Made by a program: the position numbers and the translations under genes
In this document: positions 1 to 64,000 of the stretch, one piece after another
Layout of the letters: the number at the start of each line of letters is the position of its first letter
How positions within the stretch are numbered: the first letter of the stretch is position 1
Assembly: GCF_014217785.1 (NCBI RefSeq)
Contig: NZ_CP048814.1
Span: forward strand, 310,001-374,000
DNA: 64,000 bases
Direction of reading: 5' to 3'
From: Rhodococcus triatomae
GTDB taxonomy: Bacteria > Actinomycetota > Actinomycetes > Mycobacteriales > Mycobacteriaceae
Notes under the pieces: generated by a model
Seen by the model: only the letters and a program-made list of their open reading frames with translations
What the model was told of the DNA's origin: nothing
The model's database searches: none

Positions 1-383
1 ATTGCACTGCGCTCGTCATCGGCGCACTCGGGCCGTGGGCGACTCTGCTCACTCTCAGTGTGCCGGGTACGGAGGGGGACGGCATCATCGTGATAGTTCT
101 TGCACTGATTGCGGCTGCCGCACTCCTGAGCGTCCTTGTACGAGGTTCGTCGAAGCTCGGAGAGCAGTGGGCCCCGCCAGCCATCGGCATACTGTGTATC
201 GTCATCGCGATCATCGACATCGGCAATGTTTCGAGCAGCGAGACCGAGTGGCTTGGACAATCCATCGGCGCGAGCCCCGGGTGGGGGCTCTGGCTGACAC
301 TGGTCGGCGGCGTGGTGCTCACCGTTGCCGGCGGCCTCGCGGTGAAACAACTGAAATCGGGACTGTCCCGTAGGTCTGGCTGA
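1..383 (+). CDS. Small membrane protein, 5' end outside window
   Basis: The frame is open from the window edge and ends at 383, so only the C-terminal part (about 126 residues) is seen. It holds three to four hydrophobic segments: one around GDGIIVIVLALIAAAALLSV, one at WAPPAIGILCIVIAIIDIG, and a last one at WGLWLTLVGGVVLTVAGG, followed by a short basic tail ending LSRRSG. The segment read before the first internal GTG (60) continues the same pattern (GALGPWATLLTLSV), so the gene starts upstream of the window. It looks like a small polytopic actinobacterial membrane protein of unknown function. It reads towards the tRNA-Asn gene on the other strand, with a hairpin between them. Confidence 0.6.
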   Translation, partial: CTALVIGALGPWATLLTLSVPGTEGDGIIVIVLALIAAAALLSVLVRGSSKLGEQWAPPAIGILCIVIAIIDIGNVSSSETEWLGQSIGASPGWGLWLTLVGGVVLTVAGGLAVKQLKSGLSRRSG

Positions 384-405
384 CTCAGTATGCCCCCCTG
401 CACGA

Positions 406-446
406 GAAAGGCCCCGCACCTGCTCTCGCAGGTACGGGGCCTTTCA
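406..446. terminator. Bidirectional hairpin terminator between membrane gene and tRNA-Asn
   Basis: AAAGGCCCCG and CGGGGCCTTT arms flank a short CACCTG/CAGGT inner stem and a CTCTCG loop. It lies between a rightward gene ending at 383 and the leftward tRNA-Asn, so it can stop transcription from both sides. The A and T runs at the two outer edges give a short U-tract in either direction. Confidence 0.75.
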
Positions 447-449
447 CTG

Positions 450-522
450 CTCCCCCGGCTGGACTCGAACCAGCAACCGTCCGATTAACAGTCGGAAGCT
501 CTGCCAATTGAGCTACAGGGGA
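450..522 (-). tRNA. tRNA-Asn (anticodon GTT)
   Basis: Read on the minus strand, the gene begins TCCCCTG and ends CGGGGGA plus discriminator G, giving a seven-pair acceptor stem with one T-G pair. The anticodon stem-loop is CCGAC-TGTTAAT-CGG with anticodon GTT, and the T arm contains GGTTCGAGTCC. Length is 73 nt. The CCA end is not encoded. G at the discriminator position fits tRNA-Asn. Confidence 0.95.
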
Positions 523-660
523 TTACTCACAAGCCTCGCCGTTCCCGGCGACGCCTGAGAAACTGTAGCGCATTGCCCCACCCGAGTACCAAATCGCCTG
601 TCCGTCGATCCATCAGGCAGGATGGAGACTCGGATCGTGAGCGTCGGAGGGAAAGCAGGG

Positions 661-906
661 ATGATGCGGCTGTTGATCGGTATCGCGGCAGGCTACGTGC
701 TGGGCACACGCGCCGGACGGGCACGGTACGAACAGATCAGCCGGGCCACCAAGGCCGTCGCGACCAGCCCCGTCACCCGCAAGGTGTTGCAGGCGTCACG
801 GCAGAAGCTGTCCGACACCCTCAACACCCAGCCCCGGCTGGAACCGATGAAGCCGATCGACGAGCAGACCATCCTCGTCCCTCAGGACCAGCTCAAGAAG
901 AAGTAA
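661..906 (+). CDS. Small conserved actinobacterial protein (Rv2342-like)
   Basis: An 81-residue protein with one N-terminal hydrophobic segment (MMRLLIGIAAGYVLGTRAG) followed by a basic, helical tail containing RARYEQI and ending in lysines. The GTRAGR-x-RYEQ pattern is typical of a family of small proteins that sit next to dnaG in mycobacteria and relatives, consistent with the neighbour here. The start is uncertain: ATG 661 has GGAGGG 11 nt upstream, but a GAGACT hexamer at 625-630 lies 6 nt before an in-frame GTG at 637, which could be a leaderless start giving eight more residues. Likely anchored in the membrane with the C-terminus in the cytoplasm. Function unknown. Confidence 0.7.
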   Translation: MMRLLIGIAAGYVLGTRAGRARYEQISRATKAVATSPVTRKVLQASRQKLSDTLNTQPRLEPMKPIDEQTILVPQDQLKKK

Positions 907-935
907 CCGCCCGCTCCTCGGTATCGGCGGGAGCC

Positions 936-2867
936 TCAGCCCGCCATCCCGCCGGCCTGGCTGTCCCCGACCGCCTGGTCCTTGAGGCTGCGGCGGTACT
1001 GCTCGAGCGCGGTGAGGTCACCCAGCAACAGGTAGTACCGGTCGGCGTCGTCCGCGGGCGAGATCCGCTGCAGCTTGGACTTGAGATCGGCAACCTGCTC
1101 CCCCACCCACTGCTCCTGCAGCCGGGCCATCACCCCGTTGATGTATCGCGGAACGGTGTCCTCCTCCGCGGGAAGCGCCTCCACCGCCAGCTCCGAGACC
1201 ACCGACACCGCGGTCGGGTCCTCGAGGCCACGAGTGACCACGTCGACCCACTCGGCGCCGCCGATACCCGCGCTGGTACCACCCGCCGCGCTCATCGACT
1301 CGCGGATCGCGGCGTACGTCGGGTGGGTGAACGTCTCCGCAGGCAGTGAATCGAACACGGTGCCCGCCACCCCGGGGTACTGCAGTGCCGCCTTCAGCGC
1401 GTCACGCTGCGGCCACAGAACCGGATCCGCCGGGCGAGGACGCGGCAGCCCGACCGGCAACTGCGCGGGCTCGGGGGTTTCCTCGCGGACGGCGCGGCGA
1501 CGCGGGGGCTCCGCCGAACCACGGCCGGAGGCCCGTTTGCGTGCCTCCTCGCGCACTCGCGCCCGCACGGCGGGCAGATCGTCCCAGCCGACCCACCCGG
1601 CAAGTTGCACCGCGTAGCTGTCCCGCAACGTGCGCTCCCGGATCTGCGCGACGACGGGGACGGTGCGGCGCAGCGCCTCCACCCGCCCCTCGGCGGTCTC
1701 GAGGTCGTGCTCGGCGAGGATCGACTTCACCACGAACTGGAACATCGGCGTCCGCCGCGCGACCAGATCACGCACCGCGACGTCGCCGGACTTCTGACGC
1801 AACTCGCACGGGTCCATGCCGTCCGGCGCCACCGACACGAACGACTGCCCCACCATCTTCTGATCGCCTTCGAACGCCTTCATCGCCGCGGCCTGGCCGG
1901 CCGAGTCCCCGTCGAAGGTGTAGATGATCTCGCCACGGTGGTAGCTGTCGTCCATGAGCAACCGGCGCAGCATGGCCAGGTGGTCCTCGCCGAACGCCGT
2001 CCCACAGGCCGCGACAGCCGTCGGCACCCCGGCCAGATGCATCGCCATGACGTCGGTGTAGCCCTCGACGACGACGGCCTGATGCCCCTTCGCGATGTCC
2101 CGCTTGGCCAGATCGAGCCCGAACAGCACCTGAGACTTCTTGTACAGCACGGTTTCCGGGGTGTTCACGTACTTCCCGGGCATCGTGTCGTCGTCGAAGA
2201 GCTTACGGGCACCGAACCCGATGACGTCCCCGGCGAGATTGCGGATCGGCCACAGCAGCCGCCGGTGGAAGCGGTCGATGGGGCCCCGCCTGCCCTCCTT
2301 GGACAATCCGGCGGCGATGAGCTCTTTCGCCTCGAAACCCCTGCCCTGCAGGTGTTTCGTCAGCGTGTCCCAGCCACCGGGCGCATATCCGCACCCGAAC
2401 GTCGCGGCCGCCGACTCGTCGAAGTTCCGCTCGGTGAGGTAATCCCGCGCCGCCTGCGCCTCCGGTGTCCGCAGTTGCTCCGCGTAGTACTCCTGGGCCG
2501 CGGCATTGGCGGCCACCAGCCGGGCCCGGGTGCCGCGGTCGCGCTGTACCGAGGTGCCGCCACCCTCGTACGAGATCGAGTAACCCAGTCGGTCCGCCAG
2601 CTGCTCGACGGCCTCCACGAAACTGATGTGCTCCATCTTCTGCAGGAACGAGTACACGTCCCCGCCCTCACCACACCCGAAGCAGTGGAAATGGCCGTGA
2701 TTGGGCCGTACGTGGAACGACGGGGACTTCTCGTCGTGGAACGGGCACAGCCCCATCATCGAGTCGCCACGGGGCGCCCGGAGCGAGACGTACTCGCCGA
2801 CGATGTCCTCGATCCGGGTGCGCTCACGAATCGCCGCTATGTCTCGATCGGGGATTCTGCCAGCCAC
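936..2867 (-). CDS. dnaG: DNA primase DnaG
   Basis: Synthesises RNA primers for replication with the DnaB helicase. The 643-residue product has the N-terminal CHC2 zinc ribbon (Cys41, His44, Cys62, Cys65), then the catalytic core with the TOPRIM signatures VVVEGYTDVMA, AACGTAFGEDH and YTFDGDSAGQ, and a C-terminal helicase-binding region. The start is taken at GTG 2867 (VAGRIPDRDI), matching the usual primase N-terminus. A TAGACT hexamer at 2875-2880 ends 7 nt before it, so the mRNA is probably leaderless. Length is normal for actinobacteria. It is transcribed leftward, ahead of a secreted lipase gene and dgt, the latter also being linked to dnaG in mycobacteria. Confidence 0.97.
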   Translation of the reverse strand: MAGRIPDRDIAAIRERTRIEDIVGEYVSLRAPRGDSMMGLCPFHDEKSPSFHVRPNHGHFHCFGCGEGGDVYSFLQKMEHISFVEAVEQLADRLGYSISYEGGGTSVQRDRGTRARLVAANAAAQEYYAEQLRTPEAQAARDYLTERNFDESAAATFGCGYAPGGWDTLTKHLQGRGFEAKELIAAGLSKEGRRGPIDRFHRRLLWPIRNLAGDVIGFGARKLFDDDTMPGKYVNTPETVLYKKSQVLFGLDLAKRDIAKGHQAVVVEGYTDVMAMHLAGVPTAVAACGTAFGEDHLAMLRRLLMDDSYHRGEIIYTFDGDSAGQAAAMKAFEGDQKMVGQSFVSVAPDGMDPCELRQKSGDVAVRDLVARRTPMFQFVVKSILAEHDLETAEGRVEALRRTVPVVAQIRERTLRDSYAVQLAGWVGWDDLPAVRARVREEARKRASGRGSAEPPRRRAVREETPEPAQLPVGLPRPRPADPVLWPQRDALKAALQYPGVAGTVFDSLPAETFTHPTYAAIRESMSAAGGTSAGIGGAEWVDVVTRGLEDPTAVSVVSELAVEALPAEEDTVPRYINGVMARLQEQWVGEQVADLKSKLQRISPADDADRYYLLLGDLTALEQYRRSLKDQAVGDSQAGGMAG

Positions 2868-2949
2868 GCCCGACAGTCTAGGCCCTGCCCGCAACGCCTC
2901 CGCCGATGCCGCGGGTCGGGGTCACCACGTCGTCGGCGCTGCGACACGG

Positions 2950-4188
2950 TCAACAGGTCGTCGGCGCTGCCACTCCGGCAAACCGGTCACCGAGGTACGC
3001 GAACGCGGGCGCGGCACCGGCCACCGCGGTACTGCCGTGATCGCCCCCGGGCAGGACGGCGAACTGGACCCGCGCCCCCGAGGCGCAGTAGCGGCCCACG
3101 GTGCCCTGCACGGGACCCATGCCGACCAGTTCGTCGGCGTCACCGTGCCACACGTAGAGCGGGGCGCGGGGCACCTGCGGCGCGTGCGCGAGGCTGTTCT
3201 CGTCCATCACCGTGCGGACCGAGGAATCGTCGAGCACCCCGGGCCGGGTGGTGAGCTCGTCGATGCTGCGGCCGGCGCCGGCGGCCAGGATGCCGTCCGT
3301 GCACAGGTTGCTCATCCGGTCCCGCAACGCGTGCCCCTCGTCGTTGAGGACGTCGCCGAGCGGCGCTCGCGTCGGGTACTCGCGTTCGAGTCCGATCGCG
3401 GCCGCGAATCCGAGTCCGAAGGCCGAACTCGCCCCGCCGCCGAGCCGGCCCGCGATCTCCCCCAGATCCACCGGGGTACCGCCGATCGCCGCACCGACCA
3501 GGTCGATCTCCGGCGCATGGGTGGGCGCCAGGGCAGCCGCCCAGCCCGTGGCCATGCCGCCACCGGAGTACCCCGCCAGGCCGACCGGACTACGCCCGAG
3601 GCCCGCCTCCGGCAGGCGCTGCGCGGCGCGGACACCGTCGAGGACGAGCCGGCCGCCGAGCTGTGCCGCACCGTAGGCGCTGGTCGGTCCGAGATGATCG
3701 GGCACCGCCACCGCCCAGCCTCGCTGGAGCAGCAGATTCAACGCCGGCGCCTCCTGCAGGCCCCCGTCGAACAGCTGCCGCGACGGCGCACACTGGAGAC
3801 CGAGTGAATTGATGAACGGCTGGTAGGACACCAGTGGGCGATCGGCGGGCGTCCCCCACGGAATCAGCACCGTGGTCACCCCGGCGATCGGCGCGCCCGC
3901 GGAGTTCGTCGACCGGAACAGGATCTGCCAGGCATCCACCCCCGGATAGGCCGGGGCCGGCACGGTGCGGGCCCGCAGCACGTCCCCGTCCGCTCGGGCG
4001 CCGAGGTCAGCCGGCGGTGCGTAGAAGGCGTCGGGGTCCTGGGCGGGAAACACCGGCGCCGCCCCCACTGCCGGGGGCACCACCAGGGCGGCGGCGATCA
4101 TCGCGAGTGCCGCCACGATCACCCCGCCCAGACGGGCGACGCGGCGCATCAGCGGGCGGGCAGGGTACAGTGTGGCGTCCGAGATCAT
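2950..4188 (-). CDS. Secreted lipase/esterase (secretory lipase, LIP family)
   Basis: A 412-residue exported alpha/beta hydrolase. The N-terminus has a basic stretch and a long hydrophobic segment (residues about 14-43, ending AVGAAP), a signal peptide. The nucleophile elbow is GYSGGG with Ser208. The C-terminal HGDADELV supplies an Asp and GGDHGS a His of the triad. Internal cysteines (LQCAPS, LCTDG, YCASG) may form disulfides outside the cell. The overall plan, with the YQPFINSL and GWAVAVPDHLG blocks, is that of fungal/actinobacterial secretory lipases that hydrolyse acylglycerols. ATG 4188 is used because GGGAG precedes it; ATG 4149 is an alternative. It sits between dnaG and dgt but probably has its own role. 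Confidence 0.85.
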   Translation of the reverse strand: MISDATLYPARPLMRRVARLGGVIVAALAMIAAALVVPPAVGAAPVFPAQDPDAFYAPPADLGARADGDVLRARTVPAPAYPGVDAWQILFRSTNSAGAPIAGVTTVLIPWGTPADRPLVSYQPFINSLGLQCAPSRQLFDGGLQEAPALNLLLQRGWAVAVPDHLGPTSAYGAAQLGGRLVLDGVRAAQRLPEAGLGRSPVGLAGYSGGGMATGWAAALAPTHAPEIDLVGAAIGGTPVDLGEIAGRLGGGASSAFGLGFAAAIGLEREYPTRAPLGDVLNDEGHALRDRMSNLCTDGILAAGAGRSIDELTTRPGVLDDSSVRTVMDENSLAHAPQVPRAPLYVWHGDADELVGMGPVQGTVGRYCASGARVQFAVLPGGDHGSTAVAGAAPAFAYLGDRFAGVAAPTTC

Positions 4189-4293
4189 CGGCTCCGTCTC
4201 CCTCGAGGTGTGACCGGTCTCTCAGCATTCGTAACAGGTCGGCCGGCGGACTGCAGCGAATTCTCTCCCGCCCGCCGGCGCTCTCCACCGAGC

Positions 4294-5571
4294 TCAGCCC
4301 CAGCTCGCCTGAGCACCCAGACTGGCCTTGTCCACGCGCTCGAGCCGACTCTCGGTGTACGACGCGATCTGGTCGACGATCACCCGCACCCGGGCCGGGT
4401 CGTCCTCGGCACGCTCCCACGCCGGGAGGAACAACGGATCGAGGCCGGCGGGGGCCGTGGCGATCAGCCACTCCGACACCCGGTGGATCCGCTCCCGTTG
4501 GCGGCCCTGCCGTGCCTTGTGGCCGGTGTCGGACATCACGTAGTGCAGGGCCACCGTCTTGAGCAGTGCCACCTCGGAGGCGACGACGGGCGGGATCTGC
4601 AGATCCGCGTCGTATCGGGACACGGCCCGATCGCCGTAGACGTTCTTCGTCCCGCTCACGGCCGCGGTGGCGAACCTGCCGACCAACTCACTGGTGAGCG
4701 CCTTGAGGGACACTGCACTGGCCAGCGTGCCGTCGTAGCGGCCGACACCGACGACGACCGGAAGCGTGGACAGTCGCTGCGCCGCTTCCACCAGTTCCTC
4801 GACGTCGAGGCCGGAGAACTCCGACACACCGAGCGTGGCGAGGTCGCGCTGCTCGTCCGGGTCGGCGAGGGCGCGCAGGTCGATCCGGCCGGCGATCACC
4901 CCGTCCTCGACGTCGTGGACCGAGTAGGCGACGTCGTCGGACCAGTCCATCACCTGCGCCTCGAGGCTGCGCCGACGCTCCGGCGCACCCTGCCGGATCC
5001 AGGCGAGGACGTCCGCGTCGTCGTCGTAGGCCCCGAACTTCGCGCCCGGTTCCGGACGCAGCCACGGGTACTTGATCGCGGCGTCGAGTGCCGCGCGGGT
5101 GAGATTCAGCCCGGCGCTGTGGCCGTCGGCATCGAGCACCTTCGGCTCGAGGCTCGTGAGGATGCGCAGATTCTGCGCGTTGCCCTCGAAGCCACCGCAG
5201 GACACCGCCACCTCGTCGAGTGCCCGTTCGCCGTTGTGCCCGTACGGCGGGTGTCCGATGTCGTGGGCCAGTCCGGCCAGGTCGACGAGGTCGGGATCGC
5301 AGCCGAGGCCGTCGGCGATCCCTCGGCCGATCTGCGCCACCTCGATCGAATGTGTCAACCGGGTGCGCGGGGTGTCCCCGTCCCGAGGGCCCACCACCTG
5401 GGTCTTGTCGGCCAGTCGCCGCAAGGCGGCCGAATGTTGCACTCGGGCCCGGTCCCGCGAGAAGTCCGTCCGTCGCCCCCCGCCTCCGTTCTCGGTGCCG
5501 GGCAGACCGGCCTGCTTGGGCCCCTCGACGACCCGGCGTTCGTGATCGTGGTCGGTGTAGCCAGCGCTCAT
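4294..5571 (-). CDS. dgt: Deoxyguanosinetriphosphate triphosphohydrolase
   Basis: An HD-superfamily dNTPase that hydrolyses dGTP to deoxyguanosine and triphosphate. The 425-residue protein carries the metal-binding H...HD...D set: His74 in [10 protein letters not shown], His103-Asp104 in [15 protein letters not shown], and a late Asp in [11 protein letters not shown]. The N-terminal [23 protein letters not shown] block is the usual dGTPase signature. The start ATG 5571 gives a normal family N-terminus. It lies 54 nt downstream of the YdcF-like gene on the same strand and may be co-transcribed with it. In mycobacteria the same gene lies next to dnaG. Confidence 0.95.
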
Positions 5572-5624
5572 GTCCCCGTGTCCTGTCCTCGGCCCGGCGG
5601 TGCGGGCCCTGTTTGTGGCGTCCC

Positions 5625-6308
5625 CTATTGCCCGGCCGTGTAGGGAAAGTCTGCGGAGAAGTGTGTCAGCTGGTACCAGAGCAGGGCACCGGTCTCCCGG
5701 GCGATGCCGTGGAACTGGGATTCCCGGGTGAAGACCGCCGGCCCCTGCCGGGTGGGCGACGTCCACGCGGACAAGCCCGCGTCGCGGGCCATCGTCCGGG
5801 TCCGCAACGAATGCCAGGGGTCCGACACCAGCACTGCCGAATCGATTCCGAGCCCGCGCATCTCGTCGCTCACGGCCTCGACGCTGCGCAGCGTGTCGGA
5901 ACCCTCCTCGACCGCGACGACGGCGTCGGACGGCACGCCGAGGGATTCCAGGTAGTTCTTCCCCGACGCGGCCTCGGTGTAGAGGTCGCCCTCCTGCTTG
6001 CCACCGACGGTGATGATCCGAGGTGCCACCCCCGCGTCGTACAGCTTGTTGGCCTGTTCCAGCCTCGCCTCGAACACCGACGACGGCACCCCCGAGTACT
6101 GCGCGGCCCCGAGGACCACGATGGCGTCCGCGGGTGTCCGGTCGTCGATCCGCGCGACCTGCCACACCCGCACCGCGGTACCCCCGACCAAGGCGACCGC
6201 CACCAGCACCGCGCCCACCACCAACCGCCGCGTCCACCGGGCGACCGCGGCGAGGAAGCCCGGGCGCACCGGACGTGGGGTGCCCCGGCGCCGGTCTGCG
6301 ATATTCAC
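5625..6308 (-). CDS. YdcF/SanA-like DUF218 membrane protein
   Basis: A 227-residue protein with one N-terminal membrane segment (residues about 30-50, [18 protein letters not shown]) and an extracytoplasmic DUF218 domain. Family blocks are [35 protein letters not shown] and [12 protein letters not shown]. Relatives (SanA, YdcF) are implicated in envelope barrier function and vancomycin sensitivity, but no reaction is established. The start is GTG 6308; a CAGAAT hexamer 6 nt upstream suggests a leaderless transcript. It is divergent from the TPM-domain gene and upstream of dgt on the same strand. Confidence 0.85.
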
Positions 6309-6377
6309 TCCCCGATTCTGCCAGCTCCGGAAAGTGGCGACCGATGCCGACCCGCCGGACCCGATAGATTTGGCAGC

Positions 6378-8399
6378 ATGCCTTTCGTCACGCGTCTCGC
6401 ACGCTCCGCCGCCCTGCTCGTCGTGGGGGCAGTACTCACACTGTCCGCGTTCCTGCTGGCCCCGATCGCCTCGGCCGAGACACCGATGCGCCTGCCCGGT
6501 CAGATCACCGACCCGGCGGGAGCGCTCGACAGCGCCGAGCTCGCCCAGGTGCAGGAGTCGATCGACCAGCTGTACGACAACGAGCGGGTCCGGCTGTGGG
6601 TGGTGTTCGTGCCCGACTTCGCCGGGCAGGTGGGCACGCAGTGGGCGGATCGCACCCTGCAGATGTCGGGTCTCGGCGACCGCGACGCGCTGCTGGCGGT
6701 CGCGACAGTGGCCCGCGAGTACGCGCTCCTTCCTCCGAACCTGTCGGAGGTGACGACCGGCGAAGCCGAGTCCATCCGCGTCGATGCCGTGGAACCTGCT
6801 CTGCGTGAAGAGGACTGGGCGGGCTCGGCCATCGCCGCAGCGGTCGGCATCGAGGAGGCGATGAGCTCGTCCGGCGGCATGTCCGTGCAGACGCTGCTCA
6901 TCGGCGGTGGCGTCGTCGTGGTCGGCGCCGGCGGCGCGGTCGTGTACTCGCGACGACGCAAGGCCAAGTCGATCGAGGCCCAGGCGGAGACGGCCCGCGA
7001 GATCGATCCGAAGGACACCTCGGCCCTGGCGATGCTGCCGCTGCCGACACTGGACGAGCGAGCGAAGGAAGTCCTCGTCGAGGTGGACGATGCGATCCGC
7101 GCCAGCACGGAGGAACTCGATCTCGCTCGCGGCGAGTTCGGAGACGACGCCACCACCCCCTTCGTCACCGCCGTCGAGCAGGCCCGCGAGACCCTGGGGC
7201 GGGCCTTCCAGATCCGTCAGCGCCTCGACGACGCGATCCCGGAATCCCCGGACGAGCGTCGCCGCATGCTCATCGAGATCATCTCCTCGTGCGGCCGAGC
7301 CGATCAGGAGTTGGACGCCAAGGTCGCGGAGTTCGATGCGATGCGCGGGCTCCTCATCAACGGCGAGGCGCGGCTCGACGCCCTGACCCAGGACGTGGTG
7401 GCCGTGTCCGTCCGGCTCCCCGAATCCGAGCAGGTCCTCGAACGCCTGAAGAACGAGTTCCCACCCGCCACGATCGCGCCGGTGGCAGCCAACCTAGACC
7501 TGGCGCGCGAGGACATCGCCTTCGCGGAACAGTCCATCGAGCAGGGCCGGGCGGCGATCGCGCTGCCCGTCGGCAAGCAGGGACCGGCCGTCACCGCCAT
7601 TCGTACCGCGGAGAGCGCGCTCGGGCAGGCCCGCAAGCTCCTCGACGGCCTCGACCACGCCGCATCGGACATCAGGAGCGCCATCGACGCGCTCCCGGCC
7701 GCGATGGAGGACGTCGCCCAGGGCATCGCCGAAGCAGGCAAGCTGGCCGAACAGGGAGGCGCCGAACTCGCCCGCGCCCGGGCCGCCGCCGAGGCCGCGC
7801 TCACCGCGGCACGCACGGCCAAGGACACGGACCCGCTGGGCAGCTTCACCCAGATCGTCACTGCCGATGCCGAACTCGATGCCGTGATCGCCGAAATCCA
7901 TCAGTCCCAGGCCGAGGCCGAGCGCACCCGCCAACGGCTCGAGCGTGACGTCACCGCGGCCCGCTCACACGTCACCGCGGCTGCCGACTTCATCTCCACC
8001 CGGCGCGGCGTCGTCGGCGCCGAGGCACGGACGCGTCTGACCGAGGCGCAACGTCATCTCGCCGCCGTCGAGCAGGTACGCGAGGCCGATCCGGCCCGTG
8101 CGATCCAGCACGCGAAGGCCGCCTCGGACCTGGCCGGGCAGGCGCTGCGACTGGCGCAGTCCGATGTCAATCGTTGGGATCAGAACAACCGTCCCCGCTC
8201 CGGTGGCGGTGGCGGCAACGTCGCCGGCGCCGTGATCGGCGGCATCCTCATCGACAGCCTGCTCCGCGGTTCCCGAGGCGGTGGCGGCCTCGGGGGCGGC
8301 GGGTTCGGTGGCGGATTCGGTGGCGGAGGCTCCCGCGGTGGCGGATTCGGCGGTGGCGGATTCGGCGGTGGCCGGGCCGGCGGCGGCGGGCGCTTCTGA
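6378..8399 (+). CDS. TPM-domain membrane protein with glycine-rich tail
   Basis: A 673-residue exported protein. A signal peptide (residues 1-33, ending ASA) precedes a TPM (TPM_phosphatase) domain at about 37-155, then one membrane segment ([20 protein letters not shown]) followed by a basic RRRK stop. A long helical, coiled-coil-prone region spans about 200-600 and the protein ends in a Gly-rich tail (residues about 613-673) made of GGGFGG-type repeats. The TPM domain thus faces outward and the coiled coil and Gly tail lie in the cytoplasm. TPM proteins have been linked to membrane protein repair and phosphatase-like folds. A TAGATT hexamer at 6365-6370 ends 7 nt before ATG 6378, so the mRNA is probably leaderless. 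Function not known. Confidence 0.85.
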
Positions 8400-8423
8400 C
8401 CGCACCACCCACCCGGGCCGGAG

Positions 8424-8474
8424 GGCACAATGTCACACCGGTTCGATCTGAGCGAACCGGTGTGACATTGTGCC
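8424..8474. terminator. Perfect 22-bp inverted repeat between convergent genes
   Basis: Arms 8424-8445 and 8453-8474 are exact reverse complements over 22 bp, with a 7-nt ATCTGAG loop. It lies 25 nt after the TPM gene and 56 nt after the glyS stop on the opposite strand, so it probably ends transcription in both directions. There is no U-tract, which is common in actinobacterial terminators. Confidence 0.7.
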
Positions 8475-8529
8475 GAAAGGGGATGAGCCGCAGGCGGTCC
8501 CACCCGTTCGAGCGGGACCGCTGCGAGCG

Positions 8530-9915
8530 TCAGGAACCGAGCAGTCGCTGCGCGAGGTAGCCCTCGACCTGATCCAGTGCGACCCGCTCCTGCGACATCG
8601 TATCGCGCTCGCGGACGGTGACCGCCTGGTCCTCGAGCGTGTCGAAGTCGACGGTGATGCAGAACGGCGTGCCGATCTCGTCCTGGCGACGGTAGCGGCG
8701 GCCGATGGCGCCCGCGTCGTCGAACTCGATGTTCCAGTTCTGGCGCAGCGTCGCCGCGAGATCCTTGGCCTTCGGGCTGAGGTCGGCGTTGCGGGACAGC
8801 GGGAGAACAGCGGCCTTGACGGGGGCGAGACGACGATCCAGACGCAACACCGTGCGCTTGTCCACCCCGCCCTTGGCGTTCGGGGCCTCGTCCTCGGCGT
8901 ACGCGTCGACGAGGAACGCCATGAGCGAGCGGGTCAGTCCCGCCGCGGGCTCGATGACGTACGGCGTGTACCGCTCACCGGACGTCTGGTCGAAGTAGTT
9001 GAGCTCGGTGCCCGAGTGCTTCGAGTGCGTCGAGAGGTCGAAGTCCGTGCGGTTGGCGACGCCCTCGAGCTCACCCCACTCGCTGCCCTGGAAGTGGAAG
9101 CGGTACTCGATGTCCACCGTCCGCTTCGAGTAGTGCGAGAGCTTGTCCTTCGGGTGCTCGAACAGACGCAGGTTGTCCTTGTTGATACCGAGGCCGGTGT
9201 ACCAGTCCATCCGGTAGTCGATCCAGTACTGGTGCCACTCCTCGTCCTCGCCCGGCTTGACGAAGAACTCCAGCTCCATCTGCTCGAATTCCCTGGTGCG
9301 GAAGATGAAGTTGCCCGGCGTGATCTCGTTGCGGAAGCTCTTGCCGATCTGGCCGATGCCGAACGGCGGCTTCTTCCGCGACGTGGTGAGCACGTTGGCG
9401 AAGTTGACGAAGATGCCCTGCGCGGTCTCCGGACGCAGGTAGTGCAGCCCCTCCTCGTTGTCGACCGGCCCGAGGAAGGTCTTCAGCAGCCCCGAGAACG
9501 CCCGGGGCTCGGTCCACTGGCCGGGCTCACCGGTGTCGGGGTCGCGGATATCGGCCAGACCGTTCTCCGGGGGACGGCCGTGCTTCTCCTCGTAGGCCTC
9601 GAGCAGGTGGTCGGCGCGGTACCTCTTGTGGGTGATCAGCGACTCGACGAGCGGATCGGTGAACGTCTCCACATGGCCGGACGCCTCCCACACCTCGCGG
9701 GGCAGGATGACGGACGAGTCGAGACCGACGACGTCCTCGCGGCTGGTGACCATGTTCCGCCACCACTGCTTCTTGATGTTCTCCTTGAGCTCGACACCCA
9801 ACGGGCCGTAGTCCCACGCGGACTTCGTACCTCCGTAGATCTCGCCACACGGAAAGACCAGGCCACGGCGCTTGGCGAGATTGACGACGGAATCGATCTT
9901 GGACTTGGGTGCCAC
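8530..9915 (-). CDS. glyS: Glycyl-tRNA synthetase (class II, dimeric type)
   Basis: Charges tRNA-Gly. The 461-residue protein begins [18 protein letters not shown] and contains [34 protein letters not shown] (class II motif 2 region), [10 protein letters not shown] and the [10 protein letters not shown] motif 3. It is the single-chain alpha-2 type used by actinobacteria, archaea and eukaryotes, not the alpha-2/beta-2 type. GTG 9915 is chosen, with GGAGAG upstream; the open frame extends further but without similarity. It is divergent from the smtB-zur pair, as in mycobacteria. I see no T-box in the short 5' region. Confidence 0.96.
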
Positions 9916-10010
9916 TCGGTGCTCTCCATCTGGGTAATAGATGCACGGTTCACGTGCGCGTTTCGCCGTCCAGACTATCGGTTGCGGTCCGGCGCACCCA
10001 CCCACCCCGG

Positions 10011-10048
10011 TTGACATGCGCATTCACGCATATCAAAATGGAATTGAT
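10011..10048 (+). promoter_or_regulatory. smtB-zur promoter with two inverted repeats
   Basis: TTGACA (10011-10016) and CAAAAT (10034-10039) are spaced by 17 nt. Two dyads overlap them: ATGCG-N6-CGCAT at 10016-10031 in the spacer and ATCAA-N7-TTGAT at 10032-10048 over the -10. The second resembles operators of SmtB/ArsR repressors. The smtB-zur pair is autoregulated in M. tuberculosis, and this arrangement fits the same control. Confidence 0.6.
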
Positions 10049-10109
10049 TTGCAATAAGCTGGTCCGCGGAGCCCGACGGGCCCCTCCGATCCGACCCCGA
10101 GGAGTCACC

Positions 10110-10448
10110 GTGAGCATCACGGACGACGATCACACCCACGCCGCGGCCGTTCCGGTGCCCATGCCACCCAGGGAAACCCTGGTGGCCGCGGGCGAGTTGC
10201 TCCGAGCCCTCGCGGCGCCCGTACGCATCGCCATCGTGCTGCAACTGCGCGAGTCGCACCGGTGCGTACACGAACTGGTGGGGGCACTGGACGTCCCGCA
10301 GCCGCTGATCAGCCAGCACCTCCGCGTGCTGAAGTCCGCGGGTGTCGTCCGCGGCGAACGGTCCGGACGCGAAGTGCTCTACAGCCTCGTGGACGAGCAT
10401 CTGGCGCACATCGTCGTGGACGCCGTCGCCCACGCCGAGGAAGGATGA
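10110..10448 (+). CDS. smtB: ArsR/SmtB-family zinc-responsive repressor
   Basis: A 112-residue winged-helix metal sensor. The recognition helix is in DVPQPLISQHLRVLKSAGVV and the wing follows. The C-terminal helix carries Asp95-x-His97, His108 and Glu111 (spacing D-x-H-x10-H-x2-E), the alpha-5 zinc site of SmtB/CzrA-type sensors. It should release DNA when zinc is bound. GTG 10110 has GAGGAG 6 nt upstream. The TGA overlaps the ATG of zur (ATGA), so the two are translationally coupled. Together they control zinc uptake and use: SmtB relieves repression of zur when zinc is plentiful, as described for mycobacteria. Confidence 0.9.
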   Translation: MSITDDDHTHAAAVPVPMPPRETLVAAGELLRALAAPVRIAIVLQLRESHRCVHELVGALDVPQPLISQHLRVLKSAGVVRGERSGREVLYSLVDEHLAHIVVDAVAHAEEG

Positions 10449-10870
10449 AGGAGACATTGCCTACCAACACAGGCGCCCCCCAGGTCGGCGTGCGTTCGAC
10501 CAGACAACGCAGCGCGATCTCGGCGCTGCTCGACGATATCGACGAGTTCAAGTCGGCCCAGGAACTGCACGACGAACTGCGCCACCGGGGTGAGGGCATC
10601 GGCCTGACCACCGTCTATCGCACTCTTCAGGCGCTGGCCGACGCCGGCACCGTCGACGTCCTGCGCACCGGTACCGGGGAGTCCCTGTACCGCCGCTGCT
10701 CGGCGGGTCACCACCACCATCTGGTGTGCCGTTCCTGTGGATTCACGGTCGAGGTGGAGGGCCCGGCCGTCGAGAAGTGGGCGCAGTCGGTCGCCGACAC
10801 GAACGGCTTCTCCGACATCAGCCACATGGTGGAGATCTTCGGATCCTGCCGCGACTGCGCGGAGGCCTGA
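10445..10870 (+). CDS. zur: Zinc uptake regulator Zur (FurB)
   Basis: A Fur-family repressor of 141 residues. The N-terminal winged helix includes VRSTRQRSAISALL and the recognition helix GLTTVYRTLQAL. The dimerisation domain has the metal-binding stretch CSAGHHHHLVCRSCG (His89-92, Cys95, Cys98) and a C-terminal Cys135-x2-Cys138 pair that completes the structural zinc site. With zinc it represses zinc importers and zinc-free ribosomal protein paralogues. The start ATG 10445 overlaps the smtB stop; TTG 10457 with GAAGGAG just before it is a possible alternative. Confidence 0.93.
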   Translation: MKETLPTNTGAPQVGVRSTRQRSAISALLDDIDEFKSAQELHDELRHRGEGIGLTTVYRTLQALADAGTVDVLRTGTGESLYRRCSAGHHHHLVCRSCGFTVEVEGPAVEKWAQSVADTNGFSDISHMVEIFGSCRDCAEA

Positions 10871-10914
10871 CCCGGAGCCTTCCCGACGGCCGGGCTCTCA
10901 CCCGGCGAGGTGGA

Positions 10915-11553
10915 TCAGGGCTGCCCGGTGAGGTACTGGTAGCCCGCATCGATCAGCGGCTGCCCACCGGTGTTGACCAGACCGATCGCACCGCCCACGG
11001 CCGCGCCGATCAGCACGCCCGGGATGCACCCGACGAACACACCCACGACACACCCGATCGCGAGGCCGACGGCCGCACCGATCGCGGCACCGACTCCACC
11101 GCCGAAGGATGCCTTGTTCAGCTCGTCGCTGAATCGCTGTGCCGAATTGATGTCGGACAACGCGAGCGACGTCGCAGCCGGGCTCGCCTGCGCGGGATCG
11201 GTGTCCGGTGTGAGGGTGAGAGTGCGGCCCTCGTCGCCGAGCAGCGGCGCGATCGAGAACTCGGAGTCGTCGATCCGGTAGGTCAGCGGGATCGAGCCGA
11301 CGACGACACCCTCGCCGCTCACGACCTCGACCACGTCGTCGGTGCGGTCGAGCCGGAACACTCCGGCGTCGAGCACGGTGACGACCTTCGTGCCGGTCTC
11401 GTCGAGCCCGGTCCGGTACTCCACACCCTGGTCTTCGCCCTGCACCAGCGCCGGCGGCTGTTCGGCGGCCGGCTCCGCGTGCGCGACTCCCGCCGTCGCA
11501 CCCAGTGCGGCGATCGAAAGCAACGCCGTCGCAGCAGTTTTCCTCGAGAACAT
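10915..11553 (-). CDS. Exported hypothetical protein with glycine-zipper tail
   Basis: A 212-residue secreted protein. A signal peptide (residues 1-27, ending VAHAEP) precedes a beta-rich domain (about 35-130) and a C-terminal segment rich in Gly, Ala and Val (FGGGVGAAIGAAVGLAIGCV, then a second such stretch) with small-residue zipper spacing and two cysteines. The tail could insert in a membrane. Proteins of this plan are common and often multicopy in Rhodococcus and Nocardia, but have no known function. It converges with zur and has no clear operon partner. Confidence 0.7.
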   Translation of the reverse strand: MFSRKTAATALLSIAALGATAGVAHAEPAAEQPPALVQGEDQGVEYRTGLDETGTKVVTVLDAGVFRLDRTDDVVEVVSGEGVVVGSIPLTYRIDDSEFSIAPLLGDEGRTLTLTPDTDPAQASPAATSLALSDINSAQRFSDELNKASFGGGVGAAIGAAVGLAIGCVVGVFVGCIPGVLIGAAVGGAIGLVNTGGQPLIDAGYQYLTGQP

Positions 11554-11624
11554 GTCACTCCCCCGATCGGGACCCGAGCCGAGTGCCCGGGCGTCCGGAG
11601 AACTCTAGCCCGAAATCTCCCGTT

Positions 11625-12026
11625 TCACGGAACCAGGCCCTGACGAGCGGTATCCGCTCCGGCGAGGACGAGCAACAGCATCGTGGTCAACGCGTCCTCG
11701 TCGAGCCCCGCCGCCGGAAAGGCATAGCGCAGAACGACGTCCAGGTAGCGTCCGTGCCCGAAGGCCGAGATCGAGCCGAACTGCACCGCACCGTTGCGTT
11801 CGGCCACCTTCTTGTGCAACGTCGCGCTGATCGGCCGGTCCCAGGCCAGCACGCACGTCATCGACAGCACGTCGAGACCGTCGGACAGGTGGACTGCCGT
11901 GACCGAGCACAGTGCCCCGGCGTAGTCGAAGCTCAGTGAGCCGTCCTCCGCGGTGCCGACGTCCACGTACTTCGCGAGGACGTCCGCCGCGCGCTGCTGC
12001 AACTGTGCGGCACCGTCGCCGCTCAT
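11625..12026 (-). CDS. YbjN/type III secretion chaperone-fold protein
   Basis: A 133-residue cytoplasmic protein with the alpha-beta pattern of the YbjN family: [70 protein letters not shown]. Such proteins share the fold of type III secretion chaperones but occur in bacteria lacking that system. Its ATG overlaps the uppS stop (ATGA), and the recO-uppS-ybjN-like order is the same as in mycobacteria, so it belongs to that operon. No defined function. Confidence 0.75.
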
Positions 12027-12835
12027 CCCTTGACCCCACCGAATCGGCGGTCACGCTGTGCGTACTCGAGGCAGGCCGCCCAGAGGTCACGGCGGTCGAA
12101 GTCCGGGAACAGCTTCTCCTGGAAGACCATCTCGGCGTAAGCCGACTGCCAGAGCAGGAAATTCGAGGTGCGCTGCTCCCCGGAGGGGCGCAGGAACAGG
12201 TCCACATCGGGCATGTCGGGCTCGTCCAGGTAGCGGGCGACGGTGGCTTCGGTGACCTTGTCCGGATCCAGGAGCCCGGCTGCGGCCCGGCGGGCGATCT
12301 CCCGCGCCGCATCGGCGAGTTCGGCACGTCCCCCGTAGTTGACGCACATCGTCAGCGTCATCACGGTGTTGTCCTTCGTCAGGTCCTCGGCGATCTCGAG
12401 CTCCTTGACGACGCTGCGCCACAGGCGGGGACGACGCCCGGCCCACCGCACCCGGACGCCCATCTCGTTCATCTCGTCCCGCCTGCGCCGGATGACGTCC
12501 CGGTTGAATCCCATGAGGAACCGCACCTCGTCCGGGCTGCGCTTCCAGTTCTCGGTGGAGAACGCGTACGCCGAGAGCCACTCGACGCCCATCTCGATGC
12601 AGCCGCAGACCGTGTCCATGAGGACGGCCTCGCCACGCTCGTGGCCGGCGGTGCGGGGCAGGCCGCGTTCCTGCGCCCAGCGCCCGTTTCCGTCCATCAC
12701 CAGCGCGACGTGCCGCGGCACGAACTCCGCGGGGATGAGCGGCGGGCGAGCTCCGGACGGGTGCGGATCCGGCGGCCGGATCTGCCGTGCCGCGGCGTCA
12801 GGCCGAGGTTCGCGTCGTCGAATCACGGTCCCCAT
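12023..12835 (-). CDS. uppS: Isoprenyl (decaprenyl) diphosphate synthase
   Basis: A cis-prenyltransferase that extends farnesyl or a shorter allylic diphosphate with isopentenyl diphosphate to the long-chain carrier lipid used for peptidoglycan and arabinogalactan. The 270-residue protein has [14 protein letters not shown] with the catalytic Asp48, [17 protein letters not shown], and the C-terminal [24 protein letters not shown] block that binds diphosphate and magnesium. The proline-rich N-terminus is typical for actinobacteria. ATG 12835 overlaps the end of recO by 38 nt; GTG 12826 is an alternative. Confidence 0.94.
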
Positions 12836-13601
12836 CCTGCCTGACATCCTCCGGCCGGACGGCATGCGGGCGGGCGCGCTCGATGAGCGGGAGAGTGCGC
12901 AGCTGACGTTCGAGGTGCCACTGCAGATGAGCCGCGGTGAGCCCGCTCGCCTGCCTGCGGTGGGCGGGATCGGCCCGGTCCACCGCCGCCCAGTCCCCAC
13001 GGACCAGGGCGTCCATCAGTTCGAGTACCCCCGGCGACGGAGTGGCCGCACCCGGCGGACGGCAGTGCACACACACCGCTCCCCCGGCGGCGACGTGGAA
13101 CGCCCGGTGCGGGCCGGGCGCGGCACACCGGGCACAGTCCTCGATCGCGGGCGCCCACCCGGCGAAGCCCATCGCGCGCAGCAGGAAGGCGTCGAGGATC
13201 AACTCGGGGTCACGGCGGTGTTCGGCGATGGCCCCGAGCGCGCCGACGGTCAGGTGGTGCAGCCGGGGCGCGGGGGCGCGCTCCTCGCCCGCGAGTCGTT
13301 CCGCGGTCTCGAGAATCGCGCATGCCGTCGTGTACCGGCCGTAGTCGTCGACGAGGTCGGTGGCGAACGCGTCCAGCGTCTGCACCTGGGTGACGACGTC
13401 GAGGTTGCGTCCCGGGTACAGCTGGACGTCCACGTGCGCGAAGGGCTCGAGTCGCGCCCCGAACTTGGACCGGGTGCGCCGCACCCCCTTGGCGACGGCG
13501 CGCACCAGACCGTGCTGCCTGGTGAGCAGCGTGATGATGCGGTCGGCCTCGCCGAGCTTGTGCTGACGCAGCACCACCGCGTTGTCCCGGTACAACCTCA
13601 C
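12798..13601 (-). CDS. recO: DNA repair protein RecO
   Basis: The 267-residue recombination mediator loads RecA on SSB-coated single-stranded DNA with RecR. The N-terminal OB fold contains [20 protein letters not shown] and [16 protein letters not shown]. The C-terminal helical part has a zinc-binding Cys set (CARC and CVHC). GTG 13601 is preceded by GAGACT (13608-13613) with a 6-nt gap, a likely leaderless arrangement. It leads a tight leftward operon with uppS and the YbjN-like gene, as in mycobacteria. Confidence 0.93.
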
Positions 13602-13657
13602 CGATCCAGTCTCCCACGCTGCGCCGCGTCCGCAGGCGACCCGCGCCGTGACGCGGG

Positions 13658-14323
13658 TCAGGGCCCGGTGTCTCCCGCCGCGGTCACGAATCCGGCGGCG
13701 CCCTCGACGAGCCTGCGTACCGAGTCCGGCACAGGGGCCTCGGAGTCGATCCAGGCAGCGGGTACCGGTGGATCGGCGACGGTGCGGAGCGGGACGACTC
13801 CGGCCCAGGCTCCGCCGGTGGTCACCGCGGGCCGGGTCGGCGGCGCGTCCCGCACCTTCACCGTCCAGCGATCCATCGTCAGCGCACAGGTGGCCGTCGC
13901 GGCACGTTCCTTCCGTGTCGTCGCCCGGACCTCGGTGCTACGACCCGGGACGAGCGCATCCGACATCGCCTCGAGCGCAGACACCTCGGCCTCCTCGCCG
14001 ACATCGCGGAGAGTCCCGTGGACGACGGCCGACCGGTAGTTGGCCGAGGAGTCGAAGAGGTTGTCGGCCACGACGATTCCGTCGAGCATCATCACGGACA
14101 GCGCCGCCGGGGCACCGGCGCGTGCGTGCCGGAGTGCTCCCGCTCCCGTCGATCCGTGCAGGATCACGACGTCACCGATGCGCGCGTAGAGCATCGGCAC
14201 CACCCAGGGCGTGCCGTCCGCGGCCACGGTGGCGAGCGTGCCGACCGCAGCCGCGTCCAGGACGGCGTAGAGGTCGGTGAGTTCATGCCTGGCCCTCTCG
14301 GGATGTCGTCGAATCGCGTTCAC
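13658..14323 (-). CDS. Pyridoxamine 5'-phosphate oxidase-like flavin-binding protein
   Basis: A 221-residue split-barrel protein. The N-terminal half (LDAAAVGTLATVAADGTPWVVPMLYAR, VVILHGSTGAGALRHARAG, VHGTLRDVGEEAE) is the FMN-binding barrel of the pyridoxamine-phosphate-oxidase superfamily. Sequence alone cannot say whether it oxidises pyridoxamine phosphate or uses F420 or FMN for another reaction. It is divergent from a MocR-type regulator, and MocR proteins commonly control vitamin B6 genes, so a role in B6 salvage under that regulator is a reasonable inference. Starts at GTG 14323. Confidence 0.8.
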   Translation of the reverse strand: MNAIRRHPERARHELTDLYAVLDAAAVGTLATVAADGTPWVVPMLYARIGDVVILHGSTGAGALRHARAGAPAALSVMMLDGIVVADNLFDSSANYRSAVVHGTLRDVGEEAEVSALEAMSDALVPGRSTEVRATTRKERAATATCALTMDRWTVKVRDAPPTRPAVTTGGAWAGVVPLRTVADPPVPAAWIDSEAPVPDSVRRLVEGAAGFVTAAGDTGP

Positions 14324-14385
14324 ACGGTCACTCTCCCGCTATTACGGACTACCGACAACATCCGGATTCAGCTGATATCGATAGA

Positions 14386-14397
14386 CCACTATGGTGG
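14386..14397. promoter_or_regulatory. MocR-gene promoter/operator
   Basis: CCAC-TATG-GTGG is a small dyad that overlaps a TATGGT hexamer (14390-14395) placed 6 nt before ATG 14402, indicating a leaderless mRNA whose -10 lies in a potential operator. The 78-nt gap is shared with the divergent oxidase-like gene, so regulator binding here could affect both. Confidence 0.4.
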
Positions 14398-14401
14398 CCA
14401 C

Positions 14402-15874
14402 ATGGCACGCACCCCGGTCGCGGCACACGTCCCGCTCACGATCACCGACGACGGCACCCCCTTGCGTCACCGGATCGCCACGGGCCTGATCGCCGAGATC
14501 CGCGCCGGACGCCTGCAGTCCGGCGATCCCCTGCCCTCGACCCGCACCCTCGCCCTCCAACTCGGGGTGTCCCGCGGCCCGGTGGTGGAGGCTTTCGACG
14601 AACTGGTCGCCGCCGGCTATGTGATCGTCCGCCCCGGCTCGGGCACCCGCGTGGCCGCCGGTGCCGCCACCGCGGCTCGGGCACATGCCGATCCGCCGGT
14701 CCCCCTGCCTCGGAAACCCCTGCGCCGGCCGACACCCCCTCCCGCGCCGACGGAGGCCACCCGCGCCGCCCCGGAAGCACCGGCGTTCGATCTCGTTCCC
14801 GGCCACCCCGATCCCGGCCTGGTCTCGGTCCGGGACTGGCGTCGCGCATGGCGGTCCGCGGCGTCCGCTCCGATCGACGCAGGCGTCCCGGCGGCAGACG
14901 GGTGCGCGGAACTCCGCAACGCGCTCGCCCACCACCTGCGCCGCACCCGAGCGATCACGGCCCACCCGGACGAGATCGTCGTGGTGCCCGGGGTCTCGGC
15001 CGCTGTGCGAGCCCTCGCGGCCGCCGCCGGACTGCGGACGCACACGGTCGCCTTCGAGAACCCCGGATACACGCGGGCGCGGCGCATCCTGGAAGCGAGT
15101 GGGGTGCAGGTCCGATCGGTACCGGTGGACGCGGACGGCCTCGACCCACGACAGGTGCGCCCCTCCGATCGCGCCGTCTACTGCACACCGGCGCACCAGT
15201 ATCCGACAGGTGCCCGAATGCCCGTCACGCGGCGCACGGAACTGGTGGACCGATGCCGCGAGACGGCCGCACTGGTCCTCGAAGACGACTACGACGGGGA
15301 GTTCCGCTACGGGGCGACGCCCCTGCCCGCGCTACGCAGTATCGACGGAGGCAGCGACTGCGTGGCCTACATCGGCACGGCATCGAAGATTCTCACCCCG
15401 TCGATCCGGATCGCCTGGGTCCTGCCGCCCCCACACCTGCTGTCCCGGCTTCGGGACGAGGTCGACGCCTCGGCCGAACGCCCCTGTGCGGTCACCGCTC
15501 TCGCCCTCGCACAGTTCGTGACCACCGATGCCCTGACCCGGCACCTCGCCCGCGCCGCCCGGACCTACTCGGCGCGCCGCACCGCCTTCGTCGACGCCCT
15601 GGAGCAGGTTCTTCCACCGGGAGTCGGCGTGAGCGGCATCGAGGCCGGGTTGCACGTGCTGCTCGACCTCCCCGCGGGAACCGACGATCGCGCTCTCGCC
15701 GACGACCTGGCCCGGCACGGGGTCGCCGTGCCCGCACTCTCGGCCTACGATCTCGACCGCACGGGGACGCCCGGACTGGTGTGCGGGTACGCCCGACTCC
15801 CGGAGACCAGCGCGGGCGACGCCGCCGGCCGCATCGCACACGCGGTGCGGCGGCACCTGCCGGTATCGCCGTGA
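14402..15874 (+). CDS. MocR/PdxR-type transcriptional regulator (GntR wHTH plus aminotransferase fold)
   Basis: A 490-residue regulator. A GntR-type winged helix occupies about residues 18-80 (PLRHRIATGLIAEIRAGRLQ, LPSTRTLALQLGVSRGPVVE, RPGSGTRVA). A Pro/Ala-rich linker follows, then a fold-type I aminotransferase domain with GHPDPGLVS, ENPGYTRARRIL, TPAHQYPTG, LEDDYDGEFRYG and GTASKILTPSIR, where Lys329 should hold pyridoxal phosphate. MocR proteins sense PLP or pyridoxal and often activate B6 synthesis or salvage. The start ATG gives a leaderless arrangement with TATGGT 6 nt upstream. It is divergent from the oxidase-like gene. Confidence 0.9.
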   Translation: MARTPVAAHVPLTITDDGTPLRHRIATGLIAEIRAGRLQSGDPLPSTRTLALQLGVSRGPVVEAFDELVAAGYVIVRPGSGTRVAAGAATAARAHADPPVPLPRKPLRRPTPPPAPTEATRAAPEAPAFDLVPGHPDPGLVSVRDWRRAWRSAASAPIDAGVPAADGCAELRNALAHHLRRTRAITAHPDEIVVVPGVSAAVRALAAAAGLRTHTVAFENPGYTRARRILEASGVQVRSVPVDADGLDPRQVRPSDRAVYCTPAHQYPTGARMPVTRRTELVDRCRETAALVLEDDYDGEFRYGATPLPALRSIDGGSDCVAYIGTASKILTPSIRIAWVLPPPHLLSRLRDEVDASAERPCAVTALALAQFVTTDALTRHLARAARTYSARRTAFVDALEQVLPPGVGVSGIEAGLHVLLDLPAGTDDRALADDLARHGVAVPALSAYDLDRTGTPGLVCGYARLPETSAGDAAGRIAHAVRRHLPVSP

Positions 15875-15919
15875 GCGCTCACCCCGCCGAGTCGCTGCCA
15901 TCCCCGCCCGCCGAGTTCG

Positions 15920-16834
15920 TCACGACACGCTCTCCCCGAGTTCGAGATCGGCCACCGCCGCGGGATCCGTGAGATCCACACCGTCGGCCATCGCGGCCCG
16001 ATAGACGGTCAGCAACGTGGCGTCCCGCGTGTCGCTGCTCATCCCCGACTTCCAGTAGGCGGATGCGTGGAGATCGTCGGCGGCAACACCCAGTTCGGTG
16101 CGCACGAGCCTCCGGACGGCCCGCACCGCGTCGGCCTCGGCGGCGATCCACGCCTGGGTCCTTCCGGGATGTGGGGCGGTTCTCGACACGGCCTCGACCA
16201 GAGCACAGTCCGGGCCCGCACCCGCGGGGCCCACGATGCGGTGGATCGCTGCTCCCGGCCGGTCCGGCAACAACGCGTGATCGTCCTCGGCCGCAGCCTG
16301 GACGATCGCGGTCACCGCTACCTCGTCACCGAGGGACTCGAGGATCGCCGCTGCCGCTGGAAGTGCCGACGCGTCCGCGACGAGGAGATGGTGCACGACG
16401 CCGTCGCCCACCCAGAATTCGCGCCGCATGCCGGTGAGCACCACCTGCTCGCCGGGGTTCACCCGCCCCAGCCACTGCGCCGCCGCACCGTGATCGTGGA
16501 CGGCGACGTCGAAGGTGAGCCGCCGGGCCTCGGCGTCGAAATACCGCACCGTGAACGCGCGCAGCACCGGCACCGCGGTTCCTTCGGGCCACTGCGGCAT
16601 GCCGTCGGGGCCGGGTACCGGTGGTTCGACGTGGGCGTGGCCCTGCGCCGGGATCATGAGCTTGAAGGCGTCCGCCGGCCGTGGGCCGGCGTACTGATCG
16701 AGTCCTGGACCCTCGACCACCACACGATCGAAGCCACTCGTGATGCGCGTACGCGACACCACCTGGACGGGGACGGTGACGGGAGCACCCCCCGTTCGGG
16801 TCAGTTCGCGAATTCCCTGACGAATCGCCGTCAT
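15920..16834 (-). CDS. Siderophore-interacting protein (flavin ferric-siderophore reductase)
   Basis: A 304-residue SIP-family flavoprotein that reduces ferric siderophores in the cytoplasm to free iron. The N-terminal FAD-binding barrel contains RITSGFDRVVVEGP, DAFKLMIP, LRAFTVRYFDAEARRLTFDVAVHDHG and AAQWLGRVNPGEQVVLTG. The C-terminal SIP domain has HHLLVADASALPAAAAILE, TQAWIAAEADAVRAVRRLV and AYWKSGMS. It uses NAD(P)H or ferredoxin as donor. Its promoter carries an IdeR-like iron box, so it should be made under iron limitation. The ferric-siderophore lipoprotein gene 2.7 kb away has the same kind of box. Confidence 0.92.
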   Translation of the reverse strand: MTAIRQGIRELTRTGGAPVTVPVQVVSRTRITSGFDRVVVEGPGLDQYAGPRPADAFKLMIPAQGHAHVEPPVPGPDGMPQWPEGTAVPVLRAFTVRYFDAEARRLTFDVAVHDHGAAAQWLGRVNPGEQVVLTGMRREFWVGDGVVHHLLVADASALPAAAAILESLGDEVAVTAIVQAAAEDDHALLPDRPGAAIHRIVGPAGAGPDCALVEAVSRTAPHPGRTQAWIAAEADAVRAVRRLVRTELGVAADDLHASAYWKSGMSSDTRDATLLTVYRAAMADGVDLTDPAAVADLELGESVS

Positions 16835-16855
16835 TACCCTTACCCTTCGTCGCCC

Positions 16856-16874
16856 AAAGGGCAGCCTAACCTAT
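16856..16874 (-). promoter_or_regulatory. IdeR/DtxR-type iron box upstream of siderophore-interacting protein
   Basis: On the minus strand the site reads ATAGGTTAGGCTGCCCTTT, matching 14 of 19 positions of TTAGGTTAGGCTAACCTAA (consensus recalled). The TAGGCT in its centre is placed to act as the -10 about 30 nt before the ATG, so iron-loaded IdeR would block polymerase directly. AAGGGTAAGGG serves as ribosome-binding region. Confidence 0.75.
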
Positions 16875-16920
16875 TTGGTTACCCGAGGTTGCCGACCCGA
16901 GGCGTCCAGGATCGAGACGA

Positions 16921-17652
16921 TCAGCCGATCGAGAAGTCCACCGCCGCTCTCGCTGCGAACACATCGGTGTCGGCACCGGGCAGCGCCGCCAAGAATCCCG
17001 CAGGATCGTCGAAGTGGACGACATGACCGGTGTCGGCGACCGTCGTCACCTCGAATCCTCGCTTCCGCAACTCGTCGGCGCGCGCCTGCGGCACCAGTGC
17101 ACTCGGATCGGCCAGCACCAGCACGGACGGAATGGTCGCGGTGTCCACCGGAGCCGCATCGAATCCGCCCAGACCGTCGAGGATTCCCGGATCCCAGTCG
17201 CGTAGCGCAGCGAGTTTGCGGCGGCGGCTCTCCGCGCTCCACCGGGGATGGTGCCGGGCCACGTCCTCGTCGGTCCACTGCTTCTGCCCGCGGAAGAACT
17301 GCACCACCTCGGGGTCGGCCGAGATCGTGAACGCCGGATCCTCGTACACGGCGAGGGCGGGCTCCAGGCGATCCACGGCGTGTGCGAGAACCAGTCCGCC
17401 GAGCGAATGCCCGATCGCCAGGGCGGGCCGGTGCGGCACCGCGCCGAGCACGGCATCCACGAGCGCGCCGATCGAGTACTCGTCGAGTGGGGAACTGCCA
17501 CCGTGCCCGGGCAGGTCCACGGCGAGTACCCGGTACCCGCGCTCCGCGAGTGCCGGGCCCACCTGCCACCACGACTCGCTCGAGTTCCCGAGTCCGTGAA
17601 TCAGCACGGCGACGTCGGGGCCGGCGCCCCATTTCCTCACGTGAACAGCCAT
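16921..17652 (-). CDS. Alpha/beta-fold hydrolase
   Basis: A 243-residue cytoplasmic serine hydrolase. The oxyanion-hole HGLGNSSESW at residues 19-28, the nucleophile elbow GHSLGG with Ser83, a late Asp in SVLVLADPSALVP and His in DTGHVVHFDDP form the expected triad. No lid feature fixes the substrate; esterases, epoxide hydrolases and C-C hydrolases are all possible. ATG 17652 is the best start. It is downstream of and divergent from the split-barrel gene at 17951 and 44 nt after the iron-box region on the same strand, but carries no visible iron box itself. Confidence 0.75.
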   Translation of the reverse strand: MAVHVRKWGAGPDVAVLIHGLGNSSESWWQVGPALAERGYRVLAVDLPGHGGSSPLDEYSIGALVDAVLGAVPHRPALAIGHSLGGLVLAHAVDRLEPALAVYEDPAFTISADPEVVQFFRGQKQWTDEDVARHHPRWSAESRRRKLAALRDWDPGILDGLGGFDAAPVDTATIPSVLVLADPSALVPQARADELRKRGFEVTTVADTGHVVHFDDPAGFLAALPGADTDVFAARAAVDFSIG

Positions 17653-17733
17653 GTGGGCAAGATACGAGTGCCGGAGCCGCGGCACAGCCTTTGCGATCAT
17701 CCGGATTCCGAGCGCCGCCTCGCACACGAGAAA

Positions 17734-17758
17734 GGCCACGGACTCGTCGTCCGTGGCC
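17734..17758. terminator. Hairpin in the gap between two divergent genes
   Basis: GGCCACGGA (17734-17742) and TCCGTGGCC (17750-17758) form a 9-bp perfect stem with a 7-nt loop, preceded by GAGAAA. It has the look of a terminator, yet both flanking genes point away from it. The rest of 17653-17950 shows a TAGGTACCCT promoter-like stretch before the GTG at 17951 and no credible gene. Confidence 0.5.
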
Positions 17759-17950
17759 CTCGACCGGCAATCCGCGGATCGCCGGGACGGTGCCCGCCAG
17801 TGCGCCTCTCGGCAAGTGGCCGCTCGAAGCGGCTGTTCTGGGGTGGTACCCGGGGCATGTCCGGACACCGTCACCCTCCTCAACGGCGCCCACCCGCGAT
17901 CTATTCCGGGTAGGTACCCTCGCGTCCGACGACGACGAACGGAGCCACAC

Positions 17951-18583
17951 GTGGACACCGGCACGGCCACCGCCGACCACACGATCAACACGCCGGAGGA
18001 ACTCGAGCAGGTGCTCGGCGCCGCGCACCCGAAGATCCTCTCCAAGCACACGGACTTCACCACCCCGGCGATTCGTGACTTCATCTCGCAGGCCCGGTTC
18101 TTCGTCCTCGCGACCTCCGACGCCGACGGGAACTGCGACTGCTCGCCCCGGGGCGACATCACCCCACGCGCGCTCTTCCACGGTGACCGAACCCTGGTCA
18201 TCCCGGACCGTCCCGGCAATCGGCGCGCCGATTCCTACCGGAACATCCTGTCGAATCCGCACGTCGGCGTGCTGTTCGTGGTTCCCGGCATCGACGAGGT
18301 GGTCCGGCTCAACGGGCGCGCGCATCTGACGGTCGATCCGGGCCTTCTCGCCGAGATGGCGATCGACGGCAAGCCCGCGACGCTCGGTGTCGTCGTCGAG
18401 ATCGACGAAGTGTACGCGCACTGCGCCCGCGCCGTCCTCCGATCCCGGATGTGGGAGGCCGAGACCTGGCCGGAACCGTCCACGGTGCCCTCCATCCGCG
18501 AGATGGCCGCCGAACAGCATGCGGTCTCGGCCGGCGACGACCCGCGTAGCCGCCAGGAGGAGTACCGCAAGTATCTCTACTGA
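17951..18583 (+). CDS. Pyridoxamine 5'-phosphate oxidase-family protein (MSMEG_1061-like)
   Basis: A 210-residue split-barrel flavin-type protein. Key blocks are ISQARFFVLATSDADGNCDC, SPRGD, LVIPDRPGNRRADSYRNIL, HVGVLFVVPGIDEVVRLNGRA and the C-terminal YAHCARAVLRSRMWEAETW, which together mark the subfamily often annotated as MSMEG_1061-type. These bind FMN and are presumed oxidoreductases; the substrate is unknown. GTG 17951 with GGAGCC upstream is used as start. It converges with the iron-transport lipoprotein gene, the gap between them being a short tandem repeat. Confidence 0.8.
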   Translation: MDTGTATADHTINTPEELEQVLGAAHPKILSKHTDFTTPAIRDFISQARFFVLATSDADGNCDCSPRGDITPRALFHGDRTLVIPDRPGNRRADSYRNILSNPHVGVLFVVPGIDEVVRLNGRAHLTVDPGLLAEMAIDGKPATLGVVVEIDEVYAHCARAVLRSRMWEAETWPEPSTVPSIREMAAEQHAVSAGDDPRSRQEEYRKYLY

Positions 18584-18619
18584 CCTGTTCCGGAGCCTGT
18601 TCCCGGGCCTGTTCCCGGG
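18584..18619. repeat. Three tandem 12-bp repeats
   Basis: CCTGTTCCGGAG is followed by two identical CCTGTTCCCGGG copies, filling the gap between convergent genes ending at 18583 and 18624. CCCGGG is self-complementary, but no long stem forms. Confidence 0.8.
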
Positions 18620-18623
18620 GCCG

Positions 18624-19607
18624 CTACCGGCCCTCGACCCGCTCGGCGAGCAGCGGCACCACCGTCTCGAGCGCGTACCGGATGGACAACACCGAGTTGG
18701 TCGAATAGGAGCGGGCGACTTCCGGAGAATCGAACACGACGTACCGCCCGTCCTGGACGGCAGGGATCGCCTGGAACAGCGGAGTGTCCTCGACCTCTCG
18801 AGCCGTGCGCTGGATCGGGAAGACGATCACCATGTCGGCGTCGAGGACACCCAGGTTCTCCTCCGCGACGGGAACCGAGAACGTGACGGCCGCGAGGTCG
18901 TCGATGGTGGGGTTCTGCACGAAACCGAGCTTCCTGACGAACTGGACCCGCTCGGTGTCGGCGGTGTAGGCACCCCACCCGGCACCGGACCTCGCGGCCA
19001 CTGTCGCCGACCTGCCCGCGAACTCCGGATGCGCTGCCGCGGCGTCGGCGAAACGCCGATCCAGGTCGGCGAGCAGTTCTGCCCCGGCCTCGGGCATGCC
19101 CAGTGCCGTCGAGACGAGTTCGACCTGCTGCTCCGCCGTGGTCTTGAAGTTGTCTGCGCCCTCGGGGAGCCCGATCGTGGGCGCGATCTTCGACAGCAGT
19201 TCGTACCTCTCCCGGTCTCCCGCGCTCTTGGTGTCGAGGATGAGATCCGGTGCCAGTGCGGCGATCTGCTCGTACGACGGTTCTAGGGTGCCGATGATCT
19301 CCGGCTCGTCCTCGTAGATCCCCTCGGCCCACGGGCCCACTCCGGCACCGCCGAAGTCCACCCAGTCGCTGGCACCGACCGGCGGGACCCCGAGCGCGAG
19401 TGCCGTCTCCGCGTCGCCCCAACCGATCGCCACGACGCGGGTGGGTGTGGATTCGACGGTCACGTCACCGAACTTGCCCGCGACCGTCACCGGGAACGCG
19501 GAATCCGGCGCCCCGTCGGGACCGTCGACCTCGGTGGGGCTGCCGGAGCACCCCGCGACCGCGACCACGAACAGCACCAGCAGCGACGCCCACTTCCTCG
19601 AAACCAT
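18624..19607 (-). CDS. Ferric-siderophore ABC transporter substrate-binding lipoprotein
   Basis: A 327-residue FecB/FepB-type periplasm-equivalent binding protein. The signal peptide ends with a lipobox VAGC (Cys20), so it is tethered to the outer face of the membrane. Typical class III binding-protein blocks are TRVVAIGWGDAETALALGVPPVG, YEQIAALAPDLILDT and DADMVIVFPI, with a long helix between the lobes. No permease or ATPase is adjacent, so it must work with components elsewhere. An IdeR-like box overlaps the promoter and reaches the ATG, with TAGGCT 6 nt upstream, suggesting a leaderless, iron-repressed transcript. Confidence 0.9.
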   Translation of the reverse strand: MVSRKWASLLVLFVVAVAGCSGSPTEVDGPDGAPDSAFPVTVAGKFGDVTVESTPTRVVAIGWGDAETALALGVPPVGASDWVDFGGAGVGPWAEGIYEDEPEIIGTLEPSYEQIAALAPDLILDTKSAGDRERYELLSKIAPTIGLPEGADNFKTTAEQQVELVSTALGMPEAGAELLADLDRRFADAAAAHPEFAGRSATVAARSGAGWGAYTADTERVQFVRKLGFVQNPTIDDLAAVTFSVPVAEENLGVLDADMVIVFPIQRTAREVEDTPLFQAIPAVQDGRYVVFDSPEVARSYSTNSVLSIRYALETVVPLLAERVEGR

Positions 19608-19625
19608 GAGGGCAGCCTAACCACG
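19607..19625 (-). promoter_or_regulatory. IdeR-type iron box overlapping a leaderless start
   Basis: On the minus strand the site reads CGTGGTTAGGCTGCCCTCA, 13 of 19 matches to the recalled IdeR consensus, with the GGTTAGGCT core intact. Its TAGGCT (19614-19619) lies 6 nt before the A of ATG 19607, so operator, -10 and start codon are nested. Confidence 0.7.
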
Positions 19626-19661
19626 GCCTCGTGACAGCGGGCCGGCCGCCCGCCTGCCGAC

Positions 19662-20579
19662 TCAGAATCCGAGGCGGCCCAACTGTTTCGGGTCGCGTTG
19701 CCACTCCTTGGCCACCTTCACGTGCAGATCCAGGAAGATCTTCGTGCCGAGGATCTTCTCGATCTGGCCACGCGCACGGGTGCCGACGTCACGCAATCGC
19801 GCGCCGCCCTTCCCGATGACGATGCCCTTCTGACTGGATCGTTCGACGTAGAGGATGGCGTGCACGTCGAGCATCGGACCCTGCTTCTCCGTGCGTCCCT
19901 CCCGCTCCACGATCTCCTCGATGACCACGGCCAACGAGTGCGGCAGCTCCTCGCCGAGCCCCTCGAGTGCCGCCTCCCGGATGAGCTCGGCCATGAGGGT
20001 CTCCTCCGGCTCGTCGGTGAGCTCACCGTCCGGATAGAACGCCGGCCCGGGCTCCATCTTCGACGCCAGCACGTCCACGAGGACCTCGACCTGCTCCCCC
20101 TTCGTCGCGGACACCGGCACCACATCCGCGTCCGGGCCGAGCAGCTCGGAGACCGCGAGCAACTGGGCCGCCACCTGCTCCTTGCCCGCCTTGTCGATCT
20201 TGGTGACGATTCCGACGATCGCCGTCCTCGGCGCGATCTGCTTGACCTGCCGCACGATCCACCGATCGCCGGGACCGATCTTCTCGTCGGCCGGGATGCA
20301 GATGCCGATGAGGTCGACCTCGGAATAGGTGTCCTTGACGAGGTCGTTGAGGCGCTGCCCGAGCAGGGTGCGCGGCCGGTGCAGCCCCGGCGTGTCCACC
20401 AGGATCAACTGGGCGTGGGGTCGATGCACGATGCCGCGAATCGTGTGCCGGGTGGTCTGCGGCCGCGACGAGGTGATCGCGATCTTGCTGCCGACCAGCG
20501 CGTTCGTCAGCGTCGACTTGCCGGTGTTCGGCCGGCCGACGAAACATACGAAGCCGGAACGGAACTCGTCGTTACTCAT
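19662..20579 (-). CDS. era: GTPase Era
   Basis: A 305-residue GTPase needed for 16S rRNA maturation and 30S assembly. G1 is GRPNTGKS (residues 15-22), G3 is DTPGL in LVDTPGLHRPR, and G4 is TKID. The C-terminal KH domain has GIVIGKGGARLRDVG and LHVKVAKEWQRDP. ATG 20579 is preferred because AGGAG lies 5 nt upstream; GTG 20585 would overlap that site. It overlaps or abuts the deaminase-like gene and ends the leftward hrcA-to-era series, next to ybeY, which also acts on 16S rRNA. Confidence 0.96.
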   Translation of the reverse strand: MSNDEFRSGFVCFVGRPNTGKSTLTNALVGSKIAITSSRPQTTRHTIRGIVHRPHAQLILVDTPGLHRPRTLLGQRLNDLVKDTYSEVDLIGICIPADEKIGPGDRWIVRQVKQIAPRTAIVGIVTKIDKAGKEQVAAQLLAVSELLGPDADVVPVSATKGEQVEVLVDVLASKMEPGPAFYPDGELTDEPEETLMAELIREAALEGLGEELPHSLAVVIEEIVEREGRTEKQGPMLDVHAILYVERSSQKGIVIGKGGARLRDVGTRARGQIEKILGTKIFLDLHVKVAKEWQRDPKQLGRLGF

Positions 20580-20581
20580 GG

Positions 20582-20938
20582 TCACTCCTGGTTCGTCCGG
20601 ATCGTCTGGACCGTGCCGTCCACAGCGGCGAACACGATGTAGGTGTCGGGGCTCACGTCGTGCAGTGCGGTGACGCCCGCGTCCGTCCCGGGGGCCGCGT
20701 CCCCCGGCGATTCCCCGACGACGGCCGCGGCTTCGAACGCCGTGGCGCCACTCGACACCGCGACCGCGACCGCGGCCTGCAACGCCGACAGGGTCAGGCT
20801 GGGCAACGTCACGTCGGCGGCGGCGTACGTGCGGCCGTCGGTGTCCCGCACGGCCGCACCCCGGCGGCCGCCGGTGCGGGCGAGCGCGGCGCGCGCCAGC
20901 ACGATCAGTGTGCCGTCCTCGGCATCCAGCTCGGTCAT
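20582..20938 (-). CDS. Cytidine-deaminase-fold protein lacking zinc ligands (Rv2365c-like)
   Basis: A 118-residue protein found between era and the CorC gene, as in mycobacteria. Spacing of [35 protein letters not shown] and [25 protein letters not shown] follows the cytidine deaminase fold (substrate strand, then the region where HAE should be). However neither the H-A-E motif nor the P-C-x2-C motif is present, so it cannot bind catalytic zinc in the normal way. It is likely a non-catalytic relative. Its ATG overlaps the corC-type stop, so it is translationally coupled. Function unknown. Confidence 0.75.
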
Positions 20939-22239
20939 TCCGATTCTCCCGCCGACGATTCCGCCACGTCCGCGGGCGCCCGCTCGACGAACACCGTGCT
21001 GATACGCACCCGTCCCCGCATGTCCGCCGACCCCTCGCCGCGCAGCCGCAGCCCGTGGGAGACGACCTCGGAACCCGGCAGGGGCACCCGGCCCAGCTCG
21101 TAGCCGATCAGGCCGCCCACGGTGTCGACCTCGTCGTTGTCGAGGTCGACGTGGAACAGTTCACCCAGGTCCTCCAGGGGCAGGCGCGCGGACACCCGGT
21201 ACGTGCCGTCGCCGAGGTCCTCGACCGGAGGCGTCTCGTCCATGTCGTACTCGTCGGCGATCTCCCCGACGATCTCCTCGATGAGGTCCTCGATAGTGAC
21301 CAGCCCGGCGACCCCGCCGTACTCGTCGACCAGAACCGCCATGTGGTTCCGGTCGCGCTGCATGTCGGCCAGCAGGGTGTCCAACGGCTTCGAGTCCGGG
21401 ACGAACACCGCCGGCCGCATGACCTCGCCGACCTGGACGCTGCGCCCGCCGTCGCGGGAGTAGTACGTCTGCTGCACCAGGTCCTTGAGGTAGACCACGC
21501 CGAGGATGTCGTCCACGTTCTCCCCGACGACCGGAATCCGCGAGTGACCGCTGCGCACCGCGAGAGACGTGGCCTGCCCGGCGCTCTTGTCCGCCTCGAT
21601 CCACACCATCTCCGTGCGGGGCACCATGACCTCGCGGGCGGTCGTGTCGCCCAGTTCGAAGACCGACTGGATCATGCGCCGCTCGTCGTCGGCCACGACT
21701 CCGCGTTCCTGGGCCATGTCCACGAGTTCGCGCAGCTCGATCTCGGAGGCGAAGGGGCCGTTGCGGAATCCGCGGCCCGGGGTGAGTGCGTTGCCGATCA
21801 TGATGAGCAGCTTGCTGATCGGGCCGAGGAGTATCCCGATCACGTGGAGCGGCAGCGAGGCTGCCAGCGCCAGCGTGTAGGCGTGTTGACGGCCCAGGGT
21901 GCGCGGGCCGACACCGATGACCAGATAGTCGACGAGCACCATGATCACCGCGGTCCAGAACAGGGCCCACGCCGGTTCGAGCAGATCCATCAGGCCCCCG
22001 ACGAGCACGACCGTCGCGGTGATCTCGCACAGGATGCGCAACAGGACCGTGAGATTCACGTAGCGCGGGCGGTCGTCGAGTATGCGCAGCAGCCGTCTCG
22101 CGCCGGCCCGGCCGTCCTTCGCCATCTCCTCGACCCGGGCCGGGGAAATCGTGTTGAGGGCGGAGTCGACGGCGGCGAACAGCCCGCCGAGCGGAACGAG
22201 CGCGATGGCGAGGGCGATCAGCGCGGGAGCACTGTCCAC
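20935..22239 (-). CDS. CorC/HlyC-type CBS-domain membrane protein (CNNM-like)
   Basis: A 434-residue transport-related protein. The N-terminal CNNM domain (about residues 1-160) has four membrane segments including [23 protein letters not shown] and [24 protein letters not shown] pair follows (about 195-330, with [18 protein letters not shown] and [28 protein letters not shown]), then the CorC_HlyC domain to the end. Relatives act in magnesium or cobalt efflux and resistance. It lies 12 nt after ybeY and overlaps the deaminase-like gene, in the same order as mycobacteria. Confidence 0.92.
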
Positions 22240-22251
22240 GTCGGTCCGCCC

Positions 22252-22794
22252 CTACTGCTCGGGGCTGTCGAAGAAGCCGGCCTTGCCGAGCAGCTTCTGG
22301 TCCCGGGCAGCGAGTTCGGCATCCCGCTCGGCGCGGCGCAGATCCTCGTACCACTCGTCGAGCAGCCGATTCTGCAGGCCGAACATCTCCTTCTCCTCGT
22401 CCGGCTCGGCGTGGTCGTACCCGAGCAGGTGGAGCACGCCGTGCACGGTGAGGAGCGCGAGTTCGTGGCCGAGTGGATGCCCTGCCGTTGCCGCCTGATC
22501 GGCCGCGAACGACGGGCACAGCACGATGTCCCCGAGCATGGACGGCCCGGGCTCCGGCGCGTCCGGACGCCCACCCGGTTCCAGCTCGTCCATGGGGAAG
22601 GACATGACGTCGGTGGGGCCGGGCAGATCCATCCAGCGCAGGTGCAGATCCGCCATCGTCGCCGAGTCGACGAGCACCATGGACAGCTCCGCGGCCGGAT
22701 GGACGTCCATCCGGGCGATCACGAACCGGGCGACGCTGACCAACTCCTCCTCGGAGACGTCCATACCCGATTCGTTCGAGACCTCGATGCTCAT
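22252..22794 (-). CDS. ybeY: Endoribonuclease YbeY
   Basis: A 180-residue single-strand endoribonuclease for 16S rRNA 3'-end maturation and ribosome quality control. The zinc motif H-x3-H-x5-H is [11 protein letters not shown], preceded by the [15 protein letters not shown] block and [14 protein letters not shown]. The C-terminus extends as an acidic helical tail typical for actinobacteria. ATG 22794 begins [10 protein letters not shown]. It lies between phoH and corC in the same direction, a widely conserved trio. Confidence 0.95.
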
Positions 22795-22831
22795 GTGTGT
22801 CGCTCTCTCCTGATTCCTGCGGCACTCCACC

Positions 22832-23896
22832 TTACCGACGCGGGGATCGGGACTGCGCGGCCCGGCGCTGAGCGCGATTGCCCACCTGGACCTCGTGTGC
22901 CGAGGACTCGTGACGGTCGTAGGCGTCGACGATCTCGGAGACCAGCCGATGCCGGACGACGTCGCTGCTGTCGAGCCGGGAGAAGTGGATTCCGTCGATG
23001 TCGTCGAGGATCTCCGTCGCCGCCCGCAGACCTGAACGCGCGCCACCGGGAAGGTCGACCTGGGTGATGTCGCCGGTGACGACGACCTTCGAGCCGAAGC
23101 CGAGGCGGGTGAGGAACATCTTCATCTGCTCGGCGGTCGTGTTCTGGGCCTCGTCGAGAATGATGAATGCGTCGTTGAGGGTGCGTCCACGCATGTACGC
23201 GAGTGGGGCAACCTCGATCACGCCCGCCTGCATCAACTTGGGAATCGACTCCGCGTCCATCATGTCGTGGAGCGCATCGTGCAGGGGCCGCAGGTACGGA
23301 TCGATCTTCTCGTGCAGGGTGCCGGGCAGGAAGCCGAGACGCTCACCCGCCTCGACCGCCGGCCGGGTCAGGATGATTCTCGACACCTGCTTGGACTGCA
23401 GCGCCTGCACCGCCTTGGCCATCGCGAGATAGGTCTTGCCGGTGCCGGCAGGGCCCACTCCGAACACGATGGTGTTCGTGTCGATCGCGTCGACGTAGCG
23501 TTTCTGGTTGAGCGTCTTGGGCCGGATGGTCTTGCCACGCCGGGACAGGATGTCCAGGGTGAGTACCTCCGCCGGGGACTCGCCCACCCCCTGGGTGAGC
23601 ATGCCGACCGTGCGGCGGACCGCGTCCGGGGACAGCTGCTGACCGCCGCCGACCACCGCGGTCAACTCACTGATCACGCGCTCGGCGAGCGCCACGTCGG
23701 CGGGCGTCCCGGTGAGGGTGAAGGAATTGCCGCGAACATGTACGTCGGCATCGAGTACTCGTTCGAGTGCGCGGAGGTTCTCGTCGGACGAACCGAGGAG
23801 CGCCGGCACGACTTCCGGGGCGAGGTCCATACTGGACCGGACTGTCCGCTGGGCGGGGCCGGCGGCCGATTCGTCGATGTCGCTGTGTTCCCTCAC
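22832..23896 (-). CDS. phoH: PhoH family ATPase
   Basis: A 354-residue cytoplasmic ATPase. Walker A is [10 protein letters not shown] (residues 146-155), Walker [13 protein letters not shown], followed by sensor-like [13 protein letters not shown]. The N-terminal KH-like segment ([21 protein letters not shown]) suggests RNA binding. PhoH proteins are linked to RNA processing with YbeY, whose gene is next. The start is GTG 23896. A TAGACT hexamer at 23962-23967, overlapping the upstream esterase stop, gives phoH its own promoter with a roughly 60-nt leader. Confidence 0.93.
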
Positions 23897-23964
23897 GTGT
23901 TGGCTATGGCCTGCTTTCTGCGCTCGCGAGATCCCGATTGTGAGATTTCCCTGTCCTGCCGAGT

Positions 23965-24792
23965 CTAGCGGTCGGGCCCCGGCACGCCCACCGGATTCTG
24001 CTCGGGGAGAAACGCGCCGGCGGCCCGGACCGCGCTCCCGAAATCGGGGGCCAGCAGTGCGGCTCGGGACAACTGCCACGGCGTACTGCCCGGGGTGAGG
24101 AAGGCGAAGTGATCCTCCCCGTCCACCAGGCGCAGCGCGGCCCGGTCCCCTGCCTCGACGGCCGCGGACACGTAGCGACGGCTCACCGCCTCGGGGACCT
24201 GGACGTCCTCGGTGCCGTGCAGACACAGCACCGGCGTGCCTGCCGGGAGCCGGTGCTGTGGGCTCGCCGACCGGTACACCGCGGGATCGTCCCGATAGCT
24301 CGTTCCGAACATCTCCTCGATGTAGCCGATCCGGCGTCCACGTTCCGCCGCGGACGCGAGGTCGAGCGCACCGGCCTGGGACACCACCCACTCGGGGCGG
24401 AGCCGCCCACCGCGCTGCCCGGCCAGCCACACCGCCAGTTGTCCGCCCGCGGAGTGACCGACGACCCGGATCCGATCGAGGTCGAGAGGCACGGAAGACG
24501 CGGCCGCGACCGGCCCGGCGAGGGCCTCGAACGCGGACACGACGTCCTGGGACATCTCCGGCCAGAGTCCGCCCGCACCGAGCCGCCGGTACTCGATGTT
24601 CCACACCGCGACGCCGTGATGCGCGAGATCGCGCGCGAACGGCGTCTCGACGGCGAGTCCGTACCTGGCCTGCCAGAATCCTCCGTGGATCACCGTCACC
24701 ACCGGGACCGGGCCGGCCTGCGGGGTGCGTGGCGGATAGAAGTGACCGAACTGCTCGGGCGCGTCGCCGTAGCGGACCTTGATGCGCGTCAC
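23965..24792 (-). CDS. Alpha/beta hydrolase (esterase / kynurenine-formamidase-like)
   Basis: A 275-residue hydrolase with the HGGFW oxyanion motif (residues 36-40) seen in hormone-sensitive-lipase and BD-FAE/kynurenine formamidase families, nucleophile GHSAGG with Ser113, and Asp/His in HGTEDVQVP and DGEDHFAF. No signal peptide. The HGGFW motif favours an arylformamidase or carboxylesterase. It lies 10 nt after rsmE in the same direction, so it is read with the dnaJ2-rsmE group, but no functional link is apparent. Confidence 0.8.
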   Translation of the reverse strand: MTRIKVRYGDAPEQFGHFYPPRTPQAGPVPVVTVIHGGFWQARYGLAVETPFARDLAHHGVAVWNIEYRRLGAGGLWPEMSQDVVSAFEALAGPVAAASSVPLDLDRIRVVGHSAGGQLAVWLAGQRGGRLRPEWVVSQAGALDLASAAERGRRIGYIEEMFGTSYRDDPAVYRSASPQHRLPAGTPVLCLHGTEDVQVPEAVSRRYVSAAVEAGDRAALRLVDGEDHFAFLTPGSTPWQLSRAALLAPDFGSAVRAAGAFLPEQNPVGVPGPDR

Positions 24793-24802
24793 CGTCGACT
24801 CC

Positions 24803-25564
24803 TCACGTGAGTGGGGCAGCTGCCCAGCGGTCGGTGAGGACGCCGATCGCCCCGAGCGCCACGGCCGCAGCGGTGGAAGTGCGGAGAACCTGTGGCCCCA
24901 GCAGCACCGGAACCGCGCCCACGGCCGTCAGGGCGGCGACCTCCTCCTCGGCGAGCCCGCCCTCGGGGCCGACGACGAGCATCATCTCCGGAACGTCCCG
25001 CAACGCCAGGTCGGCCAGGTGCTGCGACGCCCCCTCGTGCAGCACGGCGACGACGCCGCCGCGGCCGGCCACGTCGCGCACGGCGGCGACGACATCCGGT
25101 GTGCGGTGCACGTCCGCGACCTCGGGGACTCTCGCGCGTCGGGACTGCTTGGCGGCGGCGGCCGCGGCGTTGCGCCACCGGGTCACTCCCTTGACCGCCT
25201 TGGGCCCTTCCCATCGAGCCACGCACCGGGCGGACTGCCAGGGCACGAAGCCGTCGGCTCCCGCCTCCGTGGCGAGTTCCACGGCCAACTCGGAACGCTC
25301 CGCCTTGGGCAGCGCCTGGACGACGGTCACCGTCGGCGTGGCCACAGGCAGGCTGCGGCGACCGTCGATCCGTACGTCCAGCCGGTCCTTCGCCGCACCC
25401 ACCACCTCGCCGTCGGCAACCTCGCCGCGCCCGTCCGCGAGCACCAGGCGCTCACCGACACCGATCCGGCGCACCGTGGCGGCATGACGCCCTTCGGGTC
25501 CGTCCAGGACGGCGACGGCACCCACCTCGGGCAGCGGATCCAGGAAGAAGACGGTGGCTGCCAC
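24803..25564 (-). CDS. rsmE: 16S rRNA (uracil-1498-N3)-methyltransferase RsmE
   Basis: A 253-residue SPOUT methyltransferase that adds N3-methyl to U1498 of 16S rRNA using S-adenosylmethionine. The N-terminal PUA-like domain contains GRHAATVRRIGVGERLVLADGRG; the knotted C-terminal domain has MMLVVGPEGGLAEEEVAAL and VLLGPQVLRTSTAAAVAL, the SAM-binding knot. It follows dnaJ2 by 3 nt, a coupling conserved in actinobacteria. Confidence 0.95.
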   Translation of the reverse strand: MAATVFFLDPLPEVGAVAVLDGPEGRHAATVRRIGVGERLVLADGRGEVADGEVVGAAKDRLDVRIDGRRSLPVATPTVTVVQALPKAERSELAVELATEAGADGFVPWQSARCVARWEGPKAVKGVTRWRNAAAAAAKQSRRARVPEVADVHRTPDVVAAVRDVAGRGGVVAVLHEGASQHLADLALRDVPEMMLVVGPEGGLAEEEVAALTAVGAVPVLLGPQVLRTSTAAAVALGAIGVLTDRWAAAPLT

Positions 25565-25567
25565 CGG

Positions 25568-26719
25568 CTACCGGCCGGTGAAGGCTTCGCGCAGGCGGGA
25601 GAACAACCCGCCGGTGTTCTTCGACCCGCTGGTCACGACCTCGGCGACATCGCGCTCACGGACCGCGCGGAACTCCTCGAGGAGCTTGGACTCCTTGCCG
25701 TCGAGTCGCGACGGGACCACGACCTCGAGATGCGCGTACAGGTCGCCACGCACACCCGAGCGGAGCTTCGGCATCCCGTGCCCACGCAGGACCGTCTGCG
25801 ATCCCGGCTGGGTACCGGGGTCGACCACGAGGGTCTCGGTGCCGTCGAGGATCGTCTCGACGGCGACGGTGGTGCCCAGTGCTGCATCGACCATCGGTAC
25901 CCGCACGGTGCAGTGCAGATCCTCGCCGTCGCGCACGAACACGTCGTGCTGCTGCTCGACCACCTCGACGTACAGGTCGCCCGCCGGCCCACCGCCGGGG
26001 CCGACCTCGCCCTGCGCGGCCAGCCGGATACGCATCCCACCGGCGACACCCGCGGGAACCTTCACGGTGATGTCCCGCCGGGCACGCACGCGTCCGTCGC
26101 CGCCACACTTGCGGCACGGGTCCGGGATGACCTCACCGGCGCCGCGGCAGGTCGGGCAGGGCCGGGACGTCATGACCTGCCCGAGGAACGACCGCTGCAC
26201 GGACTGGACCTCGCCCGCACCACCACACGTCTCACACCGCACGGGCTTGGAGTCGCCGTTGGTGCCGGAGCCGGTACACAGGTCGCACAGGATCGCGGTG
26301 TCCACGGTGACCTGCTTGGTGATCCCGGTCGCGCACTCCTCGAGCGTGAGTTTGGTGCGCAGTAGCGAGTCGGCACCGGGCTGCACTCGGCCGCGCGGGC
26401 CGCGACCTGCGGTGCCGCCGCCACCGAAGAACGCCTCGAACACGTCGCCGAGGCCGCCCCCGAAACCACCACCGAAGCCCGCGCCCCCGGCGCCGCCGCC
26501 GTTGGACATCGGATCTCCGCCGAGATCGACGATGCGCCGCTTCTCCGGGTCCGAGAGCACCTCGTAGGCGGTGGAGATCTCCTTGAATCGCGTCTGCGCC
26601 GCCTCGTCCGGGTTCACATCGGGATGCAACTCCCGCGCGAGCTTGCGGTAGGCGCGCTTGATCTCCTGATCCGTCGCCTTCGGATCGACTCCGAGCGTTG
26701 CGTAGTAATCCCGTGCCAC
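25568..26719 (-). CDS. dnaJ2: Chaperone DnaJ (DnaJ2)
   Basis: A 383-residue type I Hsp40 that stimulates DnaK. The J domain carries the HPD triad at residues 32-34, followed by a Gly/Phe-rich linker ([11 protein letters not shown]), the zinc-finger region with four repeats ([32 protein letters not shown]) and the C-terminal client-binding domains. The start is GTG 26719. It lies downstream of hrcA, separated by 136 nt with unusual iterated repeats. This is the hrcA-linked copy; the dnaK-linked DnaJ1 would be elsewhere. Confidence 0.96.
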
Positions 26720-26733
26720 GTCGTTCTACTCGT

Positions 26734-26829
26734 CCTTCTCTGTACTGCGCTTGGTGTTCTGTCCGTGATGTTCTCTGTGCTGCACTCGGTGTTCGGTACC
26801 GGCATGTTCTGTACCGGCAGGTTTTGTAT
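26734..26829 (-). repeat. Degenerate iterated repeats in the hrcA-dnaJ2 spacer
   Basis: TGTTCTGT-like words recur at 26755, 26769, 26790, 26805 and 26820, with a related one at 26734. Two 21-mers (26734-26754 and 26769-26789) agree at 16 positions, and two 15-mers (26790-26804 and 26805-26819) at 14. In the mRNA sense these read ACAGAACA. Nothing in the spacer looks coding. Confidence 0.7.
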
Positions 26830-26855
26830 CAGTGCTGCCCTGCCGGGGGCCGCCG

Positions 26856-27899
26856 TCACCGCTCGGCCAGCACCTGCCCGATATATCTCGCAACGGCCGC
26901 GACCGAGGCGATTGTTCCCGGATAGTCCATTCTGGTGGGTCCGAGCACGCCCATACCCCCCAGGACGGTCCCTGCCGCACCGTACCCGGTGGAGATGACC
27001 GACGTCGTGCGCATCTGCTCGGCCTCGTTCTCCTCGCCGATCCGCACCATGACCGTCCCGGAATCCTGCGCGGCTGCGAGCAGCTTGAGGACCACCACCT
27101 GCTCCTCGAGCGCCTCGAGCACGGATCGGAGTGATCCGGGGAACCCGCCCAGCCCCGCGAAATCCGCGGCGTTGCGGGTGAGATTGGCCGTCCCGCCGAG
27201 CACCAGGCGCTCCTCGGGGTGTTCGACCAGGGTCTCCACCAGGACCGTCGCCGAGCGCACCACCGGATCGCGGAGATCCTCGGGGGCTTCCTCCGCGAGC
27301 TCGGACACCGCGATCGACGCTGCCGCCAGCCGCTTGCCCTCGAGCGCGGTCCCCAGCAGCATCTTGAGCCGCGCGAGGTCTTCGTCGTCGATCACGTCGC
27401 CGAGTTCGACGATGCGCTGGTCGACTCGACCGGTGTCCGTGATCAACACCAGGAGCAGGCGAGCGGGGGTGAGTGCGACGACCTCGAGATGCCGTACCGA
27501 GGACGCCGACAGCGTGGGGTACTGGACGACGGCGACCTGCCGGGTGAGTTGGGCCAGCAACCGGACGCCACGGCGCAACACGTCGTCGAGATCGACCCCG
27601 GACTCGAGGAAGTCGAGGATTGCGCGGCGTTCCGCGGACGACAGCGGCTTGACGTCGGCGATCCGGTCGACGAACTGCCGGTACCCCTTGTCCGTGGGCA
27701 CCCGGCCCGAGCTGGTGTGCGGCTGGACGATGTAGCCCTCCTTCTCGAGGGCCGCCATGTCGTTGCGCACCGTCGCGCTCGACACCCCGAGATTGTGGCG
27801 CTCGACCAGCGCCTTGGAGCCGACGGGTTCCTTGGTGGAGACGTAATCGGCCACGATGGCGCGAAGAACCTCGAATCGCCTGTCGTCCGTGCTCGACAC
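26856..27899 (-). CDS. hrcA: Heat-inducible transcription repressor HrcA
   Basis: A 347-residue repressor of groE-type heat-shock genes through CIRCE elements. The N-terminal winged helix includes [27 protein letters not shown] and [18 protein letters not shown]; the remaining GAF-like domain senses chaperonin availability. Start GTG 27899 has GGAGGTGG upstream and a TAGACT promoter hexamer at 27961-27966. I see no CIRCE element before hrcA itself, so its main targets lie elsewhere. It leads the dnaJ2-rsmE series. Confidence 0.96.
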
Positions 27900-28038
27900 C
27901 TGTCACCACCTCCGATTCCGACCGGTTCCGCGCCGTGTCCCTGCACCATCGGCTCGATCCAGTCTAGTCGCCTCCTGCAGAAGAACCCGGTGAGGCCTTA
28001 CTGTGGTCCGGTCCCCACCGCACCGCTTCGAGGAATGC

Positions 28039-28362
28039 ATGATTTTCAAAGGCGTCATGGACGGCAAGCCGTATCCCGACCACGGGTTGTCGCTGCGCGA
28101 CTGGTCCAAGATTCCGCCGCGTCAGGTTCGCCTCGACGAGATCGTCACCACCACCAAGGTCCTCGAACTCGACCGGCTGCTGTCCGAGGACTCGACGTTC
28201 TACGGCGACCTGTTCCCGCACGCGGTGCAGTGGAAGGGCGTGCTCTACCTCGAGGACGGCCTGCACCGTGCCGTGCGTTCCGCGCTGCGTAACCGCGTCG
28301 TCCTGCATGCGCGGGTGTTCGACCTCGACGAGATGGCCGGGATCATCGCCGGGGCGGGCTGA
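28039..28362 (+). CDS. Small ParB-like conserved protein (Rv2375-like)
   Basis: A 107-residue protein starting MIFKGVMDGKPYPDHGLSLRDW. The central part (PPRQVRLDEIVTTTKVLELDRLL, then VLYLEDGLHRAVRSALRNRV) resembles the ParB/sulfiredoxin-type fold, with DGLHR at residues 73-77 in the place of the D-G-x-H-R box. No catalytic role can be assigned. It is divergent from hrcA and convergent with hemW, a position shared with mycobacteria. ATG 28039 is used; an upstream TACTGT near 28000 may be the -10. Confidence 0.7.
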   Translation: MIFKGVMDGKPYPDHGLSLRDWSKIPPRQVRLDEIVTTTKVLELDRLLSEDSTFYGDLFPHAVQWKGVLYLEDGLHRAVRSALRNRVVLHARVFDLDEMAGIIAGAG

Positions 28363-28407
28363 ACACCGCCGGGCTCGACCGCACGTGCGACCGACCGCGG
28401 CCCGGAG

Positions 28408-29637
28408 TCAGACCGCCGTCACGATGTCCCGCACCACGGCATCGGCGAGAAGACGGCCCCGGTCGGTGAGCACCAGGTGCCCACCACGTTCGACGAGCAG
28501 TCCGTCGCCGACGAGCCGTCGGCCCACCGACAGCTCGGGCTCCCCGAGATCGCCCAGCGCGAGCCCACTGCGCAACCGTGCCGTGAGCATGACCCGCTCG
28601 AGGTGTACGTCCGCGTCCGCCAGTTCCTCGCTCCCCCCGACCGGCAGATCGCCGTCCGCCAGCCGCTCGGCGTACCGCGCGGGATGCTTGACGTTCCACC
28701 AGCGGACCCCGCCCACGTGGCTGTGTGCCCCCGGCCCGGCGCCCCACCAGTCGCCGCCGTCCCAGTAACCCAGGTTGTGCCGGCACCGGCCGTCGTCGCC
28801 GGCCGCCCAGTTCGACACCTCGTACCAGTGCAGGCCGGCGTCCCCGAGCCTGCGGTCGATCCGTTCGTAGCGTGCCGCGAGGACGTCGTCGTCCGGGGCG
28901 GGCAACTCGCCGCGCCGGACCTTGCGCGCCATCGCGGTGCCGTCCTCGACGATCAGGGCGTAGGCCGACACGTGATCGACTCCCGCCGACAGCACGGCGT
29001 CCAGCGAGGCGTCGAGATCGACGTCCCGCTCCCCCGGGGTGCCGTAGATCAGGTCCAGGTTCACGTGCTCGAATCCGGCCGCACGCGCCTCCCGCGCCGC
29101 CGCGACCGCCCGGCCGGGGGTGTGGGTCCGATCCAGCACCCGGAGCACGTGCTCGGCCGCGGACTGCATGCCGAGCGAGATCCTCGAATAGCCGGCGGCT
29201 CGCAACTCGTCGAAGAACTGTCGCGAGGTGGACTCCGGGTTGGATTCGGTGGTCACCTCCGCGCCGTCGGACAGCGAGAACGCCCCGCGCACCGCGTCCA
29301 GGACCTCGGTGAGGCCGGAGCCTCCGAGGAGTGAGGGCGTGCCGCCGCCCACGAAGACGGTGTCCACCCGGGGAGATCCGCCGGGTGCGGCGGCGAGTAC
29401 ATCGGCCGCGGCGTCGAGCTCACGGCGCAGACCCTCGAGCCAGGACGCGGGCGATGCGGACGTGCCCAACTCGCCGGCGGTGTACGTGTTGAAATCGCAG
29501 TACCCGCAGCGTGTGGCGCAGAAAGGGACGTGGATGTAGACGCCGAACGGGCGCTCTCCGACTCCCTCGAGCGCGGCCGACGGCAACACGAACCGACCGG
29601 CGTCGCGCGCCGCTGCGGGGGAACCGGGAATGCTCAC
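28408..29637 (-). CDS. hemW: Radical SAM heme chaperone HemW
   Basis: A 409-residue radical S-adenosylmethionine protein. The cluster motif C-x3-C-x2-C is Cys40, Cys44, Cys47 in HVPFCATRCGYCDFNTY; the extra Cys of true coproporphyrinogen oxidase HemN is absent, which supports HemW, a heme-trafficking protein. VDTVFVGGGTPSLL and ISLGMQSAAEHVLRVLDR follow. GTG 29637 is preceded by GAGACT with a 7-nt gap, suggesting a leaderless transcript. In M. tuberculosis a mycobactin gene cluster separates this gene from the Rv2375-like gene; here they are adjacent. Confidence 0.9.
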   Translation of the reverse strand: MSIPGSPAAARDAGRFVLPSAALEGVGERPFGVYIHVPFCATRCGYCDFNTYTAGELGTSASPASWLEGLRRELDAAADVLAAAPGGSPRVDTVFVGGGTPSLLGGSGLTEVLDAVRGAFSLSDGAEVTTESNPESTSRQFFDELRAAGYSRISLGMQSAAEHVLRVLDRTHTPGRAVAAAREARAAGFEHVNLDLIYGTPGERDVDLDASLDAVLSAGVDHVSAYALIVEDGTAMARKVRRGELPAPDDDVLAARYERIDRRLGDAGLHWYEVSNWAAGDDGRCRHNLGYWDGGDWWGAGPGAHSHVGGVRWWNVKHPARYAERLADGDLPVGGSEELADADVHLERVMLTARLRSGLALGDLGEPELSVGRRLVGDGLLVERGGHLVLTDRGRLLADAVVRDIVTAV

Positions 29638-29812
29638 GGCCTCCAGTCTCCCAGAGGCGTGCGCTCCCCCGTCCCCGCGCGGCCCGGACACCGTCCGCCG
29701 CCGACCGCACGGCGCCGATTCCGGGGACCACCCTGTGACATTTCCCGCGAATTCGGTGGAAATATCGCCCCGGGGCTCGGTCCTGCGAGTTTGCCGTGGC
29801 ACAATGAGCGGC

Positions 29813-29929
29813 ATGACTGGTTTCGGGGTACAGCTCGTGGCACGCCGCCACGTCGACCTCAAGCGCGTGTGCAGCTGCACCTGTACACGCTGTACCTGTC
29901 TGCGCTGCGCCGCTCAGCCCGCCGCGTAG
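29813..29929 (+). CDS. Cysteine-rich leader peptide upstream of sirA (HVDL type)
   Basis: A 38-codon frame ending 130 nt before sirA. The peptide contains RRHVDLKRV followed by CSCTCTRCTCLRC, i.e. six Cys at positions 20, 22, 24, 27, 29 and 32. The R-R-H-V-D-L core is the hallmark of short actinobacterial leader peptides found before sulfur genes, and poly-Cys short frames are known as cysteine-responsive attenuators in mycobacteria (both from memory). ATG 29813 lies 7 nt after a CACAAT hexamer and has no ribosome-binding site, so translation is probably leaderless. An in-frame ATG at 29804 would overlap the -10. Ribosome stalling when Cys-tRNA is scarce should raise sirA-cysH-cysD-cysN expression. 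Confidence 0.8.
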   Translation: MTGFGVQLVARRHVDLKRVCSCTCTRCTCLRCAAQPAA

Positions 29930-30059
29930 CCAGTCCCCGCCCAGCCCTTCTCGCGACATCCCGCCGGATCGACGCTGTCCGTCGTGCGGATCGATCGCCG
30001 ACTCGGATTCTCCCCGCAGCCCCGGAGAGAATCCAGAACCTCACTTCAGGAGTGACTTG
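29930..30059 (+). promoter_or_regulatory. Attenuator-like spacer before sirA
   Basis: Between the leader peptide stop and sirA lie at least one stable stem, GGATTCTC (30005-30012) with GAGAATCC (30027-30034), and smaller CGACG/CGTCG pairings upstream. The sirA ribosome site AGGAG (30048-30052) is 14 nt after the stem. The region has space for alternative structures set by ribosome position on the leader frame. Confidence 0.5.
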
Positions 30060-31793
30060 ATGACGTCGACCACTGACGCCTCTCCCGCTGCCGACGGCGC
30101 GGCCGCTGCCTCCCCGCCACCCCGCAAGCGCACTGCCCGCCCGGCCAAGCGCCGGGCGGAGGGGCAGTGGGCCCTCGGCTACCGCGAACCGCTCAACGCC
30201 AACGAGCAGGGCAAGAAGGACGACAACCCGCTCAACGTCCGCGCGCGGATCGAGAACATCTACGCGCACCAAGGCTTCGACAGCATCGACAAGGGCGATC
30301 TGCGCGGCCGCTTCCGCTGGTGGGGTCTCTACACCCAGCGTGAGCAGGGCTACGACGGCACCTGGACCGGCGACGAGAACATCGACCTGCTCGAGGCCCG
30401 CTACTTCATGATGCGGGTGCGCTGCGATGCCGGCGCGCTCAACGTCGAACAGCTGCGCACCATCGCCGGGATCTCCACCGAGTTCGGCCGCGACACCGCC
30501 GATCTCTCCGACCGGGAGAACGTCCAGTACCACTGGATCGAGGTGGAGAACGTCCCGGAGATCTGGAAGCGCCTCGAGAGCGTCGGGCTCAAGACCACCG
30601 AGGCCTGCGGCGACTGCCCCCGCGTCGTCCTCGGCTCACCGCTGGCCGGGGAGTCCTTCGACGAGGTGCTCGACCCGACTCCCGCGATCGACGAGATCGT
30701 CCGCCGCTACATCGGCAAGAAGGAGTACTCGAACCTGCCACGCAAGTTCAAGACGGCCATCTCCGGCCAGCAGGACGTGGTGCACGAGATCAACGACATC
30801 GCCTTCGTCGGCGTCGAGCATCCCGAGCACGGACCGGGGCTGGATCTGTGGGTGGGTGGCGGCCTGTCCACCAACCCGATGCTGGCCCAGCGCGTCGGCG
30901 CGTGGGTGCCTCTCGACGAGGTCCCCGACGTGTGGGAAGCCGTCGTCTCGATCTTCCGCGACTACGGGTACCGCCGGCTGCGCACCAAGGCGCGACTGAA
31001 GTTCCTGATCAAGGACTGGGGCATCGAGAAGTTCCGCGAGGTCCTCGAGACGGAGTACCTGAAGCGCAAGCTGATCGACGGCCCCGCACCGGAGAAGCCC
31101 ACCCGGCCGATCGACCACGTCGGCGTCCAGAGGACCCGCAACGGGCGCAACGCCGTGGGTGTCGCGCCGATCGCGGGCCGGGTCTCCGGCACGATCCTGG
31201 CGAAGGTCGCCGATGCGGCCGAGCGGGCGGGCAGCGACAGGATCCGCTTCACCCCGTACCAGAAGCTGATCATCCTCGACGTTCCCGACGAGAACCTGGA
31301 CCGTCTGATCGCCGATCTCGACGAGCTCGGCCTCCCGGCCCGCCCGTCGCACTGGCGGCAGAACCTCATGGCCTGCTCCGGAATCGAGTTCTGCAAGCTC
31401 TCGTTCGCCGAGACCCGGAAGCGATCGCAGGCCCTGGTTCCCGAACTCGAACAGCGGCTCGCGGACATCAACGCCCGACTCGACGTGCCGATCACCATCA
31501 ACATCAACGGCTGCCCGAACTCCTGCGCTCGCTCGCAGATCGCGGACATCGGGTTCAAGGGCCAGCTCGTCGACGACGGCGAGGGCAACCAGGTGGAAGG
31601 GTTCCAGGTCCATCTCGGCGGCAGCCTCGGATTCGACGCGGCATTCGGCCGGAAGCTGCGCCAGCACAAGGTCACCACGGGCGAGCTCGGCGACTACATC
31701 GATCGGGTGGTTCGCAACTTCGTCAAGAACCGTACCGACGGTGAGCGTTTCGCCGAGTGGGTCGTGCGTGCCGACGAAGGAGACCTGCGATGA
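30060..31793 (+). CDS. sirA: Ferredoxin-dependent sulfite reductase
   Basis: Reduces sulfite to sulfide with six electrons from ferredoxin, using siroheme coupled to a 4Fe-4S cluster. The 577-residue protein has two ferredoxin-like halves plus the cluster/siroheme Cys set ACSGIEFCKLS and NGCPNSCARSQIADIG near the C-terminus, and TTEACGDCPRVV in the first half. Actinobacterial SirA also has a Tyr-Cys crosslink, likely involving CGDC. ATG 30060 follows AGGAG. It is the first gene of a coupled operon with cysH, cysD, cysN and a chelatase that makes its siroheme, and it is preceded by a Cys-rich leader. Nitrite reductase is excluded mainly by context. Confidence 0.92.
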   Translation: MTSTTDASPAADGAAAASPPPRKRTARPAKRRAEGQWALGYREPLNANEQGKKDDNPLNVRARIENIYAHQGFDSIDKGDLRGRFRWWGLYTQREQGYDGTWTGDENIDLLEARYFMMRVRCDAGALNVEQLRTIAGISTEFGRDTADLSDRENVQYHWIEVENVPEIWKRLESVGLKTTEACGDCPRVVLGSPLAGESFDEVLDPTPAIDEIVRRYIGKKEYSNLPRKFKTAISGQQDVVHEINDIAFVGVEHPEHGPGLDLWVGGGLSTNPMLAQRVGAWVPLDEVPDVWEAVVSIFRDYGYRRLRTKARLKFLIKDWGIEKFREVLETEYLKRKLIDGPAPEKPTRPIDHVGVQRTRNGRNAVGVAPIAGRVSGTILAKVADAAERAGSDRIRFTPYQKLIILDVPDENLDRLIADLDELGLPARPSHWRQNLMACSGIEFCKLSFAETRKRSQALVPELEQRLADINARLDVPITININGCPNSCARSQIADIGFKGQLVDDGEGNQVEGFQVHLGGSLGFDAAFGRKLRQHKVTTGELGDYIDRVVRNFVKNRTDGERFAEWVVRADEGDLR

Positions 31794-32497
31794 GCATCGA
31801 CACCGCGAGCAAGGAAGACCTCCGCGCCCTCGCGGCCGAGGCGGCCGAGGAACTGAAGGATGCGGACGCACTCACCCTGCTGCGTTGGACGGAGGAGACG
31901 TTCGGCCACGACTACATCGTCGCCTCCAACATGCAGGACGGGGTGCTCGTGCACCTCGCGACACAGGTGCGCCCCGGCGTCGACGTACTGTTCCTCGACA
32001 CCGGGTACCACTTCGCGGAGACCCTCGGTATGCGGGACGCCGTCGGGCAGATGTACGGGGCGAACATCGTCAACGCGGCCGCCGAGCACTCGGTGGCCGA
32101 ACAGGACCGGCTCGAGGGCAAGGATCTGTTCGCCCGTGACGCCGGACGCTGCTGCGCGCTGCGCAAGGTGGCACCGCTGCGGAAGTCGCTGGCCGGCTAC
32201 CGCGCCTGGGTCACCGGAATCCGCCGGGTCGAGGCCCCGACCCGCGCCAACGCTCCGCTCGTCTCGTTCGACGACGCGTTCGGCCTGGTGAAGATCAATC
32301 CGATCGCCACCTGGACCGACGAGGACATGCAGAACTACATCGACGAGCACTCGATTCTCGTGAATCCGCTCGTCGACGAAGGCTATCCGTCCATCGGGTG
32401 CGCTCCCTGCACCAGTAAGCCAGCACCGGGCAGCGATCCGCGCAGCGGACGTTGGGCCGGCCAAGCCAAGACAGAATGCGGGTTGCACGCGTCATGA
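31790..32497 (+). CDS. cysH: Adenylyl-sulfate (APS) reductase
   Basis: Reduces adenylyl sulfate to sulfite with thioredoxin. The 235-residue protein carries CCALRKV, a CAPC at 204-207 and ECGLH with the C-terminal catalytic Cys230. The paired cysteines CC...C-x2-C bind a 4Fe-4S cluster and mark the APS-using type, as opposed to PAPS reductase. The ATG overlaps the sirA TGA (ATGA) with GAAGGAGA upstream, so translation is coupled. The lack of an APS kinase in the operon fits direct use of APS. Confidence 0.93.
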   Translation: MSIDTASKEDLRALAAEAAEELKDADALTLLRWTEETFGHDYIVASNMQDGVLVHLATQVRPGVDVLFLDTGYHFAETLGMRDAVGQMYGANIVNAAAEHSVAEQDRLEGKDLFARDAGRCCALRKVAPLRKSLAGYRAWVTGIRRVEAPTRANAPLVSFDDAFGLVKINPIATWTDEDMQNYIDEHSILVNPLVDEGYPSIGCAPCTSKPAPGSDPRSGRWAGQAKTECGLHAS

Positions 32498-33432
32498 CTC
32501 TGGACCTGACCACCACCGACCGTCCTCGGCTGGACGGAAAGCAGTTCGACACCCTCTCGGCACTCGAGTCGGAGGCCATCCACATCTTCCGTGAGGTGGC
32601 CGGCGAGTTCGAGCGCCCGGTGATCCTCTTCTCCGGCGGCAAGGACTCGACGGTGCTGTTGCACCTCGCGCTCAAGGCGTTCTGGCCTGCCCCGCTGCCG
32701 TTCGCCCTGCTCCACGTGGACACCGGGCACAACCTGCCGGAGGTCCTCGACTTCCGCGACTACGTGGTCGCGAAGTACGGCCTGCGCCTGCACGTGGCCA
32801 AGGTCGAGGACTACCTCGCCGACGGCCGTCTCACCGAGCGCGCCGACGGTATCCGCAATCCCCTGCAGACGGTTCCCCTCCTCGATGCGATCGCCGAGAA
32901 CCGATTCGACGCGGTGTTCGGCGGCGGCCGCCGCGACGAGGAGCGTTCGCGCGCCAAGGAGCGGATCTTCTCGCTGCGCAACGCCTTCGGGCAGTGGGAT
33001 CCCAAGAAGCAGCGGCCCGAACTGTGGAACCTCTACAACGGCAAGCATTCTCCGGGCGAGCAGGTGCGGGTCTTCCCGCTGAGCAACTTCACCGAACTCG
33101 ACATCTGGCGCTACATCGCCCGTGACGACGTCGAACTCGCGAGCATCTACTACGCGCACCAGCGCCCGGTGTTCCAGCGCGACGGAATGTGGATGACCCC
33201 GGGTGTGTGGGGCGGCCCCGGCGACGGTGAGGATCTGCAGACCCTGTCGGTGCGCTATCGCACCGTAGGCGACGGATCCACCACCGGTGCAGTGCTGTCC
33301 GACGCCGCCGACAACGAGGCGATCCTCGCCGAGGTCGCAGCGTCCCGACTGACCGAACGCGGCGCCACCCGTGGCGACGACCGCGTGTCCGAGGCGGCCA
33401 TGGAAGACCGCAAGCGAGAGGGCTATTTCTGA
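32494..33432 (+). CDS. cysD: Sulfate adenylyltransferase subunit 2
   Basis: The catalytic subunit of ATP sulfurylase, forming APS and pyrophosphate from ATP and sulfate. The 312-residue protein has the PP-loop SGGKDS (residues 47-52), VFGGGRRDEERSRAKERIFS and the FSLRNAFGQWDPKKQRPELWN block. It works as a heterodimer with CysN. The ATG overlaps the cysH stop and cysN begins 1 nt after its stop, so all are translationally linked. Confidence 0.95.
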   Translation: MTLDLTTTDRPRLDGKQFDTLSALESEAIHIFREVAGEFERPVILFSGGKDSTVLLHLALKAFWPAPLPFALLHVDTGHNLPEVLDFRDYVVAKYGLRLHVAKVEDYLADGRLTERADGIRNPLQTVPLLDAIAENRFDAVFGGGRRDEERSRAKERIFSLRNAFGQWDPKKQRPELWNLYNGKHSPGEQVRVFPLSNFTELDIWRYIARDDVELASIYYAHQRPVFQRDGMWMTPGVWGGPGDGEDLQTLSVRYRTVGDGSTTGAVLSDAADNEAILAEVAASRLTERGATRGDDRVSEAAMEDRKREGYF

Positions 33433-33433
33433 C

Positions 33434-34735
33434 ATGAGCGATCTTCTGCGACTCGCCACGGCGGGCAGCGTCGACGACGGCAAGTCCACCCTCGTGGGCC
33501 GGCTGCTGTACGACACGAAATCCGTACTGGCCGACCAGATCGACGCCGTCACCCGCGCCTCCGTCGACAAGGGCCTGTCCACCCCCGATCTGTCGCTGCT
33601 GGTCGACGGCCTGCGCGCCGAGCGCGAGCAGGGCATCACCATCGACGTCGCGTACCGCTACTTCGCGACGCCGCGGCGGTCCTTCGTGCTCGCCGACACC
33701 CCCGGCCACGTGCAGTACACCCGCAATACCGTCTCGGGCGCGTCGACGGCGCAGCTGGTGATCCTGCTCGTCGATGCACGCAAGGGGGTCGTGTCCCAGA
33801 CCCGCAGGCACGCAGCCGTTCTCGCGCTACTCGGCGTGCCCAAGCTGGTTCTCGCGGTGAACAAGATCGATCTCGTCGAGGATCCGGCCACCGTGTTCGC
33901 CGACATCTCGAACGAGTTCAACGCACTCACCCGCTCGCTCGGCTGGGCGAGCGAGGACGTCGTCGAGATCCCGGTCTCGGCGCTGCACGGGGACAACGTC
34001 GCCGTGCGATCGGAGAACACCCCCTACTACGACGGCCCGACGCTCATCGAGCACCTGGAAACCGTTCCCGCGGACAGCGACAACGCCGGCCGGCACTCGC
34101 TCGGCCTGCGCTTCCCGGTGCAGTACGTCATCCGGCCGCGCACCCCGGAGTACCCCGACTACCGCGGCTACGCGGGCCAGATCGCCGCCGGTGCGGTCTC
34201 TCCCGGCGACGAGGTCGTCGTCCTGCCGTCCGGAATCCGCACGAAGGTGGCCCGGGTCGACACCGCGGCCGGCGAGCTCGACACCGCACTCGCCGGCCGC
34301 AGCGTGACGCTCGTCCTCGAGGACGACGTGGACGTCTCCCGAGGCGACACGATCGCCTCCCCCGCCGACGCTCCCGAGCCGATCGACCAGTTCGACGCCA
34401 CGGTCTGCTGGCTGGCCGAGAAGCCGCTGCGCCCCGGTGCCCGGCTGCTCCTCAAGCACGGCACCCGCACGACGCAGGCCATCGTCGGCGCGCTCGTGGA
34501 GCGCTTCGACGAGCAGGAACTGACGACCGCGCCGGATCCGGAGACCCTGGAACTCAACGAGATCGGGAAGATCTCGGTGCGTGTCGCCGAACCGATCGTG
34601 GCGGACGACTACGCCGTCAACCGGCACACCGGCAGCTTCCTGCTCATCGACCCGGCCGGTGGGAACACGCTCGCGGCCGGTCTGGTCGGCGACGCGATCG
34701 CCGTCGTCGAGACCGGCGGGGCCGTCCCCGCCTGA
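33434..34735 (+). CDS. cysN: Sulfate adenylyltransferase subunit 1 (GTPase), without APS kinase
   Basis: The regulatory GTPase of ATP sulfurylase, EF-Tu-like. G1 is GSVDDGKS (11-18), G3 DTPGH, G4 NKID. The 433-residue length ends after the EF-Tu domains 2 and 3; the C-terminal APS kinase (CysC) found fused in mycobacterial CysNC is missing. GTP hydrolysis drives the unfavourable adenylylation. This fits a pathway that uses APS directly through CysH. Confidence 0.94.
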   Translation: MSDLLRLATAGSVDDGKSTLVGRLLYDTKSVLADQIDAVTRASVDKGLSTPDLSLLVDGLRAEREQGITIDVAYRYFATPRRSFVLADTPGHVQYTRNTVSGASTAQLVILLVDARKGVVSQTRRHAAVLALLGVPKLVLAVNKIDLVEDPATVFADISNEFNALTRSLGWASEDVVEIPVSALHGDNVAVRSENTPYYDGPTLIEHLETVPADSDNAGRHSLGLRFPVQYVIRPRTPEYPDYRGYAGQIAAGAVSPGDEVVVLPSGIRTKVARVDTAAGELDTALAGRSVTLVLEDDVDVSRGDTIASPADAPEPIDQFDATVCWLAEKPLRPGARLLLKHGTRTTQAIVGALVERFDEQELTTAPDPETLELNEIGKISVRVAEPIVADDYAVNRHTGSFLLIDPAGGNTLAAGLVGDAIAVVETGGAVPA

Positions 34736-34745
34736 TGCGCGCACC

Positions 34746-35492
34746 GTGACGCCACTGATCGCCGTCGCCCACGGCAGCCGCGATCCCCGCAGCGCGGGGA
34801 CCGTCGCGGCTGCCGTGGCCGCGGTACGTGCCCGCAGGCCCGAGCTGGACGTGCGCCTGTGCTTCCTCGATCTCAGCGCCCCTTCGGTGGACCGCATCCT
34901 CGATTCCGTCGCCGCGGAGGGGCACCGCTCCGCGGTCGTGGTGCCGCTGCTGTTGGGGAGTGCGTTCCACGCCCGGGTGGATCTCCCCGCGCTGCTGCGC
35001 ACCGGGCGCGACCGGCATCCGCTGCTGCGTACCCGGCAGGCCGAGGTTCTCGGCCAGGACGAGCGGCTGCTGGACGCGGTCCGCGACCGGGTCCGCGACA
35101 CCGGAGCGCCCCGGGACGGGTTGGGCGTCGTGCTGGCCGCGGTCGGTTCGTCGGATCCGGAAGCGAATGCACGCACGGCCGCACTCGCCGACCGGCTCCG
35201 GCACGGTACGGGATGGGCGGGCGTCAGCCCGTGCTTCGCCACCGCGGCCGAACCGACGATCGAGCAGGCCGTGGCGGATCTTCGTGCCCGCGGATGCCGC
35301 CGCCTGGTCGTCGCACCGTGGTTCCTCGCTCCCGGGCTGCTCACCGACCGGCTCGCCCGTGCCGTCGCCGGCGTCGACGACGTCACCTTCGCCGCACCGA
35401 TCGGTGCCCATCCGCGGCTGGCCGAGGTGGTCCTCGACCGATACGAGGCGGCACTGAGCGCGTCGCTGTCCCGGGGCTCGCTCTCCGCCTGA
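34746..35492 (+). CDS. Sirohydrochlorin chelatase (SirB/CbiX-type)
   Basis: A 248-residue class II chelatase that inserts ferrous iron into sirohydrochlorin to give siroheme for the sulfite reductase. It is two tandem CbiX-like halves: PLIAVAHGSRDPRSAGTV with a catalytic-type His in AHGSRD, FLDLSAPSVDRILDSV, then a second half with VLAAVGSSDPEANARTAAL and RLVVAPWFLAPGLLTDRLAR. GTG 34746, 10 nt after cysN, is used as start. In mycobacteria the same position carries Che1. Cobalt chelation is possible but the operon favours iron. Confidence 0.88.
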   Translation: MTPLIAVAHGSRDPRSAGTVAAAVAAVRARRPELDVRLCFLDLSAPSVDRILDSVAAEGHRSAVVVPLLLGSAFHARVDLPALLRTGRDRHPLLRTRQAEVLGQDERLLDAVRDRVRDTGAPRDGLGVVLAAVGSSDPEANARTAALADRLRHGTGWAGVSPCFATAAEPTIEQAVADLRARGCRRLVVAPWFLAPGLLTDRLARAVAGVDDVTFAAPIGAHPRLAEVVLDRYEAALSASLSRGSLSA

Positions 35493-35593
35493 GCCGGCGA
35501 ATCCGAGGAGTTGATACCCGCGCGTCCGACAGGGTGACACTGGCGCCCGAGGAGGTCCCCGGCTCACACTGTTAAGTGAGGCGAGGAGCAACC

Positions 35594-36469
35594 ATGACCA
35601 CTACACAGACGAGACATGGAATCGTGGCCGGAATCGACGGCTCGCCGGGGGCGCTCGACGCGGCGCACTGGGCCGCCCACGCCGCTCGGCGATTCCACGA
35701 ACCGCTGCACCTCACCCGGGTCGTCGACGCACGCCGCCGGATCACCGGCGAAACCCCACACGGCCCGGAACTCGAGGAAGCCGAGCAGTCCCTCGACGAG
35801 GCGGCACGCGCGATCGGCAACGGATACGGTGACCTGTCGATCGAGCGCAGCGTCCAGGCGGGATCACCGGCGAAGGCCCTGGAGAACCTGTCCCGCACTG
35901 CCCGGATGGTCGTGCTCGGCCCTGCGGACACCACCGAGATGCAGTCGGTGTTCACCGGATCCGACGTCGTCCACGTCGCGAACCACGCGCACTGCCCGGT
36001 CGCGGTGTGGCGCGGCGAGCCCGGGCCGGACGAACCGGATCGCCGTCCCGTGGTGGTCGGCGTCGACGGCTCACCCCTCAGTGATTCGGCCGTCGAGCAC
36101 GCATTCGAGTGCGCGGCCTTCTTCGGGGCACCGCTGGTGGCGGTCCACACCTGGCCGGAACAGTCCACCCTCGGTGGGCTCACCGAGAAGCGCCGGTTCA
36201 CCGACTGGACCGCGCACGAGCAGCACGAGGCCGCGATGCTCGCGCAATCGCTGTCCGGATGGTGCGAGAAGTATCCGGATGTGGTGGTGACCCGCTGCGT
36301 CGAACGCGGTGGCCCCATGCGGGCGCTCCTCGAGCACTCGGTGGAGGCGCAGCTGGTGGTCGTGGGCAGCCACGGGCGTCATCCGTTCACCGCATCGATC
36401 ATCGGTTCGACCAGTCAGAGCCTGATCCACCGGTCCCGCTGCCCGGTCCTGGTATGTCGGGACCGATGA
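35594..36469 (+). CDS. Tandem universal stress protein
   Basis: A 291-residue protein made of two USP domains (about 1-145 and 150-291). The second ends with VVVGSHGRHPFTASIIGSTSQSLIHRSRCPVLVC, holding the G-x2-G-x9-G-S nucleotide-binding motif; the first has LGPADTTEMQSVFTGSDVVHVANHAHCPVAV, where the motif is degenerate. ATP-binding, stress-related; partners unknown. ATG 35594 has GAGGAGCA just upstream. I see no hypoxia (DosR-type) box in front of it. It lies 138 nt before sodA. Confidence 0.88.
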   Translation: MTTTQTRHGIVAGIDGSPGALDAAHWAAHAARRFHEPLHLTRVVDARRRITGETPHGPELEEAEQSLDEAARAIGNGYGDLSIERSVQAGSPAKALENLSRTARMVVLGPADTTEMQSVFTGSDVVHVANHAHCPVAVWRGEPGPDEPDRRPVVVGVDGSPLSDSAVEHAFECAAFFGAPLVAVHTWPEQSTLGGLTEKRRFTDWTAHEQHEAAMLAQSLSGWCEKYPDVVVTRCVERGGPMRALLEHSVEAQLVVVGSHGRHPFTASIIGSTSQSLIHRSRCPVLVCRDR

Positions 36470-36538
36470 ACGACGGCCACTCCTCGGGCGGACGTTCCCG
36501 GCCACTCCGCACCGAACAGTGATGTGCCCCATAGCTTC

Positions 36539-36569
36539 TTTACCTCGAGTGCACTCGAGGTCATAGCGT
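36539..36569 (+). promoter_or_regulatory. sodA promoter with SoxR-like box in 19-bp spacer
   Basis: A perfect 20-bp palindrome, ACCTCGAGTGCACTCGAGGT, occupies 36542-36561. It matches the SoxR box CCTCAAGTTAACTTGAGG (recalled) except at the central GC and two flanking A/G and T/C positions. TTTACC (36539-36544) and TAGCGT (36564-36569) are spaced by 19 nt, the over-long spacer typical of MerR-family activated promoters. Confidence 0.7.
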
Positions 36570-36606
36570 CGGTGGTGTCCGAGCATCAGCGAAGGGAACC
36601 CCGACA

Positions 36607-37215
36607 GTGAGCATCTACGTTCTGCCCGATCTGGACTACGACTACTCCGCACTCGAGCCGCACATCTCCGGCGAGATCATGGAGTTGCATCACAGCAAGC
36701 ACCACGCCACCTACGTGGCCGGCGCCAACACCGCACTCGAGCAACTCGCCGAGGCGCGTGAGGACGGATCCGTCACCGCCAAGGCCCCGTTGCTGAGCAA
36801 GAACCTGGCGTTCCACCTCGGTGGTCACACCAATCACTCGATCTTCTGGAAGAACCTGTCACCGGACGGCGGCGACAAACCGGTCGGTGACCTCGCCGCC
36901 GCGATCGAGGACCAGTTCGGCTCGTTCGAGAAGTTCGTCGCACACTTCTCCGCTGCCGCGACGACCCTGCAGGGGTCCGGCTGGGCCGTCCTGGCCTACG
37001 ACCGCCTCGGTGGCCGACTCGTCGTCCAGCAGTTGACCGATCAGCAGGGGAACATCAGCATCGGGCTCGTTCCCCTTCTCATGCTCGACATGTGGGAGCA
37101 CGCCTTCTACCTGCAGTACCGCAACGTCAAGGCCGACTACGTCGCCGCGTTCTGGAACATCGTCGACTGGGCCGACGTCCAGCAGCGGTTCTCGGACGCC
37201 CTCGCCTCTCCCTGA
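36607..37215 (+). CDS. sodA: Superoxide dismutase (Fe/Mn type)
   Basis: Converts superoxide to oxygen and hydrogen peroxide. The 202-residue protein has the metal ligands His28, His77, Asp161 and His165 (in [18 protein letters not shown] and [11 protein letters not shown]). No signal peptide, but mycobacterial orthologues are exported nonetheless. The metal cannot be fixed from sequence with certainty. GTG 36607 begins [20 protein letters not shown]. The upstream SoxR-like box suggests redox induction. Confidence 0.95.
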
Positions 37216-37276
37216 CCGCCCACGCCACTCTCTGACCGCCCACGCCCGATCCCCTCCCCGCACCCACCCCCACCTG

Positions 37277-37325
37277 GGTGAAGGTGGCCTTCGACCGGTC
37301 TGAGGAGCCGAAGGCCACCTTCACC
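37277..37325. terminator. 17-bp inverted repeat at the sodA/cysA junction
   Basis: Arms 37277-37293 and 37309-37325 are perfect complements (GGTGAAGGTGGCCTTCG and its reverse) with a 15-nt loop. The right arm includes the cysA stop codon. It serves both convergent genes. Confidence 0.7.
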
Positions 37326-38499
37326 CGCGGGTGGCGGAGACTCCGGGGGTGGTGTCGGTGGTGGTGGTGGTGTCGGTGGTGGTGGCGTCGGTGGCAGTGT
37401 CCGGGGTGGCGGACGACGCGGCGTGCCGTCCGCCGGTGCCGTCCTTCGGATCACCGGCGTTCGAACCGGCGGCGCCGGACGCGTCGGCGGGATTCGCCAC
37501 CACGGCACGTTCGGGCAGATCGGGGGCGCGGGTGGCGCGGGCGAAGACGGTCTCGCCCTCACGCAACCCCAGAGCGGCACTGTCACCGCGGGTGACCTGG
37601 GCCGAGAACCGCTCGCCGGTGGCCTCGTTGCGCAACTCGACGCGCACCTCGAAACCGAGGTGGACGACTCGCTCGACCGTCGACCGGGTCACCCCGAGCG
37701 ATTCGGCCGTACCCGATTCGGCAGCGAGCGCGAGATCCGCGGTGCGGCCGAGGCGAATGTCGTGCGGCCGGACGAGTTGACCGTTGAGCTTGGCGACGGA
37801 GCCGAGGAAGGACATGACGAAGTCGTTGACCGGGCGGTCGTACAGGTCCGCGGGCGGACCGACCTGTTCGATCCGGCCGTGGTTGAGTACCGCGATCCGG
37901 TCGGCGACGTCGAGCGCCTCCTCCTGGTCGTGCGTGACCAGCACCGTCGTGACGTGCACCTCGTCGTGCAGGCGCCGCAGCCACGTTCGCAGGTCCGCCC
38001 GCACCTTCGCATCGAGCGCACCGAACGGCTCGTCCAACAGCAGCACCTGCGGATCCACCGCGAGCGCGCGGGCGAGGGCCATCCGCTGCCGCTGGCCGCC
38101 GGAGAGCTGTGACGGGTAGCGGTGCTGGAAGCCGTCGAGACCGACGATCTCGAGCAACTCGTTGACCTTCTTGTCGATCTCACGCTTGGGCCGCTTGCGG
38201 ATCTCGAGCCCGAACGCGACGTTCTTGCGCACGGTCAGGTGCTTGAACGCCGCGTAGTGCTGGAAGACGAAGCCGATGTCCCGCTTCTGCGGCGAGACGT
38301 CGGTGACGTCCTTGCCCGCGATGGACACGGTGCCGTCGTCGAGGGATTCGAGGCCCGCGATGGCACGCAGGAGCGTCGACTTCCCCGACCCGCTGGGACC
38401 GAGCAGCGCCGTCAACGACCCCGAAGGGATGTCGAGCGTCACGTCGTCCAGGGCTGCGAAGGACCCGTAGTTCTTGCGCGCGCCGGTCACGGTGATCAT
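37321..38499 (-). CDS. cysA: Sulfate ABC transporter ATP-binding protein
   Basis: Energises sulfate import. The 392-residue protein has Walker [10 protein letters not shown], Walker [13 protein letters not shown], signature [15 protein letters not shown] and switch-loop [13 protein letters not shown], then a regulatory TOBE-type domain. The C-terminal tail is low-complexity Ala/Asp/Thr ([11 protein letters not shown]), encoded by GGT/GTC-type microsatellite DNA near 37353-37395. Its ATG overlaps the cysW stop. The order subI-cysT-cysW-cysA is as in mycobacteria. Confidence 0.95.
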
Positions 38500-39302
38500 G
38501 TCGTGCTCCTCTTACGGTCGAGCAGGGTCATCAGCAACAGTGTGAGCAGCGCGATGCCCATCAGCAAGGTGGCGGCGGAGTAAGCGCCGAAGGTGTTGTG
38601 GTCATCGATGTAGCGGGAGTGCACGAGCAGGGTCAGTGTCTGCGAGACGCCGGGGAACCCGGACGACACCATGATCACCGCACCGAACTCGCCCAGCGAG
38701 CGGGCGACGGTGAGGACGACGCCGTAGGTCAGGCCCCAGCGGATCGCGGGGAGCGTGATCCGCCAGAACGTCTGCCATTTGTTGGCCCCGAGCGTCGCGG
38801 CCGCCTGCTCCTGCTCCTCGCCGATCTCGTGCAGGACGGGCTCGACTTCCCGGACGACGAACGGCAGGGTCACGAAGATCGTCGCGAGCACCATGCCGGG
38901 AAGGCCGAAGATGACCCGGAATCCGAGCGATTCGATGCCGCCGAACCACCCGTTGACGCCCCACAGCAGGATCAGGGACACGCCGACGACGATCGGCGAG
39001 ACGGCGAACGGCAGGTCCACGACCGCCTGCAGCGCGCCGCGGCCCGGGAACCGCCCACGCACCAGCGCCAGCGCGGTGACGATGCCGAACACCACGTTGA
39101 TCGGGACCACGATGGCCACGATGATCAACGAGAGGTTGAGTGCGGAGATCGCGGCGGGCGTGGAAATGGACTCGATGAACGCCCCGATGCCGTTCTCGAA
39201 CGTGCGATAGAGGATCACCAGGATCGGCACGACGAGCAGGCCGAAGAGATACAGCAGCGCAACGGTGCGCAGGGAGATGCGGGTGGCCGGAGAGAGCTTC
39301 AC
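38496..39302 (-). CDS. cysW: Sulfate ABC transporter permease CysW
   Basis: A 268-residue membrane protein with six predicted membrane segments. The EAA loop that docks on CysA is [29 protein letters not shown]. It pairs with CysT as the heterodimeric channel. Its stop overlaps the cysA ATG and its start overlaps the cysT stop, so the permeases and ATPase are translationally coupled. Confidence 0.95.
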
Positions 39303-40177
39303 TTCGCCTCCTCCTGCCGACGCTGGCCGCGAGTGGCGAACAACCGCAGCACGAACAGCGTCACGAACGCGATGAGCAGCAGTGCCACCGACACCGACGC
39401 CGCGGCACCGGGCCGGTCGATCTCGATCTGCTGTTGGATGTACTGCGAGGCGACCTGCGTGTCACGGGGGATGTTGCCACCGATCAGCACGATCGACCCG
39501 TACTCGCCGATCGCCCGCGCGAACGCCAGACCCGCACCGCTGATGACGGCCGGCGTCAGGGTGGGCAGCACGATGCGCCGGAAGATGGTGCCGTTGGAGG
39601 CACCGAGCGAGGCCGCGGCCTCCTCCACCTCGCGGTCGAGTTCGATGAGCACCGGCTGCACCGAGCGGACCACGAACGGCAGGGTCACGAAGGCCAGCGC
39701 CACGACGAGGCCCGCCCGGGTGGCGTTGAGGTGGATGTCGATCGGGCTCTGCGGTCCGTACAGGGACAGCAGCACGATGCTCGCCACGATCGTCGGCAAC
39801 GCGAAGGGAAGGTCGATGAGCGCGTTGACGATCCGCTTCCCCGGGAACTCGTCGCGGACCAGCACCCACGCGATCAGCGTGCCCATCACCACGTTGACCA
39901 CCGCCACCACCGCAGACACCATGACGGTGATCTGCAGCGAGGCCAGGGCCACGGGCGAGGTGACGGCATCGATGAAACCGCTGATCCCGTTCTCGAACGA
40001 TGCCACCGTGAGCGCCGCGAGCGGCAGCAACACGATCACACTCAGCCACAGCGCGGCGATTCCGATTCCCAGTGGCCCGACCGCGCCGGTGACCTTGGCG
40101 ATCTTCCGGCGTGGCGGGCGACGGCGCGGGGGCGGCGCCGGGGCGGCGCCCCCGTCCGTCGTCAGTACGTCACTCAC
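39299..40177 (-). CDS. cysT: Sulfate ABC transporter permease CysT
   Basis: A 292-residue permease with an N-terminal cytoplasmic basic tail (PPPRRRPPRRKIAKV) and six membrane segments. The EAA loop is EVEEAAASLGASNGTIFRRIVLPTL. Forms the transmembrane channel with CysW. It lies 37 nt after subI, which has a tandem duplication at its 3' end in that gap. Confidence 0.95.
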   Translation of the reverse strand: MSDVLTTDGGAAPAPPPRRRPPRRKIAKVTGAVGPLGIGIAALWLSVIVLLPLAALTVASFENGISGFIDAVTSPVALASLQITVMVSAVVAVVNVVMGTLIAWVLVRDEFPGKRIVNALIDLPFALPTIVASIVLLSLYGPQSPIDIHLNATRAGLVVALAFVTLPFVVRSVQPVLIELDREVEEAAASLGASNGTIFRRIVLPTLTPAVISGAGLAFARAIGEYGSIVLIGGNIPRDTQVASQYIQQQIEIDRPGAAASVSVALLLIAFVTLFVLRLFATRGQRRQEEAK

Positions 40178-40214
40178 GTTCTTCGTCGTTCCTACTCGGA
40201 GGCGTTGTCGTCGA

Positions 40215-41243
40215 TCAGTTCGAGGCGTTGTCGTAGATCACCGCGATGGATCCGGAGCCCTGCGCGAACAGCTCCGCATCGACCTGGGTCCAGCCGCCGA
40301 AGTCATCGATCGTCCACAGCTTCTCGGGCTCCGGGAACTTGTCGGTGAACTCGTCCGCGACAGCGGGGTCGACGGGACGGAAACCGGCCTCGGCCCACAG
40401 CCGCTGACCGTCCTCGGTGTACAGGAAGTCACGGAACGCGTTGGCCTTGTCCAGGTTCCGGCTGTTCGACAGCACCGCCACCGGGTTGTCGATCTTGAAG
40501 GTGTCCGGCGGCGTGACGTGCTCGACCGGCTCGCCGTTGCCCTCGATGAACAGCGCCTCGTTCTCGTAGCTGAGCAGCACGTCTCCGGTGCCCTGCAGGA
40601 ACGCCTCCGTCGCCTCGCGCCCGGACTTCGGCTGAATCTTGATGTGGTCGTTGACCAGCGCCGTCACGTAGTCGAGACCGGCCTGCGGGTTCTCGCCACC
40701 GTTGCTCTTCGCCGCGTACGGGGCGAGCAGGTTCCACTTCGCCGACCCGGAGCTGAACGGGTTCGGGGTGACCACCTCGAGCCCGGGCTGCAGGAGGTCG
40801 TCCCAGTCCTGGATGTTCAGCGGATTCCCCTCGCGGACCACGATGGTCACGACCGAGCCGAACGGAATGCCGTTGTAGGCATCCTGATCCCAGTCGGCGT
40901 CGACGAGCCCGGCATCGACCAGCCGGGTGATGTCGGGCGTCACCGAGAAGTTCACGACGTCGGCCTCCGCGCCGTCGCGAACCTTGCGGGACTGGTCGCC
41001 GGACGCCCCGAAGGACGGCTGGACGCGGACACCCTCGCCCTCGTCGGTGCCGTTGAACGCCGGGATGATCTTGTCGAAGCCCGGCTTCGGGACGGCGTAC
41101 GCGTAGAGATTGAGCGTGCCCGCACTTCCGTCGGCGGAGCTCTCCTCTCCCACGGTGTCGCTGGCGCCTCCGGCGCATGCCGACAGGGTGAGAGCACCCA
41201 CGGCGGCAACAGCGGTGAGGAGGAGACGGGAACGGCGCTTCAT
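40215..41243 (-). CDS. subI: Sulfate-binding lipoprotein SubI
   Basis: The extracytoplasmic sulfate receptor of the ABC importer, 342 residues. The signal peptide ends with lipobox LSAC (Cys23). The mature part has the class II sulfate-binding protein layout: LNLYAYAVPKPGFDKIIPAF, PSFGASGDQSRKVRDGAEADVV, PFSSGSAKWNLLAPYAAKSN and LLSYENEALF. ATG 41243 with AGGAAGG upstream is chosen over an upstream frame extension that lacks signal-peptide logic. It is preceded by a 163-nt structured leader and a peptide frame ending Cys-Cys-Cys. Confidence 0.94.
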   Translation of the reverse strand: MKRRSRLLLTAVAAVGALTLSACAGGASDTVGEESSADGSAGTLNLYAYAVPKPGFDKIIPAFNGTDEGEGVRVQPSFGASGDQSRKVRDGAEADVVNFSVTPDITRLVDAGLVDADWDQDAYNGIPFGSVVTIVVREGNPLNIQDWDDLLQPGLEVVTPNPFSSGSAKWNLLAPYAAKSNGGENPQAGLDYVTALVNDHIKIQPKSGREATEAFLQGTGDVLLSYENEALFIEGNGEPVEHVTPPDTFKIDNPVAVLSNSRNLDKANAFRDFLYTEDGQRLWAEAGFRPVDPAVADEFTDKFPEPEKLWTIDDFGGWTQVDAELFAQGSGSIAVIYDNASN

Positions 41244-41406
41244 GGCAGTAGCCTTCCTGAGCGGACCGGAGGTCCGGGATGGTCGAGGATCGAGCGTTCG
41301 CGACAGGGACCGGCAGATTCCGGTTCTCGCGAGGGGATGCGTGTGCCTGTGGGGACTCGAGACAGAGTTCACCCGTGCGGGCGGGGATCACGCGCGTGAG
41401 CTGCGA
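41244..41406 (-). promoter_or_regulatory. Structured 5' leader of subI (attenuator candidate)
   Basis: Several stems occur between the leader peptide and subI: TCACGCGCGTGA palindrome (41388-41399) 7 nt after the peptide stop; a composite stem 41298-41332 with TCGCGA outer arms and ACCGG/CCGGT inner arms; and CGGACC-3-GGTCCG (41262-41276), close to the AGGAAGG site. These could switch with ribosome stalling on the upstream Cys codons. Confidence 0.5.
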
Positions 41407-41484
41407 TCAGCAACAACAGTCGATGTCTGCGACAGCAAGCATGCCGACAGCGATCAACGCCAGTTCATGGCGGACCTCGGGCAT
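41407..41484 (-). CDS. Leader peptide ending Cys-Cys-Cys upstream of subI
   Basis: A 25-codon frame with the sequence MPEVRHELALIAVG followed by MLAVADIDCCC and TGA; the three Cys codons TGT-TGT-TGC are the last before the stop. It lies 163 nt before the sulfate receptor gene on the same strand. There is no Shine-Dalgarno; a TACAGT hexamer at 41507-41512 would start transcription about 15 nt upstream. A run of Cys codons in a short frame ahead of a sulfate importer is what a cysteine-responsive attenuator should look like. It has no sequence similarity to the HVDL-type leader before sirA, so it is a different class. Confidence 0.7.
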   Translation of the reverse strand: MPEVRHELALIAVGMLAVADIDCCC

Positions 41485-41567
41485 GGTGGCTGCAGACACG
41501 CGGTGGACTGTAGCAAGCTTCGAGCGAGTCTTCCAATCCGGACAGCGGGGACGTTCCGCCGACAGGT

Positions 41568-41645
41568 TCAGCGGGTGAGCAGCCAGGCGACGATCACGAG
41601 CAGGATCAGCGCGATCAGCGCAAGGGTGACGCGTGAGCGGGGCAT
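41568..41645 (-). CDS. 25-residue single-span membrane protein
   Basis: The frame MPRSRVTLALIALILLVIVAWLLTR is a basic N-terminus, one hydrophobic span and a Thr-Arg end. GGAGG lies 10 nt before ATG 41645, and the gene starts 2 nt after the stop of the next small membrane protein, so it is probably coupled to it. Being short, it could be a false positive, but the hydrophobic run and ribosome site are good. Function unknown. Confidence 0.55.
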   Translation of the reverse strand: MPRSRVTLALIALILLVIVAWLLTR

Positions 41646-41647
41646 GG

Positions 41648-41839
41648 TCAGTGTTCCTCCGTGTTCGTCGCGTCCCGCCGCAGCAGGATCAGGACCGTCG
41701 CGAGTGCACGATCCAGGAGCCAGGCGAGCGCTCCACAGACCGGAAGCGCCACGAGCAGCACCAGGGCCACCTGCGGTACGAACGGAAGCCCGGCGAGCCA
41801 CAGCTCGGCCCCGTCCCACCATCGCGCGATCTGTTCCAC
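41648..41839 (-). CDS. Small membrane protein (Rv2401A-like)
   Basis: A 63-residue protein (VEQIARWWDGAELWL start) with two hydrophobic segments, LPFVPQVALVLLVALPVCGAL and LDRALATVLILL, separated by a short AWLL turn, and a charged C-terminus (RRDATNTEEH). The position upstream of the sulfate importer matches a small mycobacterial membrane protein gene. GTG 41839 is the only plausible start in the frame. No known function. Confidence 0.6.
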   Translation of the reverse strand: MEQIARWWDGAELWLAGLPFVPQVALVLLVALPVCGALAWLLDRALATVLILLRRDATNTEEH

Positions 41840-42007
41840 GCCCGTCACTCTATCCGGCGTCGGCGAACCACCTCCGGCCGGTTTCGGCCACCGACACGCG
41901 CTTCGTGACCCACAATGGGAAGCTCGGACGGGATGCGCAGTAGCGGGTCTTCGGCAGACCCGGGCACCGTCGAATCGAAACCGTCGAATCGAAGGAGGGC
42001 GGCCGCG

Positions 42008-42166
42008 ATGACACACTCGGACAACTCGCCGGTCGAGGACGCGGACGTCGAACTCGACACCGACCAGGTACGCAAGGCGCAGCGCATCGTCGCGCTGCAT
42101 TCCACCGACGTCGACGACTGCCGCATGCTCCTGTCGATGCTCGGGATCGACGGACCCACCGACTGA
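42008..42166 (+). CDS. Small hypothetical protein, 52 residues
   Basis: The frame from ATG 42008 encodes an acidic, helical protein (MTHSDNSPVEDADVELDTDQ, then VRKAQRIVALHSTDVDDCRMLLSMLGIDGPTD). GAAGGAGG lies upstream. The ALHSTDVDDCRMLLSMLG stretch is likely a conserved helical motif in small actinobacterial proteins, but I do not recognise a function. It is divergent from the small membrane proteins and convergent with the nitronate monooxygenase-like gene. Confidence 0.6.
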   Translation: MTHSDNSPVEDADVELDTDQVRKAQRIVALHSTDVDDCRMLLSMLGIDGPTD

Positions 42167-42199
42167 GCACCGAGCGCCGGCTCGGTGTGGGAGGGGCGC

Positions 42200-43138
42200 T
42201 CAGTCCCGGTAGCGACGGAGCAGTGCCTCGGCGTCGGCCGCGATGGCCGTGACCACCCGTCCCGCCGGCACGCTGTCGTGTACCAGTCCGCTCGCCTGGC
42301 CGGCGTACACGACGCCCAGTTCCGGATCGGCCGCGTCGTACGCCGCCTCGAGATCGGCCCGGGCGACGTCGTCACGCCCGTCCCACTCCCGCGTGAACGC
42401 GTTCGCGAGCGCCCGGCCACCCCACCGGTGCGGCCACGGCTGGTTACGGGCCCGGTCGAACACCGACGTGTAGACCGTGTCCGTGCTGGCCGCCTCGACG
42501 ACCCGTGACCGGGCGTAATCCGGTCCCACCGTCTCCGGGCTGGCCAGCAGCGCGGTACCGATCATGGCGCCCTCACAGCCTGCGGCGAGCACCGCCGCCA
42601 GTCCGCGCCCGGTCGCGATCCCACCGGCCGCGATCACCGGCACCCGGGACGCCTCGAGGATCTCCTGGACGAGCGGCAGCGTGCCGACGTGCCCGGTGTG
42701 CCCACCTGCCTCACCGCCCTGGGCGACGACGAGATCCACGCCGGCCGCCTCCACCACCCGCAGATCCTCGATCGTGTTGACCTGGGAGAGCACGAGGGAG
42801 CCGGCGGCGTGCACGCGCTCCACGAACGGCGCCGGGTCACCGAACGAGAGCGAGACGATCCTGGGCCGCTGTTCGAGAGCCGCCCCGAGCATCGTGTCGT
42901 CGTCGTAGAGGGCCCACGTCATCAATCCGATTCCGAAACCGTCACCACCCACGTCACGGGCGACCGCACACTCCCGGGCGATCCACTCCGGCGTGGCGTA
43001 TCGCGCCGCACCGAGCAGGCCGAGGCCGCCCGCACGCGACACCTCACCCACGAGCGCTCCCCCGGCGCGTCCGCCCATCGGTGCGCCGAGAATCGGCACC
43101 CCGAGTCCGAGTTCCCGGGTGAGCCAGGTGTCGAGCAC
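42200..43138 (-). CDS. Nitronate monooxygenase-like FMN protein
   Basis: A 312-residue TIM-barrel flavoprotein of the nitronate monooxygenase / 2-nitropropane dioxygenase family. GAPMGGRAGGALVGEVSRAGGLG binds FMN; VDLVVAQGGEAGGHTGHVG and VIAAGGIATGRGLAAVLAAGCEGAMIGTALL are the phosphate-binding blocks. The His in GGHTG is the usual catalytic base position. Substrate could be a nitronate or an enoyl-type compound. It lies 17 nt after the lepA stop. Confidence 0.88.
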   Translation of the reverse strand: MLDTWLTRELGLGVPILGAPMGGRAGGALVGEVSRAGGLGLLGAARYATPEWIARECAVARDVGGDGFGIGLMTWALYDDDTMLGAALEQRPRIVSLSFGDPAPFVERVHAAGSLVLSQVNTIEDLRVVEAAGVDLVVAQGGEAGGHTGHVGTLPLVQEILEASRVPVIAAGGIATGRGLAAVLAAGCEGAMIGTALLASPETVGPDYARSRVVEAASTDTVYTSVFDRARNQPWPHRWGGRALANAFTREWDGRDDVARADLEAAYDAADPELGVVYAGQASGLVHDSVPAGRVVTAIAADAEALLRRYRD

Positions 43139-43155
43139 GACGCCTCCTACTTTTG

Positions 43156-45036
43156 TTACTTCTTCGGCTTGTCCGACGCCGCGTCGGACGACAGCGCCGC
43201 CACGAAGGCTTCCTGCGGCACGTCGACGCGACCGATCGTCTTCATCCGCTTCTTGCCTTCCTTCTGCTTCTCGAGCAGCTTGCGCTTACGGGAGATGTCG
43301 CCGCCGTAGCACTTGGCCAGCACGTCCTTGCGGATCGCCCGGATGTTCTCGCGAGCGATGATCTTCGAGCCGATCGCCGCCTGAATCGGCACCTCGAACT
43401 GCTGACGCGGGATCAGTTCCCTGAGCTTGGTGGTCATCTTGTTGCCGTAGGCGGACGCGGCATCCTTGTGCACGATCGCACTGAACGCGTCGACCGCCTC
43501 TCCCTGCAACAGGATGTCGACCTTGACCAGCGCGGCCTCCTGCTCCCCCGCCTCCTCGTAGTCGAGGCTGGCGTATCCGCGGGTGCGGGACTTGAGGGAG
43601 TCGAAGAAGTCGAAGATGATCTCCGCCATCGGCAGCGTGTAGCGCAGCTCCACCCGGGTCTCGGAGAGGTAGTCCATTCCCCCCAGCTCACCGCGCCGCG
43701 ACTGACACAGCTCCATGATGGCGCCGATGAACTCGCTGGGCGCGATCACGGTGCACTTGACGATCGGCTCGTAGATCTCGCGTGCCTTCCCTGCGGGCCA
43801 ATCCGACGGGTTGGTGACGACGACCTCCTCACCGCCCTCGAGCACCACGCGGTACACCACGTTCGGGGCGGTCGAGATCAGATCCAGTCCGAATTCGCGC
43901 TCGAGCCGCTCGCGAGTGATCTCCATGTGCAGCAATCCGAGGAATCCGCAGCGGAACCCGAACCCGAGCGCGACCGAGGTCTCCGGCTCGTAGGTCAGGG
44001 CGGCGTCGTTGAGCTGCAGCTTTTCCAGGGCGTCCCGGAGCACCGGGTAGTCGGACCCGTCGACCGGGTACAGGCCGGAGTAGACCATCGGACGAGGTTC
44101 GCGGTAGCCGGTGAGCGGCTTCTCCGCTCCGTGCCTGGCGCTCGTGACGGTGTCACCGACCTTGGACTGACGGACGTCCTTCACACCGGTGATCAGGTAG
44201 CCGACCTCGCCGACGCCGAGCCCGGCAGTGGGCTTCGGCTCAGGTGAGACGATGCCCACCTCGAGCAGTTCGTGGGTGGCTCCGGTCGACATCATCTTGA
44301 TCTTCTCGCGGGGCACGATCTTGCCGTCCACCACTCGGACATAGGTGACGACGCCCCGGTAGGTGTCGTAGACGGAGTCGAAGATCATCGCCCGGGCCGG
44401 TGCGTCGGCGTCGCCGACCGGCGGCGGGACCTGGCGGATGACCGCGTCGATCAGTTCGGGGACTCCGACGCCGGTCTTTCCGGACACCCGCAGGACGTCG
44501 TCGGGCTCACAGCCGATGATGTGTGCGATCTCCGAGGCGTACCGGTCCGGGTCGGCCGCGGGAAGGTCGATCTTGTTGAGAACCGGGATGATCGTCAGGT
44601 CCTTGTCGAGCGCGAGGTACAGATTCGCCAGGGTCTGCGCCTCGATCCCCTGGGCCGCGTCGACCAGCAGAACGGCACCTTCACACGCCTCCAGTGCCCG
44701 CGAGACCTCGTAGGTGAAGTCGACGTGCCCCGGGGTGTCGATCAGATGCATCACGTAGTCCTCGCCGTCGAGATTCCACGGCAACCGGACGTTCTGCGCC
44801 TTGATCGTGATGCCCCGCTCGCGCTCGATGTCCATCCGGTCGAGATACTGGGCGCGCATCTGACGTTCCTCGACGACGCCGGTGAGCTGCAGCATGCGGT
44901 CGGCCAGCGTGGACTTTCCGTGGTCGATGTGGGCGATGATGCAGAAGTTACGGATCTTGGCGGGATCCGTGAAGGTCGTATCGGCGAAGCTGGTGATGAG
45001 GGACCCCTTAGCTGGAACGGAACCGGAGCGGCCCAC
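43156..45036 (-). CDS. lepA: Elongation factor 4 (LepA)
   Basis: A ribosomal GTPase of 626 residues that binds the ribosome in an EF-G-like way and assists initiation or back-translocation. P-loop AHIDHGKST (35-43), switch region [25 protein letters not shown], then EF-G-like domains II, III, V and the LepA-specific C-terminal domain ([43 protein letters not shown]). GTG 45036 is chosen because GGAGG precedes it by 10 nt and it gives the usual N-terminal length. It is divergent from the PemK-like gene. Confidence 0.95.
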
Positions 45037-45124
45037 CCGGTCTGGACCTCCCGTCAGGATATCCAAGCCACCCGGCCATCTGCTGGCCGGTGTCGTACCG
45101 GCCGTCGCACTAGACTCGGCCGAC

Positions 45125-45688
45125 ATGGCGAGTACGTGGAATGCGATCGGCAAGGCGCTGGGCAAGATCGCCCGGGAGCGCGGCCCACAACTGTTCGAGC
45201 AGATCCAGAAATCCGGTGCCGTCCAGCGGGCGACGGGCGTCCTGACCGGCGCGGGTACCGCGACGACGACGGCGACGCCCGGCCGCCCGGTCGCCTCACA
45301 CACCGCGCCGACCGCACATCGTGCCCGGACCGTCGAGTACAGCCCCGACCTGGACGGGCGTGCCGATCCCGGCGAGATCGTGTGGACCTGGGTGGCCTAC
45401 GAGGACGACCCGTCCCAGGGCAAGGACCGTCCGGTCCTCGTCGTCGGGCGCGACGGCCACACGCTGCTCGGGCTGATGCTGTCCTCGCAGGAAAGGCGCT
45501 CCGAGGACCGGGACTGGGTCGCCATCGGTGCCGGCGACTGGGATTCCCAGGGCCGCCCGAGCTGGGTCCGACTGGACCGGGTCCTCGATGTACCCGAGGA
45601 CGGGATACGCCGTGAGGGCGCGATCGTCGAGCGCCGGGCGTTCGACAAGGTGGCCGCGAGATTGCGCAGCGACTTCAGCTGGCGCTGA
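45125..45688 (+). CDS. Solitary PemK/MazF-like protein
   Basis: A 187-residue protein. The C-terminal half (about 75-187) is a PemK-like domain: [28 protein letters not shown], then [55 protein letters not shown]. The N-terminal 70 residues are helical and unrelated. MazF toxins are ssRNA cleavers paired with an antitoxin gene just upstream; here none is present, the previous gene being lepA on the other strand. A TAGACT hexamer (45111-45116) 8 nt before ATG 45125 suggests a leaderless mRNA. Conserved next to lepA in mycobacteria (Rv2405), so more likely a housekeeping relative than a toxin. Confidence 0.75.
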
Positions 45689-45710
45689 GCGACTCCCGAG
45701 CCGGCCTCGG

Positions 45711-46646
45711 TCAGGACCCCGAGGCGCGGGCGTAATCGTCCGCCACGAGCTGCGCGATCGCCTCCATCGCGCGGGCGTTCGGATGCGCCGGCTCGGCCGG
45801 AGACCCCGGGATCAACCCCTCGAACCAGCGGTCCTCGCGGGCGGCACACGCGTCGTGACCACCGTCGATGGCGGCCTTCGCGATGTCCACGTATTCGACT
45901 CCGTGGCGCTGCGCGGCGGTGACGTAGATGTCGTTGAACCGGTCGAAGTAGCCCGAGAGCCAGGTGGCGTCGGCATCCGACATCGGCAGGTTCGGCCAGC
46001 AGCCGCGATGTCCGACCGAGCCGCCGTGACCGATCAGGTACACGCGGGCGTTGGGGGCGGCACGCACGACCGACTCCACCACGGCGTCGACCTGGGGGCG
46101 CATCCGCTCGACACCGTCGACGACGAGCCTCTCGGAGAGGGCGTTGTCCCGGCAGTGCGCATCGGCACCCGGGATCAGCGCGACGCACAGGGCCGTCACC
46201 GGGAGATGGTTCGATCCGCCGCCGCCGATGCTGATCGTGACCAGATCCGTGTCCGGGCCCAGCTGCTCGAGCTGCGGCGGCGCGAAGCGCGTCCCGACGA
46301 ACTGAGCCGTGTCGATCACGTGCTCGGGTTTGGCCGCGGAACAGGTGACGTCGACGAACGAGGACGCGTCGAGTGAACGCGCCAGCAGCGCCGGGTAGTT
46401 CGCGGTGGTCGACCGCAGGCACAGGTCCCGGTGGGATGCGACGTCGATCAGGGGCCCCGACGCGCGCGAGTCCCCCAGCGCGACGTAGGCGGGCCCGGAG
46501 CGCGGTGCGGCGTCCGGACCGACGTCCGGCGTCGCCGACGCCGCCGCGCTCCCGGCCACCGTCGCGGTGAGCGCGAGCGCACCCACCGCAGCGACGCGAA
46601 CCGCTCGAATCACACGATCGACCCGACTCACACGATCGAACTGCAC
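45711..46646 (-). CDS. Secreted SGNH-type hydrolase (paralogue 1)
   Basis: A 311-residue exported hydrolase. A signal peptide (residues about 1-38) precedes an SGNH fold: block I ALGDSRASG with the nucleophile Ser in GDS, block II VTISIGGGGSNH, block III VYLIGHGGSVGHRGCW, and a C-terminal His in AEPAHPNARAMEAIA. Several cysteines may form disulfides. Likely an esterase or lipase acting outside the cell on lipids or wall esters. The next gene upstream is a tandem paralogue sharing about half of these blocks. Confidence 0.85.
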   Translation of the reverse strand: MQFDRVSRVDRVIRAVRVAAVGALALTATVAGSAAASATPDVGPDAAPRSGPAYVALGDSRASGPLIDVASHRDLCLRSTTANYPALLARSLDASSFVDVTCSAAKPEHVIDTAQFVGTRFAPPQLEQLGPDTDLVTISIGGGGSNHLPVTALCVALIPGADAHCRDNALSERLVVDGVERMRPQVDAVVESVVRAAPNARVYLIGHGGSVGHRGCWPNLPMSDADATWLSGYFDRFNDIYVTAAQRHGVEYVDIAKAAIDGGHDACAAREDRWFEGLIPGSPAEPAHPNARAMEAIAQLVADDYARASGS

Positions 46647-46677
46647 ACTTGCTCCTCTGTCAGGGCCCGGTCGGGCT

Positions 46678-47586
46678 TCAGTACTGCAGTTCCGCGGCGA
46701 TCATGTCCGCGACCGCCTGCATTCCACGCTCGTTGAAGTGCCCGGGTTGCGCGGAATCCGTGGGGATCAGGCCCTCGAACCACTTCTCTCCCGGCTCGGC
46801 GCACGGATCGTGACCACCGTCGACGGCAGCGCGACCGATGTCGACGAAGTCGACGTCGTACCGGTCCACCAGATCGCGGTAGATCTGGTTGAACCGGTCG
46901 AAGTAGTCGACCAGGAACTGTGCATCGGCATCCGAGTACGGAATCGAGGGCCAGCATCCGCGAGGACCGACCGCTCCACCGTGGCCGACGAGGAAGATCC
47001 TGGCATTCGGCGCCGCCTCCCGGACCGCCGCGACCGCGCGGTCGATCTTCGGTGCCGCCTGCGCGATACCTTCCTCGGCGTCCCGCAGGGTCTTCTCGTC
47101 GTCACGGCAGCGGCGGTCCAGCCCCGGGACCGGGGTGGCGCAGTTCTCGCGGGTGACGACGACGTGATTGGAATCGACGCCGCCGATACTGAGGGTCACC
47201 AGTTCGGTGTCCGGCCCGAGTGCCTCGATCTGGGGCGGGCGGACGACGCCGGGAAGGCGTTGCGGAGTGTCGACGATGTTCTCCGAGCGCGCCGCGATGC
47301 AGGTCACGTCGGTGAAGCTCGAGGCGTCGAGGGCGCGGGCCAGTTTCGCCGCGTAGTTCTGGTCGGACCTCATGCACAGGTCACGGTGCGACAGCGTGTC
47401 GATGAACGGGCCGGCCGCGCGGGAGTCACCGAGTGCGACGTATCGCGGGCCGGAGCCCTCCACCGAGACTCCCTCCGCAGAGACTTCGGTCTGCTCGGCG
47501 GGAGGTTGCGCGGCGGCCGGAGCCGCCAGGACCAGACCGGCCACCATCGCCCCGACCACGGCGGACGTCACGGACCCTGCACGCAC
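46678..47586 (-). CDS. Secreted SGNH-type hydrolase (paralogue 2)
   Basis: A 302-residue exported paralogue of the gene just downstream, with ALGDSRAAG, VTLSIGGVDSNHV, IFLVGHGGAVGPRGCW and the C-terminal His in SAQPGHFNERGMQAVADM. The signal peptide spans about 1-27. GTG 47586 is used; its ribosome site GGGAG lies in a perfect hairpin (47590-47624), so initiation may be controlled. The pair probably arose by duplication. Confidence 0.85.
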   Translation of the reverse strand: MRAGSVTSAVVGAMVAGLVLAAPAAAQPPAEQTEVSAEGVSVEGSGPRYVALGDSRAAGPFIDTLSHRDLCMRSDQNYAAKLARALDASSFTDVTCIAARSENIVDTPQRLPGVVRPPQIEALGPDTELVTLSIGGVDSNHVVVTRENCATPVPGLDRRCRDDEKTLRDAEEGIAQAAPKIDRAVAAVREAAPNARIFLVGHGGAVGPRGCWPSIPYSDADAQFLVDYFDRFNQIYRDLVDRYDVDFVDIGRAAVDGGHDPCAEPGEKWFEGLIPTDSAQPGHFNERGMQAVADMIAAELQY

Positions 47587-47624
47587 GTAATTCTCCCTGC
47601 GTCGACGACGAGTGCAGGGAGAAT
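47587..47624 (-). promoter_or_regulatory. Hairpin sequestering the ribosome-binding site of the SGNH hydrolase
   Basis: On the minus strand ATTCTCCCTGC (47614-47624) and GCAGGGAGAAT (47590-47600) are perfect 11-bp complements with a 13-nt loop. The 3' arm holds GGGAG, the likely Shine-Dalgarno, only 3 nt before GTG 47586. A folded stem would hide it. Confidence 0.55.
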
Positions 47625-47635
47625 CATGCCTCACT

Positions 47636-47672
47636 CGCGTTGCCCGGGCAGCGTGGACGCCCGGGCAACGCG
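47636..47672. terminator. Terminator after aquaporin gene
   Basis: Arms 47636-47649 and 47659-47672 are 14-bp perfect complements (CGCGTTGCCCGGGC type) with a 9-nt loop. It lies just after the aquaporin stop at 47680 on the minus strand and upstream of the SGNH gene. Confidence 0.7.
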
Positions 47673-47679
47673 GGTGGGG

Positions 47680-48453
47680 TCAGCTGAGCAGTCGGTCCGT
47701 CCGGCCGAAGATCGCGCGGTAGGCGAATGCACCGATGATGCCGCCGAGCAGCGGGAACACGATGAAGAGCCACAGCTGAGCGAGCGCACCGTCCTGGTAG
47801 AAGGCCACCGCGATGCTCCGCGCCGGGTTGACCGACGTGTTGTCGATCGGGATGGCCACCAGGTGCAGTACGGCGAGGGTGAAGCCGATCGCGAGGCCCG
47901 CCTGCGGGATGTTGGAGATCCGATCGGTCGACGCGAGTACGACGAACACCAGCACGGCGGTGAGGATGACCTCGACGACCATGGCGGCTCCGATGCCGTA
48001 GCCGTTCTCGAGCACTCCACCGGCCGGACCGACCACGGCGGACGGGCTGTGCTCACCCCATCCGTTCGCGCCCAGTCCGTCGACCGAGCGGTCGTAGGCC
48101 GGCAGGGAGTTCGCGACCGCGAAGATCGTCAGGCCCGCGACGAGGCCGCCGACGATCTGCGCGACCCAGTAGCCGGCCGCGGTCACGATGCTGATCCGAC
48201 CGAGGCCGAACTGGCCGAGAGTGACCGCCGGATTGACGTGACACCCCGAGATCGGACCGATCGAGTACACGAGGAACAGCAGCGTGAGGCCGAATGCGAG
48301 GGCGACGCCGAGGTTTCCCACCTTCGCTCCCGCGAACACCGCGGTACCGACCGCGCAGAACACCAGTAGGAAGGTGCCGACGGCTTCGGCGGCGTACTTC
48401 TTGACTTCCGAGATCGGTTCGATCTCTTCGATTTCCTGTGCGGTTGGAGACAT
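47680..48453 (-). CDS. Aquaporin (MIP family, AqpZ-like)
   Basis: A 257-residue water channel with six membrane segments and the two NPA half-helices in GCHVNPAVTLG and NTSVNPARSIAV. Selectivity-filter context (aromatic GYW near the first half and R in SVNPARS) favours water over glycerol. An acidic N-terminal tail (EIEEIEPISEVKKYA) is cytoplasmic. ATG 48453 begins MSPTAQEIEE. Confidence 0.9.
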   Translation of the reverse strand: MSPTAQEIEEIEPISEVKKYAAEAVGTFLLVFCAVGTAVFAGAKVGNLGVALAFGLTLLFLVYSIGPISGCHVNPAVTLGQFGLGRISIVTAAGYWVAQIVGGLVAGLTIFAVANSLPAYDRSVDGLGANGWGEHSPSAVVGPAGGVLENGYGIGAAMVVEVILTAVLVFVVLASTDRISNIPQAGLAIGFTLAVLHLVAIPIDNTSVNPARSIAVAFYQDGALAQLWLFIVFPLLGGIIGAFAYRAIFGRTDRLLS

Positions 48454-48511
48454 GAACCCACCTTCGTCGAGCGGATCGGCAGTCTTGCTTTCGCCAGTTC
48501 TCGATCGGACT

Positions 48512-49354
48512 CTACGCCAGACGGGTGATCTCCACGACAACTTCGAGATCTGTTGCCCGACCACCGGAGAAGATTCCCTTCAGCGGGGGAACGTCCTTGT
48601 AATCGCGCCCGAAACCGACCGAGACGTGTTGCTCGCGTACCGGAATGGCGTTCGTCGGGTCGTATCCCCACCACCCGCCCGTCCACGCCTCGATCCAGGC
48701 ATGGCTCTGCCCCTCGACGGTCTCGTTGAGCGCCGCATCGGCTTTCGGGTGGAGGTAGCCGGAGACGTACCGGCTGGGGATTCCCATGCTGCGCAGCAGC
48801 ACCAGCGTCAGGTGCGCGTAGTCCTGGCACACGCCCTTGCGTTCTCCCCACGCCTCGATCGCCGAGGTGTGCACACCGGTCGTGCCGGGGACATAGGACA
48901 TTTCGTCGTAGACCCAACGACAGGCGGCGACCACCGCCTCGTCCGGGCTGCGGCCGGCACTCAGTTCCTCAGCGACTCCGGCGAGTTCGTCGTCGCGGGG
49001 GGCATACGTCGTGTGCGCGAGTTGCTCGTCGAAGCGATCTCGCACCGCGTCCTCGCTCAGACCTGCCCAGTCCACCGAATCGCGTACCGCGGTGAACGGT
49101 TCGGTTTCCACCACGGACAGGCCCGTGACCTCGAGCTCGGTGTGCGGGGCGTGCAGATCGAAGGCCGTCACGGCGGTGCCCCAGTAGTCGGTGTACCGAT
49201 ACGACCGTGTCGCCGGGTCGGTTTCGACACGGTTGAGCACCACCGTCTGCCTGCTGTCGCCTCGGGGCGTGAGCCGGGCCTCGTTGTACGACGACGTCAC
49301 GGGCGCGTCGTACGCGAACCCTGTGGTGTGCACGACCCGCATCCGCCAGCTCAC
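48512..49354 (-). CDS. Transglutaminase-like protein (Rv2409c-like)
   Basis: A 280-residue cytoplasmic transglutaminase-fold protein. The catalytic triad Cys-His-Asp is visible in ERKGVCQDYAHL, GQSHAWIEAW and WGYDPTNAIPV. An N-terminal beta domain (MRVVHTTGFAYDAPVTSSYN) is typical. GTG 49354 overlaps the alpha-E gene stop (GTGA). With the alpha-E and ATP-grasp genes it forms a widely conserved operon of unknown role, likely a peptide or protein modification system. Confidence 0.88.
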   Translation of the reverse strand: MSWRMRVVHTTGFAYDAPVTSSYNEARLTPRGDSRQTVVLNRVETDPATRSYRYTDYWGTAVTAFDLHAPHTELEVTGLSVVETEPFTAVRDSVDWAGLSEDAVRDRFDEQLAHTTYAPRDDELAGVAEELSAGRSPDEAVVAACRWVYDEMSYVPGTTGVHTSAIEAWGERKGVCQDYAHLTLVLLRSMGIPSRYVSGYLHPKADAALNETVEGQSHAWIEAWTGGWWGYDPTNAIPVREQHVSVGFGRDYKDVPPLKGIFSGGRATDLEVVVEITRLA

Positions 49355-50331
49355 AGCTCTCCCTCGACCACGGGCAGGTCGCTGCCCACGGCTCTCGCGT
49401 CGGTCCATGCCACCCACGGCGCGGAGTGAAAGTATTGCAGCGCCACGGCCTCCCCGAGCTCGCGGCAGGTGTGTTGCAGCCCGTCCAGCCGATCCTGGAG
49501 GTCCTCGAGCAGCACGCCGGGCGGGAGGAACTCGAGTTCGCTCCGTGCCCGTCCGAGCAATCGCTGCGCCTCCGCCCGTGGTCCCACCCGGCTGTCGGGC
49601 TGGTGGTCGAGCTCGGCCAGGCACCGCTCCGCCTGCAGGATGGCGTGGAAGACCGACCGGGGGAACAGCCGATCCAGCAAGATGAATTCGACCACCCGGT
49701 TCGCGTCCAGCGCGCCACGATAGGTGCGCATGTAGGCGTCGTTGGCGCCCGCCGACCGCAGGACCGTGACCCAGGCCGGGGACGACGGCCGGTCCCCCGC
49801 ACGCGAGAGCAGCATCCGCACCAGCATGTCGACCCGCTCGATGGACCGCCCGAGCACCAGGAATCGGTACCCGTCGTCGCGGCTCATCGTCGAATCGGTG
49901 AGGCCGGCGAACATCGCCGCGCGTTCCTCGACGTAGCGGAAGAACTCGTGCGGGCCCAGTCGTTTCGCCGCTCGTTCGCGCTCACCCAGACCGTTGTAGG
50001 TGGCGTTGAGGCACTCCCACATCTCGCTGGAGGTCACCTCGCGCGCCCCCCGGGCATTCTCCCTGGCACTGGCCAGCGCTTCGCGGATCGAGCCGACCTG
50101 ATCGCGGCTGAACGCGACGAGTTCGGTGACCGAGCGGGCATCGAGCGGCGTGGTGGGCGCGGGAATCCCGAGTACCCGCAACAGCACTCGGGACGTGCGG
50201 TCCGGATCCACGCTCGCGTCGTCCAGCAGCTGGTGCACCGCGACGTCGAGGATCCGGGCCATGTCGTCGGCTCGCTCGACGTACCGGCCGATCCAGTACA
50301 GGGACTCCGCGTTCCGTGCGAGCATCAGCAT
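49351..50331 (-). CDS. Alpha-E domain protein (Rv2410c-like)
   Basis: A 326-residue all-helical protein (DUF403/alpha-E). Key blocks are ARNAESLYWIGRYVERADDMARILD, EALASARENARGAREVTSSEMWECLN and RFLVLGRSIERVDMLVRMLL. It has no known activity; it is always found between an ATP-grasp protein and a transglutaminase, and often partners the circularly permuted ATP-grasp. It overlaps both neighbours by a few nucleotides. Confidence 0.88.
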   Translation of the reverse strand: MLMLARNAESLYWIGRYVERADDMARILDVAVHQLLDDASVDPDRTSRVLLRVLGIPAPTTPLDARSVTELVAFSRDQVGSIREALASARENARGAREVTSSEMWECLNATYNGLGERERAAKRLGPHEFFRYVEERAAMFAGLTDSTMSRDDGYRFLVLGRSIERVDMLVRMLLSRAGDRPSSPAWVTVLRSAGANDAYMRTYRGALDANRVVEFILLDRLFPRSVFHAILQAERCLAELDHQPDSRVGPRAEAQRLLGRARSELEFLPPGVLLEDLQDRLDGLQHTCRELGEAVALQYFHSAPWVAWTDARAVGSDLPVVEGEL

Positions 50332-52013
50332 CCCTCCCGCTGGGCCTGTTGCTGCTGTTGCTGTTGCTGTTGGCTGTTGGTCAGTTCCGGCCCCTGCTCG
50401 GCCTCCGACGACGCGGCCGGCTCGGCGACCAGCTCGTGGCCGGCCAGCTCACGTACGTCCGCCGAGCTCCGGCTGGCCAGTACCCAGGTGTCCTTGCTGC
50501 CGCCGCCCTGGCTGGAGTTGACCACCAGTGACCCCTCCGGCAGCGCCACCCTGGTCAGGCCGCCGGGAAGGACCCAGACGTCGTCGCCGTCGTTGACCGC
50601 GAACGGGCGCAGGTCGACGTGCCTCGGCGCGAGCTCGTCGCCGATCTTGGTGGGTACGGTCGACAACTGCACCACCGGCTGCGCGATCCACCCTCGCGGA
50701 TCGGCCCGGATCTTGCGGCGGATCGCCGCACGTTCGCTCTTCGAGGCATCGGGCCCGAACACGATGCCGTATCCACCGGAGCCCTCCACCGGTTTGATCA
50801 CCAGCTCGTCCACCCGGTCGAGCACGTCCGCGCACTCGTCGTCGAGCCAGCACCGCAACGTGTCCACGTTCGCGAGCAGCGGCTTCTCGCCCAGGTAGTA
50901 CTCGATGATCTGGGGGACGTAGGTGTAGACCAGCTTGTCGTCCCCGACCCCGTTGCCGACGGCACTGGAGATCACCACGTTCCCCGCGCGGGCCGCGTTG
51001 AGCAGGCCCGCCACCCCCAGCACGGATTCCGGCCGGAAGTGCAGGGGGTCGAGGAACTCGTCGTCGATCCGCCGGTAGATGACGTCCACCTGACGTTCAC
51101 CCTCGGTGGTGCGCATGTAGACGACGTTGTCCCGGCAGAACAGGTCGCGGCCCTCGACGAGTTCGACACCCATCTGCCGCGCGAGCAGCGAGTGCTCGAA
51201 GTACGCGGAGTTCGCGACGCCCGGCGTGAGTACCACGACGGTCGGGTCCGCGGCATTGAGCGCCGCCGAGGCACGCAGGGCACGCAGCAGGTGGCTCGCG
51301 TAGTCGCCGACCGACCGCACCCGATGGGACATGAACAGGTCGGGGAACACCCGCGCCATCGTGCGGCGGTTCTCCATCACGTAGGACACCCCGGACGGGG
51401 AGCGCAGATTGTCCTCGAGCACCCGGAACACCCCGTCCGCGTCGCGGACGAGGTCGACACCGGCCACGTGGATACGGACTCCGTTGGGCGGGACGATCCC
51501 GGTCGCCTCACGGTGGAAGTGGGCGCACGAGGTGACCAGTCGTTTCGGGAGGACCCCGTCGCGCAGGATCTGCTGCTCGCCGTAGACGTCGGCCAGGAAC
51601 ATCTCGAGCGCCCGCACCCTCTGCTTGATCCCCCGCTCGAGCTTCGCCCACTCCGCCGCCGCGATCACCCGCGGAACGAGGTCGAGCGGGAACGGGCGTT
51701 CCTGTCCCGAGTGCGAGAACGTCACCCCCTGGTCGATGAACGCCCGTCCGAGCGCTTCCGACCGGGCCGCGAGGTCCTCCCGGTCCGCGGGGGCGAATGC
51801 CTTGTACACGCCCTTGTAGGGCGCGCGCACCCGCCCGGTCGGGTCGAACATCTCGTCGTAGGCGACGGAGAAGCTGTCCAGGTCGGCGTATCCGTCGAAG
51901 ACGTGCGCCGCGCGGCGACCGCCGCTCGGTTTCCGGCGCGCCTGCGTCTTCGGCCGGTGGCCCGACGGCGTCGATCCGGCGGCGGTTCTCGTGGCGGGCG
52001 TCTGCATGGGCAT
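50325..52013 (-). CDS. Circularly permuted ATP-grasp protein with poly-Gln tail
   Basis: A 562-residue CP-ATP-grasp ligase (Rv2411c-like). The N-terminal part [29 protein letters not shown] and [27 protein letters not shown] mark the DUF404/DUF407 region; the grasp core includes [22 protein letters not shown]. Presumably joins a carboxylate to an amine with ATP. The C-terminus is [17 protein letters not shown] extended to a run of nine Gln, then AQREGC; this tail is odd and encoded by CAG/CAA repeats. It is divergent from rpsT. Confidence 0.88.
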
Positions 52014-52067
52014 ATGCTGCTACAGCGGTGCGCTTTCGGCAGTGCGAGCGATCTGTCGACCACCGGT

Positions 52068-52097
52068 TTGAAACCGATACCGCTGCGCTGGTATTCT
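52068..52097 (+). promoter_or_regulatory. rpsT promoter
   Basis: TTGAAA (52068-52073) and TATTCT (52092-52097) are spaced by 18 nt, predicting a start near 52104 and a 5' leader of about 75 nt for rpsT. Confidence 0.6.
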
Positions 52098-52177
52098 CAT
52101 CTGTCGGTGCCTACGCACCCACAGCTTTCGACAGCAAGCTCGACACCCACAGCTCCAAGACGACAGGAAATCTACGC

Positions 52178-52438
52178 GTGGCCAACATCAAGTCCCAGGT
52201 GAAGCGGATCCGCACCAACGAGGCTGCCCGACAGCGCAACCAGTCGGTGAAGTCCGGGCTGCGTACGGCGATCCGCGCATTCCGCGACGCCGCGGCAGCC
52301 GGTGACAAGACCAAGGCCGACGAGCTCCTGGTCGCCACCAGCCGCCAGCTCGACAAGGCCGCCAGCAAGGGCGTCATCCACAAGAACCAGGCGGCCAACA
52401 AGAAGTCGGCCCTCGCGCAGGCCGCCAACAAGCTCTGA
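52178..52438 (+). CDS. rpsT: 30S ribosomal protein S20
   Basis: An 86-residue basic, helical protein that binds 16S rRNA. It reads [20 protein letters not shown], then [18 protein letters not shown] and ends [10 protein letters not shown], the usual S20 pattern. GTG 52178 is the start. A good promoter lies 80 nt upstream and a strong hairpin terminator follows. It is divergent from the ATP-grasp gene and convergent with holA, as in mycobacteria. Confidence 0.96.
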
Positions 52439-52466
52439 CGAGCCCCACTTCGTCGTAGGCACCACG

Positions 52467-52495
52467 AAGCCGCCCGGTATCGCACCGGGCGGCTT
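52467..52495. terminator. rpsT/holA terminator
   Basis: AAGCCGCCCGGT (52467-52478) and ACCGGGCGGCTTT form a 12-bp stem with a short ATCGC loop, ending in TTT on the plus strand. It serves rpsT and the convergent holA. Confidence 0.85.
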
Positions 52496-52516
52496 TCGTC
52501 GTGCCCGGCTCGACTC

Positions 52517-53485
52517 TCACACGGCGCGCAACGAGGCCACCCTGCCCACCGCCGATTCGAGCGCGTAGTCGGCGTCGGCGGCTCCACCCTTGACGTCCGC
52601 GTTGAGGACGGCGACGATCTGCATCGCCTGCCCCACCGATTCCGACGTCCATCCCCGCACCACACGCTGCATCTTCTTGATCTTCCACGGCGGCATTCCC
52701 AGCGAGGACGCCATCCGGAACGGGTCCCCCGCACCGGCGGAGCCCACCTTCGCCAGTGAGTGGACGGCGTCGGCCAGCGCGTCGGCCAGCAACACGTGCG
52801 GAACTCCACGCAGCGTCGCCCATCGCAGCGCCTCCAACGCCCCGGCCCTGTCACCCTCGACGGCCTTGTCCGCGACGTCGAATCCGGACACCTCGGCCCG
52901 GCCCGAGTAGTACCGCTGGACCGCCGCGACGTCGACCTTGCCTCCGGTGTCCGCGACGAGCTGGGACGTGGCCGCGGCCAGTTCCCGCAGGTTCGATCCC
53001 ACCGCTTCCACCACCGTCTGGGCCACCTCGGGCGCGACCCGGACGCCGAGTTCGCGGAACTCGGCACGGACGAATCCGACGTGCTCGCCCGTCTTGAGCT
53101 TGGTGCAGGGGTGGACCTGGGCACCCAGCTTCTCGAGTGCCCCCACCATCGACTTCGCTCGGCCCCCACCGGAATGCAGCACGACGAGCACCACTCCGAG
53201 TGGCGGATCACCGGCCGCATCCAGGACGAGGGCCGCGGCGTCCTTGCCTGCCTCGGCGGCGGCCTCGAGCACCACGACCCGGTCCTCGGCGAACAGCGAG
53301 GGGCTGAGCAACTCCGCCAGCTCCGCCGCGACAGCGTCGCCCGCGCGCATCCGATCGACCGGGACGTCCGACCCCTGACCGACCGCCGAGCGCACCTGCC
53401 CGACCAGGCCGGACACGGCGCGTTCGACGAGGAACTCCTCCTCCCCCAGGACCAGGTGCACGGGAGACAGCGCAGTTTCGCTCAC
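52517..53485 (-). CDS. holA: DNA polymerase III subunit delta
   Basis: The 322-residue delta subunit of the clamp loader. An AAA+-like fold without Walker [56 protein letters not shown] and the C-terminal collar domain. GTG 53485 is the start. The in-frame region upstream to 53935 is open but not protein-like. In mycobacteria holA is next to comEC; here a 3.5-kb lower-GC island lies between them. Confidence 0.92.
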
Positions 53486-54070
53486 CCGGTAGATGGTGCC
53501 ACGTGGCTCCGACGACACATCGCCGACGCCCCGCGATGAAGAAAAGACGTCAGGCCTGCGACCAGTTGCCCGGAACGGGGGCATACCCACTGCACGCGCC
53601 GCCCGCGCAACCGCGTCAGGCGGGTTTGCTTGCGTACGTTCGGACGCGCCGACGTAGCTCCTGAATGTCGGTGAACGAGTGTTGGACGAGAGCACAGTCA
53701 CCGAGTCTCGAGCCAATGCTTGCCACACGCCGATCTGTGGCCAACTTCTTTGTACAAGATCATCCGATATGAGCACCTCGAATATTCGTCGAGAGTTGTT
53801 TGCCAATTCTGCAATGGGTAACTCAGAATTTTTAGACCAGTTACGAATAGGCAGAAGTTTACCAACGCCTCTGAGACAGATCGACAACTTCCGAATTACC
53901 GCTGTGGCCGGCAAGTTCTCGAACGGGCCGTGCATGCGGAGACTTCCTCCAATAGGTCATCGTCGCCTTATCGGGCTCCGGCTCAGTGATCGCGTTTGAG
54001 GTGTGTTAGCCTCGCTGCGTTCAAAGGTACGGAATGTGCGTGCGGGTGAAGGTGGGAGCTGGGGGGAACG
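53486..54070. other. Low-GC gene-free region at left edge of the island
   Basis: I see no gene I can defend in this 585-nt stretch. From about 53740 the base composition falls clearly (AGAATTTTTAGACC, TGTACAAGATC), unlike the flanks, which marks the left boundary of foreign DNA. It contains small palindromes (CGAATATTCG at 53779-53788; GTAACT with AGTTAC at 53818-53844). An open plus-strand frame (ATG 53769) and a minus-strand one reading into holA both lack protein-like character. Confidence 0.5.
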
Positions 54071-54844
54071 TTGGGACGGGTGCGATTGAGTGCAGCGTTG
54101 CTCCGGGTGATCATCGCCCTAGCTCTGGTGGTGGGTGTCTTGGTGGCCGTGATCATCGCGGCTGGAAGCCGGCACGAGCCGGAGCCATATGCCTTCAGCG
54201 AGCGACCCACTTCTAATGCCGTCCCGCCTCTGACGACTACTGCAGCTCGCCCTTCCGGCTTGCCCTTCATCGATGGGCAGCCACCGAAGATTGAAGTTCC
54301 TTCGGGGTCGCCGCAACCCATCGCAACACGGTACGGCTGGACCTACACGATTCCGGCGGACTGGGCGAACTTGGCGGGCTCCGTCGGTGGATGGTCCGAC
54401 CGCATGGGCGAGATCGTTCGATACGGGGCGCTGGGCAAGTTTGGGCGCGGGCACTGCGCGGAGAGCGATGCGTCGCAGCTGGCGATGACGGGTGCCGGTG
54501 GCCGAAATGGGCTCGACCTCGAGTCGGCCGGCTGGGCAGAGATTCGAAATGTTGAGCGGATCTATGCCGATGAGGACGGGACTGCACCGACCGTGCGATA
54601 TGAAGGACCGACGGAGTTCACCGTCGAGGGGGAGCGCGCGCTGCGCTTCCGCGCATATATCACCGATATTCCGAATGACGGCGGGTGCGTACCGCCCGCA
54701 GTCACGTTCGATGTTGTGACACTAAAGGGACTAGCGACCGCCGAGATCATGGTCCTGATAGTGGAGTCTCAGCGTGAGGTTCCTGGAGCGTTGGCGACGA
54801 CTATTCCCGACCAAATTATCGGGACGATCGAGCGTACCCGTTGA
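54071..54844 (+). CDS. Membrane-anchored extracytoplasmic protein of the island
   Basis: A 257-residue protein with one N-terminal membrane span (LLRVIIALALVVGVLVAVIIAAG), a Pro/Thr-rich linker, then an extracytoplasmic domain (about 70-257). The YGWTYTIPADWANLAG block and the pattern of spaced cysteines (HCAESD, GCVPPAVTFDV) resemble DUF8017-type actinobacterial domains, but I am not certain. TTG 54071 is the start with a GGGGGG-type site; GTG 54080 is possible. It opens a four-gene rightward cassette of unlike composition. Function unknown. Confidence 0.65.
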   Translation: MGRVRLSAALLRVIIALALVVGVLVAVIIAAGSRHEPEPYAFSERPTSNAVPPLTTTAARPSGLPFIDGQPPKIEVPSGSPQPIATRYGWTYTIPADWANLAGSVGGWSDRMGEIVRYGALGKFGRGHCAESDASQLAMTGAGGRNGLDLESAGWAEIRNVERIYADEDGTAPTVRYEGPTEFTVEGERALRFRAYITDIPNDGGCVPPAVTFDVVTLKGLATAEIMVLIVESQREVPGALATTIPDQIIGTIERTR

Positions 54845-54862
54845 TACATTAGAGGGGGAGCG

Positions 54863-56074
54863 ATGACAGGTGAGGTATTCGAAGCCAACAGCGGAGAAAT
54901 TTCCGGCCTTTCCAACATGCTAGTCGAGATCGGCGCCGATCTCGGCGACGCTTGCAGCCTGATTGGTGAGCACGGAGCATTGGCTAACGGGGCGGATGCA
55001 GGCCGGATATTTGTCGGCCTTGCCCAAGTTTGCGATCTCACCAGATCCGTAATTGCTGGCGAGTTTGCCGATATGTCAGAGTGGCAACATCAGACATCGG
55101 TCGAGCTGAATGCGGCAGCGTGGTTTTATCACGACACTGACGCAAAAAACTACGACGCCTTCAACAGGGTTATGGAAGGGAATAGCTTCCCGCCGGCCTA
55201 TGATTCACCGGCCGCGTACAGCCGCGTACATGAGCTCGACATCAAGGCCCCACCTCCCCCATCCGATGTCAAAGACGTGCGCACACTGGTCGAGGAGACT
55301 ATCGGGTGGATGTCAGATGTCGATGAGAAAGTGAATGAAGCGTTTGGCTGGAGTCCTATCGATTTCGCTCTCGAGCCGCTGAAAGGGCCATGGAACGAGT
55401 TGGAGCGATTGGGTGGGGTTTATCGAACGTCGTGCGAAGGCGTCGAAAAGTGCGGAGAAAACCTTGGGGCGGCCACAGCGAGAGTGAGGGAATCATGGAA
55501 GGGGCAGGCATCACAGAGGTTCCACCAAGCTTCCACCTCACAATCTAAGGCTATGAACTGGTGGGGACCCGTTGGTAGAATTATCGACCTCGCCCTACAG
55601 CGCGCTTCAGATGAAATCCAGAAGGCGGTCATCGAAGTGGCCGAGACCATTAGGGACCTCTTGAAGCAAGAGGTTCAAATTGATGGCGCCGTTGCGATTG
55701 TGAAAATTGCCCTGAAGAAGACCCCAGTTGTTGGATGGGGCTGGCAGGCGGAGCGGATATATAATGCCTTCAAAGAGGGGTACGACCGCTGCCAGACATT
55801 GGTCAACCAGATCCAAGAAACCGTTGACGCAATCAAATCCTTTATCGAGGCGATTAAAGAACCAATCGAATCTGCGAAAAATGAAGTCGAGAAAGAATTA
55901 AGGCCAATCAAGGACAAAATTGAGCCGCTCAAAAAGGCGGTCGAAGAGGTTGCTGCCGGGGCAGAGGTGGCGCAAGACTTCGCTAAAGTTGCTGATGTCA
56001 CAAGTCTAGGCGGTCGAGAAAGAAAGCCCTTCTACACTGGAAACCAAAATGAGCCCTGGGCGGATGCATCATGA
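54863..56074 (+). CDS. Type VII secretion-like protein with ESX/EspC-type N-domain and WKG motif
   Basis: A 403-residue helical protein. Residues 1-105 resemble the ESX-associated (DUF2580/EspC-like) domain: helices, then AAAWFYHDTDAKNYDAF with a Y-x3-D secretion motif (Tyr89, Asp93). A Pro-rich hinge (APPPPSD, 129-135) leads to a second module with WKG at 212-214 (ATARVRESWKGQASQRFHQ), the WXG100-type turn. Residues about 240-375 are long amphipathic helices, including coiled-coil IKEPIESAKNEVEKELRPIK. No toxin domain is seen at the C-terminus (TGNQNEPWADAS). GC and codon use are lower than in neighbours. Likely exported by an ESX system encoded elsewhere, with the flanking genes as partners. 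Confidence 0.65.
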   Translation: MTGEVFEANSGEISGLSNMLVEIGADLGDACSLIGEHGALANGADAGRIFVGLAQVCDLTRSVIAGEFADMSEWQHQTSVELNAAAWFYHDTDAKNYDAFNRVMEGNSFPPAYDSPAAYSRVHELDIKAPPPPSDVKDVRTLVEETIGWMSDVDEKVNEAFGWSPIDFALEPLKGPWNELERLGGVYRTSCEGVEKCGENLGAATARVRESWKGQASQRFHQASTSQSKAMNWWGPVGRIIDLALQRASDEIQKAVIEVAETIRDLLKQEVQIDGAVAIVKIALKKTPVVGWGWQAERIYNAFKEGYDRCQTLVNQIQETVDAIKSFIEAIKEPIESAKNEVEKELRPIKDKIEPLKKAVEEVAAGAEVAQDFAKVADVTSLGGRERKPFYTGNQNEPWADAS

Positions 56075-56454
56075 CAGACTTGGATCCATCGGTTGACAGT
56101 GCGTACCGAAAGCTCAGCGGTGCGCTCGACCGGTTGGCGACAGTGCGAATTCAGAGCGAGAAGGCCCGAATGGATTGGGACCTCCGAATGCAGGTCGACG
56201 ACCGATTCATGCAGAAAGTGGCTGATGATCCGGGATCTTCGAAAGCGCTCAAAGAATACTCTCAGCGCGTAGCTACGGGTGAATGTACATGGAGTGAGAT
56301 CACCGTCAAGCTTGGCGCGCTTCCGCCGGAAGTGATGCAGATCATGAATGATCCAGGCTACCGCTGGTATCAGCAAATTATTCCAGCTAGATCTTCTGAG
56401 TGGGAGGAAGATTCAGAGGAGCCCTATCGATTTGAATGGAACAAAGGATGGTAA
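56071..56454 (+). CDS. Small acidic protein of the island, possible partner
   Basis: A 127-residue protein, helical and charged, without signal peptide or membrane span. The ATG overlaps the stop of the type VII-like gene (ATGA), and its TAA shares a base with the next ATG, so all three are coupled. Tryptophans are unusually many (MDWDLRMQ, YRWYQQI, EFEWNKGW-like end). I do not recognise a family. By position it may be a chaperone or immunity-like partner of the 403-residue protein, which is inference only. Confidence 0.6.
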   Translation: MTDLDPSVDSAYRKLSGALDRLATVRIQSEKARMDWDLRMQVDDRFMQKVADDPGSSKALKEYSQRVATGECTWSEITVKLGALPPEVMQIMNDPGYRWYQQIIPARSSEWEEDSEEPYRFEWNKGW

Positions 56455-57029
56455 TGAATCGGAAACTGGCAGCTCTATGCTTGAGCCTTCTGGTGATTGC
56501 CGGATGTTCACAGATGACGGACGAGTCAGATGCAGTGCAGACGAGCGTGGCCGAGATCAGGGTGTCGCCGCGCGAAACTCTGACGGAAACAACGCCTTCC
56601 GAGGTATTCGAGGGAGTAGACCCTTGCAGTCTGGCCAGTGAAGATGAAGCGGAGCTTTTCGCCGGAGGTTTGGATACGACGCCAGAGCGGCAAGGTGGGG
56701 CCAGAAACGAAGCCGGAAGTGACGGGTGCAAGTGGGGTTCGAACGTCGTGTCGATCAAATTCACACTGAGCCCTTTCGGGTCAACCAACGACGAAGGCAC
56801 GACGACCTTGACGCAGGCACTCGGTCGGCCAGTTGATCGCGTTGGCATCGACCCCGAGGTCTGTTCTGTCGAGCTTCCGTATTCGGATCGGCGGGTCGTC
56901 CAAGTTTCGGTGGTTCCCGCACCGCATCTGTTCGAGCGCACGCCGGTGACCGAGGAGAACTCGATATGTCATCAAGCCCTGCCATTTCTCCACGACATCA
57001 TCGACCGGGTCGATCGGGTATGGGGATAG
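56454..57029 (+). CDS. DUF3558-type lipoprotein of the island
   Basis: A 191-residue lipoprotein. The signal peptide ends in lipobox VIAGC (Cys18). The mature domain has the DUF3558 pattern: DPCSLASEDEAELFAGGL, then GCKWGS, EVCSVELPYSDRRVVQV and SICHQALPFLHDII, with four cysteines likely forming two disulfides. Such lipoproteins are typical of mycolic-acid actinomycetes and unknown in function. ATG 56454 has AAAGGA upstream; ATG 56436 and 56448 are in frame but less well placed. Last gene of the cassette. Confidence 0.8.
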   Translation: MNRKLAALCLSLLVIAGCSQMTDESDAVQTSVAEIRVSPRETLTETTPSEVFEGVDPCSLASEDEAELFAGGLDTTPERQGGARNEAGSDGCKWGSNVVSIKFTLSPFGSTNDEGTTTLTQALGRPVDRVGIDPEVCSVELPYSDRRVVQVSVVPAPHLFERTPVTEENSICHQALPFLHDIIDRVDRVWG

Positions 57030-57089
57030 CAGAACCGTAAGAACGGCCGACATCGGATTCGCCACGATGGAGCGGTTCGACTCGTTCGA

Positions 57090-58682
57090 TCACCCGGGCG
57101 GCAGCGCCCGGACGAGCGTCAACAGCGCGAGGCAGGTCAGGCACACCGCCGACGGCGAGCCTCGCCGCCACCAGCCGACAACCAGCAGAACGAGCACAGC
57201 CAGGGTCACCGCGGCTCCGGCGAGTCCGTCGGGGACGGCGACGGTCGCGGACGGCAGGCCCGCGGTGCGGCTCGCCACCTCGAGGATCCACCACAACGGA
57301 GGCCCCGCCGTCGTGAGCACCATCGCCGCCGCACCGGCATGGAGCAGGGCGACCAGCGCTCCGACCGCACCGACCACCGTGACCATCGCCACCACCGGGG
57401 CCACCGCGACGTTCGCCGCCACCGACACGAGACTGACGGTGCCGGACATGGCGGCGACCAACGGAGCGGTCACCACGCAGGCCGCGGTCGAGACGGCGAG
57501 GATCTCGGCGGGAGCCCGGGGCCAGCCGCGCACCCGCAGCCACTGCACCCAGACCGGCGCGATCACGACGAGTGCCGCGGTGGCCGAGACCGACAACGCG
57601 AATCCGTAGTCCACCGCGAGCGAAGGCCATACGGCGAGCAACACGATCACCGAGGCCGCGAGCGCCGGCAGGGCCTGCTTGCGGCGGCCCACGACGAGTG
57701 CGAGCAGCGCCACGGTGCCCATCGCCGCGGCACGCAGCACACTGGGCGACGGACGCGCGACCACCACGAACGCCACGAGTGCGACCCCTGCGAGAAGCGC
57801 GCCCGCCCGCGGCCCCACCCCCACCGCCCGCACCACCAGTAGGACCGCCCCGAGCAGGATGCTCACGTTCGCCCCGGACACCGCGGTCAGGTGGGCCAGG
57901 CCCGAGGCGGTGAAGTCCGTCCGAGTCTGCGGAAGCTGGGCGGAGGTGTCGCCGACCACCAGGCCGGGTAGCAGACCCGCGGCGTCGGTGGGCAGCGCGT
58001 CCGCCGCGGCCGCCGCGAGCCGGGTACGTACCTCCGCGGCCCACCGCTGGTGTGGGGGTGGCGGGGCCACGTCCGCCGGTGGCCCACTCACACGCAGGAT
58101 CGCCACCGTCATCCCGGCACGCGCGGACGTGTTCAGGCGGGCGCGGACGGTCACCACCTGCCCGGGCACCAACTCGTCCCATCCGGCGGCAGGGGCGAAC
58201 ACCGTGACCGCACCCCCGGCGGGGTGGCTTCCTTCCGCGGTGGACACCGAGATCGCCCGGGCGAGAACCATCACCTGGCGGCCGGGCGACGACGAGGCAG
58301 GCAACTTCGGATCGTCGACGAGGACCACCGTCACCGTCGCGGTGGCTCCCGCACGGGCGAGATGCGCCACCAGGCCCGTCTCGGCCACGTGTACCCGGAC
58401 GGCGGCGGTTCCGGCGAAACACGACGCGAAGACTGCCGCCGCGACGAGCACGAACGCCGTGACCGGAACCTCGGCCGACATCCTGTGGCCGGACCGCGCG
58501 CAGCTCACGCCCACCACGACCGCGGCGCCGACGGACGCCAGACCCGCGAGGACGGCCGCAGCCGTGGCGCCCGCGACCAGGGCCACGCCCGTTCCGATCC
58601 ACGCCGCGGCAGCGAAGGGCACCAACCGGAGGTCGAGCACCGAGGTGCTCCGCTCCCCGGGCACGGGATCGGCGGGTGGCAC
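57090..58682 (-). CDS. comEC: ComEC/Rec2 channel protein without metallo-beta-lactamase domain
   Basis: A 530-residue membrane protein. It has the N-terminal DUF4131-like region, then the competence channel with LTAVSGANVSILLGAVLLVV and RPSPSVLRAAAMGTVALLALVVGRRKQALPAL, and many membrane segments. It ends WWRRGSPSAVCLTCLALLTLVRALPPG, without the C-terminal metallo-beta-lactamase nuclease domain of full-length ComEC. Many mycolic actinobacteria have this short form. Natural transformation is not established here. It lies 11 nt after comEA. Confidence 0.88.
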   Translation of the reverse strand: MPPADPVPGERSTSVLDLRLVPFAAAAWIGTGVALVAGATAAAVLAGLASVGAAVVVGVSCARSGHRMSAEVPVTAFVLVAAAVFASCFAGTAAVRVHVAETGLVAHLARAGATATVTVVLVDDPKLPASSSPGRQVMVLARAISVSTAEGSHPAGGAVTVFAPAAGWDELVPGQVVTVRARLNTSARAGMTVAILRVSGPPADVAPPPPHQRWAAEVRTRLAAAAADALPTDAAGLLPGLVVGDTSAQLPQTRTDFTASGLAHLTAVSGANVSILLGAVLLVVRAVGVGPRAGALLAGVALVAFVVVARPSPSVLRAAAMGTVALLALVVGRRKQALPALAASVIVLLAVWPSLAVDYGFALSVSATAALVVIAPVWVQWLRVRGWPRAPAEILAVSTAACVVTAPLVAAMSGTVSLVSVAANVAVAPVVAMVTVVGAVGALVALLHAGAAAMVLTTAGPPLWWILEVASRTAGLPSATVAVPDGLAGAAVTLAVLVLLVVGWWRRGSPSAVCLTCLALLTLVRALPPG

Positions 58683-58693
58683 CGAACCCGCCC

Positions 58694-59566
58694 TCAGACG
58701 CGGACGAGCGGACGCAGCTTCTCGAGCCGTGCCGGGCCGATGCCGTCGACCTCGCCGAGTTGGCCGACGTCGGTGAAGCGTCCGTTCGTCTCGCGCCACG
58801 AGATGATCGCGGCCGCCGTAACCGGGCCGATTCCGGGAAGCGCGTCGAGATCGGTGGCGCTCGCGGTGTTCAGGTCCACGAGCCCCGCCCCGGACCCACC
58901 GCTCGCGGCCCCACCCCCACCGCCGGGGCCACCGGCACCTGCGGAGGACGTCGTCGAACTGGGTAGCGGGCCCGTCCCGTCGACGGCGCCGACGACTACC
59001 TGGTCCCCGTCCACGAGCCTCTGGGCGAGGTTCAACCCCAGCGTGTCACCGCCGTCGCGGACACCTCCGGCGGCGGCCAGCGCATCCGCCACCCGGGCAC
59101 CGTCCTGCAGGTGCACCAGCCCCGGAACGTGCACCAGCCCGACGACACTCACGACCACGTCGGGCGGTGGCTCCGGAGGCGGCGAGTCCGCTTCCGCGGC
59201 GGGCGCGGCGCCGCCCGTCGCCGTCGTGACTCCTGCCTGCACCATCGGCACCGGCGGCACGGCGGGTACCGGGTCGTCACCCCAGAGCGCGATGCCGACA
59301 CCACCGACGACGAGGAGCCCGACCACCACCATGGCGATCGCACCCGCGTGTCCGGCCGCCAGCCGTGATCTCCGCCAGTGATCGGGCAGCCACGCGCGGT
59401 CCTCCACTGCTGTCTCGGTGCCGGGTTCCTCGTCCGTCAACCAGTCCGGCTCGACGGCCCGATCGCCCTCGATCCGGCCATCGCTCCCCTGCCACCGATC
59501 GGCCGTGCCCGCGGTCATCCGGGTCAACCGGTCCCGCCCCCGCCTGCGCTCTTCGTCGATCCCCAT
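58694..59566 (-). CDS. comEA: ComEA-type DNA-binding membrane protein
   Basis: A 290-residue protein with a cytoplasmic N-terminus, one membrane span (AGAIAMVVVGLLVVGGVGIAL), a SLBB domain (VVVSVVGLVHVPGLVHLQDGARVADAL) and a C-terminal double helix-hairpin-helix (DLNTASATDLDALPGIGPVTA and LGEVDGIGPARLEKLRP) that binds DNA without sequence specificity. A Gly/Ser/Ala linker joins the last two. Expected partner of ComEC. Confidence 0.92.
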   Translation of the reverse strand: MGIDEERRRGRDRLTRMTAGTADRWQGSDGRIEGDRAVEPDWLTDEEPGTETAVEDRAWLPDHWRRSRLAAGHAGAIAMVVVGLLVVGGVGIALWGDDPVPAVPPVPMVQAGVTTATGGAAPAAEADSPPPEPPPDVVVSVVGLVHVPGLVHLQDGARVADALAAAGGVRDGGDTLGLNLAQRLVDGDQVVVGAVDGTGPLPSSTTSSAGAGGPGGGGGAASGGSGAGLVDLNTASATDLDALPGIGPVTAAAIISWRETNGRFTDVGQLGEVDGIGPARLEKLRPLVRV

Positions 59567-59635
59567 GGCCGGTGACCGTATCCGGGGCCGAGTGGGCCAG
59601 ACGGCGCCCGAGGCCCGACCGAGAGAACCTGTGGA

Positions 59636-60529
59636 TCAGTGTGACCCTGTGGAGAAACCCTCGGTTTCTTCCCGTTCCTGCACCCGGGGACTGACCACGA
59701 CTCCGATCGCGCCGGGGCCGACATGGACGCCGAGGACCGCGTCGAACTCGGTCACCCGGACGCCGTCCGCGGTCTCGATCATCGTGCCGAGCCTCTGTGC
59801 CACGGACTCGGCGACATCGGGGCTGCGGAAATGGTGCACGGCCAGATCGACCGGCCTGGACCGGGTCCGGGCCGCGGGATCGGGGTCGCCGGCCGCATCC
59901 ACCGCGGCGTCGAGCATTTTCGTCCTGGCCTTCGTCGCCGTGCGGGTCTTCTCGCGCACCACCAGCCGGCCTTCGTGCAGGTGCAGGACGGGCTTGATCG
60001 ACAGCGCGGTACCGAGCAGGGCCGCGGCGGTGCCGATCCGCCCGCCGCGCCGCAGGTTCTCGAGACTGTCGACGACGATGAAGCAGCGGCTGCGTGCCGC
60101 GGAGTCGACGGCGACCTCGTAGACGGCGTCCAGATCCGCTCCCCGCGCCGATTCGTCCGCCGCCGCGAGCACCGCGAAGCCGAGTCCCATCGCCGTCGAG
60201 CGCGAGTCGACGATCCGGACGCGTCCCCCGAAGTCCTTGGCCGCGTTGCGTGCCGCCTCCCACGTCCCGGACAGCGGCCGGGAGATGTGCACGGCGACGA
60301 CACCGTCTCCCTCACTGCGTTCGAGGGCGTGTCCGTACACTCCGCGCAGTTCCGCCGGTGACGCGCCCGCGGTGGTGGCGCCGGCGAGATCCTCGGGCAT
60401 CACGTCGACGCCCTCGCGGTAGTCACGTCCGTCACGCAGCACGTGCAGTGGGGCGACGTCGATGCCACGACGCTCCGCCTCGGCGGGGTCGAGACACGCC
60501 GAGGAATCGGTGACCAGGGCTACCGCCAC
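59636..60529 (-). CDS. DegV family protein (fatty-acid-binding)
   Basis: A 297-residue protein with the DegV fold: VALVTDSSACLD, VHISRPLSGTWEAARNAA, RVRIVDSRSTAMGLGFAVLAAA and RRGGRIGTAAALLGTALSIKPVLHLHEGRL. DegV/FakB-type proteins bind a fatty acid in a buried pocket and may present it for phosphorylation. It lies between comEA and octT in a leftward series, 3 nt before octT begins on its other side, as in mycobacteria. Confidence 0.88.
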   Translation of the reverse strand: MAVALVTDSSACLDPAEAERRGIDVAPLHVLRDGRDYREGVDVMPEDLAGATTAGASPAELRGVYGHALERSEGDGVVAVHISRPLSGTWEAARNAAKDFGGRVRIVDSRSTAMGLGFAVLAAADESARGADLDAVYEVAVDSAARSRCFIVVDSLENLRRGGRIGTAAALLGTALSIKPVLHLHEGRLVVREKTRTATKARTKMLDAAVDAAGDPDPAARTRSRPVDLAVHHFRSPDVAESVAQRLGTMIETADGVRVTEFDAVLGVHVGPGAIGVVVSPRVQEREETEGFSTGSH

Positions 60530-60532
60530 CGG

Positions 60533-61327
60533 TCACTCACCTCCGTCACCGGCGTGGCGCAACGGACGACCGTCGACGGACACGGACGAATCCACCCCGG
60601 TCTTCCGCAGGGTCGCGAGCATGGCCTCGGCGACCCGCTCGTGTCCCCGCCAGCCCCAGTGGATTCCGTCGGGATTGGCCTCGCCGGAGAAGATGTCCTC
60701 CCGCACCGCATCGGCGAGGTCGACGAGCGGCACGTCCTTCTCCTCCGCCCATCGGGTCACCGCCTCGACGGCTCCGGGACGGCCGGCGTGCACCCTGCCG
60801 TAGGCCTCGCAGTCGTGCACGGACGGCAGCGTACCGATCACCGGGAGTTCGGGACGCATGTATTCCAGTGCGCCGCGGGCATTTTCGAGATACTCGACGC
60901 TCAGTCGAGGCGGCAGCGCCACCGGCCTGCCGAGGGGAGACAGCCGCGGCTGGAGCCACTGGTATCCGGCCCGGACGACCCGGCGCACCTGGGGCGGGCG
61001 AAGGTACCGGATCTGCTCGCGCAGTGCGGTCGGCAGGGGTGAGGGCAGCGAGTCCATCCCGCCGGTGGCGAACACCACCGCGCCGGCGCGGGGGACGGAA
61101 GCCCACACCCGCGGGTCCTGGGTGAGCGCCCACCACATGTCTCGGCACGTCCACCCGATACGGGCCACCAGCTCCACGTCCCACCCGAGTTCGTGGGCCA
61201 CCAGGTTCGGCCAGATCCGCGGATGGTCCGCGGGAAGGCCGCCCTCCGGTCCGTAGTACGCCAGCGAGTCGGCCAGCACCAGCAGGACCGGGCGGGCGTC
61301 GTCCACGACAGGCTCAGAGGACGTCAT
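60533..61327 (-). CDS. octT: Diglucosylglycerate octanoyltransferase OctT
   Basis: A 264-residue SGNH-like acyltransferase that octanoylates diglucosylglycerate, an early step of methylglucose lipopolysaccharide (MGLP) synthesis in mycobacteria. Blocks are [27 protein letters not shown] with the Ser of [43 protein letters not shown] and [14 protein letters not shown] with the His. ATG 61327 overlaps the gpgP end by 14 nt. The octT-gpgP link supports MGLP-type polysaccharide synthesis here. Confidence 0.88.
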
Positions 61328-61979
61328 CGGCCACACTCGCCGACGCGTTCCACACGTCCAGACGCCAGGGCGCCGGGGCCCCGTCGACCGACGGAGGAGA
61401 GCTCAACTGGACCCAGCTCGTGTTCGCCAGGCCACCGAAGACCGGCCAGTTCTCGATCGGCAGGTCCAGCAGGGACGCGGTGAGCGCGGCGATGAGGCCA
61501 CCGTGGGCCACCAACACGAGGGGCCGCTCCCCCCACTGTGGGAACTTGGCCTCGGCTTCGGCGACGACGGGCCGCGCCCTGCGGGCGACGTCCACTCGGC
61601 TCTCGCCACCGGGCGGGGCGAACGTGGAGTCGGCACGCCAGTGCAGGCGCGCGCCCGGATCCCGGGCGTCCACCTCGCGATGGGTGAGCCCCTGCCAGCG
61701 TCCCAGATGCGTCTCACGCAATCGCTCGTCGACCTGGACCGGCAGCCCGGAACTGTCGCCGAGCGCAACCGCGGTGTCGAACGCCCGTCGCAGATCCGAC
61801 GACACGATCGCGAGGGGGTCGCGCTCCGCGAGCGCCACCGCGGCGGCCTTGGCCTGGGCGCGGCCGAGTTCGGTCAGCTCCGTGTCGAGTTGACCCTGCA
61901 TCCGGTTGCCGGCGTTGTACTCGGTCTGCCCGTGACGGAGCAGCACGAGTCGGCGGACGGCGCCGCTCGCGGCCGTCAC
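61314..61979 (-). CDS. gpgP: Glucosyl-3-phosphoglycerate phosphatase
   Basis: A 221-residue histidine phosphatase. RHGQTEYN contains the phospho-accepting His; the second catalytic His is in [13 protein letters not shown]. It removes the phosphate of glucosyl-3-phosphoglycerate to give glucosylglycerate, the primer of MGLP. GTG 61979 overlaps the rsfS stop (GTGA). A generic phosphoglycerate-mutase label is possible, but the position beside octT favours GpgP. Confidence 0.85.
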
Positions 61980-62401
61980 TGCGCCTCGTCCTCGCCCGCG
62001 GCGTCGGTCTCCCCGTCCCGATCCGGGTCGGGGTGGTGCTCGCCCAGTCCCTCGATCTCGATGGCCGGGCAGTCCTTCCACAGCCGGTCCAGGGCGTAGA
62101 AGTTGCGCTCGTCGCTGTGCTGGACGTGGACGACGATATCCACGTAGTCCAGCAGTGCCCAGCGCCCCTCCCGCGTGCCCTCCCGCCGGACCGGCTTGTG
62201 CCCGGCATCACGCAGGCGATCCTCGACGTTCTCGACGACGGCGTTGACCTGTCGCTCGGTCGGCGCGGAGGCGATCACGAAGCAGTCGGTGATCACCAAC
62301 TGCTCGGACACGTCGAGAACCACCACCTCGGTAGCCAGCTTCTCGTCGGCCGCCAGTGCGGCGATACGGGCCATCGAGGTGGCCTCGGGCGTTGCACTCA
62401 C
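61976..62401 (-). CDS. rsfS: Ribosomal silencing factor RsfS
   Basis: A 141-residue protein that binds L14 and blocks subunit joining in starvation. The YbeB/iojap pattern is [35 protein letters not shown] and [36 protein letters not shown]. An acidic C-terminal tail follows. GTG 62401 overlaps the nadD stop (GTGA), the usual nadD-rsfS coupling. Confidence 0.95.
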
Positions 62402-63138
62402 TCGGTTCTCTCCCAGTTCTTCTTCTCCGGCGCGGGCTCGGACATCGTCGCCACGCCATCGGAACGGGCGACATCCTTCGGCCGGTACAGGTTTCGTTTC
62501 GAGATGTACTGGACCACTCCGTCCGGTACCAGGTACCAGACCGGCCGGTCCTCGCTCGCCCGGCGACGACACTCGGTGGACGAGATCGCCAGTGCCGGGA
62601 TCTCGACGAGAGTCACCGAATTCGGCGGCAGCTGCGCGAGGTGCTCGGTGAGGTGCTCGGTGTCGAGTTCGAATCCCGGACGCGACACACCGACGAACTT
62701 GGCGAGGGCGAACAACTCTTCCCAATCCTGCCAGGAAAGGATACTGGCCAGCGCATCCGCACCGGTGATGAAGAACAGTTCGGCATCGGGGTGGGTGGCT
62801 CGCAGGTCGCGCAACGTGTCGACGGTGTAGGTGACCTTGGCGCGGTCGACGTCGACACGGCTGACCGAGAACCGCGGATTGGACGCCGTCGCGATCACCG
62901 TCATCAGGTACCGGTCCTCCGCCGGGCTGACCGAGCGCCCCTCCTTCTGCCAGGGCCTTCCGGTGGGAACGAACACCACCTCGTCGAGCCGGAACCGGTC
63001 CGCGACCTCGCTCGCCGCCACCAGGTGCCCGTGATGGATCGGGTCGAAGGTGCCGCCCATGACTCCCAGGCGCCTGCGTCGGCTCTCGCCCTCGGGCTCT
63101 CCCCCACGCGGCTCTCCCGCACTCGGCTCACCTGTCAC
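62398..63138 (-). CDS. nadD: Nicotinate-nucleotide adenylyltransferase
   Basis: Forms deamido-NAD from nicotinate mononucleotide and ATP. The 246-residue protein has [17 protein letters not shown] (nucleotide-binding H-x-G-H) and the late ISSTECRRR (S-x-T-x2-R motif), with [15 protein letters not shown] between. The N-terminal 20 residues are a low-complexity GEP/GES repeat from repeated GGGAGAGCC-like DNA, so the true start may lie nearer MGGTFDP; GTG 63138 is the outermost choice. Confidence 0.93.
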
Positions 63139-63157
63139 GGGGGTCGAGTTTACGTGT

Positions 63158-64000
63158 TCACACCGGGAGCAACCCGGCGACCACTGCAGCGAGCTGCTGG
63201 GCCGACCGGCACTCGTGCATGCTCACGATCTCGTTGTAGACCTCGGCCGCCGAATCCCCGGTGCCCCATTGGCCGCGGGGCTCCGGATTGAGCCAGTGGG
63301 CGTGCCGCGCCGTCGACACCAGGTGCGCGAGCGCGCCGACGTTCGGGTCGCGGTAGTTGTTGCGGCCGTCGCCCAGGATCAGCACCGAGCTGCGCGGCGT
63401 CACGGCCTGGGAGAACCGCTCCGCGAAGACTCCGAACGAATGGCCGTAGTCGGAATGCCCGTCGTAGGTGACGAGCTCGGCCTCGCGCACCATCCTGCTC
63501 ATCGCCACTCCCAGGTCCGCCCCGGTGTCGAAGAAGCGGGTCACCTCGTCGGTGCTGTCGATGAAGGCGAAGACGCGCACCCGCGAGAACTGCTCACGCA
63601 GCGCGTGGACGAGCAGCAGGGTGAAGTGGCTGAAGCCGGCGACCGAGCCGGACACGTCGCACAGGACGACCAGCTCGGGCCGCGCCCGTTTGGGTTTGCG
63701 CTGGACGAGGTCGATGGGCACGCCCCCGGTGGACATCGATTTGCGCAGGGTGCGCCGCAGGTCGATCGCCCCGGCACGGCTCCGCGAACGACGCACCGCG
63801 AGGCGGCTCGCCAGCAGCCTGGCCAGTGGCGCGACGTTGCGCTGCAGAGTTCTCAGCTCGGCGTCCGAGGCGCGCAGGAAGTCCACTTCCTCGGCGAGCT
63901 TGGGAACGCCGTAGTTCGCGACCCGTTCCTTGCCCAGATTCTCCGCCGAACGGCGCCGGGTCTCGTTCTCGACCATCCTGCGGAAGTCGGCCAGCCGCTG
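63158..64000 (-). CDS. VWA-domain protein (CoxE-like), 5' end outside window
   Basis: The visible 280 residues run to the window edge, so the N-terminus is missing. The VWA domain has the [15 protein letters not shown] (D-x-S-x-S), with [13 protein letters not shown] supplying the late Asp, and [26 protein letters not shown] between. The preceding [23 protein letters not shown] is typical of CoxE-like proteins that work with MoxR AAA+ ATPases. Expect such an ATPase gene just upstream, beyond the window. Ends 20 nt before nadD. Confidence 0.85.

Follow-up and report, generated by a model that had tools for sequence, protein, structure and literature searches.

A cysteine-ended frame ahead of a sulfate importer

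Upstream of the sulfate importer genes of Rhodococcus triatomae lies a short frame that ends in three cysteine codons. Its position raises the question of whether it is a regulatory leader peptide and, if so, which of its elements would sense cysteine and how the signal would reach subI. The locus was analyzed within a stretch of 64,000 nucleotides (NZ_CP048814.1, positions 310,001 to 374,000), referred to here as the window. The original prediction described a cysteine leader peptide ahead of the importer, namely the frame at 41484-41407 (minus strand), which reads MPEVRHELALIAVGMLAVADIDCCC and closes with TGT TGT TGC TGA. Reading of the sequence confirms this frame, and the match to the NCBIfam model NF042937, together with subI-cysT-cysW-cysA downstream, bears out the leader before the importer. 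The leader stop and the subI ATG (41243, minus strand) are 163 nt apart. The features of the locus, in window coordinates, are as follows.

41507..41515, minus: extended -10 promoter element TGC-TACAGT, 7 nt before the GTG, read in the sequence
41407..41499, minus: Ms4533A-family leader peptide frame, GTG start, 30 codons plus TGA, MSAATMPEVRHELALIAVGMLAVADIDCCC; NF042937 match, conserved before subI; the frame at 41484-41407 is its 3' part
41458..41472, minus: small predicted RNA hairpin CGCCA-TGAAC-TGGCG in codons 10-14, from pairing across leaders
41410..41418, minus: putative sensor Cys codons TGT TGT TGC (codons 28-30); codon 28 (41416-41418) is the invariant TGT
41244..41406, minus: 163-nt spacer from leader stop to subI; sequence not conserved, no sign of a conserved fold
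41252..41258, minus: subI Shine-Dalgarno sequence AGGAAGG; AGGAAGG or GAAAGG is kept in relatives
40215..41243, minus: subI, sulfate ABC transporter substrate-binding protein (TIGR00971, 178.2 against a cut-off of 155.5)
39299..40177, minus: cysT, sulfate permease subunit (TIGR02139, 262.7 against 246.1)
38496..39302, minus: cysW, sulfate permease subunit (TIGR02140, 340.1 against 329.1)
37321..38499, minus: cysA, sulfate transporter ATP-binding protein (TIGR00968, 403.2 against 342.75)
29813..29929, plus: HVDL leader MTGFGVQLVARRHVDLKRVCSCTCTRCTCLRCAAQPAA, before a sulfite/nitrite reductase gene (NF042936 leader_Ms4527A, 46.1 against 45; NF042934, 27.4 against 27)

The leader frame is far beyond chance, since only 12 in-frame Cys-Cys-Cys-stop ends occur in the whole 4.77 Mb genome and, of 30 subI loci sampled from the bacterial family, 28 carry a relative of the frame ahead of subI. 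The 11 other such ends in the genome bear no likeness to the subI leader. A chance frame is ruled out by 125 aligned relatives and the fixed promoter box described below.

The leader belongs to a known family

The 30-residue leader scores 56.9 bits (cut-off 31) with NF042937, the 'Ms4533A family Cys-rich leader peptide', and the alignment spans profile positions 1-30 of 30; no other NCBIfam model matches it up to an E value of 10. The leader has no match in a Pfam search, and the sole Rfam match in the window is a tRNA elsewhere. The family takes its name from an M. smegmatis frame; the names Ms4533A and Ms4527A were not found in a literature search. Besides the full-length match, the leader shares with the family its start type and, in the relatives examined, the downstream gene. 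It ends in CCC, whereas the usual ends family-wide are CC, CR, and CCR directly before the stop, and no feature excludes membership. We conclude that the subI leader is the Rhodococcus orthologue of a catalogued, already known, cysteine-sensing leader of the Ms4533A family.

Within the bacterial family, 125 of 251 genomes score above the NF042937 cut-off, whereas none of 14 control genomes does so; a match of at least weak strength occurs in 22 of the family's 31 genera. When 200 genomes were drawn from the whole order, 18 scored above the cut-off, only one of them outside the bacterial family. A subI-like start was found after 119 of the 125 aligned leaders. In some genomes (genus g10 and others; e.g. 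G009:C1:1119562 and 1121394, G183, and G163) there are tandem subI pairs, each with its own Ms4533A leader; that is, the leader was duplicated together with subI.

Cysteine attenuators of the same kind are also on record in mycobacteria. Shell 2015 (PMC4633059) notes leaderless frames with Cys ends ahead of cysA2 and nirA and proposes that they are cysteine attenuators, and Canestrari et al. 2020 (doi 10.1111/mmi.14498), as summarised in PMC9031893, PMC9094748, and PMC13236596, demonstrated the regulation of downstream genes in M. smegmatis by contiguous Cys codons of leaderless short frames. The proposal that this Cys-terminal type was undescribed must therefore be given up. The R. triatomae leader has in common with these polycysteine frames the leaderless arrangement, the terminal Cys codons, and a cysteine or sulfur operon downstream. 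They differ in that contiguous terminal Cys codons, although present here, are not general across the Ms4533A family, many of whose leaders have no Cys run, and in that direct pairing of the leader with the subI Shine-Dalgarno sequence is not predicted at this locus.

Start codon and promoter

The in-phase upstream extension of the frame reaches a GTG at 41499, five codons upstream of the ATG at 41484 that had been proposed as the start. For the start-codon alignment, 126 distinct leaders from the same bacterial family were placed on their core, and one that was out of register was omitted, leaving 125. In these leaders the codon aligned with 41499 is GTG in 110 cases and ATG in 15. GTG 41499 is thus the conserved start, and likely the true start of this leader, judging from the alignment. 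A TANNNT box was found 6-8 nt 5' of the start codon in 125 of 125 leaders, with the TG extension in 123; controls at shifted positions in the same leaders gave a mean of 2.1 and a maximum of 15. This constant placement of the box before GTG or ATG strongly suggests that the transcript is leaderless and opens with the start codon.

A single invariant TGT codon

The original prediction took the run of Cys codons to be the key element, and here the comparison leads to a different conclusion. Counted from codon 28 to the stop, the 125 leaders contain one Cys in 39 cases, two in 75, three in 9, and four in 2; among the 39 single-Cys leaders, one carries an additional Cys at codon 27. Across the alignment, the conserved item is therefore one Cys, not a run. 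In most leaders the stop lies 0-3 codons after the codon-28 Cys. Because a lone Cys codon so often serves as the sensor, a screen for Cys runs would overlook roughly one in three Ms4533A leaders.

Codon 28 is TGT in all 125 leaders. At these loci, 113 of 119 lipobox Cys codons of subI are TGC, and 18 genes of the window use TGC and TGT in a ratio of 46:13. The preference extends to the later Cys codons of the leaders, after codon 28 (83 TGT versus 16 TGC), and to the Cys codons of the Ms4527A leaders (66 TGT versus 32 TGC). A preference for the wobble-read TGT would fit a sensor tuned for early stalling. Its full invariance at codon 28 suggests such tuning or else an RNA contact; no RNA contact that would account for it was found in this analysis.

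Proposed mechanism

Comparison establishes that the frame is real, where it starts and where its promoter box lies, that codon 28 is invariably TGT, that the peptide is under selection, and that the leader is linked to subI. From this sequence evidence, we consider it probable, at about 0.8, that the leader is an Ms4533A-family leaderless cysteine-codon attenuator of subI-cysT-cysW-cysA, and ribosome stalling on Cys codons, as originally proposed, is kept as the best explanation. Transcription would start at or adjoining GTG 41499, and a ribosome initiating at the 5' end of the transcript would read 27 codons before it meets the sensor TGT (codon 28), which is followed by TGT TGC TGA. With Cys-tRNA plentiful, the ribosome would reach the stop, and downstream expression would be held down. 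With cysteine short, it would stall at the Cys codon or codons, the local RNA state would be altered, and subI would be expressed, either because its ribosome-binding site is freed or by another route such as Rho. We infer that cysteine shortage is the signal by analogy with published M. smegmatis work on the same kind of leader. In one M. smegmatis leader, stalling reportedly frees the ribosome-binding site of the downstream gene. Two points speak against the attenuator: the fold predictions are without release of the Shine-Dalgarno sequence, and the conserved peptide body exceeds what a codon counter needs. They are considered in turn, beginning with the peptide.

Selection on the peptide body

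The ratio pN/pS is 0.15 in codons 10-28 versus 0.57 in codons 2-9 (59 independent pairs; Fisher p 1.2e-10), and the peptide body RHxLALIAVGxxAVADxxC is, by this comparison, under amino-acid selection. V23 is retained in 41 of 41 non-redundant leaders through four different codons, and A22 and A24 are likewise each encoded by four codons. Because these three positions use all four codons, it is the residue that is kept there rather than the RNA.

Part of the conservation of the body is nonetheless that of an RNA hairpin predicted from pairing across leaders. In 60 distinct leaders, CGCCA and TGGCG are paired in 99% of cells, and codons 10 and 14 hardly vary at the third position. One pair of this hairpin is swapped from C-G to G-C in five leaders, all from genus g29. 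The covariation is modest, because these five swaps, confined to a single genus, amount to about one event. Pairing of columns 24-27 with 45-48, which would form a wider hairpin, was rejected; it holds in the window and fails across the family. The leaders of genus g29 (L045, L049, L074, L128, L149-L151, L153, L155, and L157) are also distinctive in other ways: they mostly have an ATG start and have Gly in place of the Arg of RH, in addition to the swapped hairpin, and their Cys runs often extend back to codon 27.

The selected body raises the alternative that the leader is a cysteine-dependent nascent-peptide sensor. That is, RHxLALIAVGxxAVADxxC would act in the exit tunnel as an arrest peptide and sensitise the ribosome at the single, invariant, wobble-read UGU near the stop, so that passage of the Cys codon, or termination just after it, would depend on cysteine or Cys-tRNA; the longer Cys ends would be an elaboration, with no poly-Cys counter. 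TnaC and similar arrest peptides combine a conserved nascent peptide with sensing near the stop codon. The subI leader resembles them in this logic only, arrest being putative here, and has no sequence relation to them. The alternative is favored by the contrast in pN/pS, by the codon diversity at V23, A22, and A24, by the sufficiency of a single Cys in 39 of 125 leaders, and by the closeness of the Cys to the stop in most leaders. It is weakened by the contribution of the hairpin to the conservation and by the invariant TGT, which points to decoding or RNA and not to the residue. A mutational study of another leader of the same kind is also said to place the emphasis on the Cys codons, which counts against reading by the nascent peptide. 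We regard this alternative as unlikely, both in its general form and in the specific form with a single UGU. What the comparison adds is that, across many genera, a lone Cys codon, always TGT, frequently acts as the sensor and follows a selected peptide; codon counting and nascent-chain reading by cysteine attenuators can therefore be told apart by a direct test.

Amino-acid selection on the body would also suit a small protein that has an independent function and stands in the operon by chance. The frame's fixed place where the transcript presumably starts ahead of subI, its fast-changing N-terminus, the invariant TGT codon, and the variable tail all argue against this explanation, which we consider highly improbable.

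The spacer and the route to subI

The attenuator reading further calls for a route from the stalled ribosome to subI. The original prediction spoke of a structured 163-nt leader, and folding does not sustain this: in the window, leader and spacer have a predicted energy of -96.9 kcal/mol, compared with -95.9 +/- 4.7 in shuffled sequences (z -0.21), and the spacer is not conserved within the genus, with no conserved spacer sequence or fold across 18 Rhodococcus loci. Over 60 loci, leader and spacer show a small folding excess (-114.6 versus -110.6 kcal/mol in shuffles, p 5e-6). At these 60 loci there is no significant extra occlusion of the Shine-Dalgarno sequence relative to shuffled spacers (0.266 versus 0.317 unpaired, p 0.23). 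In predicted folds with a ribosome masked at codon 28, the subI Shine-Dalgarno sequence is not consistently freed, the mean unpaired fraction being 0.289 in the free and 0.303 in the stalled state. Direct pairing of the leader with this sequence was rejected as a candidate, since it is predicted at 2% on average. No intrinsic terminator hairpin with a U-run, of the trp or his type, was seen on reading of the spacer sequence. These fold predictions do not contradict the published work, which concerns another locus.

A variant that keeps the same Cys sensor places its output at Rho: the stalled ribosome would cover a Rho-loading stretch just past the stop, and the subI ribosome-binding site would not be the point of control. 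The spacers are rich in C and poor in A (mean C 0.38, G 0.27, and A 0.12); C exceeds G in 111 of 119 loci, and the first 15 nt past the leader stop have C 0.41 and G 0.23. The lack of a conserved spacer sequence or fold is also easier to reconcile with Rho than with a fixed hairpin switch. Against this variant, the stretch preceding the leader, which served as the comparison region, likewise has more C than G (0.33 versus 0.29). We hold a Rho-dependent output to be rather unlikely.

Other cysteine leaders and neighboring frames

The presence of two unlike Cys leaders 11 kb apart was predicted correctly, and they fall under separate NCBIfam models, NF042937 and NF042936. Compared with the HVDL type (NF042936 leader_Ms4527A and NF042934 cis_reg_atten), the subI leader is similar in being a Cys leader before sulfur genes that is enriched in TGT; it differs in its peptide and matches neither model. 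NF042934 also marks MTSEGFTGAWARRHVDLGRLSASICRR, before a gene for an ABC-type lipoprotein, and MTSRTESAERALWCRRHVDLCRTSSGMCPN, elsewhere in the genome. The two further HVDL-type leaders of this genome, at G000:C1:3063860 (L160) and G000:C1:1701572 (L161), have a single Cys each, which follows the HVDL motif or lies close to the end of the peptide, and precede the ABC-type lipoprotein gene and another metabolic gene. The genome thus contains at least four Cys leaders of these kinds, as expected of a known system. The abstract of the study by Canestrari and colleagues is said to report six such loci and to propose a ribosome-directed regulon, which is also the regulon idea of the original prediction.

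Just 5' of the leader promoter is a hydrophobic frame of 25 residues, MPRSRVTLALIALILLVIVAWLLTR (window 41568-41645, minus), with GGAGG 10 nt before its ATG. It has no NCBIfam match, and near-identical copies occupy the corresponding position in at least a dozen of the 30 subI loci. A small predicted membrane protein of about 66 residues (MTGVEQIARWW...; window 41648-41848, minus), also without a match in NCBIfam, ends adjoining this frame, as if the two formed one operon.

Follow-up and report, generated by a model that had tools for sequence, protein, structure and literature searches.

In phage T4, the lysozyme gene e, like soc, 49 and I-TevI, is described as one whose ribosome-binding site (RBS) is hidden in a stem in long early transcripts, and for gene e a late promoter sited at the stem's 5′ strand yields an RNA that lacks this strand and is translated (as outlined in PMC3014915). 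The locus considered here, ahead of a hydrolase gene in a 64,000-nucleotide stretch of Rhodococcus triatomae DNA (the window), resembles gene e in that the RBS is paired in a long RNA and free in a short one, in this case in silico. It differs in that the T4 switch, as that account presents it, is timed by phage late promoters and has been shown experimentally, whereas ours is a chromosomal actinobacterial gene with a presumed housekeeping-type -10 element, analysed in silico. RNA thermometers that mask the Shine-Dalgarno sequence (SD) have, like the window, an SD that is held in a helix immediately ahead of the start codon; the window's stem, however, is too stable to melt and probably lies outside the primary transcript.

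Two further systems invite comparison. In the fold-back inhibition of IS10/Tn10, the transposase RBS is covered when read-through RNA folds back, and transcription from the inner promoter begins within the stem. The lock proposed below follows this read-through fold-back logic, but the gene it would act on codes for a GDSL hydrolase, with conserved genes on either side in the chromosome, and not for a transposase. In KstR-type operators, an inverted repeat lies between the -10 and the start, the same promoter position as that of the repeat in the window, although no motif common to the two was seen and the window's hairpin has no second copy in its genome. A literature search found no paper on the hairpin itself.

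The hydrolase gene and its hairpin

The hydrolase is encoded on the minus strand (46678..47586, GTG start at 47586) and belongs to the SGNH/GDSL type (PF13472, E 1.2e-21; 78.5 bits, above the curated cut-off of 32.9), with an N-terminus that is signal-peptide-like when judged by eye. A tandem SGNH paralogue follows on the same strand (45711..46646, GTG at 46646; PF13472, E 2.2e-19), and because its start is only 31 nt past the stop of the first gene, it is probably co-transcribed with it and without a promoter of its own. That the paralogue lacks a comparable hairpin, as the first-pass annotation had pointed out, was borne out, and is probably a consequence of its being the second gene of the operon. 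Upstream and co-directional lies an aquaporin (MIP) reading frame (47680..48564, minus strand; PF00230, E 1.2e-46), a possible source of read-through RNA into the hydrolase. Directly after its stop there is a terminator-like inverted repeat (47629..47679, minus strand), with 21-nt arms (47629-47649 and 47659-47679) that match at 90% and have a 14-bp perfect core. The annotation had called this a strong terminator; the strong inverted repeat is real, but it has no T-run and was not listed by the terminator scan. By eye, R. tibetensis (L036 / L013) has a similar long GC-rich stem without a T-run after its aquaporin stop. In R. opacus, R. jostii, R. wratislaviensis and R. koreensis (L034, L037, L038, L039), the SGNH gene follows the aquaporin gene almost directly, no GGCATGAT is present, and the two genes may form one operon.

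The hairpin consists of two fully complementary 11-nt arms on the minus strand: the 5′ arm, first in gene direction, at 47614..47624 and the 3′ arm at 47590..47600, separated by a 13-nt loop (47601..47613). In the RNA the order is AUUCUCCCUGC-13 nt-GCAGGGAGAAU-UAC-GUG, with the SD, GGGAG (47597-47593), inside the 3′ arm and only 3 nt between the end of the stem and the GTG (47586-47584), so that the geometry given in the first-pass annotation was confirmed. Structure computation indicated that the pairing can be extended, in read-through RNA only, by CGUGC (47583..47587, minus strand) with GCAUG (47625-47629), which takes in the GUG start. A 71-nt piece folds with a minimum free energy of -30.2 kcal/mol (z -1.96). 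A further GTG, at 47632-47634, lies in frame 48 nt upstream, and if it were the hydrolase start the hairpin would be coding sequence; the longer N-terminus from GTG 47634 is possible, but it was set aside, as this codon lies upstream of the predicted transcription start.

Elsewhere in the window, at 37276-37326 and 8424-8474 (G000:C1:347276-347326 and 318424-318474), are long palindromes of dispersed, mostly intergenic families; copies of the gggtgaaggtggccttcgaccggt type were also seen at C1:232046, 236070, 396758 and 2203972, and copies of the atgtcacaccggttcg type near C1 2015218 and 2026625, the latter partial.

A putative promoter across the stem

The 5′ arm overlaps by its first two bases a CATGAT (47623..47628, minus strand), which is part of a longer motif, GGCATGAT (47623-47630), kept in relatives. 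In the window and in five relatives this motif is found 36-64 nt upstream of the start, with a different downstream sequence in each, and since CATGAT is kept while what follows it differs, it may be read as an actinobacterial -10. It fits the ANNNT class, reported for 79% of 6,090 promoters of M. smegmatis (PMC6448022), and it fits TAnnnT, given as the -10 of C. glutamicum (PMC3890552), except at the first base, where the preferred T is missing. In the C. glutamicum account, the spacer from the -10 to the transcription start is 3-11 nt, and on this usual spacing transcription probably starts within the 5′ arm, at about 47611..47619 (minus strand), a zone that includes a G at 47615. No -35 was recognisable by eye before CATGAT and the promoter scan lists no sigma-70-type promoter here; for M. 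smegmatis, earlier studies had found no SigA -35 consensus, as PMC6448022 relates. Genome searches with GGCATGAT plus a purine-rich RBS (12 matches against 2 in a reversed control) and with TRCGGCATGAT (8 against 5) were uninformative. The ATG in GGCATGATT was considered as the start of a leader peptide, a reading that was rejected because neither its frame nor its length is kept across relatives.

Accessibility of the SD depended sharply on where the RNA was made to start. Counting offsets from the end of CATGAT, the mean unpaired SD was 0.00 for all RNAs tried with starts at -40 to +1 (at or upstream of 47622), 0.06 at +2, and 0.69-0.79 at +3 to +15 (47620 onward), while the start codon of the short RNAs was still partly paired (0.34-0.39 unpaired). 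The expected starts, +4 to +12, fall in the range of unpaired SD, so that translation would be expected of RNA from the gene's own promoter but not of read-through RNA. An own mRNA carrying the whole hairpin would leave the gene silent, which is hard to square with its being intact and with the existence of a 75% identical relative.

On these grounds we tentatively prefer, at somewhat less than even chances, to see in the hairpin a lock against read-through that is arranged around a promoter, in the manner of T4 gene e. RNA reading through from the aquaporin gene would carry the whole stem, with the SD and partly the GTG hidden, and the hydrolase would not be translated from it; RNA from the promoter at CATGAT (47628-47623) would start within the 5′ arm, form no stem, and be translated. 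Computation shows the stem itself, a conserved GGCATGAT and an RBS accessibility that changes sharply with start position; the role of CATGAT as a -10, an RNA start near 47615, read-through past the upstream repeat and the blocking of that read-through as the selected function are what we infer from them.

Relatives of the locus

The genome falls with Rhodococcus, and a match was found in 25 of the 28 genomes of its genus that were searched. From genes with a recognisable YVALGDS-type motif, 110 distinct SGNH upstream stretches were collected, and in eight of them GGCATGAT or GTGCATGAT precedes the gene. These eight come from the window, R. rhodnii, Rhodococcus sp. HNM0569, two Williamsia and two Rhodococcus MAGs, of which one has two loci; the remaining 102 stretches served as controls. 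Folding of 48-nt windows, compared with shuffled sequences, gave its lowest mean z over the seven loci other than our own (-2.1 to -2.6) when the folding window started at -8 to +1 from the end of CATGAT; for starts at +10 and beyond, the mean was close to zero or positive. At offset -2, the individual values were -2.7 (L002), -0.8 and -0.3 (second and first SGNH of L005), -7.5 (L009), -2.4 (R. rhodnii, L010), -0.3 (L064) and -2.6 (L068), i.e., four of the seven have a clear hairpin (z <= -2.4), with arms unrelated in sequence. In the 102 controls, 4.8% of 816 windows reached z <= -2.3, giving a binomial P of 1.6e-4 for an offset picked post hoc. The perfect stem after GGCATGAT in HNM0569 (L009 / L055; z -7.5), of about 16 bp and in the corresponding promoter position, is far stronger than that of the window. 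The upstream gene is co-directional at seven of the eight loci, and all five hairpins, including the window's, are among these seven; the single divergent locus (the second SGNH of L005) has none, and the first SGNH of L005 and L064 are co-directional, with GGCATGAT or GTGCATGAT, and have no hairpin or a weak one. The excess of hairpins over the controls and their confinement to co-directional loci speak for the read-through lock, and the two co-directional loci that lack a clear hairpin speak against it.

The masking of the RBS was a different matter. It was found in one of the six loci compared, that of the window, the RBS lying outside the stem in all five relatives. There, SD accessibility on going from the long to the short (+8) RNA, that is, from read-through to own RNA, fell in four (0.79 to 0.69, 0.55 to 0.34, 0.66 to 0.55 and 0.67 to 0.46) and rose slightly in one (0.52 to 0.59); at one of the five, the first SGNH of L005, it was the start codon and not the SD that the long RNA kept paired (0.00 unpaired), and the short RNA left this codon free (0.84). 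The six leaders aligned poorly, MAG394 being misaligned. What the loci have in common is a stem at the promoter, and not SD masking. The pairing at these loci includes bases before the expected start site, and hence the promoter's own RNA cannot use the whole stem. This leaves room for a rather doubtful but broader suggestion, a promoter design of the whole lineage in which a stem running from the -10 across the start, present with a co-directional upstream gene only, is selected as structure while its sequence turns over, and which would give read-through and own RNA opposite fates.

Weighing the explanations

That SD masking is not shared by relatives is the main weakness of the read-through lock, and it makes a stem marking the boundary between transcripts its chief rival. 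This would be a hairpin kept in this position in the lineage with any sequence, by which the upstream RNA is ended or protected; that it reaches the RBS in the window would be an accident of this species' leader, which is the shortest (36 nt from CATGAT to the start). We consider it unlikely, though a serious candidate. It would lead one to expect stems that are placed alike but unrelated in their arms, as seen at four of seven other loci, and an RBS outside the stem, as in the relatives; in R. rhodnii GGCATGAT lies about 11 nt after the aquaporin stop, making the stem the first structure past that gene; set against this, the stems have no T-run after them and in the window another strong repeat is already upstream. 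The latter (47629-47679) may by itself stop read-through, which would also count against the lock, as do the missing first T of CATGAT, the lack of a recognisable -35 and the number of such stems to be expected by chance. In 800 kb of the same genome, perfect stems of at least 11 pairs covered the SD at 2 of 2,269 SD-plus-start sites, a figure that includes internal starts, true gene starts being fewer; one is the window's hairpin and the other is at G000:C1 ~2037271. Simulation gave 1.3e-4 per site, or 0.3 expected in the 2,269, and about one in the whole genome, so the stem, although rare, is weak evidence by itself. A functionless inverted repeat of a GC-rich genome would accord with these numbers and with the abundance of perfect stems of at least 11 pairs outside crudely called genes (31 and 28 in two 400-kb stretches, many of them after genes). 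It is nevertheless improbable: with loops of 3-20, 43 and 46 such stems were counted per 400 kb, where six random controls had 3-13, and the position-specific hairpins of the relatives exceed background.

The remaining explanations concern regulation proper. A palindrome between -10 and RBS would suit a repressor by its position, and the same genome has, at G000:C1:2203499-2203530 (L230:3499-3530), a comparable 14-bp palindrome with TAGAACAGGTTCTA between a -10-like GTAATG and a gene start, which we take to resemble a KstR operator before what is presumably a ketosteroid-isomerase-like gene. The DNA operator, also raised in the first-pass annotation, is nonetheless decidedly improbable for the window: the genome has a single exact copy of the element, sequences close to it number 61 per strand against 60 in a reversed control, searches of the genome with the full repeat and with the half-site gave no regulon, the arms differ in every relative, and the 13-nt spacing is long for one dimer. 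The annotation's own preference was a translational switch in the gene's own mRNA, controlled by temperature, a protein or a small RNA. The RBS is indeed sequestered if the RNA holds the whole stem, but from the -10-like motif GGCATGAT, which is conserved and ends at the foot of the 5′ arm, one would predict that the new transcript begins inside the hairpin and does not contain all of it, and the masking is not conserved; a start within the hairpin, which the annotation itself had set against its switch, is in our estimate the most likely state. As to temperature, the SD in RNA with the full stem stayed shut in silico (<=0.003 unpaired up to 70 C), and a thermometer, being unlikely, was rejected on this ground. 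Rfam matches in 46500-48600 were none but a sub-threshold snoRNA on the other strand. The switch is thus very improbable and mostly unsupported, whereas the observation that gave rise to it stands.

Were the hairpin due to chance, it would serve to set a base rate, about one perfect RBS stem of at least 11 pairs in a genome of comparable size and composition. If the read-through lock is true, it would bring a device of phage and transposon style to an ordinary bacterial gene, in genomes whose intergenic stems are often taken as terminators, and it would be a caution against taking every RBS hairpin for a riboregulator until the start of transcription has been established.
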